From Martensiomyces pterosporus (lineage: Eukaryota; Kickxellomycota; Kickxellomycetes; Kickxellales; Kickxellaceae), in the NCBI GenBank assembly GCA_025201845.1, contig MU603968.1, positions 80,723-132,414 on the forward strand: 51,692 nt of DNA. Reading direction: 5' to 3'. Position numbers and translations under genes: made by a program. Under the pieces are notes generated by a model that was not told where the DNA came from, searched no databases, and was given only the letters and a program-made list of their open reading frames with translations. Each line of letters begins with the position of its first letter. Positions within the stretch are counted from its first letter, which is position 1. This document shows, in pieces, positions 1-51,692 of this stretch.

Positions 1-88
1 CTGCTAGTAGAAAGGTGTGTCCAGACCGAAATGGGTGATGCAGGATATACTCGTGTTGGATCGGTTGATATTTAGCTATGCACAAGCT

Positions 89-1087
89 CTATACAAGCTC
101 TTCCTCAGTCTGGGGCTTTAACACGGTGGATGACTGCGCGGCCGAGTGACGCCTGCTCATAAGCTGTGAGCCTCTGTCGCCTGGAAGATAAGGCAGGCCA
201 CGATACTCGCGGTATATGCTGACGAACTCTCGTCGCACCGGAGCATAGGCGTAGAATATCGCTGCAATGAATGGCACTGAAAGACACTGCAATGTGGTGC
301 TGATCGAGTCCAGCGAGGTGTAGTTTCTCTGCTTTGCGTACCGTATCGTGCCGTAGGTCACTGCGAACCACATCGAAATAATTGGAGTGACTGGGACCCA
401 AGCAATGTGCAGCAGCGCATGGTTAATGCGGGCCCTCTTCAGCCTGCGTGCTTCGTCGACGGTGAAATGCGCAGCGTCGGAGTATCTTGAGCAGTTGATC
501 GCACTCTCCACTCGCGATGAGGTCTTCATTACATGGCGAAGAATGACAGTTAGACTCCAAATTCCAATCAGCCCTGCAACAATGATCCACGTGAATGTCG
601 TGAACCACTTGAAGATAATCAGCTCTTTCGAAGGTATCGCATCGTATTCGCAGTACGACTGGAGTTTCAGCAATCGTGGGGGAACCACCAGGACCATTGC
701 CTCTGGTACCACAGAAAACACAGCAGCTGCCACAATAATGGCCACAAACACCCAGTGCTGGTCGCGCTCAATGTTTTTGATCAATATCAGCTGCAAGTAC
801 AGCACGCAGAAGTCGGTCGCAAAGAGGGGTGCCACTGACGTTACCAGACCGAAGAACACGACAACACGGCAATTGGCTTCGCCTTTGATCTTGTGGTAGC
901 CAATGACCATTTGCAGCACGCTCTTTGCGAATGACAGCACTTGCAAGATCGTCACTGTCCGAAATATAGGCAATCTTAGCAGCTTGCGCCGCTTGAGTAT
1001 CACAAACATGTTCAGAAGAAGAGTAAATGATGATATCGCAATATCGACAATATACCATGCTCTGTCGAGCACTGTCTCATCAAACAT
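89..1087 (-). CDS. Seven-helix receptor-like protein A (probable GPCR)
   Basis: Intact 332-residue frame starting at ATG 1087. Seven hydrophobic segments are visible, with a basic third inner loop (about residues 184-222) and a Ser-rich C-terminal tail. A Cys at the start of helix 3 (C73) and one in outer loop 2 within SYCEY (C146) sit where GPCRs form their conserved disulfide. It is a clear paralogue of the genes at 1862-2962 and 4543-5553, sharing IFR...LQ after helix 1, FC.LYLQL in helix 3, PPR..SYC.Y before helix 5, WVPVTPI in helix 6 and APVRRE after helix 7. No DRY or NPxxY motif is seen, so it is not an ordinary rhodopsin-class receptor. Ligand and G-protein coupling are unknown; receptor function is inferred from topology only. 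Confidence 0.8.
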   Translation of the reverse strand: MFDETVLDRAWYIVDIAISSFTLLLNMFVILKRRKLLRLPIFRTVTILQVLSFAKSVLQMVIGYHKIKGEANCRVVVFFGLVTSVAPLFATDFCVLYLQLILIKNIERDQHWVFVAIIVAAAVFSVVPEAMVLVVPPRLLKLQSYCEYDAIPSKELIIFKWFTTFTWIIVAGLIGIWSLTVILRHVMKTSSRVESAINCSRYSDAAHFTVDEARRLKRARINHALLHIAWVPVTPIISMWFAVTYGTIRYAKQRNYTSLDSISTTLQCLSVPFIAAIFYAYAPVRREFVSIYREYRGLPYLPGDRGSQLMSRRHSAAQSSTVLKPQTEEELV

Positions 1088-1861
1088 CGGTCGAGGATTG
1101 TGAGAACTGCCAAGAGATAATCAAAACATCGAACCATAGGAAAAAGAGCAGAAAACCTTGTGTATGTGAACTGGCGTGCAAGAGAGTAGAGTGGACGAAA
1201 GCATAGGCCTCTAGCTCACGTCTGGGCAGCGTTTCCCCCCCCCCATACAAATGCGCGGAATATGCACGAGCCCTTACTGCTGTCATTTAATATGACCGCC
1301 TTGTTGCTGGGCCACTAGTCGGTGCTACCACTTGTATTTTTGCAATGAAATCCCTGAAGGTGAAATTCTTAACGTAATGCACATGATGCTACTTGGTTCT
1401 AGGCGTATCTGGATGATGCGGTGTGGTAGCTCACAAAAAGAAGCTGTGCAATGCAATGCAAGACATGTCGACATCGATCAAGAGACGTGTGTCCAGGCTA
1501 AGGCAGAAGTCCCATGGAGGCTGGGTGGACTAGGGTCGTACGCCTGAGGCAGGTGCTGGCGAGTATACAGCGAATCTTGGTGCGTGTGGGCGGCGTGTAT
1601 GCAGGTGATTGTCCTCGCAGACCTCGGCGAAACGCACAGAATGAAGACAGGTGGCAACAGCAAGAAAAGCTTGCATCCACGACCAGCACCACCAACAGAA
1701 GTTGCCCACGTAGAAAGAGCTGAAAGTGGGTGCAAGATTGATGGGGGTTTTGTGGCGACTCTATTACATAGAATGATGCTGCACATGTAAACTGGAGAAA
1801 AGCAATAGTGTAAAGTCATAAATACAGTGTAAAGAGGTGTGCTGCAAGTGCGGCATCGCTT
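1088..1861. other. Intergenic stretch between receptor genes A and B
   Basis: 774 bases separating the 5' end of receptor A from the 3' end of receptor B, both on the minus strand. It should hold the promoter of A and the 3' UTR of B. Open frames here are short, overlap on both strands and show no protein-family features. I see no RNA gene or repeat. Confidence 0.6.
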
Positions 1862-2962
1862 TTAGATTGCCTCAGGGTCAAAATCGATATCGCACAGGGT
1901 GGCAGCCTGCGATGACAAAGATTGCGAGTCATCGCCCTCCATGGCATATGGACATATATCCTCCTGGTTCAGGTGCCGCTCTTGGTCGTCGTGTGAATAC
2001 AATGACGGTGCCATGCCCCCCTTCTCCTTGTTCTCGTCCACGGTCAGCTGCAGGTACGCTCTTCTTACGGGCGGGCTAAAGTAGAACGTCATGGCCATAA
2101 AGAGGACCTCCAAGAACTGGAAGCAAGCATCGGCGATTGCCAACGACGCTATTGCCCTCTGGTTCCTGTACACCACGATCAGGTACACTGTGCTAAACCA
2201 CAAGCTCACTATGGGCATGACCGGGAACCAGACTATGGACCTGAGCGTCTTGATAATCAGCATCGTGCTGCTCCGCCTTTTCCTCTGTCTCCGTATGGAA
2301 GCCACGCCTGTCGAACATGCTGTGCTGAGAGAGTTCGAGGAGCTGGACGCCTCGTCCGACGCCTCCCGCGATCGCCGAATTATGCATATGGCTATGGCAA
2401 TTATGCTGCATATGCCGATCAGCCCAGCAAGCACGATCCAGGCGTAGCAGACGAGCCACTTGAACACGAACGTGCGCGTGCTCGGGATTTCGGTGTACTT
2501 GCAGTACGAGTCAATCCCGGCAGTTCTTGGCGGAATGTACAAAATGAAGCTCTCCGGCAGCAAGGAGAATACCAGTATGCCCAGAACCATCAGCACCTTG
2601 GGCCATAGTCTCGAGTGGGGGACCTTGCTGATGAGGACGATCTGGAAGTACAGGATGCAGAACACCGATATGTACAGTGGTGTGATTGCGAATACGATCG
2701 AGAGGAATACAAATACGCGACAGCCGCCGCTGCTGTCCGGCTCAATGTAGACAACCAGGAGCTCAAAGAGGCTTTTGAGCACCCCGAGTACCTGCAGCAC
2801 AAGTATGACTCGAAATATTGTGATTTTGAGGAGCTCTCTGCGTCTGGCCGACAATGCAATGGCGAGTATGAGCGTCACCAGCGCCAAGGCAAGATCCACA
2901 CTGGAGAGCACTACTCGCAGCGGCCGAAGAGCGCTCGTGCTGTAGTATATAGCGCCGCCCAT
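1862..2962 (-). CDS. Seven-helix receptor-like protein B (probable GPCR)
   Basis: Intact frame of 366 residues from ATG 2962. Same fold as its neighbours: seven hydrophobic helices, C81 at the start of helix 3 and C154 in the SYCKY motif of outer loop 2, exactly 73 residues apart as in the other two copies. The third inner loop is the longest of the three (about residues 196-240), very Ser-rich and then basic (RRQRKRR), a likely phosphorylation and coupling region. The tail of about 60 residues is acidic and Ser-rich. A TATA-like element lies about 150 bases upstream. Role as a membrane receptor is inferred from topology; no ligand can be named. Confidence 0.82.
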   Translation of the reverse strand: MGGAIYYSTSALRPLRVVLSSVDLALALVTLILAIALSARRRELLKITIFRVILVLQVLGVLKSLFELLVVYIEPDSSGGCRVFVFLSIVFAITPLYISVFCILYFQIVLISKVPHSRLWPKVLMVLGILVFSLLPESFILYIPPRTAGIDSYCKYTEIPSTRTFVFKWLVCYAWIVLAGLIGICSIIAIAICIIRRSREASDEASSSSNSLSTACSTGVASIRRQRKRRSSTMLIIKTLRSIVWFPVMPIVSLWFSTVYLIVVYRNQRAIASLAIADACFQFLEVLFMAMTFYFSPPVRRAYLQLTVDENKEKGGMAPSLYSHDDQERHLNQEDICPYAMEGDDSQSLSSQAATLCDIDFDPEAI

Positions 2963-4542
2963 AGCCGAAAATAAGCAATAGGAAATATAGACGATGAGGG
3001 CTACATGTGCAGACTATTGGGAAACCTGGTGCAAAGAGGCGGTGGAGAACTGGTGCTTGTTGAGCAGCAAGGTGGAACGTGGCAGGGAATCGAAGCGCAC
3101 TCTAGATGCGTATTTTTATACACATGCAAGAGAATTAAACGTAAAGCAGAGGGTGGATTGCACAGGACGCGGCAGGGGTGTGGGGTGAAGAGAGAAAAGA
3201 AAAGAGCATCTGCGGCGATAGCATTCCGGGTTCCAGCATCTGAAAATTGCAGCAAGGCAATAGTGAGCATTTCAGCATATGAGCGGTTGTCCGCCGGGGC
3301 GTGCTCCATCTACAACTACAGCTAGCTCATAGTAATTTGGGGCAGCGGCTTTCGGCAGTCGCCTGTTGCTCGCCCAGGCGCCTTGTACGACACGCACTCA
3401 AACGAGAACACAAACACACACCCATACACACACGCATACACAGGGATCATCGGCGCTCCGTGCAAGGCAGCTCAGTTTTCTCTGTTCATAGTGCAGCAGT
3501 CTCCTTGTTTGGCCGAGGGCAAGCAACGAAGCAGTATTGCCAGTGGATAAACACTCAAGCGCAGCAGCAGCTCGGGGCAGTAAAAGTAATATGTGTACTA
3601 TATAGCGGCAATTTCGCAAGCGCCGGCGATAGTATGAGCTTCCCCGGCTGAACAAAGGCGTATCGCTGCATCCTTGCTGGTGCCAATCGGCCATCAGCCA
3701 CCGCTTGGCACCCCATTTGGGATTCGGCTCATGCACTTTAGTTTTGCTGCTGCGATTCCTGCGCACATCCGTGCGTGAAATGCGCACGATCCTCTACCAG
3801 AAGATGAAGGGCTGCTAGCCTCCACCCGGTGTATTCTAGGCCATTGCCCAATAACACACGCAAATACACCGTCAGCCAAGGCTGCGGTCTGGATTCAGTT
3901 GGCCAGTATCGTACCAGCACTGTGGCGTTTTTGTGGAGAGAGAGCACAAAGATCAAGGGATTGCTGCTATTTATTCTTTCACTGGCTGTGTTGCTCCTTC
4001 ATATTGATGATGGACACGCGGACAGTCCCTGAAGCCTTAGCAGCAGCAGTGCCTAGTTGCGGAGCAGCTTCGGCCTGCGATATCCAATATCCTTGGTGGT
4101 GTGCTAATAATAGCAGCATAATGCTGCCCACTACAGATAACTGGGTCGATTTTTTCCCCCAGAGGACACTTGACATGTGACCACAGCGGGGGAGAGTGGT
4201 GTTTCCAAAGTGTACCAAGCACTGGAGAGGGGCTGGCAGTGTACGTCAGCGGCCAAGCGGCTTCAGGGCAGCGCTCTTCTCCTTTCTCTTTCCTTTCCGT
4301 CCAATTATACAGTGTGTGCACCTGCGCTCACCTTGTAAATTAGTCACGGCACGCAGACGAATAAACTGGGCACTGCTTACTGGCGTGACAAGGAGCTCGA
4401 AGAGCTGCAGCAGCAGCGGAAAAGGGTGGCCATGCTTTTCCGCCTTTCTCTTCTCTGCTATTCCAAGAAATAGTTTTATAGCTTCTGGTCACAGCGGCAT
4501 TTCCACACTCATATTCAGCGCCTGTTAGCCACATACACAGCC
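2963..4542. other. Divergent intergenic region between receptors B and C
   Basis: 1.58 kb between the divergent starts of receptor genes B (minus) and C (plus), so it should contain both promoters. It has a CA-rich simple-sequence tract near 3411-3442 and a TATA-like element for B at 3111-3120. Short overlapping open frames on both strands have no recognisable features. Nothing else was found. Confidence 0.6.
3111..3120 (-). promoter_or_regulatory. TATA-like element upstream of receptor B
   Basis: Minus-strand TATAAAAATA about 150 bases before ATG 2962. Position and sequence fit a TATA box; no transcription data are available. Confidence 0.45.
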
Positions 4543-5553
4543 ATGATATTTGCTCAGGGCGTCCTGTGGGTCGCCCTCTTTTCCGTAGACCTGCTCATAT
4601 CGCTTCTGACGCTATGCGTGGCAGTCGCGATCTCGATCCGGCACCCACGGCTTCTGTCCATGGCTATATTCCAGGCCGTGTTCGCGCTGCAAGCGATGAT
4701 GGTGGCGCGCAGCATAACCGAGATAGTAATATCGGCGGTTGGCGTACATCGAGATGCCTCGTGCCGCATCGTCTTGTTTCTCGCCCTGGTGTTTGCGATA
4801 CTCCCGCTATACCTCTGCGACTTTTGCATCATATACTTGCAGCTGGTCCTAATCAACAGCGTTCCGTTCAGAAAGAAGCTGCCTCTCCGCATACTCAGCA
4901 TTTGCTGCGTGCTGCCAGCCACCATTCCTCAGCTATTCGTGCTTTTCCTCCCGCCGCGTATTGCAGACATCGACTCGTACTGCTCGTACAGCAAGCTCCC
5001 CAGCCGCCGCCACTTTGCGTTTGACTGGCTCGTGTGCAACATCTGGATACTCCTGGCTGGCGTTATCGGAATGGTCAGCATGGGAGTCACAATAACGCAT
5101 ATATACAGAACGTCGGCGAAAATCAGGAAATTGTCCGAGGACAGCTCGACACATGGCCTTGACAACTCCCAGAAACAGAGGATGGGGCTGGCTAACCGCG
5201 CCTTAGTCTCCGTTGTGTGGTTTCCCGCCACCCCCATCGTATCCCTGTACTTCACCGTGGTTTTCCATTCTGTCCGCTTCGCTAAGCAGCGAGAGATTCC
5301 GTGGATGGAAACGCTTGACATGGTGCTGCAGTTCCTCGAGCCAATATTCATTGCCATTGCGTTCTACGCCAGCCCGCCGGTCAGACATGTCCTTTATAGG
5401 TATTTCTCGAGGAAGGCAGCGGAGCATGCTGGTGTATACGACAAGGCTGGCAGCCGCAAGCACGGCAGCCAGCTGTACTCGGCCAGCCCGAACCATAGCC
5501 CTAGTACACAGGCAGGCACCAGCCTTGACACCACGATATTCGGAGACGACTAG
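4543..5553 (+). CDS. Seven-helix receptor-like protein C (probable GPCR)
   Basis: Intact 336-residue frame from ATG 4543 with seven hydrophobic helices. C74 before helix 3 and C147 in SYCSY of outer loop 2 keep the 73-residue spacing of copies A and B. Shared signatures are PPRIADIDSYC (identical to copy B except for one or two positions), WFPATPI in helix 6 and SPPVRH after helix 7. The tail carries GSQLYS, matching GSQL in copy A, and ends in acidic GDD. It is transcribed divergently from copy B. The trio probably arose by local duplication with one inversion. Function as a surface receptor is inferred. Confidence 0.82.
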   Translation: MIFAQGVLWVALFSVDLLISLLTLCVAVAISIRHPRLLSMAIFQAVFALQAMMVARSITEIVISAVGVHRDASCRIVLFLALVFAILPLYLCDFCIIYLQLVLINSVPFRKKLPLRILSICCVLPATIPQLFVLFLPPRIADIDSYCSYSKLPSRRHFAFDWLVCNIWILLAGVIGMVSMGVTITHIYRTSAKIRKLSEDSSTHGLDNSQKQRMGLANRALVSVVWFPATPIVSLYFTVVFHSVRFAKQREIPWMETLDMVLQFLEPIFIAIAFYASPPVRHVLYRYFSRKAAEHAGVYDKAGSRKHGSQLYSASPNHSPSTQAGTSLDTTIFGDD

Positions 5554-5827
5554 TCATCCGTTCTACACGCGCTCTGTGTACATCGCCCCCATCCTGTATT
5601 TGTATCTAGCCGTAGTGCTACGGGTTTGTGTTAATAAACCACTTGCCAGCGATAGCCAGTTCACATGACCCCAACCCATCAGCGGCGCTTCCGCCAATGG
5701 CTTGCTTATTAGCTCAGGTAGGTATTCTGCCAATGGGCCAAGCGCAATTTCACAAACTGCAGTCCGTCCTTACTCTATCCCAAGCTGCATTCTACATCCC
5801 AAAGACAACACCCGCAAATACCAAACC

Positions 5828-6922
5828 ATGCCGCAGTCAGACACACTCTACCATCCACCCAGGCCCCGCGGCCGGCCACCACTAGCTGATCGGCAGCGCA
5901 ACCGCCTGACACTCAAGCTCTCGGGAGCCAACCGAGCCACCGACCCACGGCCAGAACTTGAAGAGGCGGAGGCGCAGCTGGAGGAGCAATTCGTTCTACG
6001 TGTCCTGCCCGAAATGGCTGCCTCGTTCGGCAGGCAAGTGAGCGAGCGGACAATAAGCGACAATCTGGAAATCACATTTAGAGACGAGCGCAACGCCGTA
6101 GTAAAGTTCAACAACAAACGCTATGCGGCCAAACTGGTCGACTTGCCAACAATCACAGAGTCGTATAGGACGCTGGATAAGAAGCAGCTCCTGAAGACCG
6201 CAGATATCTGCCAGATGCTCCTTGTTGAACGCGAAATCAACGAGAACGAGGCGGACCAGTTGCCGCTGGCACGCGGCCTGGACATCATCCACCCCGACGG
6301 GTTGGCCCCACCGCTGGCCAATATACGAAAGAACAGGTTCCGCCGGCGCATACCCGAGGCCAAAATCGATGCTATCGAGCGAGAAGTCCTGCGTCTTTTG
6401 GAGGAGGACGCACAGGCCATGGCTGTCAAGTTCGAGGTCTACGATGAGCAGGGCGAAGACGGACGTGCAGCCACACCGAGTATCGACATAATGTCGCCCG
6501 TCACCCTCGATGACATTAACACGCCGATGGTGGCTGACGAGGATGCGGCCAGTAGCGTGGCGAATGAGGATGTAGAGTTTGACGAGAATCTGGCAGCAGA
6601 GCTGGCGCAAGGGCTGGAGGAGCTGGAGGACGATGAAGACGATGAGGAGGAGGATGATGAGGATGAAGAGAGCGAGGATGAAGACCAGCCTAACAACGAG
6701 CGGTCCATGCAGATGAAGCTTCTGGGCGAGGAGATCGCGGAATTGGAGCGCACAATCAAGAGGAAGAAGGTCGATTTGGACTCTGCGCCCAACCCGATCA
6801 TCAGACGGAGATTCGAGGATATCATCCAGAGGCTGCAGTCTGAGCTGGACGCAAAGAAGGAGCAGCTGGCGCATTATCACAAGGAAGCAGAGGAAGAGGA
6901 GGCCAACAGCGCAAAGCAATAG
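5828..6922 (+). CDS. TAF7: TFIID subunit 7 (TAF7/TAFII55-like)
   Basis: 364 residues from ATG 5828; an in-frame upstream extension from 5702 looks like leader sequence because family similarity starts after residue 50. The TAF7 core runs from EEQFVLRVLP (about residue 52) through RDERNAVVKFN, KLVDLPTI, ESYRTLDKKQLLKTADI and HPDGLAPP to FRRRIPEAKI. TAF7 is a TFIID component that contacts TAF1 and restrains its activity during initiation in the nucleus. A strongly acidic Glu/Asp block follows (about residues 265-300), then a charged helix likely to form a coiled coil. The extreme N-terminus carries PRGRPP (residues 13-18), an AT-hook core. It ends 92 bases from the end of the convergent kinase gene. 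Confidence 0.93.
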   Translation: MPQSDTLYHPPRPRGRPPLADRQRNRLTLKLSGANRATDPRPELEEAEAQLEEQFVLRVLPEMAASFGRQVSERTISDNLEITFRDERNAVVKFNNKRYAAKLVDLPTITESYRTLDKKQLLKTADICQMLLVEREINENEADQLPLARGLDIIHPDGLAPPLANIRKNRFRRRIPEAKIDAIEREVLRLLEEDAQAMAVKFEVYDEQGEDGRAATPSIDIMSPVTLDDINTPMVADEDAASSVANEDVEFDENLAAELAQGLEELEDDEDDEEEDDEDEESEDEDQPNNERSMQMKLLGEEIAELERTIKRKKVDLDSAPNPIIRRRFEDIIQRLQSELDAKKEQLAHYHKEAEEEEANSAKQ

Positions 6923-7014
6923 AACACAGGGCTCTTGCTGGAGCCAAGATAGGGACATGTACTGTTTTATATTTATTATCAGCAAAATACGAAGCAAGGC
7001 GTGAAGGCAAGCGC

Positions 7015-8418
7015 CTAAATCTGAATCTTGGGTGAGCGGCTAACCTTTATAGATGGCAGCTCCAGAAATACGTCACATCCATATCCCTCAAGAGAGATCA
7101 GGTTAAGCGATCCACCAAAGTACTCGGCATAGAGCTTCGTCATGGGCAGACCAAATCCCAGCCCAGCGATGGGGCTCTGGCCTGGCTGTGCGCTGTGGAG
7201 CGCTTCCGTGGTGGCCTCCCCTTGGTCCTCGTCGCCGTCCACGCTTCTGTGCTTGACGGTGGTGAACGAGTAATCGAAAACGCTGTCCTGGATCTCGCTC
7301 GGAATGCCGCCGCCAAAGTCCCTAATGCGGATGGCCACCCGGCCATTGCCCTTGGATATAGTGATCTTGACCGGCGGGATCTCCTCTCTGTCCTTTGCGT
7401 TCTGCAGCGTCGATCTAAATGCGTTCTTCAGCAGCTCCACCAGCATGTACTCGAGGTGCGATGGGATGTACCTGAAAGTGACGTTGGCCTGCCCGTCGAT
7501 TGTGAAGTTTGGTGCCTCGCCATACGCCATATCGCACATTGCCTGGACTCCCTGTGCACACACTCTGACCATGTGTGCCAGTTTGAGCTGGTTGTCTATG
7601 ATCCCCTGGTACCTTCCCGTATCCGTCTCCTCGTCGTACGTGCCATTGACCGTGGCCTGGTACTGGTGGTAGAGGGCGATGTGCTGGCTGGTGAGCAGCC
7701 TTAGGCCGATGCGCATCTTGACAAGGTGGTCGAGAAACTGGCACCTGTCCTCGGTGCTGAAATACCTGCGGCTTTCGTAGAATCCGCGCGCAATCTTGGG
7801 CATCACATCCTTAAGCGTGTCTGACTGCCTTGCCAGCATCTGGATGAACTTGCGCTGGTCGCCCAGCGACTCGACCATGGGAAACTTGCGCGACTCCTCA
7901 AAATGGCGGTAGTAGATCTGGTACACCTCGTTCAAATGGGGGTTCAGCCCAACAATATACGGCAGCCGCTGGAACAGCTTGACGCGCTTGGCGTAGCGTA
8001 CGGGCCGTTCGCTGCACAGGAACTGCGAGTTCTCCAGAAGGCTCTCGCGCGTCAGAGGCGGCTCGCAGATTCGCAGCAGGCTGCCCAAGGTGACGGGCTG
8101 GAGATCTGTGGCTGCGTAGCGATCGACGTCCTCGGAGTAGAACGAGGGTTCGCTGTGTGACTGCACCGAGGGGTCGGTCTGTGCGCCAGAGCTGTGCAGA
8201 ATCATGGCGCTGTGCCGTGTGAGTATGTCGCTTCGTGCCGCTGTGCTGTTGTTTGGCGTGCGTCTGGCCATGGTGTCTGCTGGCGTGCCAGTGCCCAGAG
8301 TCGAGATGGAGCGCGCTGCTGCTCGAGTGCTGAACAGCCGCTGGCGAAGGGCACGGCGGTGCAGGCAGCTCCTGCCTCTATTGAGTGCGTCCAGGCGTGG
8401 GTATTTGGCGGATAGCAT
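7015..8418 (-). CDS. Mitochondrial pyruvate/branched-chain 2-oxoacid dehydrogenase kinase
   Basis: 467 residues from ATG 8418. It belongs to the PDK/BCKDK family, which phosphorylates the E1-alpha subunit of mitochondrial 2-oxoacid dehydrogenase complexes and switches them off. The N-terminus is rich in Arg, Ser and Ala without acids, a typical matrix-targeting signal. The four-helix regulatory domain includes LVKMRIGLRLLTSQHIAL. The GHKL ATP-binding domain has the N box in LVELLKNAFR, the G1 box in RDFGGGIPSE and the G2 box in GLGFGLPMTKLYAEYFGG. The segment RLGxRxL-like and ESRRYF lean towards the Pkp2/BCKDK branch, but I cannot separate PDK from BCKDK by eye. A minus-strand TATAAA lies only about 30 bases upstream of the ATG. 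Confidence 0.93.
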   Translation of the reverse strand: MLSAKYPRLDALNRGRSCLHRRALRQRLFSTRAAARSISTLGTGTPADTMARRTPNNSTAARSDILTRHSAMILHSSGAQTDPSVQSHSEPSFYSEDVDRYAATDLQPVTLGSLLRICEPPLTRESLLENSQFLCSERPVRYAKRVKLFQRLPYIVGLNPHLNEVYQIYYRHFEESRKFPMVESLGDQRKFIQMLARQSDTLKDVMPKIARGFYESRRYFSTEDRCQFLDHLVKMRIGLRLLTSQHIALYHQYQATVNGTYDEETDTGRYQGIIDNQLKLAHMVRVCAQGVQAMCDMAYGEAPNFTIDGQANVTFRYIPSHLEYMLVELLKNAFRSTLQNAKDREEIPPVKITISKGNGRVAIRIRDFGGGIPSEIQDSVFDYSFTTVKHRSVDGDEDQGEATTEALHSAQPGQSPIAGLGFGLPMTKLYAEYFGGSLNLISLEGYGCDVFLELPSIKVSRSPKIQI

Positions 8419-8799
8419 GGCTGCACACAAAGCGCTGTGTGAGAATGTTTATATGGGGGCAGCTGACAGGGTTTGCGCTAATAGTAGGAGGGCAAAATAA
8501 TAAACAGGTTGGCGTGCGTGAGAAAAGGAAAGAAAGCAGCAGCCGTCCTCTTGGCTGAAGGCAAGGCGGAATGGAGCAGAAAGGGCTCAGAAATTGCTCG
8601 GTGTCACAATCCCAATATTCCTTGCTTTCTAGACGGCCAGCGAATGTGCAATGCTGCTGTAATCGTGGCGCGAAAAAGGCCACTCCAGGAAAGGTAGCCC
8701 CCACAGCCACAGCTGGCCTGTTATTGACTACCACCAGCAGCACAGCCAAAAGTCGGACTGCGTAAAAAACAAAATGCAAATAGCAGTAGCAACCAGGGC
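8419..8799. other. Intergenic stretch upstream of the kinase gene
   Basis: 381 bases between the start of the mitochondrial kinase and the end of the Rid gene, both minus strand. It should include the kinase promoter. A minus-strand open frame covering it begins with TTG and has no family resemblance. Nothing else seen. Confidence 0.6.
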
Positions 8800-9204
8800 C
8801 TACGCAGCAGTCTTGCGAACAGCGTCCATCTCAATCTCGATAAGCATGTCGTCATCAATCAGCTTGGCGATCTGGACCATGGTCATGACGGGCTTGGTCT
8901 GCTGGAAATAGGAATTCATGACCTCGCTGACCTCCTGCCAGTCGCGCTTAATGTCCACGACAAACATCCTGACTCTGACGACCTCGTCCAGCGTGCACGA
9001 CACCTGCTCGAGCTTCTTGCGCATGATCTCGACTGTCTGCCGGGTCTGGTCCTTGCACGAGGCGGGGATTGGCGATCCGTCGGAGCCAGCGGTGGTGCCC
9101 GCGACGTAGACGAAGGGCCCAGTGGCGAGAACGCGCGAGTAGCCCACCAGATCCTCGTAGGGCCCGCCGGACGCCACCTTGGTGCGCTGAGTGAGATCCA
9201 TCAT
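8800..9204 (-). CDS. Rid-family (YjgF/YER057c/UK114) protein without the catalytic arginine
   Basis: 134 residues from the first of two ATGs at 9204; a nine-codon extension to 9231 would need a TTG start. The chorismate-mutase-like Rid fold shows in YVAGTTAG, TRQTVEIMRKKLEQ, DEVVRVRMFV and MLIEIEMDAV. Classical RidA enzymes hydrolyse reactive enamine/imine intermediates from pyridoxal-phosphate enzymes as trimers. Where RidA has Arg in its PARS-type motif, this protein has PVMTMV, so that Arg is missing. It therefore fits one of the Rid subgroups with no proven imine deaminase activity. No targeting peptide is visible, so it is likely cytosolic. Its upstream region contains a 72-bp perfect tandem duplication. 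Confidence 0.88.
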   Translation of the reverse strand: MMDLTQRTKVASGGPYEDLVGYSRVLATGPFVYVAGTTAGSDGSPIPASCKDQTRQTVEIMRKKLEQVSCTLDEVVRVRMFVVDIKRDWQEVSEVMNSYFQQTKPVMTMVQIAKLIDDDMLIEIEMDAVRKTAA

Positions 9205-9227
9205 TGAGTAGCAGGCTGGCTGATTGG

Positions 9228-9371
9228 ACAACGACTAGTGTAAAGAGAAATAGCTTGGACTGAGATAGAATGCCGAACGAACGAGAGACGATGGCAGCCA
9301 CAACGACTAGTGTAAAGAGAAATAGCTTGGACTGAGATAGAATGCCGAACGAACGAGAGACGATGGCAGCC
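9228..9371. repeat. Perfect 72-bp tandem duplication
   Basis: Two identical 72-base copies, 9228-9299 and 9300-9371, joined head to tail. The flanking bases differ, so the unit is exactly 72 bases. It begins 24 bases upstream of the Rid start codon and so sits in its 5' UTR or core promoter. The absence of any mismatch suggests a recent event or an assembly duplication. Confidence 0.95.
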
Positions 9372-9738
9372 GACGGGCTGCCCTTTTGTATCGGCTCTGC
9401 TGGCACCTCTGCGCCCTCTTTGCCTACCGCAGCACCCACCGCACTCTGGCCCCAGCCCTAGTCCTAGCCATGGCTCTCGCATATGGCTGTTGTCGAATTG
9501 GCGATCGCATTGCAGACAAAAAATGACTCAGCACCCAATGCATGCAAGACTAGGCGATTCTCACGGGCAAGAGATGGGGGGGTGGCAGATGGCAGATGGC
9601 AGATGCGATGGCATGTAGAGTAGTGATACACACGTGCGACTAGCATGTTATTAAATAATCCATAATAGTAGGCAGCAGGTACTACACGCCAGGGTGGCAA
9701 ACAGAGAGAATGAGAAAGGAAATAGGAATACCGAATGT
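9372..9738. other. Intergenic stretch upstream of the Rid gene
   Basis: Rest of the space between the Rid promoter and the 3' end of the isomerase gene. It contains a short GGCAGAT repeat near 9583-9605. No coding or RNA features recognised. Confidence 0.55.
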
Positions 9739-11233
<1,495 letters not shown>

Positions 11234-11510
11234 CCTAATCATCACCCTGTAGAGCGACTTGGCCATGGCACAGACATGCTCTTTCAGGTTCTCGTCCCAG
11301 GCAGCCTGCTGAGTGGCAGTGAACAGAGCGTCGTGCTCATCCACGAAAAACATGTATCTGCCAGGCTGAGAGCGGACAAGCGCCGAGAGGTCCAGGGAGA
11401 TCTCTTTGCCGAGATTTGCGTGTCTGTTTTGCTGATCAGCTTTGATGCTATTGCATTGGAGGTGCAAAATCTCGCTGCAAAGCCCCCCGAATGTTGGCCC
11501 GCCACACCCC
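11234..11510 (-). pseudogene. Relic exon of an AAA-ATPase-like gene
   Basis: This stretch matches exon 6 of the intact gene at the right edge of the window (50581-50970). Matching pieces are RCGGPTFG, LGKEI, the Walker-B-type GRYMFFVDEHD and QQAAWDENLKEH. Both ends keep the same splice boundaries: a TTTTAG acceptor before 11510 and a GTAAGA donor after 11234. About 110 bases are missing between the GGP motif and LGKEI, and the frame shifts after the GGP motif. Flanking exons with the P-loop and the C-terminal nuclease-side region were not found. The Tyr and Thr of the DEYDTP motif are replaced by His and Ala. It is a dead copy, left as found. Confidence 0.85.
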
Positions 11511-11793
11511 CTAAAATGCCGAACTGCACAGGTTATTACTAAGCGGCGCCCTTCACACAGATTGCACATGGCACAGCGAGGTGGTACGATGGAGCCCACC
11601 CCCAAAGGCAGTGTGAGGAGCAGGGTGCCACGCAAGGTTGCGGTTTCAGCTGTATGATAAAAGCAGTGCTGCTCGTATCTGTGATTCATGAATATTAGGA
11701 AAAGTAGGAGATGAGAAGAGAGAAAGAGAGAAAGAGAGAAAGAGAGAAAGAGAGAAAGAGAGAAAGAGAAGGCGAGAAATGGGTGGATGGGCT
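11511..11793. other. Spacer between the relic exon and aspartate aminotransferase
   Basis: Contains the remains of an intron upstream of the relic exon, then a GA-rich microsatellite and the 3' UTR of the aminotransferase gene. No gene recognised. Confidence 0.5.
11712..11770. repeat. GA-rich microsatellite (8-base AGAGAAAG unit)
   Basis: About seven near-perfect AGAGAAAG units, just beyond the stop codon of the aminotransferase gene and so probably in its 3' UTR. Confidence 0.85.
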
Positions 11794-13485
11794 TTACTTG
11801 ACGTTCCTGACAACGGTATCGATAGACTGGGCAACATAGTCGATGTTCTTGGTGTTGAGCCCAGCAACCGAGATGCGCCCGTCATCAGTCATATACAGGT
11901 GGTACTGGTCTCTGAGTGCCGCCACCTGGGTCTTCGACAGCCCCGTGAACGAGAACATGCCGATCTGCTCCGACACATGGTTCCACGATCCAGGAGTGCC
12001 CAGAGCCACAAGCTTATCACGGAGGGCATCACGCATGGTCTTGATCCTCGACGACATATCCGTCATTGACTGCAGCCACTCCGCATAGAGCTGGGGGTCC
12101 TGGAGCACGGTTCCGGCAATCTTGGCGCCGAACCCAGCCGCAGTCGAAATGGTAGCACGCGAAAGACGGTTGAGCTGCGAGCTGACAGCAGGGATGAGGT
12201 CAGCGGACCGTGTGACAACATGGAGACACCCGGTGCGCTCGCCATAGAGACCCATGTTCTTCGCAAACGACTCGGCGACGAGAAGCTCGAATCCGCGCTG
12301 GACAAACAGGCGGATGGCATAGGCATCGCGCACAACATCGCCCGTGGCGAAGCCCTGGTAGGCGCAGTCGAAGAACGGGAGGTGGCCCCTCTCGGCCATG
12401 ACGTCGGCGATCCTCTGCCACTGCTCCTCGGTGGGGTCGATGCCCGTGGGGTTGTGGGCGCAGGCGTGGAGCACGATGATTTGGCCGTTGGGTGCGCTGC
12501 GCAGGTCCTCGAGCATGCCGTCGATGTCGAGGCTCAGGGTCTGGTAGTTGCAGTACCTGTATTCGCGCACCTCGTGGCCGGCTGTCTGGAAGATGCTGCG
12601 GTGATTACCTACCAATCAAAATCGAAACAGCAGGAGAGAATAAGCATCATGCACGAAATATGCCTGCTGGTGATGACTAGATTTGCAAGAAGAGACAAGA
12701 GAAGCGCGGAAACAAGGCAGGAGGCGACGATTATCGCACTCTTCCTTTGATCTCCTCATCCGCTGCCTGCACTCTCAAATGTCTGCTGTAGCCATTGCTG
12801 ACGGGGAGTGCGGCAAAAGCAACGTTGCCCGCTGCATCCACACAGTCTGGATGCAGCGGTACATCAGGCAACGCCGCCTCCCTCTTATCGTAATAGCAAT
12901 CAGGAGGTCGCTACACATGGCGGCAGCTGGACACGGAGCAAAAGGGGGCTGAGGGCCTCGGCTGCTGGCTTCACGGTACTTACCCCAAGTGGGCTTGGAG
13001 ATGTAGACGCCGGCATCCCCAGGCTGCTTGTAGTTCTTCAGGAACACAGCACCGACCATATTGGCACCCGTTCCCGAGATGGTTTGGATAGTATACACGC
13101 GCTTCTCCTTGATGGCAGGGCTGTCTTCGCCAAAGATAAGCTTCTGGGCGCCGCTGGTCAGCGCTGGCCAGCCGCCGACACTCAGGTACTCGTGGTTAGA
13201 CTCGGGATCATTCAGAAGACGCTGCTCGGCCTTGTGCACTACGGGCAGGACCCAGGGCTTGCCGTTGTCGTCGCGGTATGCACCCACGCCAAGGTCTACC
13301 TTGTTGGCGTCGGCGTCGGCCTTGGAGAGCACGGAGAGCTTGAGAATGCCGTCGGGCGGCGCCTGAGGAACTTGAGCAAAGAAAGCTACGGAGCAAGCAT
13401 GTGAATTAGCTTCACGTCGTCCAATTTGCCAAGGGGGGGCTCATGCATTCGGCGGGCGCTAGAGAAACAGTATGCACTTACACAT
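11794..13485 (-). CDS. Aspartate aminotransferase, cytosolic type (three exons)
   Basis: Exons are 13482-13485, 12984-13385 and 11794-12608, giving 406 residues. Exon 1 has only four coding bases (ATGT); splicing makes MSFFAQVPQAPPD, the expected family N-terminus. Intron 1 (96 bases) and intron 2 (375 bases) both have GTAAGT donors. The enzyme is pyridoxal-phosphate dependent and exchanges amino groups between aspartate/2-oxoglutarate and oxaloacetate/glutamate. Motifs are VDLGVGAYRDD, the NPTG loop in CAHNPTGID, DCAYQGFA, the PLP-lysine region SFAKNMGLYGERTG and RISVAGL with the substrate Arg near the end. There is no matrix presequence, so I infer the cytosolic form. A TATA box lies about 100 bases upstream of the ATG. 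Confidence 0.94.
12823..12873. repeat. Inverted repeat (hairpin) inside aminotransferase intron 2
   Basis: Arms CGCTGCATCCA (12830-12840) and TGGATGCAGCG (12848-12858) pair perfectly around a 7-base loop. Outer arms CGTTGCC (12823-12829) and GGCAACG (12867-12873) extend the stem past an 8-base bulge. It lies within the 375-base second intron. Confidence 0.8.
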
Positions 13486-13580
13486 GGTGGGTTGCTGCTG
13501 GGCGTTGGTGGATGGGGAGGAGAGGTGGGTCAAAAGGTTCTCCAGCCTCTGTGTGGCGGTGCTGGTGGTGTTGCTGCTCA

Positions 13581-13588
13581 TATTTATA
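13581..13588 (-). promoter_or_regulatory. TATA box of the aminotransferase gene
   Basis: Minus-strand TATAAATA centred about 100 bases upstream of ATG 13485. Confidence 0.6.
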
Positions 13589-15099
13589 CCGCGTTGTTTT
13601 TTTTCTGGCGTGTTTAATCTGCGCAGAGGGGGTCAGGGGTTTCAAAGATGGCAGCTGGGCGCTTCTTTTTCCGCTGATTGTGTGTTTGGTGAAATAGCCG
13701 GGTATGACAAATCGATTAAGAAGACTGCAGCGCCTCTGCCGCAACCACTATGACGAACCTCGCGGCGGCTGTGCAGGGGGTAGAAACTGAGGGGAATTGG
13801 GCGAAAGGAAGACAGAAAAAGATGACTCGGTGCTGGTTGTCTGCTCCCATGTCCCCTCCACACCCTTATAAGGCACTCGGGTCCACCCATGGACGCCGCT
13901 CGCACAGCATGTCTGTGTTTAGTGTGCGCCAGGGGGCGGCATTGCCCCCTGCTTTCACAAGGAAGCAGCAGCAGGAGGAGGCAGTTTCAGGTGAATTCCA
14001 TTCCCATTTTGAAGCTCGTGGCCGCTCACGCGCAACAAGAGCGAAACACATGCCACGCCAACAGCCTTTTCGCCTTCGCCTGTGTCCATCGGCGGTGAGC
14101 CGGGGATATACAGCGACTTGCTTGGCTTGGCTCTATGGCCTGCCGCCTGCCTCGAGGCGCACGCTGTTCCGCGCCGTTGCGAGAAAATCCGGCTCCTCCT
14201 TCCATGTGATAATCGGTCCATCTTGGCTACAGCGCCTCGGGGATACTTCCCAACCAGAGGACGAGGCGTCGATCGGGCGAGAGGAGCAGCGAATCACCAG
14301 CCTCTGGCGCAGGTGGTCCGTGTGTAGAAAGAGGGGACCAGGACTGGGTGCTCATGCCAGACTGCCTTCTTGGACCAACTACAGGGCCTGCATAGATAGT
14401 AGCTCCATGCGCACAGAGCAGCAGCCCCTTAGTCTCCCCTGGTCCGAGGCAAGCCCCCTCCCCCTTAGCTGTAGTCATGTGTGTGGGGACCAGTGGGAAG
14501 CGCGAGGCAGCAGCTCAGTGCGAGCGCCGTTTCCCTCCGTCAGAAAGCAGTGCCCTTGTCACCTGGGAAAGGCCGAACACGGCTATTCTGACATCATGGG
14601 CAGCACACGCCGGCAGAAGCGATCGGGCGAGCAAGCTGCGGACCCAGTGGCCCCCTATCCAGCGGACTGAAGCAGCGCCTGTCAGCTGCCAGCCATCTCG
14701 CTGTCACCGCCTGTGCCCCCAACAGCAAGCACCCTGGGCCAGAGGGCCGTCTTCCCAGGCCACTGAGTCTGGTTTGGTCCCTGTCCGGAAGATATTTTGC
14801 TGGCTGGAGTAGGGGGGCAGCCAGCTGGTGCACGCGAGCCCCCAGCTGCTCCATGCCATTCGCCTGATGAGTTCCGGCAAGTGCGCCAGGTCAAATGAAA
14901 ACGCGGTACGTAGGCTGGTGCTATAAATACGTGGCGAGGGATGTTTACACAGATCAAAAGCAGCAGCATGGGGTGCGTTGTGCGGTGCTGCTGCTTTCTG
15001 GCTCCAAGACGCAGTTCATTCTCTCCCCCCCTCCCGCTCTCTTGCCTATACCTCCATCTATACTCACACACGTACTCTTCTGGTCAAGTCCCGACAGAA
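13589..15099. other. Divergent promoter region, aminotransferase and mannose-phosphate isomerase
   Basis: About 1.5 kb, GC-rich, separating two divergent genes. A plus-strand frame of 306 codons (13750-14670) is open, but its translation is Ser/Arg/Pro-rich with no family features and the opposite strand is also open in places, as expected in GC-rich DNA. I treat it as non-coding. Confidence 0.55.
14922..14929 (+). promoter_or_regulatory. TATA box of the mannose-6-phosphate isomerase gene
   Basis: TATAAATA on the plus strand, 171 bases before ATG 15100. Confidence 0.55.
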
Positions 15100-16465
15100 A
15101 TGCCCGCCGCCATTCGCCTTTCTTGCAACGTTAACAACTACCACTGGGGCAAGCACGGTCTTAGCAGCAAGGCCGCCCAGTTTGCTGCCACAAACCCTGG
15201 CGTCGCCATCGATGAGCAGCAGACTTATGCCGAGGTAAGCACCAAGCCAGCCAGCTAGCAGCAGCAGCAGCAGCGGCCATGCGAATTTGCCAAATTCGCA
15301 GGCCCGCTATTTGCAATCTGCGCAACTAAACACCCCGCTCTCACACTGTTTGCTGTAGTTGTGGATGGGCACGCATCCTAGCGGCCCCTCAAAGGTCTTT
15401 GGCACCGACACCAACCTGTCGGCCATCGTCGACGAGGACCCCGCGCGCGCGCTTTCAGCCCAGGTTGTGCAGAAATTCGGCACCCAGCTGCCGTTCCTGT
15501 TCAAGGTCCTGTCGATTGAAAGGGCGCTCTCGATCCAAGCACACCCGAACAAGAAGCTGGCCCAGAGGCTGCACGCCGAGCGCCCCAACATCTACAAGGA
15601 CCCTAACCACAAGCCCGAGATGTCCATCGCTCTGACCGACTTCATTGGGATGAGCGGGTTCCGCCCTCTGAGCGAGATCTCCCAGTTCCTTGACGAGTAC
15701 CCAGAGTTCCGCCAGCTGGTGGCTAATTCGGCGGACGGGTTCCAGAGGGTGGCCGCGCAGCAGGAGGGCTTGGTGGAGGAGAAGAAGACGCAGCTGAGGG
15801 CTCTGTTTGGCGAGCTCATGAATGCCAAGCCGGAGGATGTCAGGACCCAGCTGGATGCGCTCCTCGCCAGAGTGCAGAAGGGCCAGGGCGACCTGGATAT
15901 CTCCGTGCCGGCTCTCGTCCATAGGCTCAATGCGGAGTACCCGGGAGACGTGGGTGTCTTCTGCGTGTTTGTCCTCAACATTCTGAAGCTTGCGCCTGGC
16001 GACGCCTTCTTCATGGGGCCCAACGACCCGCACGCCTACGTGTTTGGCGATTGCGTCGAGTGCATGGCTACTTCGGACAACGTCGTCCGCGCGGGTCTCA
16101 CACCCAAGCTCCGTGACGTCCCTGTGCTTGTTGATATGCTCACGTATGACTTTGGCACGCCCGAGGGCAAGCTCCTGCGCCCCGTAAGGTTTATGGACTC
16201 GAAGCACTCGCTTATCTATGACCCGCCGATTGACGAGTTCTCCGTTGTGCGGACTGCCCTACAGAAGGACCAGAGCGAGGTCGTGGAGCCCCTCGATGGA
16301 CCTCAGATCCTGCTTGTCACGGAGGGAAGGGGCAGGCTGGTCGCCGGCGAGGAGTCCCACGAGCTGAGCCCTGGGTTCGTCTACTTTGTCTTCCCTGGAA
16401 GCAGGCTGTCGATTGAGGCCGAGGGCGACTCGCTCGTTGCCTACACCGCCGTGTGCCTCGCCTAA
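15100..16465 (+). CDS. Mannose-6-phosphate isomerase, type I (two exons)
   Basis: Exons 15100-15234 and 15359-16465 give 413 residues; the 124-base intron has GTAAGC and GTAG ends and contains a short AGC repeat. The zinc enzyme interconverts fructose-6-phosphate and mannose-6-phosphate, feeding GDP-mannose for glycosylation and wall mannans. The N-terminal NNYHWGKHG joins LWMGTHPSGPS. Zinc ligands are visible: Gln and His in SIQAHPNK, Glu in KPEMSIAL and His in GPNDPHAYV. The active-site Arg lies in VRAGLTPK. Length is slightly shorter than the usual 420-440. Cytosolic; no signal peptide. Confidence 0.95.
15257..15274. repeat. AGC trinucleotide repeat in isomerase intron
   Basis: Six perfect AGC units inside the only intron of the mannose-6-phosphate isomerase gene. 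Confidence 0.8.
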
Positions 16466-16612
16466 ACAGATGGCTCGAGCGACATTCTCGCTTGGCTCTT
16501 ACTCTCTTCACTTTAAAGCCGCCACCACCGATTTCAGTGTTTGATAATGCTAATATTACTGGAGAATCGTGTATCGGAGTGGTAATAGCAAGGTTAGCGT
16601 GAAGGGTCTTTT

Positions 16613-19070
16613 TCAGATGTTTAGTTTTTCCTGCATCGCTTCGGCCAGATCGTGCTGAGCAGCGCTGGTTTGCTGCTGGTGCTGGTGCCGTTCGCCAGAC
16701 TGATGCAGGTTCTCCGAGCGCCTGGCGTCTGTGCGCCGTGGTCCGTCGTTCCGGCTATTTCTCTGCGACGCTCCACCTCCACCTGCTCCACTGCCGGCGG
16801 CACCTGATCTGCTCTGCTGCCGCGGCCGCTGCTGCTGCTGCTGACTCCTTGATGGGCCCCTTGCGTGGTGGCTTCTATGGCCACTTCTATCTGTCTGGTG
16901 CTGCTTCTGGTGCTGGTGCTGCTGGCGAGCACCAGCGTTGGTGCTGCTCATAGAGTCGCTGCCGCCGTTGTCCACGTCGGTGTTGCCACCGCTAGCGTTT
17001 GCATCCACACCTCCACTGCCGGGTGTGCGGCTGGTTGGAGTGGGAGCCGTTGGCTGCTCCGGCAAGTGCGCGTAGGCGAGTTGCGGCGACGCTGGCATCT
17101 GGATAGGCGAGGTATATCCAGTGGGCGACACATACCCAGGTGAAGCATACCCCGAGGGCGATCCATATCCGATGGGCGACGCATACCCAGAGGGTGACGC
17201 ATACCCCTGGTAGTGGACGGGCGACGCAGGGATGGCAAACATCCCAGGGGCCGCCGAGTAACCCGGCTGGTGCGGCACTGCGCCGATGTACTGGTGGGCA
17301 GGGGGCGACGGCGACATCTGTCGGGGCGGCTGATGGCTGCTGTCGATTAGCACCCCGCCGGTATTCCCAGTCGGTGGCTCGAACCCTTGCAGGGCGGGCT
17401 GAGGAGGCAGGGAGCCTGCCGGGGAGTACACTATGACGGGGCTCCACATCAGAGGCGAGGCGGCACCTGATCGAATGAAGACGCCATTGGGGCTGCCAGC
17501 GGCAATGTCGTCAAGACGGCCGCCGCCCTCGCCGTTGACTTGCTTTTTGAGCTGCTTCTGGCCCTCGGAGTCGGCGAAGCGCGGGAGCAGGGGGCCCGGA
17601 GAGTTGTCCAGCCGCATCCCCTTGAGCTTGTCGATGACCAGCAGCGCTGTCTCGCGATCGGGCATTCTAGATGAAGACAATAGAGTGTTGTGCAGATACA
17701 TGGCAGGTGAGTATAGTGCTCCCCAGTCCTTCCACGCTGATCGCAGGGGCAGCCCCTGGTCTAGCAAGAGGGTTTAAAATAGATTTGTGCTTTCTCTCGA
17801 GGCCGCTGACTGGCGGCTGACTGGTGCATTGTGCGTGTTTGCTTGTGCGTGTTTGAATTGACCGCATCCCAGCTGCTGTCCAGCGCCTCGGCAGCATTGG
17901 GATTATGTGAGGAAATGGAGGCAAGGGCGCATTTGTCGCGCATTGCGCTTACCTAGCAAAGCCAGCACCGGTGTGCTGTCCAGTGAACGGGTCCCGAATA
18001 ATTTTCGCCGACACAACGGTGTACGGCTTGATCAGCTCCGTAAGCCCCTCCTCGTCGATGTCGAGCGACAGGTTGGAGATGTAGACATTGGCCGAGTTTT
18101 TGTCTTGCAGGCGCTTGAGCCTGTCCTTCAGCGAGTCCTTTGCCAGTGTTGACTGCAGGCCCTGGGCATTGAATGCTTCGATGGCTCTTTGTGCCTGCTC
18201 CTCGGTTTTGTACCTGACAAACCCGTACCCCTTGCATTTGCCAGTGGCTTCGTTGATGATTGACTTTGACGATTCAATCTCGCCGTAGGGGGTGGAAAGC
18301 CGGTACAGCGACTCGTCTGTGCAGTCCTCGGGGAGGTTGCGTATGTACACGTTCTTGGGGTCGTATGCAGTGTTGTTGCTGGTGCCCGGGTAAGCCAGAG
18401 GCGGCGCCATGCCCAGCGAGGTTGGGCTTCCTACCAGCTGCTGGAGCTGCTGGGGCTGCAGCACATGCGCCAGCTGTGCGTCGGGATCGCGCGGGTTGGT
18501 AGGCGAGCTGGGGATTGAGCTGATGGGCACGGGTGCTAGAAAGTGCGCTGTGGTCAGGTTAGAGGCGCCAACGGCAGCATGCGGCGCCAGCTGCGGGGAG
18601 CCCAGGGGCGAGCCACCGAGGTGGCCGTGCGATGGGTAGTACGTGTACGCCTGTGCGGGGGCGCCCTGGATAACAGGTGCGTTGACCAGGGCAAAGCTGC
18701 CAGCGGCGAGTGGCGACACTGGCTGGGGAGACGGCGCCTGCACTGGGGAGCTGCTGCCAATGAAGCCCAGTGGGGAGGCTGGCGAGCCAACCGGTATTGT
18801 GGAGGCGTACGAGTAGGCGTAGGCTTGCTGCTGCGACTGCTGCTGGTAGCTCTGCCGCTGCTGGTACTGGGCAGACGTGGGTCTGGCCGAGACGCTCTGG
18901 TCGCTTGCTTGCTGGTAGATGCTGTATTGCTGTGCGTTCTGCTGCAGGCTCTGGGGCTGTGCATGCTCCGAAAAGGAGGGCTGGTTCAGGGCAGTAGAGG
19001 CGCCAGACGCGGGGGTGGCCGGCGAGGGGCTGCTACTGCTGCTGGGGTTGTCGCTTCCTATCGAAGGCAT
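16613..19070 (-). CDS. Double-RRM RNA-binding protein, RBMS/MSSP-like (two exons)
   Basis: Exons 17953-19070 and 16613-17666 encode 723 residues; the 286-base intron splits the codon for the Arg in GAGFAR-M. RRM1 (from about residue 239) has RNP2 VYIRNL and RNP1 KGYGFVRY. RRM2 (from about 328) has RNP2 VYISNL and RNP1 TGAGFAR. After RRM2 comes LLPRFADSEGQKQ, matching the RBMS/MSSP single-strand-binding family. These proteins bind A/U-rich RNA or single-stranded DNA. The first 235 residues are Ser/Gln/Pro-rich. The C-terminal half has tandem SP-GYASP units, then Gln/His/Arg-rich low complexity. A possible upstream 5' exon is discussed under findings. It ends 147 bases from the convergent isomerase gene. 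Confidence 0.9.
17095..17215 (-). repeat. Tandem coding repeat, GY(A/G/T)SP units
   Basis: About seven degenerate units of five to six residues, read on the minus strand as SGYASP, IGYGSP, SGYASP, GYVSP, TGYTSP. They lie in the disordered region after the RRMs. Confidence 0.8.
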
Positions 19071-20288
19071 GGGGAGGTTGCGGAGAGTGCAAATGTGTAT
19101 GGCTTAGAGTTGAGGAATACAAAGACAGATTAAGTGTGGGTGTGTAAGAGATGGCAGCTGCTGTGTAGCAATAACGATATAGGAACAGGTAATGAATAGC
19201 TGGGAAGTACGAGAACAGGAAGAAGGAGTGCAAAGCAAACGAAAACCGCAAGGAAAGGAAAATCAGCAGTGCCAGAGCGCCAGCGGGTGCTATTGAGGCC
19301 AAAAGGCAGGCGATGTGAAAGCGAGGGAGCACACGTTTGTTCGCGCTTCCAGCATCGGCCTGAGCGTGCGCTCAACCACAGCAGCATGCAACGAGTCTCC
19401 AGGAGCATGCAAGCACAGTCAGGCAAAATTTTCCCTTTTTCAGTTCAATAGTGAATGAGCTCTATTGTTGTGCGTTGTTTACTTTTGTTTTCATAGGGGC
19501 GGGGAGTGGGGGCCACTGCTCTTGCTCAATTCGCACTCCGCTGCAACCTGCCTCCTCAGTCAGCGGTTAGAGCAGGTGGCAGGGGGCGAGGCGGATGGGA
19601 GAGGGCTGCAATGGAGCGGAGGCGCCCTCCTCGAAAGGAGCCGTGGATATTGCGCCTCCCCCAAACCGCCCTCGCCGGCACAGCACAGGCGGGGCGGGCA
19701 GCCAAGAGGCACGCAAGGAAGACAGGGGATCGGCCACGCAACATTGTCAATCACCTCCCCTCCCATCCCCCACATAGCGCCGTGCTCTTTCTGCCTGCGT
19801 CTGCTGGTGGTGTGCGCTGCAAAATAGGCGAGGTGCAGGACAGCAGGCATACGGCCGCTGTAGAAAGGGGAACATCAATCTGGGAGATTGGCTCCGCTAC
19901 ATCGCACATGGGCGAAGATCGCAAATAAAACCCTGTAGTGCCACCAGTCTTGACGGGGCTGGGCAGGTTACACCGGCAGAGACAGCCCTGGACTGCTTGC
20001 ACCGCCTGTTTGGCTGGCGGGTGGGAGGAAGCGAGCAGCAGACGCGGGGCGCGCGCAGCGTGTGCAATAGAGCAAGAGGATGTGTGTGGAGGCGATGGGC
20101 ACAGCTAGCAGTCACTTACTTTTGATCATTAGTTCTCCCTGCGCTGTCTAGAGCGATGCTGCGCGGTGATACGCGGTGATGGCTGCTTGTGGGTGGATGG
20201 CAGATGCCGGTGCAAACAAAAAAAAAACGGAGAAAGGCCTGGATAGTAGAAAGTGGGCAAGCTATGAATACAGATATGTAGTGCGTCG

Positions 20289-20298
20289 ATATATATAA
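20289..20298 (-). promoter_or_regulatory. TATA-like element, possible distal promoter of the RRM gene
   Basis: Minus-strand TTATATATAT about 160 bases before a candidate 5' exon that ends at a GTAAGT donor (20119-20114). No equally good TATA is seen just upstream of ATG 19070. Confidence 0.35.
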
Positions 20299-21005
20299 CT
20301 GGGCACGGATGAATGGCGTTAGAAGGAGTGGTAGTCCTGCCAAGCAAGCAGGCGCTGGGGAAGACTATAAATGATGGTGTAAAGCCTGTATATAGAGAGG
20401 GATGGAGAAAGGAATGGAGAGAAAGCGAGACTATGCGTAGAGGAAAGGAAGAGAAGGCAACAAAAAAACCCGCGCACAAGAGAATAACAAGAAGAGATGC
20501 GAGAAAATAAAAGCGAAAGGAAACAAAAGCAAGGTCAGAGGCGATTTGAGATGTACACTCAACAAAAGTCTCCTCCATCCTTGCTGCAGCTGGCAAAGCC
20601 AGGCAGGCGGTATTTTGGCTGCAACCTTGGCCTGAAAACACGCTTCTTGTTTCCACTACGCACACGCAGCCCGCCCCACCTGGATTCCACAGGAGAGGCT
20701 TATCAGCCTTTTGCCACTGCCGAAAGGGAGGCTCCCAGAATTGGGCATGTGTGGCACCACATCCCAACATCCACACCCACATCCCGGCTCTCGCGCTCCC
20801 TCCCATCCCGCAGCCTTTCAACTCTAAACCCAGCAGTTAGCAAGATAACCTCCAGCGGGCATGGGCCAGAGTCTCTTCTGCCAATGCCAGCACTGGCGTG
20901 ACTGCATGCTTGCGCTGCGTGCGAATGACGGCGATAAGGCGGCAGATCCACACACCCCCATCCCCGCGCATATTCATTTAGGTCGCTTTTGCGTCTCCGC
21001 CCCGA

Positions 21006-21017
21006 CCTAACCCTAAA
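21006..21017. promoter_or_regulatory. Telomere-like box CCTAACCCTAAA
   Basis: Two telomere-type units (complement of TTAGGG-like repeats), about 700 bases before the beta-COP start. Such telo-boxes in fungal promoters are bound by Myb-type factors such as Tbf1; a chance match is equally possible. Confidence 0.3.
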
Positions 21018-21714
21018 TCGCAGGGACATTTGCCTATTAATCTGTAGTCAGCTGACACCGCGCCTGTGTAGAAATGCTTGCGCGCCCCGCTGCCGCTCCC
21101 AGCGCCAGCAGCGAGGCACACAGCGCCCCATGTGCTTTGGATACATATAAATATGGTGATGCGCATACGCTGGCTTCTGCATATTCTGGCCGCCCGACAA
21201 GCGAGCCTCTGGCAGCGCTGCAGACGCAGCTCGCTCGCTCCCACACAGGCTGCGCGGTGGCCTATTCCACTGCTTCCCCATTTCAGTTTCACTCACTCCC
21301 GTGCCACGCCCGCCGCTACAGATAGAGTGCGGCGCCAAGCAAAGGAGGGGACATGGGGGAGGGGGCGGAGGAGCGCCTCAGTTTTCAGTGCGCTGGGCAC
21401 CAGCACCCCGCCCCTTCCCCGATCAGTGCCTTTTCGATAGCCGCGCCCCACGCATGCCAGGCGTATTGCGACAGATCAAATCACGCAATCACACAGCACT
21501 GCAGCCAATGGACGATGGCCAAAGCTGCGCCTGCCGCTTGCTGCGTTGGTCGACGTAGCTGCCGGCGTGCATTGGCTTTCCAGGCAAGTTCCTAGACCAG
21601 CAGGATTGCAATCGCATGGGCGCTTTTGCCTTCACCTGTCCTCCATTCTCCCCTCCTCAAGAGCGCCTCACTCATACCAAGGCTCTGCCAAATACAGCTT
21701 TCTCTTCTGTTTTA

Positions 21715-24627
21715 ATGATGGCGACAAATGCAGGCAAGACACCTGCGGATGTGTGCTACACACTGATTCATCCGAGCCTCGATGTCGAAATCCCAAATCT
21801 GCAAACACTCAGACGCAATCTGGAGCGCGGCACAGATGAAATCAAGGCCGAGGCCTTGCAGCAGGTCATCGCCGGAACTATCCAGGGCGAGAACTACGAG
21901 CAGCTCCTGATGCACATCATCCGCTTTGTGATGCCCACGCGCAACAAAACGCTAAAGAAGCTCCTCTTGTTCTACTGGGAGGTGTGCCCCAAGTACGCCG
22001 CCGATGGGTCGCTGAAGCAGGAGACCATCCTCATTTGCAACGCCCTGCGCAACGACCTGCAGCACCCGAACGAGTACATCCGCGGAGCCACGCTGAGGTT
22101 CCTGTGCAAGCTGCGTGAGGCTGAGATCCTTGAGCCCCTCGTTGGCCCTACCCGCGACTGCCTGGAGCACCGCCACGTCTATGTGCGCAAGAACGCGGTG
22201 GTGGCCATCTCATCCATCTACCGCTGCCTGCCCCAGCTCATTCCAGACGCACCCGAGCTTATCCACGCGTTCCTTGTTTCCGAGGCCGATATGACTTGCC
22301 GCAGGAACGCCCTGAATATGCTCGCTGCCTGTGCTCCTGAGATCGCCGTCCAGTGGCTCAAGGAGAGCGCTCAGCTTGTTGCCAGCTTTGACGAGCTCCT
22401 GCAGCTTGCTGTCATTGACCTGGTTCGCCGTGCTGCGCGCGATTTCGCTGGCGAGAAGCCCCACTTTATCCGCTGCATCTTCGACTTGCTCAGCTCGCCA
22501 GCCAGCTCTGTCAAGTACGAGGCTGCCACCACGCTGGTTAGCCTCACAGCCAACCCTGCTGCTGTCAAGGCTGCTGCTGCGTGCTATATCTCCTTGGTCG
22601 CAAAGGAGTCGGACAACAACGTCAAGCTCATCGTCCTTGAGCGCCTCGACCAGCTGCGCGTCCGCCACGAGGGCATTCTTGACGACCTGGTCATGGATCT
22701 TCTGCGCGTCCTCTCCAGCCCTGACCTTGACGTGCGCCGCAAGAGCCTGGGCATCGTCATGAAGCTCACCTCGCGTCGCAACGTCAACGACGTCGTCTCT
22801 GTGCTGAAGAAGGAACTGAACAAAACTGCAGACAACAGCGATTACGACAAGTCCTCGGACTACCGCCTGCTGCTCATCCAGACCATCCACAGCTGCGCTG
22901 GCCAGTTCCCCGAGGTCGCCGCTGATGTCGTCGATCTTTTCCTCGACTCTATCTCCGAGTTTGGCGCGTCGTCGGCCACCGACGCCATTGTGTTTATCCG
23001 CGAGGTCGCTGAAAAGTTCCCTGACCTGCGCAAGAGCATCATCAGCCACCTTGTGGATGCGTTCCTTGACTTTAAGACCGGCAAGGTCATCCGCGGCGCC
23101 CTCTGGATCCTCGGCGAGTATGCAGAGTCTGCCGACGAGATCCGCGATGTCTGGACCAAGCTGCGCGAGGCCATTGGCGAGCTCCCTTTGCTGGCCGCTG
23201 AGCAGCGTGAGCTCGAAGAGGCAAAGTCGTCGGATGCCACCGAGGCCAGTGCCGCTGCCGACGCCCGTGCCTCGGCCGCACCCTCGGCTTCGCGCCGCAT
23301 CCTGCCTGATGGCACATATGCTACCGAGTCGTCGCTCACTGCCGCCGCTGCAGCCAGCAACGGCTCGTCCTCTCTGAAGCTAGACTCCAAGCCCCCGTTG
23401 CGCGCAGTGCTTCTCCACAGCGACTTCTTTACGGGCACTGTGCTTGCCAGCACGCTGGCCAAGCTTGTTCTGCGCTTCTCAAGGCTCGACCAGCCAGAGG
23501 CTCAGGCCAACTCGCTGCGCGCCGAGGCTGTGCTTATTATGGCCGGCATCATCCGCATTGGGCAGTCGGCCTTCGTCACCAACCCCATTGACGAGGACTC
23601 ATATGACCGCGTGCTTGCGTGCATCCGCGCTCTGGAGTACATGGACGAGGACTCGGCTGTGCTAACAGATGCGTTTATCGGCGACACGCAGCAGGCGTTT
23701 GCTCGCTTGGTGAGGGGCGAGGTCAAGCGTGCTGCCGAGGAGCAGAAGAAGAGCAGCAAGGACACCGCAGTCAAGGTCGACGACTCTATCGGGTTCAGGC
23801 TGCTGGCAAAGAAGGACACCGTCGATGAGGCCGACTCCCTCGAGCATGACATCGAGCTGGCTACCGGCGAGGCGGAGAGCCGCGCTGCGGTCTCGAAGCT
23901 CGATAGCGTTGTCCAGCTGACTGGGTTCTCTGATGCCGTGTACGCCGAGGCCTACGTCAATGTCAACCAGTACGACATTCTTCTGGACGTCATGGTTGTT
24001 AACCAGACAAACACCACGCTGCGCAACCTGTCGATCGAGTTCTCCACGCTGGGCGACCTGAAGCTGGTTGAGAAGCCCACGTCGTACAACGTTGCGCCGT
24101 TCTCGTTCTCTAGCGTCAAGGCCAGCATCAAGGTGTCGTCGACCGAAACGGGCGTGATCTTTGGCACTATTGTCTACGATGGACCTGGCGTGGGCGACAG
24201 CCACTGCATTGTGCTCAACGACATTCACGTGGATATCATGGAGTACATCCGCCCAGCGCGCTGCGACGAGGCTCAGTTCCACGCCATGTGGACGGAGTTT
24301 GAGTGGGAGAACAAGGTCAACATGTCGACCACCGCGGCGGCGGCTGACAGCCTCGACCTGCGTGCCTATCTGAAGCACATTATGAAGGCCACCAACATGG
24401 CGTGCCTGACGCCCGAGAACGCCCTGGAGGGCGACTGTGGGTTCCTCTCGGCCAACCTGTATGCAAAGTCTATCTTTGGCGAGGATGCCCTGGCCAACAT
24501 CTCGATTGAGAAGCCTACGGATGAGTCGCCAATCACCGGCCATATTCGCATTCGCGCAAAGACCCAGGGCATTGCGCTGAGCTTGGGCGACAAGATCTCG
24601 GCTGCCAAGGTCTCGCTAGCCGAGTAG
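21715..24627 (+). CDS. SEC26: Coatomer subunit beta (beta-COP)
   Basis: 970 residues from ATG 21715 (a second ATG follows at once at 21718); an ATG at 21616 would add 33 residues not expected in the family. Beta-COP is a scaffold of the COPI coat that buds vesicles from the Golgi to the ER. The N-terminal half is an adaptin-like HEAT solenoid, beginning TLRRNLERGTDEIK and including FCWEVCPK-like FYWEVCPKYA, LRNDLQHPNEYIRG, VRKNAVVAI and RRNALNMLA. An Ala/Ser-rich linker (about residues 505-555) follows. The C-terminal part has the beta-COP appendage, from QLTGFSDAVYAEAYV to the stop. No introns interrupt the frame. Confidence 0.97.
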   Translation: MMATNAGKTPADVCYTLIHPSLDVEIPNLQTLRRNLERGTDEIKAEALQQVIAGTIQGENYEQLLMHIIRFVMPTRNKTLKKLLLFYWEVCPKYAADGSLKQETILICNALRNDLQHPNEYIRGATLRFLCKLREAEILEPLVGPTRDCLEHRHVYVRKNAVVAISSIYRCLPQLIPDAPELIHAFLVSEADMTCRRNALNMLAACAPEIAVQWLKESAQLVASFDELLQLAVIDLVRRAARDFAGEKPHFIRCIFDLLSSPASSVKYEAATTLVSLTANPAAVKAAAACYISLVAKESDNNVKLIVLERLDQLRVRHEGILDDLVMDLLRVLSSPDLDVRRKSLGIVMKLTSRRNVNDVVSVLKKELNKTADNSDYDKSSDYRLLLIQTIHSCAGQFPEVAADVVDLFLDSISEFGASSATDAIVFIREVAEKFPDLRKSIISHLVDAFLDFKTGKVIRGALWILGEYAESADEIRDVWTKLREAIGELPLLAAEQRELEEAKSSDATEASAAADARASAAPSASRRILPDGTYATESSLTAAAAASNGSSSLKLDSKPPLRAVLLHSDFFTGTVLASTLAKLVLRFSRLDQPEAQANSLRAEAVLIMAGIIRIGQSAFVTNPIDEDSYDRVLACIRALEYMDEDSAVLTDAFIGDTQQAFARLVRGEVKRAAEEQKKSSKDTAVKVDDSIGFRLLAKKDTVDEADSLEHDIELATGEAESRAAVSKLDSVVQLTGFSDAVYAEAYVNVNQYDILLDVMVVNQTNTTLRNLSIEFSTLGDLKLVEKPTSYNVAPFSFSSVKASIKVSSTETGVIFGTIVYDGPGVGDSHCIVLNDIHVDIMEYIRPARCDEAQFHAMWTEFEWENKVNMSTTAAAADSLDLRAYLKHIMKATNMACLTPENALEGDCGFLSANLYAKSIFGEDALANISIEKPTDESPITGHIRIRAKTQGIALSLGDKISAAKVSLAE

Positions 24628-25057
24628 GCGCCTTTGGCTATCACACCAGTTTGCCCGCCCTTTCTTTTTGCGCTCTTCAGCCATTTCAGATATGAGACTT
24701 CAAACTACCACCGAGTGTGCTGTGGAGGCTTTCCTGCTTGTTCGGGTTCAAGCTGAGGGGCTGAGCAGGCAGGAAAGGCAAGCGAGGGCAAGGATGAGGG
24801 TGTCATCACACAAGAAAAAAAAATTTACGCTGTGCTAACAAGCCAGAGCCTTGTCCGTCCGCATATTTGCACCTCTCTTTCTCCTCGCACCCACCTTCAC
24901 TATAGCTACATTACTTTCCAAATCCAGCACATACACACTCCTGCCGTTTTCTTATTTGTTATCTGCGTGCTTGCAATCCAAGAAACAGCGCATACACACC
25001 CACCATTATTCTTCTTGTATTTCCCAACCTGCCGGAAAGGAATCGGTCGTAATATAA
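24628..25057. other. Promoter region of the TOR gene
   Basis: 430 bases between the beta-COP stop and the TOR start. No coding sequence recognised; a pyrimidine-rich stretch before the ATG fits a fungal core promoter. Confidence 0.55.
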
Positions 25058-28000
25058 ATGGGAGAGCATCTCAGGCAAGACCTTCTTAATCGGCTACGGT
25101 CAACGTAAGTTCTAATGAGCCAAGGTCCATGAGGTGTGCTTGAGCTGGTGCCGGTCTGTGAAGGCGGGGGAATGCAGTGCCCTCACGTCTGCCCAAGCAG
25201 GCGGGGAAATGGAAAGTGGAGATTGCGCGGGGCTAACCAGACACCCCACAATCTGCTTTGTTTTTACATTTGCGTAGAGATGCCGCGGAGCGGGCAGCTG
25301 CCACCGCAGCGCTACGCAAGCAGCTGGCGGACGCCGAGGCCAGCGGCAAACACGGGGGCCAGAACACCATATACATGGAGCTCAACGCAATGATGGTGAA
25401 GCTGTTGCGCACGACGGACCTCCAGGACCGCCTGGCGTGCACAGCGATACTGTCCGTATTGGTCGACGTGGAGACGCTCGAGGACGCGCAGAAAACGCGT
25501 ATGGCGGTGCAGCTCAAAACGCTCCTTTCGGGCACCGACATGGCTGTGTGCAGCGAGGCAGTGACTATATACAGCAAGCTGATAAAAAAGCGGTGGGCCA
25601 TGGCCAGCTCGTCCATGGAGGGAGAGGTCAAGCGCAGCCTGGAGTGGCTGGGCAGCGAGCGCAATGAGGTGCGGCGGATGACCGCTGTGCTTATCCTTGA
25701 GGCCTCGTGCAAGAGCGCGCCCATGGCTATGTACTCGTACGTGTACAAGGTCCTCACCACCCTCAGCCCTCCGCTGAGAGACCACCGCGTCGAGATGCGC
25801 GTGGCTGCCTCGCACGCCCTGGGCGCCTGCCTGAACCTTATATCCAGCCGCGAGACTAACACGAAGAACCAGTGGTACAACTACCTGTTCGAGGAGATGC
25901 ACCATGACCAGCGGATGAACAGCGTGGAGGGATACCATGCTGCACTGCTTATTTGCCAGCAGCTGATTCAGTATGGCAGCATGTTTATGCGCACCCATTT
26001 TGGGGAGGTCAGCGACATGGTGATGCGGCTGAAGGATCACCGCGACTCTGTCGTGCACAGAGCGGCCATAGCCACGCTCCCTGTCTTGGCACGCTACAGC
26101 CCCAGCGACTTTACTAGGCACGTCGTGGGCAACGAGCCTCTGATGGCCCGTGCGTGCAACTACTTGATCGGCTTGTCCCGAAGCAGCGACCGCGACCGCG
26201 GTATGGCCTTCTTGGCTCTGGGCAACATTGCGCAGTACTGCAGCACCGAGTTCAGGCCGTTTACTGAGATGACTACCAGGGCGATCAGAGACACGCTCAT
26301 CCAGCGGGTCAAGGCTCGTGTCCCGCCATCAGAGACGGATGAGACGGCGGCTGCGATCCTTGAAACCATCGCACTGCTGGCTACTGCAATGGGTCCGGCG
26401 CTTACCAGGTACGTACGCGATCTGCTCGACCTGATGTTCACGACGGGGCTGAGCCAGACGCTGTGCGACTCGCTGGCGGTGCTCGAGCGCGAGGTCAACC
26501 AGCTGTCGGCCGCCATCCAGGACCGCCTGCTCGACATGGTGTCGATCATCCTTGTCAACGTGCCATTCCGCCCAATCCAGCCCAGCCTGGATAATCTGGA
26601 GTATCGCATGGGCGCAATGTCCATGCACTACGCCGCTGCCTCAAGCCTGCACTCGGCCGGCGATCTGGCCGCCAGCAACGGCGCTGCAGGCAGCGGCGGC
26701 GCGGGCTCCGGCGCCAACAGCAGCCGTGATGCATCTGGCGGCACCGCAAGGGACACTGCATCACTTGTCGTGTCTACAGCCAGCAGCACGCCGGTGACCA
26801 CAGAGATCCTTGTGCTGGCCTTGCACACGCTGAGCAGCTTCAATTTCAGCGAGGAGAACCTGTCCGAGTTTGTGCGCAACGATGTCCTGCAGTATCTGAG
26901 CCACAGCAGCTCCAAGGTCCGCAAGGAGGCCATCTATGCGGTGTCTCATATCGTCCTATCGGATCCGCTGTACAAGACCATGGCTGGAGCCGGAGTTGAG
27001 GTTGCTAGCGAAGTGGTCCAGCGGCTGATTGCAGCTGCAGTCACGGACATCGACTCTGACGTTCGCCTGATGGCCGTGCAGATGCTCGAAAAGGGCAGCT
27101 GCTTCGACTTCCACATGGGCAAGGCGCAGAACATCCAGGGTCTGTTCCTCTTGCTCAATGACGAGATATTTGAGGTGCGCCGCACCGTGCTTGCTGTCAT
27201 TGGACGGCTGGCCAACATGAATCCCGCCCACGTCATGCCGTCGCTGCGCCGTATGGTGGTCCAGCTGCTCACCGAGCTCGAGTATGCGCGCGGCAACAGC
27301 GAGCGCGAGGAGTGCATTCAGCTTCTCATGGTGCTTGTGCGTGCTGCTGAGAACTGGGTCCGGCCGTATGTAGGCGACATCTTCCGCACAATCTTGCCGC
27401 GCATTGACGATGCCTCGCCGCAGCTGGCTAGCAGGCTTCTGGACACTGTTGCTGCGCTGGCGCGTGTGGGGGGCAACGACCTGGTGCCGTATTTGGACAA
27501 GCTGCTGGCAAGCATCATTCAAGCGCTCGGCGACCAGTCGAGCAGCCAGAAGCGCCTGTCTGCCCTGCAGGCTCTTGGCAGCTGCGCAAGCTTCTGCGGG
27601 CTGGTCATTGACCCGTATGCGGACTACCCGCAGCTGTTCAGCATGCTTACGGGGATGCTGAAGACTGAGCGCGACGAGGACATCCGCCTCGAGGTCCTGC
27701 GTGTCATCGGTGCATTGGGTGCCATCGACCCGCACAGATACAAGGACACCATGCCCAACGCGTCCAAGACTGGCGGCAACGGCGTGTCGACTAAGACAGG
27801 CACTGCGGGGGCCAAGTCTGCGCACCATGGAAAGAAGCACCGTCGCAATGGCGGCGGGCCGCCGCCTAACGTGATGACAGTGTTTAACGGCGAGAAGCCC
27901 CGCGAGAGCCTTGTTGGTGACATCCCAGTGGACTCGTACGGCACCACATTCAGTGGCGATGCCTACTACACCTCCGTGTCGGTCAACGCCCTGCTGCGCA

Positions 28001-31000
28001 TTCTCGACGACACCACTGATACCACGTTCCACAGGCAGGCTACACAGGCGCTGATATCGATGTTTGGGCCTCTGCAGAACGCATGCTCGCCCTATCTTGA
28101 AAGCGTGGTGCCGGCAATATTGCGGGCCATGAGCGCTGCTCCAGCCGGCCAGGCAGAGTTCTACATCGAGAGCCTGGGCCGCATCGTTGCTATTGCGCGC
28201 CAGCTGATCCGCCCGTACTTGGAGCCTGTGTTTGGCCTTTTCAGCGCTGAGGTGCCGATCAGTGCTCCGCAGCAAACGGCGACTATTGGGCTGATTGAGG
28301 TTCTTGCCGAGGCGCTGTCGGGAGACTTTGGCCATCACATATCCACTGTGCTGCCGTTCCTCATTGCCGTCGTTGACAGCGACGCGTCGGAGAACCACCA
28401 GCCTACGCTGCGCGCACTGCATGCGCTGCGCATCCTGGGACCGAGTTTGGATGGCTACTTGTTCCTTGTTATGCCGCGGCTGATATCGCTCCTCGACCTG
28501 ACCATCACCCCTGCCGGCGTGATCGAATCGGCGCTTGAGACCATCGCCTCCATTGTCACGGCAGTCAACTGCCGCAGCTTTGCCTCGCGCATCGTGCTTA
28601 CGCTCATCCGCCTTCTGCAGTGCGCTCCTACGCAGCCCCTGCAGACTGCAGTCATGGACACATTGTGCTCGCTGATGCAGCAGCTGCAAGACGACTTTGC
28701 GCTATTCATGCCCACTATTGGCGCTACGCTGCAGAAGCGCGGAATCGCACACCACGACAGATACGAGCTCTACTCGAGGCAGCTGTTTTCGGGCCGCTTG
28801 ATCCCCAAGGACTCGCAGCGTGTTCAGCCTCTGCTGCAAGGCGACGCGTCGCAGCCCGAGGCGCCGCTTGGACAGGCCGGCGACACCGGGCGCAAGCTGC
28901 GCGTCAACGTTCTGTCGCTGCGCCGTGCGTGGAGCACCACACAGAGGGTGTCCAAGGAGGACTGGCTCGGGTGGCTCAACCAGTTTGGCGTCGAGCTTTT
29001 GCAGCAGTCGCCATCACCCGCCCTGCGCGCTTGCTCGAACTTGGCGTTCAAGCACCCGCAGCTCAATAGCGATCTGTTCAACGCGGCGTTTGTCTCGTGC
29101 TGGACCGAGCTGCCCGGGCAGTACCAGCAGGAGATCATTACGGCTTTGCAGGAGGTGGCCTCGAACGAGCGTGTGCCTGCGGATATCCTGCAGACTATTT
29201 TGAGCCTGGCGGAGTTTATGGAGCGCGACGAGAAGCAGATCCCGATCGACCTGAAGCTTCTGGGCGAGTATGCCGAGAGGTGCCACGCGCTGGCCAAGGA
29301 GCTGCACTACAAGGAGGCTGAGTGGACGCTGGAGAAGAACTACGACACCATCGAGAAGCTGATAGAGCTTAACCAGAATCTGGACCTGCACGATGCTGCT
29401 ATTGGCATGCTCAACTATGTCCGCAAGGAGCAGCCGGACATCCAGGAAAGCGTTGAGTGGTACCAGCGTCTGCAGAGGTGGGACGAGGCGCTGGCCATCT
29501 ACCGCCGTCAGGAAGAGGAGCAGGGAAGGACCTATCGCAACATCAACAGCCAGATCCGCTGCTTGTTCGAGATGTCCGATTGGGACAACCTGATGCCTGT
29601 GATTGATCGCATTTGGCGCGATGGCGACATCCAGCTGCGCGTGGCGTCGGCCAACATCGCAATGAACATGGCGTGGTCGGTGGGTGACACGGACCGCATG
29701 GAGGAGTATATGGCGCTTCTGCCCAGCGCAAGCAAGGATAGGTCGTTCTGCCGGGCGCTGCTTTCTGTCTACCGCAACAAGTTCGACGAGGCGGCCGAGC
29801 ACATCCGCGAGGCCCGGCTGGACATGGAATCGGATCTGACTGCACACCTGACCGAGTCCTATAGCCGCGGGTACATGCAGGTGTTCCGCTGCCAGCTGCT
29901 GACTGAGCTTGAAGAGGTTGTTGCATTCAAGTCTGTGCACGACAACAAGGAGCGCCAGACATCTATCATCAGTACGTGGCGCCGGCGCATGGGCGGTATA
30001 CAGCAGGATGTCGGCATGTGGCAAAAGCTTTTGCGGCTAAGGTGCATGGTTGTGCGGCCCGTCCTGGACCTCGAAACGTGGATCAAGTTTGTCAACATGT
30101 GCCGCAAGTCGGACCAGATGAAGATCGCCAAGCAGGCCATCAGGACGCTGATTGACGATGAGGCTGCGTACATGGACGAGATCAACCGCAGCGACATCGA
30201 CTCTTTGCCCCCTAAGCTCGCCCAGCAGGCACAGGAATACGCGCGGCTGCAGCTAATCAATAGCCAGCAGCAGCAGCAGCAGAGCCAGTCGCTGGACTTC
30301 CTTATTAGCGGCAGCAGCAGCAAGCTCCACCCAGACTCTCTGGGCGACCGCTCTCACAGGCTCACAAACGGAAGCCACAGTGCGATCTCGCTGGACACGG
30401 CGATCAGACAGTCGCAGCAGCCAGCTCTTGTTTACACGTACCTGAAGTTCAAGTGGGCAGACAGTGACCGCCGCGTAGCGTACCAAATGCTCGACATGTT
30501 TGCCAACGACTACTCGAGCCGGCTGGGGTTCGACGTGCGCACTCCGGATGCCTTTGCGGATCACATGGATGCTGGGTCGCTGGCGAACCTGGGTGGCCAC
30601 GCAGAGTCTGTTGAGGAGGCCGAGAACATTCGCCTGCTGGCCCGGTTCTACTTCAAGAAGGCCGAGTGGCTGACGAGCATCCAGCAGAACGCCTCGCTCG
30701 CGCAAGAGGCCAAGACGAAGGCAGCGCTTGGGCCCAACGACGCCATCTACTCGCAGAGATTTAACCGCCGCGAGTCGGTGGGCAGGCGGCCCGGCCGCGG
30801 ATCTGTCTCGGCTGGCAGCGGCAATGGCTTTGCCGCGGCTGGGAGTGCTGGTGGTGTCGGTGCAGCAGCGCCCGAGGTCACCGAGGCTGATCGCGATGCC
30901 GAGTTCCTGTACAAGATGAAGGGCGGGCGGGTCAACGAGTCGATTTTGGAGTCGTATCGCGCAGCCACGGTGCTGGACCGCAAGTGGTACAAGGCGTGGC

Positions 31001-33216
31001 ACTCTCTTGCGCTTCGCCACTACTACGAGACGCAGAGGCACGACGCGGAGAATGCCAGGATCCCGGAGGACATCATTGAGAAGCACGTCGTTCCAGCAGT
31101 GCATGGGTTCTTCCGCGCCATCCAGCTGTCCAAGAGCGACACTACGTTGCAGGACACGCTGCGGCTGCTGACAGCGTGGTTCAATTACTCGCAGCATGAA
31201 AGCGTTGCGCAGGCGGTGCTGGATGGGGTCAACTCGGTGCCTATTCGCACCTGGCTGCAGGTCATTCCGCAGATCCTTGCGCGTATCCACATCGAGTTTG
31301 AGAGCACCAGCAGGCTCATTAAGCAGCTGCTGGTCGAGGTCGGAAAGTTCCACCCACACGCCATCCTGTTCTCGCTTTATGTCGCTGCTCGCTCTGACCA
31401 CCTCGAGCGCAGCCAGGCAGCCAAGGACGTGCTGGCGAAGCTGCACGACCTGTCGCCAGAGGTGGTTGAGGAAACGGAGATTGTCAGTCGCGAGCTTATT
31501 CGCATCACGCTGCTGTTCCCCGAGATGTGGCAGGAGGCTCTGGACAACGCTTCAAAGTGCTACTACGGCCAGGGCGATCCGGTTGAGATGATGAAGGTGC
31601 TTCGGCCTTTGCACGAGCGCGCGCGCAACCCAGAGACCCTGCGCGAGTACCACTTTGTGCAGATGTTTGGCAACGAGCTGGCGGCTGCGGAGGAGCAGAC
31701 GGCACAGTACTTTGCTGCCGAGCCAGGCAAGCGCAACGAGGCGTTTATGCAGCAGGCGTGGGAGTCGTACTACATCATCTTCCGCCGAATCCACAAGCTG
31801 TTCCCGGAGCCCACGTCTCTGGCGCTCAAGGACACGGCGCCAACGCTGCTCGAGTGCCGCGACATGCACCTGGCGGTGCCGGGCACCTACGACCCCGACC
31901 GCGAGCTGGTGCGCATCGACTCGTTTGACCCCGTGGTGTTTGTGTACAACACAAAGCAGCACCCACGCCGCGTGAACATCAATGGGTCGGACGGCAACGC
32001 GTACACGTTTGTGCTCAAGGGCCACGAGGACCTGCGGCAGGACGAGCGTGTGATGCAGCTCTTTGGCCTGATCAACTCGCTCCTCTCGCGCGACTCGGAG
32101 ACCTCGCGCCGGTCTCTGACGATCGAGCGGTTCCCCATCATTCCGCTCTCGTCCAACTCGGGTCTTATTGGGTTCTACCCGAACTGCGAGACCATCCACG
32201 AGATCATCCGCGACTACCGCGAGTCGCACAACCAGCCGCTGAACCTGGAGCAGCGCATGGCGCTGCAGTTCTCGCCCAACTGGGAGACGCTCACTGTGCT
32301 GCAAAAGGTCGAGTCGTTCGAGTATGCGCTGTCCAACACGCCTGGAAACGACCTGCAGCGGGCGATGTGGTACAAGTCGCCGAACGCGGAGACGTGGCTC
32401 GAGAGGCGCACCAACTACACAAGGTCGGTGGCTGTCATGTCGATTGCCGGGTACCTCCTGGGGCTGGGCGACCGGCATCCGTCAAACATTATGATGCACG
32501 CGTGGACCGGAAAGGTGGTTCACATCGACTTTGGAGACTGCTTCGAGCTTGCTGTGCACCGCGAGAAGTTCCCCGAGAAGGTGCCGTTCAGGCTGACGAG
32601 GATGATCATCATGCCCATGGAGGTCAGCACCATCGAGGGGTCGTTCAAGTTCACGGCCAACCACACGATGCGCGTGCTGCGTGCTAACCGCGACTCGCTC
32701 ATGGCGGTGCTTGAGGCCTTTGTGTTTGACCCGCTGGTGTCGTGGTCGTACATCCAGGACCCCGAGAACGCCGATGGCGCAGGCGGTGCGGCCAGTGGCA
32801 AGAAGGCTAACAGTGCAAATGCCACCGCCGCCACCGCCGCCACCGCCGCTGTGGGTGCAGCTGCCGCAGCCGGTGGCACAGGCAATGCCACGAACAACCA
32901 AGGGCAGCAGCTGATGAACTGGAACTCAAAGACAAAGAACACTGGCACGCTGGGAATCACTGGTGGCAGCCGCCCAGATGACAAGATCAGCAAGGCGGTC
33001 AAGGCGAAGTACACCGGATTAGACGACAAGGGCTGGCAGATCGGAAACCCCAAGGCCAGGGCCATTGTCAAGCGCATTCTGAGCAAGCTCCTGGGCACAG
33101 ACTTTGACCCTAACGTCCAGCTGACTGTTGCTGCGCAGATCGACAAGCTCATCCAGCAGGCCACGTCGACGGAGAACCTGGCGGTTCTCTACGGCGGATG
33201 GGTGCCTCTTTGGTAA
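25058..33216 (+). CDS. TOR: Target of rapamycin (TOR) PI3K-like protein kinase (two exons)
   Basis: Exons 25058-25104 and 25278-33216 encode 2661 residues. Exon 1 (MGEHLRQDLLNRLRS) joins after a 173-base GTAAGT/GTAG intron; the large frame otherwise starts only at a TTG. TOR is the Ser/Thr kinase at the centre of nutrient signalling (TORC1/TORC2), acting on lysosome/vacuole membranes. The order is HEAT repeats (about 1-1200), FAT domain, FRB (about 2097-2200, PEMWQEALDNASKCYYG), kinase with KGHEDLRQDERVMQ (Lys about 2263), catalytic GDRHPSN (2413-2419) and HIDFGD (2431-2436), and FATC ending VLYGGWVPLW. Oddities are a short poly-Gln run, an Ala/Thr/Gly-rich insert between kinase and FATC, and FRB substitutions listed in findings. 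It is longer than the usual ~2470 residues. Confidence 0.98.
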
Positions 33217-33340
33217 ACATTCATAGAACCAACTTCTTCTGTCGTCTCCTCTTTCCCCCTTTCTCTTTGCAAGGCCAAACAGGAGCATATATTTACTAGC
33301 CTGGACGCAATAGACAAGAGTAAACTGTAGGCGCCTGTGT

Positions 33341-34210
33341 CTAGAACTTGTATACGTTTTCATACCCAAGCTCCTTGAGGATGCCGCCGAGCCTGCCTTG
33401 CGCAATCGGCGCTGGCTTTGCGCCGCTAATGGCAGTGACCATTGCCGGCGGGCCACAGACGCCAATGAATGTCGATGGGCCGGCTGGCGGCATGTACTTT
33501 TCGATCAAGCCAGCGTTGACGTAGCCCGTCTCGCCAGCCCACCCCTCGGGCGCAGTGCCCAGGACGTAGTGGACTGTGAATCTGTCCGGGTGCTCATCAG
33601 CGAGCTTGTCCAGCTCCTCGCTCATGAATATGTCGTCCTTTGTTTTGTTGGCAAAGAGGAGCGTCACGCGGGTGCGGTCTTCTGGGTCGCCGACGATACG
33701 GCTGATGAGCTGGTACACGGGGGTGAGCCCAGTGCCTCCGGCGATCAGGCCGACGTCCTTGTACTTGCCAGGCGTGTATCTGGCGAAAGGAAGAGGTCCC
33801 CAGACCTCGACTTGGTCGCCTGGGCTCATTTTGTGCATGTGTGTGGATGCCTTGCCGCCTTCGTAGCGCTTGATCACGAATTCGCAGGAGCCCTTTTGGT
33901 CTTCAGAAGAGACGGGTGTGTATGGGCGAATGACGGTCTTGCCGTCGGTCGTCTTTATGCGGAAGACCACGGCCGATGAGGTCGTGAACCCTAGCTTCTT
34001 GTCTTGGTCCAGAGAGAATCTCAGGCGCTTGACATCGTGCGTCAGCTGCTCCGACGATTGCAGCCTGATCGGCGTGAAGCCAAGGCGCGAGAGCGTGGTG
34101 TCCTCGCGCTTGTTGTTCAGGAAGCCGAATGCGGCCGCGCCTGCTCCCACTATGGCGATGCTGCCGATCACCGCCATGCCGCTTCCGCGCAAAGTGCGAG
34201 GTGCTGCCAT
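33341..34210 (-). CDS. MCR1: NADH-cytochrome b5 reductase, mitochondrial MCR1-like
   Basis: 289 residues from ATG 34210; the frame is open 20 codons further but begins with TTG. The flavoenzyme passes electrons from NADH through FAD to cytochrome b5 (sterol and fatty-acid desaturation, erythroascorbate recycling). The N-terminus has a short basic stretch and one hydrophobic helix (about residues 12-30), the MCR1 arrangement for outer-membrane or intermembrane-space location. FAD-binding RPYTPVS, GDQVEVWGPL, NADH-binding GGTGLTPVYQLI and CGPPAM appear in order. It is convergent with TOR (124 bases). A TATA-like element lies about 155 bases upstream. Confidence 0.93.
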   Translation of the reverse strand: MAAPRTLRGSGMAVIGSIAIVGAGAAAFGFLNNKREDTTLSRLGFTPIRLQSSEQLTHDVKRLRFSLDQDKKLGFTTSSAVVFRIKTTDGKTVIRPYTPVSSEDQKGSCEFVIKRYEGGKASTHMHKMSPGDQVEVWGPLPFARYTPGKYKDVGLIAGGTGLTPVYQLISRIVGDPEDRTRVTLLFANKTKDDIFMSEELDKLADEHPDRFTVHYVLGTAPEGWAGETGYVNAGLIEKYMPPAGPSTFIGVCGPPAMVTAISGAKPAPIAQGRLGGILKELGYENVYKF

Positions 34211-34716
34211 GAAGCTAGAGCCTGTCCTTCCTGCTTTGAAGGGGTTTGCTTTGTTGGAGCCGAAAGGCAAGAAGAAAAGTAGAGTGCTGTGGCTGGAAAG
34301 CGTAGAAAAGTCGCTGCGTGTCTGGCGAGAGACTGGGGCATGTGGCCACCAGAGATCAGTCCTTTATACCAGGGATGGAGGCTGGCGAAGAAATGCCAAG
34401 AAATTCTCCAAGCCCAGGCAGAGTGGGCACAGCCATCACAGGTCTGTTTGCGTAAAAGCAGCGCTGCATTCCGAGACGCCCCCTCTTTTAGTACCCACAC
34501 AGGCCCCTATACACTGAATGCCTGCCGCGGTATACAGGATGCATCCCTTCCCCCGAATGAACTCCGAGGGCTGGGAGTGGCGCTAATAGGACACCAGGCT
34601 ACAAAGCATCGATATTCTCCTTCTCCGGCTGTGCTACGCCTGAATAATCATGCTGTTATGGATCTTGTTGAAGAAGTGAATGGAAAGCAGGAAGCCGCGG
34701 CTGGGTGTTTGAATGG
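34211..34716. other. Intergenic stretch upstream of the b5 reductase
   Basis: 506 bases holding the reductase promoter and the 3' UTR of the glucanase gene. A minus-strand TATAAAG lies at 34362-34368. Open frames are short and unsupported. Confidence 0.55.
34362..34368 (-). promoter_or_regulatory. TATA-like element of the b5 reductase gene
   Basis: Minus-strand TATAAAG about 155 bases upstream of ATG 34210. Confidence 0.45.
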
Positions 34717-36210
34717 TTAGAGGAAAGCAAAAGCAGCGATGGAAAGGATTTGAGTAAGCAGGAAGCCCGGTACAGACAGGTTTGCGACATCTGCTGCAGC
34801 ATTCTGAACCGCTGAGCCAGTCTCTTCGGGCACGAACGATGCCGTCGTTTGCACAGTGGACCGAGGGAACCTTGGTATCCACCCCTGATCAACGCCAAGA
34901 AGATAGTCCCACTCGGGCGCGCCCTCGGTCCTAAAGTTCCAAAAGAACCACCCAGATAACTCGCGGTCATAGATGGCCAGCTGCGCATCGACATACCGCC
35001 TCAAAAAGCCCTTGTAGTGGTCAGAGAACTCGGTGACGTTGCTGCCGTAATCCCCCGTGCACGAGCATTTGTGCAGTGGGCACAGCGGTGTCTGCACGCC
35101 CTCCAAAGTCCCTTCCCAGCGGCTGCCCCGGCCAAGCCCGTTGATGTACTTTGTGCAGTCGTGCGTGGCTGCTGAGAACTCGCCGACCACAACGCCGATG
35201 TTGTTCTTGCTAAACAGCGTGACGTTCTGGGCCATTTCGGCAACCATGCTGATGTGTGCTGACTCGTTCAGCGTCACCATGTAGTTGTCGAACATCTGGT
35301 AGATGTGCGTGTCCATCAGGGCATTGGTCCAGTTCGGGCTGACCAGCGATGTCCAGTCGTTGGGCCCGAGAAAGGTGTCGTGAACCATGAATGCCACGTC
35401 GGGGGCGATGCTGCGCACAAGGTCGTACGCCTCGTTATAGAACCCCAGGATGTCCTTCACAGGCCATTTCCACCTGGATGGCTCATTCAGGATCTGGACG
35501 CCGTACACCACATCGTCCCACTCGGCAGCCAAAGAGGTCATCTTTTGCAGAGCGTCCAGGGTCCTGTCCACATTGATGCGGGCGTGCAGCCACTCTGGCG
35601 TTCCGCGGCGGCCAGAGTTGTCGTAGCCATTCTGCGATCCTGGTGCTCCATGCAGATCCAGCTCGACCTTGAGCCCGATGTCGCGTGCCCAGCCCAGAAT
35701 GCGCTCGATGTAGGGGACTTGGCCGTCGACAAAGGGCTCGTCGTCGGTCAGGTTGAAGGCCCAGTAGCCTATCGGGATCCGGATCCAGTTGATACCGTAC
35801 TCGGCTAGCGTCTCCAGGTGGTCCTTTGTGACGAATGTGTCCCAGTGGTCCTCGAGCTGCTGCTTGGCCTCGTCTTTTCCCAGGACAGCTGAGAATGTCC
35901 ACTCGTCAACGGGCATGTTGGTCATGTTGAACTGGAGAAATTGGTCAAACAGGCTTGGCTTGATGAAGGGCTCGATCAGGAAGACGCCGCCAATGTTGAC
36001 TCCGCGAATCACCTCGTCGTCTGGCCGCTCGGTCGCTTCTGCATCGTCGGCTGTTTGGTCCTGCTGCAGCAGCAACTCAGAGTCACCATCAGCAGTGCTT
36101 GTCTGGGCTGCTGCTGAAGTAGAGCATAGCAGAGACAGGATCAAGAACAACAGCAGCAGCAGCAGCAACAAAGGGCTGGCCACGGCGCAGGATGAGCGTG
36201 ACTTTTTCAT
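34717..36210 (-). CDS. Exo-beta-1,3-glucanase, GH5 family, probably GPI-anchored
   Basis: 497 residues from ATG 36210 (MKKSRSS); an upstream in-frame start at 36267 is less likely because the signal peptide begins at MKK. A basic n-region and a poly-Leu core encoded by CAG/CTG repeats form the signal peptide. RGVNIGGVFLIEPF opens the (beta/alpha)8 barrel; GINWIRIPIGYW and DLHGAPGSQNG follow. The acid/base Glu is in QILNEPS (about E243) and the nucleophile in VVGEFSAA (about E344), then NGLGRGSRWEG. Closing GWFFWNFRTE precedes a hydrophobic C-terminus (PGFLLTQILSIAAFAFL) typical of GPI attachment. It likely trims beta-1,3-glucan at the plasma membrane or wall. Several Asn-X-Ser/Thr sites occur. 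Confidence 0.92.
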   Translation of the reverse strand: MKKSRSSCAVASPLLLLLLLLFLILSLLCSTSAAAQTSTADGDSELLLQQDQTADDAEATERPDDEVIRGVNIGGVFLIEPFIKPSLFDQFLQFNMTNMPVDEWTFSAVLGKDEAKQQLEDHWDTFVTKDHLETLAEYGINWIRIPIGYWAFNLTDDEPFVDGQVPYIERILGWARDIGLKVELDLHGAPGSQNGYDNSGRRGTPEWLHARINVDRTLDALQKMTSLAAEWDDVVYGVQILNEPSRWKWPVKDILGFYNEAYDLVRSIAPDVAFMVHDTFLGPNDWTSLVSPNWTNALMDTHIYQMFDNYMVTLNESAHISMVAEMAQNVTLFSKNNIGVVVGEFSAATHDCTKYINGLGRGSRWEGTLEGVQTPLCPLHKCSCTGDYGSNVTEFSDHYKGFLRRYVDAQLAIYDRELSGWFFWNFRTEGAPEWDYLLGVDQGWIPRFPRSTVQTTASFVPEETGSAVQNAAADVANLSVPGFLLTQILSIAAFAFL

Positions 36211-36530
36211 ATGACTGAAAAGGAACTTGTGAGACTTGTGAATATCAAGCAGTACGAGCAAGAGCAATACTGAAATAAAGTTACATTAGCGAGGAAAATC
36301 TAGAGGGTCCTGCCGCATGGGTGCTCTGCCCGTTCTTTTTATTCTATAGCTTGTGAGCACAGAGAATGTCCACGCCATTTTCTTGTTGTTTTTACATGTA
36401 ACTGCTATGCCAGCGAATCTTTTTTTTTTGTTGGCTGTTGCTACTACTTCATATTCTTTATTTCGGATCGCAACGTTGCGTAGGAATACGAAGTAGGATT
36501 CTACATAAAATGGCATGCAAACAGAGCTGC
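36211..36530. other. Spacer between glucanase and chitosanase
   Basis: 320 bases, AT-rich, containing the glucanase promoter and the chitosanase 3' end. A run of T at 36420-36429 is the only notable feature. Confidence 0.55.
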
Positions 36531-37367
36531 TTAGCATGAGACGACGATGATCTTGCCGTCGTTGTCGAGGATCTCCACAGACTTGGTCCAGCTATACTCC
36601 TTCTTGTCAAGAGCATGCTGGTACGACTTGATTCTGTACAGAGTCTTGGCCCAGGCACCTGAGGCGTTCTCCTTCTCGTGGGGGTTCTTCAGATCAGCCA
36701 TGCGCACATCGAGGAACTTTTGCAGCCAGACTGCCTCGTCGACCTTGTGGCCGTTGATGGTAAGAGTGCTTCCAGAGGATCCAGATGCGTCCTTGGTGAA
36801 CGCCGCATTGGTAGTCTTGATGAGGCCGCCCAGGCCATCGGCATCGGTGCCAGTTCCGTGCTGGATGCCAGTGTCGTACAGCTGCGCCTGGCTGATGCTG
36901 AGCCTCAAGCCAAGCTGATCTGCGTACTTCTCAGCGGGGTTGAAATAGAGATTGTCACGGACGGTGTCCTGAGCACTCTTGAACTTGGCGTCAGACTGGC
37001 CCAGCTTCATCCATGTGTCGCAGTAGCCCTGGAGGCCGTCGAGCGAGGAGCTGCCGCTGGCAGCGTACTTCTTCAAGACGGCATCGTACTGGGAGAACAT
37101 GTCCTTGCCGCCAGTAAGCGTGTGGTAGCCCTGAACCACCTGCCATGCGTCGCCAGTTCCAGTGGTGAAACCGGCGATTCCAGACGTGTAGCCACGACCA
37201 TCCTTGGTGTCCTCGCAGTACTCGTAGTGGAAGCGAGTGTCGCCGTTCTCGTAAATGTTGGTGATCTCCAAGGCGAGCTGCTTGGGGCAGCCAGTAAGGC
37301 CGGCGCTAACAGATGAGAGGGTAGCGGCAGTAGCGGCAAGTCCGAGAGTAGCGGTGGAGAGCTTCAT
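36531..37367 (-). CDS. Secreted GH46 chitosanase
   Basis: 278 residues from ATG 37367. The enzyme hydrolyses beta-1,4 links of chitosan, outside the cell. The N-terminal 22 residues are a signal peptide ending in SVSAG. GH46 motifs are strong: the catalytic Glu aligns with E40 in NIYENG and the catalytic Asp with D56 in DTKDGRGYTSG, followed by IAGFTTGTGDA. Other family features are MKLGQSDAKFKSAQD and LYDTGIQHG. GH46 is known mainly from bacteria and from a few zygomycete-type fungi, so its presence here fits an early-diverging fungus or an old transfer. A TATA box lies about 120 bases upstream. A decayed second copy lies about 0.8 kb upstream. Confidence 0.94.
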   Translation of the reverse strand: MKLSTATLGLAATAATLSSVSAGLTGCPKQLALEITNIYENGDTRFHYEYCEDTKDGRGYTSGIAGFTTGTGDAWQVVQGYHTLTGGKDMFSQYDAVLKKYAASGSSSLDGLQGYCDTWMKLGQSDAKFKSAQDTVRDNLYFNPAEKYADQLGLRLSISQAQLYDTGIQHGTGTDADGLGGLIKTTNAAFTKDASGSSGSTLTINGHKVDEAVWLQKFLDVRMADLKNPHEKENASGAWAKTLYRIKSYQHALDKKEYSWTKSVEILDNDGKIIVVSC

Positions 37368-38184
37368 TGTTGCTTGGATTGGAAGGGTGAGGCTGAAGAT
37401 GCTGCTGTTCCTGCTGATGGTGGTTGTGATGGTGATGATGGTGTTGATGATAGCGTCAAGATGGAATGCTGAGAAGCCGGCAAGCTTTTATACCAAACTC
37501 CACACCTGCATGCTCAATATGCTCTCCATTATAGCATACCACACATATGAACACGGTTTAATTAACTGGAGATTGGCAGCTCTGCGCAAAGGATATCAGT
37601 GTCCAGCTATTTTTGTTGCAGCTGTACTGGCAAAAATAGCCCCAAGGGGTGGGTCGTCTCTTCGGCATGTGCGCCACCTTTGTTTGCTTCGTGGCTTCTC
37701 AGCAACATCAATCACCCTTAGTGCATGTGCCTAATTTGCTCCTCCTCAAGCATACAGATAAATGGCTGTCTACAGTCAGCGTTGCTGCTAAATAAAGGCA
37801 GGGACGTGTTGAGAAAGGAAATCACTTGGCTGCGAGCAAAGTATTTGATGTCCAGTCTTTCAGACACCCTTGTGCGAAGGACGCCACGCATGTGTAGACC
37901 CCACCAGCAGCTTCGTTTACACCCAAATGGTGGGAACTCATGCATCACCAGACAAGGTCTGCGCTGCTGATTTCCTCGTATACCTGTGATACACAAGGCA
38001 TCAAGGCATCCGGCCATTTAACATGCACCAAATCAGCACTTTGTTGTGTAAGTGTCACCACATGTGTATGTTCGGCTCATGGCTCGCGTACTGGCTGCAG
38101 CGGACAGCAAAGCGGGTGTGGAGGCTGTATGCATTGGCACGGCTGAAAGACGCTTGAAAGGGCTAGCGAGGCTCTTCTTCTCTG
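37368..38184. other. Region upstream of the chitosanase
   Basis: 817 bases between the intact chitosanase and the end of the broken copy. It holds the TATA element at 37485-37492 and a TGATGGTG-type simple repeat in the 5' leader (37416-37450). No further gene recognised. Confidence 0.55.
37485..37492 (-). promoter_or_regulatory. TATA box of the GH46 chitosanase gene
   Basis: Minus-strand TATAAAAG about 120 bases upstream of ATG 37367. Confidence 0.6.
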
Positions 38185-38625
38185 TGCTTGCAGCTGACGG
38201 TGATGGGCTTGCCGTCGTTGTCAGGAGCAGAGATGGAGCCGGGCTATATGATCTTGACGCTCCTGCCCAGGTTGCCCTCGATGTTCGTTTTGAAGGAAGC
38301 GTTAGTGCGCTTGATAGGCACATTGGGCGATTCATAGCCCGTGCCGTGACTGTGCTGGATGGTAACATCGTAGAGCTGGCCACAAGCGATGTACAGCGAG
38401 GCGCAAAGCGCATCTGCCAGCCTCTGAGATGGGCTGTGGTACATGTCGTTGCGGACCTTCTCCTGCGCGGCCCTGAAGTTGGTGTCAGACTGGCAGAGCC
38501 TTTTCCAGATGCCACAGTGGGTGCCAAACTGGCTGATGACACCACTCTCCTTGACTGCGGACTGCTTGACGACAGCAATATCTGGAGAAGTCGTCCTTGC
38601 TGCCAGTAGCCTTGGTTCCGAGCAG
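38185..38625 (-). pseudogene. Broken second GH46 chitosanase
   Basis: Pieces match the intact chitosanase in order on the same strand: ATGSKDDFSR (like LTGGKDMFSQ), then in another frame LCQSDTNFRAAQEKVR, LYDVTIQHSHGTG and KRTNASFKTN, and finally DNDGKPITVSC against DNDGKIIVVSC at the C-terminus. There is a frameshift after the first piece. The middle region between the NASF and DNDG motifs (about 60 residues) is deleted. The N-terminal part with signal peptide and both catalytic residues was not found. It is a dead tandem copy. Confidence 0.85.
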
Positions 38626-38995
38626 AAGCCGCCTAATCGCCACACAATTGGCAGTAATCAGCAGATTCGGGCTTTGTGTTCCTCGGACCTCTAGGGGTTT
38701 CGAGCTGCTGCCACCATACCGGACCACTCAGATGCGTAGCTCCAAATCTCTCCAGACACACAGGTTTCTGCTAAGGCGAAGCAGGTCTGACGCGTGCATA
38801 CCGCTATCAAGCATACAAGCCTGCTAAACAAGCGAGATGGGCCTTTGGCTGTTCACGTGGAGTGGCCCCGTAAACGGAGCAGGTCTGCTGAAAATCGTAT
38901 AATGAGGGAGGTGCGCTGCCCACAGCGGTGCACGCCAAACATACACACCACACACACCACAAGCACTTTTTGCATTGCTATTACACACGAAGAAT
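38626..38995. other. Spacer between the broken chitosanase and ATG5
   Basis: 370 bases, presumably the ATG5 promoter. A CACA-rich tract at 38939-38961 lies just before the start. Nothing else seen. Confidence 0.55.
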
Positions 38996-40084
38996 ATGAT
39001 GGAACGAGACTCAGAATCGGGACCCCTTCACAAGGTCTGGAACGGGATGATCCCCATCGAGCTGCAGCTAGCGCCCGCCGACGCAATCGAGCTTTTGGCG
39101 TCCGCCACGCTCCCCGAGCCCTTCCAGACATTCTACCTCCTCGTGCCGCGTGTCGGCTACCTGCCGTTCATCAGCAGCAAGATCAAGGAGCGCTGGATCG
39201 ACCCGATGTTCGCCCTGTCGGGTTCGCGGCTGCATGGGAGCAGCAGCGACAGCAGCAGCGTCAAGGAATCGGATATGTGGTATGAGTACAAGGGCCAGCC
39301 GCTCAAATGGCACTACCCGGTGGGGCTGCTCTACGACATGCATGTAAATAACGTGGCCAGCGGCGAGGCTGAGCTTCCGTGGTCGCTCACGCTGCATGTG
39401 CGCAAGTTCCCCGCTGCGCGGCTGATCCCCTCGCCCACGGCGCAAGCGATGAGGGATATGTTCATGGCCATGATAAAGGAGGCCGACTTTATACGCAATG
39501 GGTCGACCAAGCGCGTCATGGACCTGGCCAAGTCCGACCAGATGCAGCTGCTGGATGGCCTGGAGTCGCACTCATTTGAGCAGTACTTTGCCATACACTC
39601 CATCCTGGTCCCCACGCCGGACCCGCGCGCACCAGTGTCGTCGTCGGGGCCGAAGATCCAGCAGCCAAAGGCAATACCGCTGAGATTCTACACCCAGCTG
39701 CAGGCAGGCATGGCTGACGACGGTGGCAGGGAGCCGGGTGCTGGCGGGAATGGGCGCCCAGCATCGGCTGGTGTTAGTAGCGGCACAGGAGGGTCGTCCA
39801 AGGCGGGCGACGCGGCTGGCACGCAGGCGCAGTTCCATGTGTCGCAGTGCCCAGTGCCTCTGGCAAGCGATAGCAGCGCGCAGGGGGAGCAGACGACGCT
39901 TGCAGACGCCTTTAGGATGTGCTATGAAATCGCTGACCAAGCGCCATCGCCTGCCGCATTTGCTGGCCAGAGCACCTGCCTGTGCCAGGGGGTGCGCATA
40001 CCCTGGGAGACGCCCATCGGCTGGCTGGCGGAGAATCTGTTTTATGCGGACTGCTTTTTGCATCTAGTGGTAGTCAATAACTAG
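38996..40084 (+). CDS. ATG5: Autophagy protein 5
   Basis: 362 residues from the first of two adjacent ATGs at 38996. ATG5 is conjugated to ATG12 and with ATG16 forms the E3-like complex that drives ATG8 lipidation on the growing autophagosome. The N-terminal ubiquitin-like fold shows VWNGMIPIELQL and LLVPRVGYLPF, then WYEYKGQPLKWHYPVGLLYD. The acceptor lysine is K161 in MIKEADFIRN. The second ubiquitin-like fold spans from IPLRFYTQ to QGVRIPWETPIGWLAENL near the C-terminus. A Gly/Ser-rich loop (about 240-275) is an insertion. It is convergent with ATP2. Confidence 0.95.
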   Translation: MMERDSESGPLHKVWNGMIPIELQLAPADAIELLASATLPEPFQTFYLLVPRVGYLPFISSKIKERWIDPMFALSGSRLHGSSSDSSSVKESDMWYEYKGQPLKWHYPVGLLYDMHVNNVASGEAELPWSLTLHVRKFPAARLIPSPTAQAMRDMFMAMIKEADFIRNGSTKRVMDLAKSDQMQLLDGLESHSFEQYFAIHSILVPTPDPRAPVSSSGPKIQQPKAIPLRFYTQLQAGMADDGGREPGAGGNGRPASAGVSSGTGGSSKAGDAAGTQAQFHVSQCPVPLASDSSAQGEQTTLADAFRMCYEIADQAPSPAAFAGQSTCLCQGVRIPWETPIGWLAENLFYADCFLHLVVVNN

Positions 40085-40248
40085 TATCCGAGCAGCGCAA
40101 GCTGGATGAAAGCGTGTTTAGCAGCTGTGGTAGTTTGCTATTGAAAAACGATAGTGAAATGGAAACAGAGAGATAAAGCGTCGGGCTACTATTCCGAAAC
40201 AGAAAGGCTTGAGGGAGTTAGAAACAGCTAGGAGCTCAACAAAAAAGC

Positions 40249-42169
<1,921 letters not shown>

Positions 42170-42745
42170 GATTGTATATCCTTCCGCAAACTACTCTGGC
42201 AAAAGAGCTTAAAAAGAGGAAAACGACTTTTTCGTAGAGGACAGCAGAAAAAGAGGAAGCGAAGGAAAGGGAGAGCGAGGGCTGGGGGCGTCTTATCGCA
42301 GTTCCTCCTCGCCCTGGCCGCCGCGCCAGGCTGCACAGCTCGCCCAAGGCCAACGGCAGCGACCAAGGCAGCTGGGGTAAAAATTCGCTTACCACGAGCC
42401 CACACACCCCATTCGCGGAGCAGGAGACGCTGCAGAGATAGCCCACTATCTAGACCGAGCCGCGGTTCGAGCCACGCGGATGTGACTGCCAATTTGCAGA
42501 AGCGCTGTACGAGCCGAGCCGAGCCGCGGACAAATCGGCTGGCCAGCAGGCAGAGCTGTTATCTATTGCAGACCCAGGGCAGCGCTGCTCAGCACGCACC
42601 TTGAATTTCGCCTGGAGGGGGCGAGATTGCAATTCAAATCTCTTTGGTTTCCTGCCTCTCTGCTCTAGTTGACAGCACAACTTAGTTTCCTCTTTTTTCA
42701 GCACAAAGATTCTAGCCACGGCAACCGCCACCCCTTTATTCTGAA
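42170..42745. promoter_or_regulatory. Shared divergent promoter of the F1 beta and delta genes
   Basis: 576 bases separate ATG 42169 (ATP2) from ATG 42746 (ATP16). It contains repeated GAGCCG elements (42453-42475 and 42510-42530) and a CCAAT box at 42489-42493, the site of the Hap complex that activates respiratory genes in fungi. A GGTTCGAGCC match to a tRNA B box at 42462-42471 has no partner A box or acceptor stem. Confidence 0.6.
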
Positions 42746-43520
42746 ATGAGCTTCCTTGCCCGCACCCTCAAGCCCGCCGCCTTCGCCCGTGCCTCCCGTC
42801 TGGGTAAGTAGCGAGAGAGAAAGAAAGAAAGAAAAAAATTGCCTGAGGGCGTGAATCACAAGAAGGGCTGGAGACCGTGAAATGCTAACTACTGCTACGC
42901 CTGGCTTTGAATTGTGTATGTGCTGGATTTCGCTCGATTTCCGGTGGGCGTTCTGTTGGCGGCAAAACACCTGTGTCTGGGACGACAATGGAACAACGCG
43001 AACGTATCCTGCTATCGTGTACGACGACCTGGAACACGCTGCAACGCGACGACGCCGTGTTAATTCAACAGTAGCCACCCGTGCCTATGCTTCGGAGGCC
43101 ACCTCTGCTGGCAAGCTCATTGTCAACTTTGCGCTCCCCCACGAGTCCGTCCTGAAGAACAAGGAGGTCACCCAGGTCGATCTGTCTGCTGTCTCCGGAG
43201 ACCTCGGTGTTCTTGCCGACCACGTCCCCACCATCGAGCAGCTCAAGCCCGGAGTCATCGACTTCATCAGCGAGTCGGGATCCCAGAAGTACTTTGTCAG
43301 CGGCGGATTTGCCATCATGAACCCCAACTCGGTCCTCAACATCAACGCCATCGAGGCGTTCAAGCTCGAGGACATTGATGCTCAGGCCGTTGCCTCCAAC
43401 CTTGCCGAGTCTCAGCGCCTTGCCTCGTCGGCCAAGGATGAGGCCACCAAGGAGGCTGCTGCCATCGAGATTGAGCTGTACGAGTCCCTTCAGGCCGCCC
43501 TCTCTGGCAAGGCCAAGTAA
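42746..43520 (+). CDS. ATP16: Mitochondrial F1-ATPase delta subunit (two exons)
   Basis: Exons 42746-42803 and 43075-43520 encode 167 residues; the 271-base intron has GTAAGT and GTAG ends. Splicing yields a presequence MSFLARTLKPAAFARASRL followed by ATRAYASEAT, a typical matrix-cleavage region. This subunit (epsilon in bacteria) is part of the central stalk and couples rotor and catalytic head. The beta-sandwich domain shows LIVNFALPHESVL, GDLGVLADHVPT and KYFVSGGFAIM, and the C-terminal helical hairpin is Ala/Glu-rich. The frame stays open in the intron back to 42882, but that stretch has no family similarity. Confidence 0.95.
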
Positions 43521-43739
43521 ATGCATTAACTCTAAACCCTCTCCTCTTACTATTGATCTTTTTGCCTGTCTTGTTTAACAACTACCACCCCCCCTTTCAC
43601 TCGCGGATGATACAGCCGCCGCCATTGCAGTAGCACGCGCTTGTTGTTTGAGCGACACATAGAAATGTGGGAATGTGTGCATACACATATAACATCAAAT
43701 GAGACAGGCATAATGGAAGGGGCTTTCAAAAGACAGCCG

Positions 43740-44636
43740 CTACCTACGTCTGGAAAGCTGGCTTTCGGGTAGTTCGTTGTAGCTTGGCGGCGCCAGTTCA
43801 GGGTCATCTTCGGTGTGGTCAATCATATCGCCAATGCTTTGACGCTGCACTTGCGAAGCTCTGGCGTTGAAGGTGTGTCTGTCGGCATTCGGCGGTTTGG
43901 CAGCAGGCGCTTCTCCTGCACCGCCGATTTCTTGAATTGCTTGCAGGTTCTCGGTGTCGTATACCACAGTGTTTCGGCGATTGTCGCGCTTTCTTGATTT
44001 GACAAGCAGGTAGATGACGGCGGCAACCAGTAAAGATCCTAGCGGGATAGCAACACCCATTGCTATCTTTGTGGATGTTGGAAGGCCGTTAGATAGCGCG
44101 CCTGCATTGCTTTGGGGTGACCCTCCAGCGGGCGTGCTGGAGCTGAACCCACGTGTTGTCGTTGCTGGTGGTAACGGTAGTGTTGGTGATGTCGGTGGAA
44201 CTGACATCGATGTGTGGCTGGGAGATGACGAAGTGGGTGAATATGCTGTGCTTGAGCTCGACAAGACCCGCGACAACACGGATGATGACGTCTGGGAAGA
44301 AGTTTTGCTGCTGGATGTGCTAGATATGCTAGATATGCTAGATATACTGGCTGTTCTAGTGGATGATGTTCGTGTTGGTGCTGGTGCTGGTGTTGACAGT
44401 CTAGTGCTCGTGGCGGAATTCGGAGCTCCAATCTGGGAACCACCATGGCTTGTGCTCGGGATAATATCAGGACCAAGCATCGTACTGACGGTGAAAACTG
44501 AACCAGACGCAGATGTTATAAACACTTGCAGCTGGCGAGGTTCCAACCTGTTGCCATTATCTGTGCCATGTGCGGCAGCATAGATACTTGCAAGGGCAAG
44601 TAAGACAGTGTATAAGAGATAAACTGCAGCCCTCAT
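43740..44636 (-). CDS. Ser/Thr-rich single-pass membrane protein with IGGA/PPxY tail (receptor 1)
   Basis: 298 residues from ATG 44636 (MRAAVYLL); an upstream extension lacks a credible ATG. A signal peptide (1-23) is followed by a Ser/Thr/Pro-rich outer domain (about 40-185), likely heavily O-glycosylated like fungal wall-stress sensors. One membrane helix spans about 191-213, preceded by GLPTSTKIAMGVAIP and followed by a basic stop-transfer. The cytoplasmic tail has VVYDT, EIGGAGE (236-242) and ELAPPSYNELPE near the C-terminus; PPSY is a canonical PPxY ligand for WW domains of Rsp5/Nedd4 ubiquitin ligases. Paralogous in helix and tail to the gene at 45508-46107. Function is unknown; sensing or endocytic cargo role is inferred. 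Confidence 0.75.
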   Translation of the reverse strand: MRAAVYLLYTVLLALASIYAAAHGTDNGNRLEPRQLQVFITSASGSVFTVSTMLGPDIIPSTSHGGSQIGAPNSATSTRLSTPAPAPTRTSSTRTASISSISSISSTSSSKTSSQTSSSVLSRVLSSSSTAYSPTSSSPSHTSMSVPPTSPTLPLPPATTTRGFSSSTPAGGSPQSNAGALSNGLPTSTKIAMGVAIPLGSLLVAAVIYLLVKSRKRDNRRNTVVYDTENLQAIQEIGGAGEAPAAKPPNADRHTFNARASQVQRQSIGDMIDHTEDDPELAPPSYNELPESQLSRRR

Positions 44637-45507
44637 TGTAGGAGAATAGCTAAGCACAAGACAAACGGAGTGGCAGACATAAAGAGAGCTAGAGGGCGCA
44701 ATTTTCGGAAATCTTGTCTCGTCTTGGAGGAGGAAAGCCATGAGCTTTTAATAGGAGAGCGGCACTTGGGAGTACCACAAGCAGCTTGACATCTTCCTTA
44801 CAAGCCCAGATTCGCTGCTTCTAAAAATGGAGCTCGCATCGGCGCACCATGGAAGACACCCTTGCGCAATCAAATTCCCTTGCACTTGCCCTTATCCACG
44901 CCTTATTTTAAGAATACATGCTGGGAGTACGGGGCCATGCAGAGACAACCACAGGCATTCCATATAAATGCAGCAATTGGCGAGCTTCATTCGACACAAA
45001 CTGCTGGCATCTTTTGACAACCTTTCGCTTGCCAGCACTCTCCCATCTCACACGTGTCCTAAGATGTTTGAAAAATTGTCTTTGAGCAACCTGACGCCTT
45101 AAAATGAACCTCAAGCAAGCTTTATGCACAGGAAAATGGGCTACTGCCGCCAGATACTCAAATGCATTGTGAGAGTTACCTTATTTGTGCTTGGGCATTC
45201 ACTTTGTTATTTATTCACTGGATGTATGCTCTGGGCAACAGGGCTATTCTGGAAACCACTTCCATCAAAGGTAGTGGAGACAGCACACAGACTACCAGTC
45301 TACTGAAGCTGCCAGCAACTGTTGACGGCGTCTGGCTTTCCAAAGCGCCACCCCCGCCCATTTACACCCCAGTGCGCCTTAGGGCAGCACCTTGTTTGAG
45401 AAAGCAAGGTTCTCGCAAATATGTCGTGAAATATTAGTATATGCAAAGAAAACATGGTGCTACCTGTATAACCTCGGGAATGCGGCTGATGAGCATTATT
45501 GCACTTG
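44637..45507. other. Spacer between membrane genes 1 and 2
   Basis: 871 bases with the promoter of gene 1 (a TATTAAAAG on the minus strand at 44744-44752) and the 3' UTR of gene 2. A 73-codon minus frame at 44908-45129 is open but matches nothing I know. Confidence 0.5.
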
Positions 45508-46107
45508 CTATTTTGCCTCACGGACTCTGTTTTCCGGCAGCTCGCTGTACACGGGTGGCGCCAGTTCTGTAACCTCGCCTGCTCCGCCGATCATGTTTAC
45601 CGTGTTCTGCTGCTCAATGAGGCAAGTGTCGTAAACAATGCTCTCCTCGTAGTGACGCCTCCTCAGCTTTATCGCCAGGAATACGATAACAGCTATCAGC
45701 AGAACGCCAGCAGGTATGGCCACTCCCAATGCCACCTTGGTGGATGTAGGCAGCCCGCTTGAATCCGAACTGTTGGTAAGCGTTGAAAGCCCTGGTGTGC
45801 TGAGCAATCCAGGGAGGACACTGGCTGCAACGTCGCCGAGCTGCGAGAGGTATGCAAAAACGTCGTCAGTTGTAGTTGCAGCCAAAGTCGCCGTGCTAGT
45901 TGCCTTTGGTGCTGCTGAAAGTGCAGATGTTGCTTGTGTTTTCGCATACGTCTTGGACGCGTAACTTGTCGTTGTTGGCGTAGGATAGTCAATGCCACCC
46001 AGCACCGACGACAGCAGCTGCCCAATGTCCTGGCGCACCTCTAATCCACACGCAAACGACAGATGACAGCAAACAAGCGCTAGATGGAAAAACACCACAG
46101 ATTTCAT
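45508..46107 (-). CDS. Single-pass membrane protein with IGGA/PPxY tail (receptor 2)
   Basis: 199 residues from ATG 46107. Signal peptide 1-20, short Thr/Ala-rich outer region, membrane helix about 126-147, basic KLRRR stop-transfer. The boundary GLPTSTKVALGVAIP and the tail elements IVYDT, MIGGAGE (172-178) and ELAPPVYSELPE (182-191) match receptor 1 almost residue for residue, while the ectodomains do not align. PPVY (184-187) is a PPxY element. The shared tail implies common cytoplasmic partners. A TATA element lies about 95 bases upstream. No known family name can be given. Confidence 0.75.
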   Translation of the reverse strand: MKSVVFFHLALVCCHLSFACGLEVRQDIGQLLSSVLGGIDYPTPTTTSYASKTYAKTQATSALSAAPKATSTATLAATTTDDVFAYLSQLGDVAASVLPGLLSTPGLSTLTNSSDSSGLPTSTKVALGVAIPAGVLLIAVIVFLAIKLRRRHYEESIVYDTCLIEQQNTVNMIGGAGEVTELAPPVYSELPENRVREAK

Positions 46108-46601
46108 GTTGAATTAATTGTTATGCCAAAATAACAAGAAAAGCAGGCGTACAGATGTGGCAGTCGCAGTCAAAAAGCGATGGAAAGCCCGGCTTCAGGG
46201 ACTTTTATATATAGCAACATATAGGCGAAGGAGAGGTCGGCGCATTGTGCCCGGGCTGTTTCGATGGCGTGCAAAGTATGTGGGGGAGGGGCCGGCCGGC
46301 CGATTTCATTGTTGATGGTTTGCATTGTTCTCCAAAACTTCGCTCCGGCAGTGCAGTCGACCACACACCTAAAAATACGCTCATGAGAAAAGCTCCGAAC
46401 ACATGGCAAAGAGAAATCAGCACTGCAAAGTGCAGCAAGCCGTTCCAGGGATCTGTCACTCCAACGGCATAATGAAAGGCGTTTGCCAGGCTGTTCAGCA
46501 TTTCTCGTATAACAAATATAGTGCTGGCTGTCGAAATAGGGCAGGATGCAAGACCACAATAAGGAATACGATACAAGGGTAAATAGAGGCACGCACGGTA
46601 T
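46108..46601. other. Spacer between membrane genes 2 and 3
   Basis: 494 bases with the gene 2 promoter and gene 3 3' UTR. Minus-strand TATATATAAAAG at 46202-46213. No other gene recognised. Confidence 0.55.
46202..46213 (-). promoter_or_regulatory. TATA box of membrane gene 2
   Basis: Minus-strand TATATATAAAAG about 95 bases upstream of ATG 46107. Confidence 0.6.
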
Positions 46602-47984
46602 CTAGCCCCGCTTCTCGTCACCCGTTCCAAGCTGCTGGGCTGGTGCTGGCTGCTGAGCCACAGCGGTGGTGTACGTAGGCAAGCCGTCGTCGGGCCGGAC
46701 CTCGAGGATTTCGTTAACGAACTGATCAGAGTGGTGCGTTGGCTGTGAGGCACCACCAATCTCATTCGCAATCATCTTCAGGTTGGCAGCTTCCTCTTCG
46801 GGGTCCCAGTCTCTCTCGCGGTTCTTCTTCTTCCACCACTTGATAAGGAAGAACAAGCCAACCATCAGGATGATAGTGCCAACAGAGATACAGACACCAA
46901 GGATGATGGTGTCCCGCTTGGACAGACCGCTAGAAGAGCTGGATGAGGAGTTGTCCGAGGAGCTCGTGTGTGTTGGTGTCTGTGCAGGACCGCTCGTTTG
47001 CGTAGATGGACTGGAGCTGCTCGAGGGTTGAGCTTGTGGAACTCCACCCTGACGAGCATAAAAGTCGCCGCTGAGATAGGTCACGTCGCTGGGCTTAGCA
47101 GATGGCGGGTTCTTCATTGCGTAGGACGCATTTTGCTGCGGGTCAGTGATGTTGTCGTATGTGTAGTAGTAGTCCGCGTGCTTCACCACGGCTTGTAAAA
47201 AAGCGAGGTAATCGGACAGCAGGATGAAATACGATCTCTGGCTGCCGAATTTGCAGAGGTCGCTGCCGTTATACACAGCCGTGTGACTGTAGAACCCGAT
47301 TTGGTAGACGTATGTCCCGAGCATAGCATACGCAACGCCGTAGGGCGTCTGGCATGTCGAGTCAGATGCGTACTGGATAGTCATGTTGCTGCACAGAAAG
47401 TCCTTGGCGTTGAAGGCATACACACTCGACGCCTGCGTGCACGTCGAGTCGCTGAACGGGTTTGACACCAGTGTTGGTGTGTTCCATGTCTGCGTGGTAA
47501 GGTCCTTCAGGCTACGCCGAGAGTAGACAATGTCGGACCAGTCTCGGCTGTCGATGGCGGTGTAGTCGTACCAGGCGATTTTCGTGCCGGCGTTGTACTG
47601 GAGGACAGCGACATTGTTAGCCAGTGTGCTCGGGTCATAGCTGGGGTGCACAGTGATGTTCTGCACGGGGTAGTGCGCTGTGGCTCCATCGTAGCCGTTA
47701 TCAATGTACACCTCGTAGTTGGCGCTCAGGTCGACTTGACCGCTCTTAAATAACAGGCAGGCGGCGCTGATCATGGAGGTCTGGCTGTCCAGCACAGCCA
47801 ACTCGCAGCTGGTCTGCTTGCCGTTGATAACAAGCAGCCCGCCCTTGATTTTTGCCAGGTCCGCTGGAGTTGCTCGGGTGGACAGCCTTTGGCTAGGAGG
47901 CGGCTGGGCTGCCACGAGACGGGCAATGCAAAGGGCAGACACAGCAAGCAGCACTGTGCCGAACCTGCTGCACATCATCATCAT
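46602..47984 (-). CDS. Membrane-anchored trypsin-like pseudoprotease with IGGA tail
   Basis: 460 residues from ATG 47984. Signal peptide about 1-26, then a chymotrypsin-fold ectodomain (about 47-275). Landmarks align with trypsin: SMISAACLLFKSG for the VSAAHC block, ITVHPSYDPSTLANNVAVL for the region of the catalytic Asp, and DSTCQTPYGVA for CQGDSGGP. The catalytic His, Asp and Ser are replaced by C76, N124 and Y215, so it cannot act as a serine protease. A Ser/Thr stalk (about 320-352), one membrane helix (359-382) and a basic KWWKKK follow. The cytoplasmic tail has NEIGGASQ (407-414) and GLPTY (434-438), echoing the two neighbouring genes. Probably a binding or sensing protein. Confidence 0.8.
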   Translation of the reverse strand: MMMMCSRFGTVLLAVSALCIARLVAAQPPPSQRLSTRATPADLAKIKGGLLVINGKQTSCELAVLDSQTSMISAACLLFKSGQVDLSANYEVYIDNGYDGATAHYPVQNITVHPSYDPSTLANNVAVLQYNAGTKIAWYDYTAIDSRDWSDIVYSRRSLKDLTTQTWNTPTLVSNPFSDSTCTQASSVYAFNAKDFLCSNMTIQYASDSTCQTPYGVAYAMLGTYVYQIGFYSHTAVYNGSDLCKFGSQRSYFILLSDYLAFLQAVVKHADYYYTYDNITDPQQNASYAMKNPPSAKPSDVTYLSGDFYARQGGVPQAQPSSSSSPSTQTSGPAQTPTHTSSSDNSSSSSSSGLSKRDTIILGVCISVGTIILMVGLFFLIKWWKKKNRERDWDPEEEAANLKMIANEIGGASQPTHHSDQFVNEILEVRPDDGLPTYTTAVAQQPAPAQQLGTGDEKRG

Positions 47985-48781
47985 TAAGCGGAGAAAGAGG
48001 AAGGAGGAAGAGGAAGGGGGAGGGGAAAAGGGGAGATGGAAGGCGTGAATGGAAAGGGGACACTCTTGCGCGAAAAAAGAAGGCAGAAAAGCTAATTAAG
48101 GCAAGTGTCAGCGTTAACAAGAACCACTAAATAAATAGGCTTGCAATAAGCCAACAATAGAATGGAATAGGATAGAGAAAGTATTTTGAGCGTTAACAAG
48201 CAAGTCCAAGAGGAGAAGGCGGATAAACGAGCAAGGTGTGGAGAAGCTGCCCCACATTGAAGTCTCTTGGGCATTGTGCACGTATGAGCGCGGATATGAG
48301 CATGGGCGTGAGTGCATCTCAAGCACTCCAAAGCAAGCTTGCACAGCAGGCAAATCAAGCGCATCTCTGCGAAGGCAGAGAGCAATGCAACGTGATCCAT
48401 ATTTAAAAGCCAATGTACAGCGGCGCATCTTCTGCATATCTGAGTGTCGCAATTACAAGCAAAAATCTGGGAAATCAGCGCATCCCGTGTCCCACTGCAG
48501 AGACGCTTTGGAGGACGATCGCTGCTGCCGCTCCCCAAACCAGAACATGTCAAGCTGAAGGCATTTCGCAAGCATTCGAGCATCGCTGCCGCTGTCAAGT
48601 CTTGGAGTGTCTTGCTCTACCCCGCAGCTCTGATTGGCACTTCTGCCTGCTGTTCTGGGCAAATTGAGTAAACAAGCAAGGACGATTTTCATCAACATGC
48701 TGCGATTCATCCGCTGATCAGATCACAGTCACCGAATGGTATGATATCAGCACCAGGCATCATATGCTGTGGTTTCATGAA

Positions 48782-48881
48782 TCTTTGACTATGCTATTAA
48801 CTCCCATTTGCCTTGGTTTTGAGTAGCAAAAACGGGCCAATAAAATTCTTCTTCTTCTTCTTCTTCTTTGACTATGCTATT
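48782..48881. repeat. 17-base direct repeat flanking a TTC microsatellite
   Basis: TCTTTGACTATGCTATT occurs at 48782-48798 and 48865-48881, 83 bases apart. Between them lies (TTC)7 at about 48847-48867, directly abutting the second copy. Confidence 0.85.
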
Positions 48882-48904
48882 GCTGCGTACTGCACATCTC
48901 CGTG

Positions 48905-48912
48905 TATTTAAA
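48905..48912 (+). promoter_or_regulatory. TATA-like element of the AAA-ATPase-like gene
   Basis: TATTTAAA about 100 bases upstream of ATG 49005. Confidence 0.45.
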
Positions 48913-49004
48913 GCCTGCGTTTTGGCTTAGCCTATTCTCAAACATCCACATCTTGTCTTGCGCCTTTACAGCTACCTACTCGCTACGTCAACACTGCATC
49001 TAGG

Positions 49005-51692
49005 ATGGGTCGCCGCTCCAAACCTGTCGTTGATAGTGACTATGAGCCATCGCAAGAGTCGGGCACAGGAAATTCGCCAACACAGAGGTAAGTTACATGT
49101 ACAGATTAGACAAGATATAGCCTGGCCAACATACAAGACAATCGCTAAGAAAGCCATGTTGAGAAATGCTGCCACGCTATTATCGTTTTGTAGAAGGAGC
49201 AAGAGGCGCAAAGCCTCGCATACACCCTCGAGCGGGGCCCGAAGCACTGCTTCATCATCTCGAGGTGCGGGTTCTAGCCGCCTTGCTAAAAGAGGTGCTT
49301 TGAGGTAATACAATGAGCTGCTTTGCAATGCTGAGAATACCACATGAAAGCAACCAGTGTTGTTTAATTCAGCAAGTTTCAACTGATAGCACTAATAACA
49401 CTGTTCTGGTTATTGAGGCTTGTAGGAAACCTATACAACGCAGAGGTCCTCGCACAGCTATACCCCGCAGGGTTTTGGATTATGTGCATAGCGGCGAAAC
49501 AGGCAGTCCAGAGTAGGTATTGGCGTTGATCCTTGCCAGCAACAGCCACTCGCGCCGTACCCATGTGGCAATATATTCTGATGCCCTTCTGGAAACTGCT
49601 CAAGCAAAATCTTTCGTTGATTATTGTAGGGGTGATGTCAGTGCTACCGCCACAGGTATATCTCCCAATTCGCCAGAAGAGAGCGTGGCCGCTAGTGCCA
49701 TGGATATCGATGTGGAAAGCAGGGTGGAGCCAGAGTTACCGGCATTGCAGATGCAAGAGAGGTAAGCCACTTATCCAAGTGTCGATATAGGCCACATCCT
49801 GCTTGGCACCATTGCTATGCAGCTGGTAACTTATGATGTTCATGCAATTCTTCGATATAGTGGTAGGCGTCGTCGGGAGAGACAGCCGAATCCTGACCCA
49901 CCGGTAGGTCAGAGCCTTGCCACCGTGTCTGCTCAGGAGAGAAGAAGCACTGCTGCACCGACTTCTAGTAGAGCAACAGGGGTGCAGTCAACATTCGTGA
50001 CCCCAGTGCAGAGATCCACGGTTCCAACAGATGCCCCACGTGCACTTTCACACCAGCCTTCTTTCCGATCGTCCAGCGGGTCGCCTACAAGAGTCAGCGG
50101 CAAAATGGTTGGCACAAATGCCACGTTTAGCTCTGGCATGGACGATGTATGCAAGGTTGATAAAACCCTGATTTGCAAGGGCTTTTGGGACAGCTTCAAC
50201 AAGGTCGGTCGTGTGTGTCTTCCCCGCCGGTTTGGGAAAACATATAACATGACGATTCTGCGGCTGTTCTTTAGCTCGGGACTAGACTGTGACGAATTAG
50301 ACGATATCTCAGGCAGCACACTCACAGACGATGGGGGCAGTGCTGCTACTACATCCAGAACTGCAAGAATCGAGGACGTATACCAAGAGAAGCGAAGGAT
50401 GCTCTTTGAGGAGTCGCTTTTGGAACAAGAGGAAAGCGAATTCTTCGATACCCACTTTGCACGCTACCCTGTTCTTCACATCGTCTTTGGGGTAAGTCCA
50501 CATCGCACCATGTTGTTGTCCCACCTGCAAGGTATGCGAATGCATCACTAACTAATAGCATATGCTGTTTGGAATTTTAGAGATGTGGCGGGCCATCGTT
50601 TGGAGACTTCCTAATCAGCATTTGCACCTCTATTGCAGTGGCAGCCAAGAAGCTGATCAACGAGATCGAAATGCGGGGTTTGGAGCTGAGTGTAAGAGCG
50701 GGCGAGCCATTTGAACAACTAAATGAACAGCTGCGAGTGTATCACACTGTTATGGATGGGCCAGCTGAACGACGAGACATGTACACCAGTCTTGGTAAAG
50801 AGATATTCGAGGAGCTTTCGGATTTTGTCCGCTCTCAGTTTGGCAGATACATGCTTTTCGTGGATGAGTACGACACTCCGTTCATTACCATTCAGCAGGC
50901 TGCTTGGGATGAGGACCTGAAAGAGCGTGCCCGTGCCATGCTCAAAGCACTCTACAAGTCAATGATCAAGGTAAGAACCGGCACTGATGGCGTCTTGGCA
51001 ATTGAGGCTTCTCATTTGCTCACCATGCGAATATGCTGTGATACACGACTAGCTATACCCGCTGCTGTGCATTTGCTGTTTGTTTTCGGTTCGCGATGTA
51101 GTACAACGACAATATCCTCAAGGGGCTGATAACCGGCGTGTTTGCTGTCTCGCTGGCTGTCATGGGCTCGGGTGCGAACGATATCGAGGAGTACAAGGCG
51201 ATTGAAATGCCCGAAACAGAGGATACTGATGACGAACTGACTGCTCTATGGGCATCCGAGACTATAGAATACCCGCATCGTGGTGTCAACTACTTCCTTG
51301 ACTCATTCGCATTCAACTCGCAAGAGGTGTCTGCGCTTATCGACAAAGCATGCGTTATCCGCCCCAGTCTGCGTGGCCAGAAAGACACGGTCAGTCAAGT
51401 GGTTCACGAGTGGTACAATGGCTACAGCATTGGGCAGTCGACTGGCAAATACAATCCGTGGTCGGTGATGGCGTTTTTGGGGCAAGTGGCTAAGCAGCGC
51501 AAAAAACACATTCCGGGTTCCCGTGCGAACGATAGGCTGCTGGAATTCTGGGTTGAAAGTGGGTCACATTCACTCATAGAAACTCAGGTCGACCACAACC
51601 GCAGGGGATTTTTGCAAGTTGCAAGACAGCTAATCCAAGAGTACAGGGTGCACTCTGGCACGTCGGATGCTGGTAGTCAGCAAAGAGTGCAG
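49005..51692 (+). CDS. AAA-ATPase-like protein (Pfam AAA-ATPase_like type), right end cut by window
   Basis: Exons read as 49005-49087, 49194-49304, 49426-49512, 49630-49761, 49867-50491, 50581-50970 and 51102 to the edge: 673 residues so far. All introns (89-131 bases) have GT/AG ends. The first ~225 residues are disordered, basic and Ser-rich, with KRRK as a possible nuclear signal. Then come the family motifs: VDKTLI (235-240), P-loop-type LPRRFGKT (256-263), Walker-B-type GRYMLFVDEYDTPF (434-447), GLITGVFAVS, and EWYNGYSIG...YNPWSVMAF. In such proteins a PD-(D/E)XK nuclease-like domain usually follows, here beyond the window. The family is expanded in some bacteria and early-diverging fungi; biological role is not established. 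Exon 5 acceptor could alternatively lie six bases upstream. Confidence 0.85.

What the first reader, a model, noticed from the sequence alone, without database searches (positions are those of the whole stretch)
43740..47984. Three adjacent membrane proteins with different outsides and one shared cytoplasmic tail code
Three consecutive minus-strand genes share a juxtamembrane-to-tail layout: helix, basic stop, an IGGA(G/S)(E/Q) motif 25-30 residues inside, and a terminal PPxY or LPxY element. Receptors 1 and 2 share GLPTSTK(I/V)A(M/L)GVAIP, VYDT and ELAPP(S/V)Y(N/S)ELPE, yet their ectodomains do not align; the third has a protease-like ectodomain. Conserved inside with swapped outside suggests a sensor or cargo family that recruits the same partner. 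PPxY motifs are established ligands of WW-domain ubiquitin ligases. I know no described family with the IGGA tail.
Basis: partly seen in the sequence, partly recalled or inferred. Interest (0 to 1): 0.78.

Follow-up and report, generated by a model that had tools for sequence, protein, structure and literature searches.

The report
Dead-trypsin membrane proteins sharing one tail
Three neighbouring genes of a fungus encode cell-surface proteins with related inner tails; one belongs to a large family whose outer part is a trypsin that has lost its cutting machinery, and the tails carry a likely docking site for a ubiquitin ligase.

Summary
Three single-frame minus-strand genes (g1 43743-44636, g2 45511-46107, g3 46605-47984) encode single-pass membrane proteins with (E/M)IGGA 24-30 residues after the helix and a PPxY/LPxY. 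The window is Martensiomyces pterosporus. g3 is one of at least 17 paralogs here. Its head is a chymotrypsin-fold pseudoprotease: cysteines kept, His57, Asp102 and Ser195 replaced in 15 of 15 complete heads. A second pseudo-trypsin clade, mostly Tyr/Tyr at His57/Ser195, has a related helix-GG tail without PY motif in Kickxellales. In this genome 18 of 18 S1 proteins with helix plus cytosolic tail lack an intact triad; 14 of 14 intact ones lack such a tail. g1 and g2 are headless members with a Coemansia relative. A WW-HECT ligase is encoded. Best reading: surface receptors or adhesins with dead-trypsin heads, turned over by Rsp5/NEDD4 through PY; the GG element binds another, unknown partner. 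I found the tail with two kinds of outside, not many. Function is inferred.

The parts
46605..47984 (-). g3: 460-aa type I membrane protein with pseudo-trypsin head, Ser/Thr stalk, helix and tail (class A)
   Evidence: ORF; helix; 100% identity over 99% of g3 to P0001
47175..47852 (-). g3 pseudo-trypsin (S1, chymotrypsin-fold) head, about residues 45-270
47760..47762 (-). position of catalytic His57: Ala75 in g3
47613..47615 (-). position of catalytic Asp102: Asn124 in g3
47340..47342 (-). position of catalytic Ser195: Tyr215 in g3 (GDSGG replaced by TPYGV)
46851..46907 (-). g3 transmembrane helix (core 19 residues)
   Evidence: hydropathy; model helix 356-389
46749..46763 (-). g3 EIGGA element, at the end of a predicted helix (residues 395-408, 46761-46802)
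   Evidence: block pLDDT there only 42-47
46671..46682 (-). g3 LPTY (PY motif)
45511..46107 (-). g2: 199-aa headless class C protein
   Evidence: ORF; relative P0014
45670..45726 (-). g2 transmembrane helix
45580..45594 (-). g2 MIGGA element
45547..45558 (-). g2 PPVY (PY motif)
43743..44636 (-). g1: 298-aa headless class C protein, ectodomain 43% Ser/Thr
   Evidence: ORF; composition
44001..44057 (-). g1 transmembrane helix
43917..43931 (-). g1 EIGGA element
43779..43790 (-). g1 PPSY (PY motif)

Best explanation
The three genes belong to a Kickxellales family of type I cell-surface proteins. In the headed members (g3 and its paralogs) the outer part is a trypsin fold that kept its disulfide cysteines and lost its catalysis, so it most likely serves as a ligand-binding or adhesive head on a Ser/Thr-rich stalk. 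g1 and g2 are headless members with only the stalk. The cytosolic tail has two separable elements: a short predicted helix ending in (E/D)(I/L)GG(A/S), about 23-33 residues inside, found in all three classes and probably binding a common but unknown cytosolic partner or the membrane; and, in classes A and C, a PPxY/LPxY motif that recruits a Rsp5/NEDD4-type ubiquitin ligase, which ubiquitinates tail lysines and drives endocytosis and vacuolar turnover. Shown by sequence: architecture, loss of the triad, recurrence of the tail, PY enrichment, presence of a WW-HECT ligase. Inferred: binding role of the head, Rsp5 recruitment, turnover, role of the GG element.
Against: 5 of 16 own class A tails have no PY and 11 of 16 no GG motif by the rule used, so neither element is required. 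The class B set, whose tail looks best conserved, has PY in 0 of 29 tails, so the ligase model covers only part of the family. Pairwise, the cytosolic tails of g1 and g3 are not alike beyond shuffles, and the A-C and B-C profile matches are only 42% and 27%. The headed set shares ancestry, so 18 of 18 amounts to perhaps two or three independent losses. Seven S1 genes have changed catalytic residues without a cytosolic tail, so loss of catalysis also occurs without the tail. No ligand, expression or localisation data.
Confidence: 0.55

Rival explanations
1. The tails make these proteins Rsp5/NEDD4 adaptors or activators rather than cargoes: the surface protein brings the ligase to other membrane proteins, and the head or stalk only sets location.
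For: PY motifs are kept while flanks diverge; PRRG1 binds NEDD4 through PPXY, and NEDD4 knockdown did not apparently alter PRRG1's own level (PMC11753899, passages read).
Against: Copy number and diverse heads fit surface receptors better than a few adaptors; own class A tails hold 1-8 lysines that could be targets. Not distinguishable by sequence.
Confidence: 0.2
2. They are cell-wall stress sensors of the Wsc/Mid2 type: a head or Ser/Thr stalk in the wall, a helix and a signalling tail; the PY motif only limits their lifetime.
For: Ser/Thr-rich stalk plus single helix; weak Pfam Mid2 match of g3 (E 2.3e-4, 21.4 bits, under the 23.2 cut-off); 31-55% Ser+Thr in the four stretches measured.
Against: The Mid2 match is below its cut-off and covers residues 336-381, stalk and helix only; no WSC domain among the Pfam matches listed; the head is S1.
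Confidence: 0.2
3. The short proteins g1 and g2 have no receptor role: they are by-products of tandem duplication in which the head was lost, drifting under weak constraint.
For: A class A remnant on C115 (L007:7375-7792) keeps an N-terminal piece and the stalk-helix-tail but lacks most of the head; C204 has a headless gene next to a headed one with a 37% identical helix and tail.
Against: g2 and the Coemansia protein P0014 share the cytosolic tail (z 16.6, 0 of 500 shuffles) and weakly the outside (z 4.8, 0 of 500), which drift would not keep; no S1 remains were found between the window genes.
Confidence: 0.12
4. The heads have a new catalytic site of their own (for example around the conserved YSH(T/S) segment) and are enzymes of another kind.
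For: A strongly conserved YSH(T/S) segment in the class A alignment.
Against: No constellation of conserved catalytic residues was identified; not tested further.
Confidence: 0.06

Closest known systems
S1 serine protease homologs / pseudoproteases (protein Z, insect PPAF-II type)
   Same: Chymotrypsin fold with lost triad and kept disulfides; protein Z and PPAF-II are among the structural matches; that they are inactive homologs is recalled
   Different: The known ones I recall are secreted; these are membrane-anchored with a cytosolic tail and form a fungal multigene family
Transmembrane serine proteases (TMPRSS type)
   Same: Membrane-tethered S1 domain; three class B records (P0015, P0032, P0036) are named 'Transmembrane protease serine 5'
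   Different: Here the S1 head is N-terminal of the helix, and the triad is not intact in any of the three, so the name is unlikely to be right; TMPRSS topology is recalled
PRRG1 and Sna3 as NEDD4/Rsp5 partners
   Same: Membrane proteins with cytosolic PPxY (PMC11753899 passages; PMC2171029 abstract)
   Different: No sequence relation looked for or claimed; ectodomains differ; no helix-GG element in what was read
Wsc/Mid2 cell-wall sensors
   Same: Ser/Thr-rich stalk, single helix, short tail (recalled; weak Mid2 match)
   Different: No WSC match, Mid2 score below cut-off, S1-derived head

Membership tests
S1 (chymotrypsin) fold | double beta-barrel fold | tested here: met
S1 (chymotrypsin) fold | disulfide cysteines 42-58, 168-182, 191-220 | tested here: met
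   all six cysteines in 14 of 15 own class A heads, five in the other
Active S1 peptidase | His57-Asp102-Ser195 triad | tested here: not met
   all three residues present in 0 of 15 own class A heads, 0 of 12 class A rows of other records (one lacks the His region), 0 of 27 class B rows (two lack the His and Asp regions)
Active S1 peptidase | Asp194 and Arg15-(Ile/Val)16 activation site | tested here: not met
   class A: Asp194 is Pro in 27 of 27 rows. Class B, by contrast, keeps Asp194 in 27 of 27 and Arg15 and Ile/Val16 in 24 of 27
NEDD4/Rsp5 PY ligand | cytosolic (P/L)PxY | tested here: met
   g1, g2, g3; 11 of 16 own class A; but 0 of 29 in the class B set
NEDD4/Rsp5 PY ligand | WW-HECT ligase present in the genome | tested here: met
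   C46, three WW and HECT in neighbouring frames; C2 domain not looked for
NEDD4/Rsp5 PY ligand | physical binding and ubiquitination | not testable with these tools
   needs pull-down
Mid2/Wsc sensors | Pfam Mid2 or WSC domain | tested here: not met
   Mid2 21.4 bits against cut-off 23.2 for g3; none for g1, g2; no WSC row
Mid2/Wsc sensors | function in cell-wall stress signalling | not testable with these tools
   needs a phenotype
One family A+B+C by tail | homologous cytosolic tail | tested here: inconclusive
   hhalign probability A-B 91, A-C 42, B-C 27, B with the headless L011_2158 94, A with L011_2158 21; 0 of 60 column shuffles as good in each (16 of 26 class A tails used)

The most novel reading that the evidence does not exclude
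Kickxellales fungi run a large repertoire of surface receptors built on dead trypsins that sense peptides, proteases or inhibitors outside, feeding one new cytosolic docking code (helix-GG) that couples to an undescribed partner, with the PY motif as the off switch; headless members modulate the same partner.
Probability: 0.2. Interest if true: 0.82.

Novelty: new variant of a known kind. Interest (0 to 1): 0.6.

Why it matters
Receptors of early-diverging fungi are poorly known (my own knowledge). A multigene family of membrane-tethered pseudo-trypsins, in which lost catalysis goes together with a helix and a conserved tail in at least two clades, would be a clear case of enzymes turned into receptors, and gives two short testable tail motifs. 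It also questions public records that name class B members transmembrane proteases and a gene model that fuses g3, g2 and part of g1.

Tried and rejected
Not borne out: that the tail recurs with many outsides. Own-genome searches with whole g1, g2 and g3, with three tails of relatives and with P0014 gave pseudo-trypsin heads and short Ser/Thr-rich proteins as credible tail carriers. Weaker rows (C18:212610, C153:26018, C32:67853) match at or near the helix; their frames were read. One of them, L015 on C18, does hold NIGGAY, but 91 residues after the helix, without PY, and its tail matches only itself in this genome; I take it as unrelated, which is not proved. Other weak rows (C145, C55, C10, C26, C15) were not fetched; C3:148137 was fetched (L018) and gave no candidate. 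The database search with the g1 tail gave one protein (P0014, E 1.6e-6; 143 candidates); with the class B tail 24, all with PF00089 (1471 candidates). These searches are word-based or single-sequence, capped in candidates and limited by length, and can miss remote tails.

Rejected: S1 remains between g1, g2 and g3 (tblastn of 22 proteins on the window; best hit outside the three genes E 0.016).

Rejected: the fused public model P0001 as the true gene: it skips the g2 signal peptide and reads g1 in another frame, while each of the three frames has its own start, hydrophobic N-terminus and stop. No transcript data were seen.

Limits: the AlphaFold model rests on 11 sequences, mean pLDDT 58. Background rate of the motifs was counted only on 8 other window open frames, 6325 residues: GG 2, PY 1; three of these frames have no Pfam match and may not be genes. 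Of the 33 PF00089 rows, L044 (C3) looks like another protease type with PDZ-like parts and was left out (read by eye), and the 88-aa frame on C137 was not examined. Seven S1 genes with changed catalytic residues and no cytosolic tail (L009, L040, L043 by alignment; L036, L038, L039, L041 by eye) are outside the 18 and 14. The tree (66 rows) left out L022, L036, L038, L039, L041, and P0008, P0010, P0021, P0037. The class B tail set of 29 includes the headless L011_2158 and L037, which is not in the class B clade.

Literature: the listings showed no paper on Kickxellales pseudo-trypsins; (Coemansia, serine protease, catalytic triad) found 0 papers. PMC8778642 was read in passages: it lists S01 in its set; no triads in the passages shown. 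Most subscription papers are not in that library.
Full report
What is there. The window lies in contig C40 of a 17.4 Mb assembly and belongs to Martensiomyces pterosporus: the database protein P0001 of that species is 100% identical to g3 over 99% of its length. Three intact open frames run in the same direction on the minus strand: g3 (46605-47984), g2 (45511-46107) and g1 (43743-44636). Each has a hydrophobic N-terminus, a Ser/Thr-rich outer stretch, one helix, a basic stop and a tail.

g3 is a member of a large family. A search of the own genome with g3 gave 23 matching places. Sorted out, they are 15 complete class A heads including g3, two class A genes cut by contig ends (C115, two rows; C114, one row), g1 and g2, two rows on C204 (a class B gene and its headless neighbour) and one on C77. 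The tool states that such counts are lower bounds. Class A genes lie two or more to a contig on C115, C70, C30, C37 and C114, and singly on C40 and C109. One more class A remnant lies in the C115 array (L007:7375-7792).

A second clade tells the same story. Class B (C204, C18, C184 in this genome; 24 database proteins from Coemansia, Dipsacomyces, Linderina and Kickxella) carries PF00089. His57 is Tyr in 20 and Ser195 is Tyr in 19 of 27 rows (two rows lack the His region); Asp102 is kept in 21; only the Linderina protein P0016 keeps Ser195, and it has lost the other two. A midpoint-rooted tree of 66 rows gives class A (100/100) and class B (96/98) as separate groups. Their tails are nevertheless alike by profile (91%; 16 of 26 class A tails, picked by me, against 26 of 29), with a GG motif at similar depth. 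Three class B records are named 'Transmembrane protease serine 5', which the lost triad makes doubtful.

A rule in this genome. Of the S1 proteins whose head could be read, 18 of 18 with a helix followed by a cytosolic tail (14 class A, 3 class B, and one C204 gene with Phe at His57 and Ser195, L037) lack an intact triad; of 14 with an intact triad none has such a tail (10 look secreted, 4 end in a GPI-like hydrophobic stretch) (the fourteenth, L022). Seven further S1 genes have changed catalytic residues and end without a cytosolic tail, so the rule runs one way: tail implies dead, dead does not imply tail. Shared ancestry reduces the 18 to perhaps two or three independent events.

The tail has two elements. 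The GG motif, by a fixed rule, is in 5 of 16 own class A tails (0.06 expected by shuffling), 4 of 10 class A tails of other records (0.09), 3 of 3 class C and 28 of 29 of the class B set (0.38), its first match starting 23-33 residues after the helix core. The PY motif is in 11 of 16 (0.62 expected), 9 of 10 (0.66), 3 of 3 (0.05) and 0 of 29 (1.63) of the same sets. In the 10, P0012 is a partial protein wrongly counted as having a tail, and P0002 and P0010 share one tail. So the elements are separable, and neither is universal. In the g3 model a helix (395-408) ends at the GG, at low confidence.

g1 and g2 are headless relatives. Their ectodomains are 43% and 32% Ser+Thr and do not align with each other, while g2 aligns weakly with the outside of P0014 of Coemansia sp. 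BCRC 34301 (z 4.8, 0 of 500 shuffles) and strongly with its tail. The C204 cluster repeats the arrangement: a pseudo-trypsin gene next to a short Ser/Thr-rich gene with a 37% identical helix and tail. The C115 remnant shows a class A gene with most of its head gone. Whether g1/g2 arose by head loss is inference; no S1 remains lie between the window genes, and their tails are no closer to g3 than to other class A members.

Other carriers. One more single-pass protein, L015 on C18, holds NIGGAY, but 91 residues inside, without PY, and its tail finds only itself in this genome. I do not count it, but it is the nearest thing to a third kind of outside.

Mechanism. C46 encodes three WW domains and, in the next frame, a HECT domain, so the established reader of PY motifs is present. 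By the precedents of Sna3 (PMC2171029, abstract) and PRRG1 (PMC11753899, passages), I take ligase-driven sorting or turnover as the most likely role of the PY motif. The well-conserved class B tail without PY argues that the helix-GG element does something else, probably binding a shared cytosolic partner. The heads, with cysteines kept and catalysis gone, most likely bind ligands. None of these steps is shown.

Verdict. A real receptor-like family, for which I found no description in the searches made, with an unusual origin; the reported trio is one cluster of it. It is a new variant of known kinds (pseudoproteases; PY-motif membrane proteins), not a new kind of system.

Noticed in passing
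46605-47984 and 45511-46107 (P0001): The public gene model GQ54DRAFT_333072 (702 aa) fuses g3, g2 without its signal peptide, and a piece of g1 in another frame; very likely a misannotation.
   Followed up: partly
L007:7129-7792 (C115): Class A gene remnant: an N-terminal piece and stalk-helix-tail remain, most of the head is missing.
   Followed up: partly
L011 (C204): Second headed/headless pair: pseudo-trypsin (Tyr/Tyr) next to a short Ser/Thr-rich protein with a related long tail; a third S1 gene (Phe/Phe, L037) with helix and 41-residue tail lies beside them.
   Followed up: yes
L015:2262-3962 (C18): Single-pass protein with another kind of outside and NIGGAY 91 residues after the helix; its tail matches only itself in this genome.
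   Followed up: partly
P0002 (Coemansia sp. RSA 1939): Class A relative with two pseudo-trypsin heads in tandem on one stalk (read from the sequence).
   Followed up: no
L036, L038, L039, L041 (C45, C104, C77): Further S1 genes with changed catalytic residues and a GPI-like C-terminus (read by eye).
   Followed up: no
49766-50548: Open frame with a borderline match to the predicted AAA-ATPase family PF09820 (27.7 bits, cut-off 26.1).
   Followed up: no
21559-41745: Neighbours by Pfam: coatomer beta, TOR kinase, a GH5 cellulase-type protein, ATG5.
   Followed up: no
class A heads: A strongly conserved YSH(T/S) segment with no known role.
   Followed up: no
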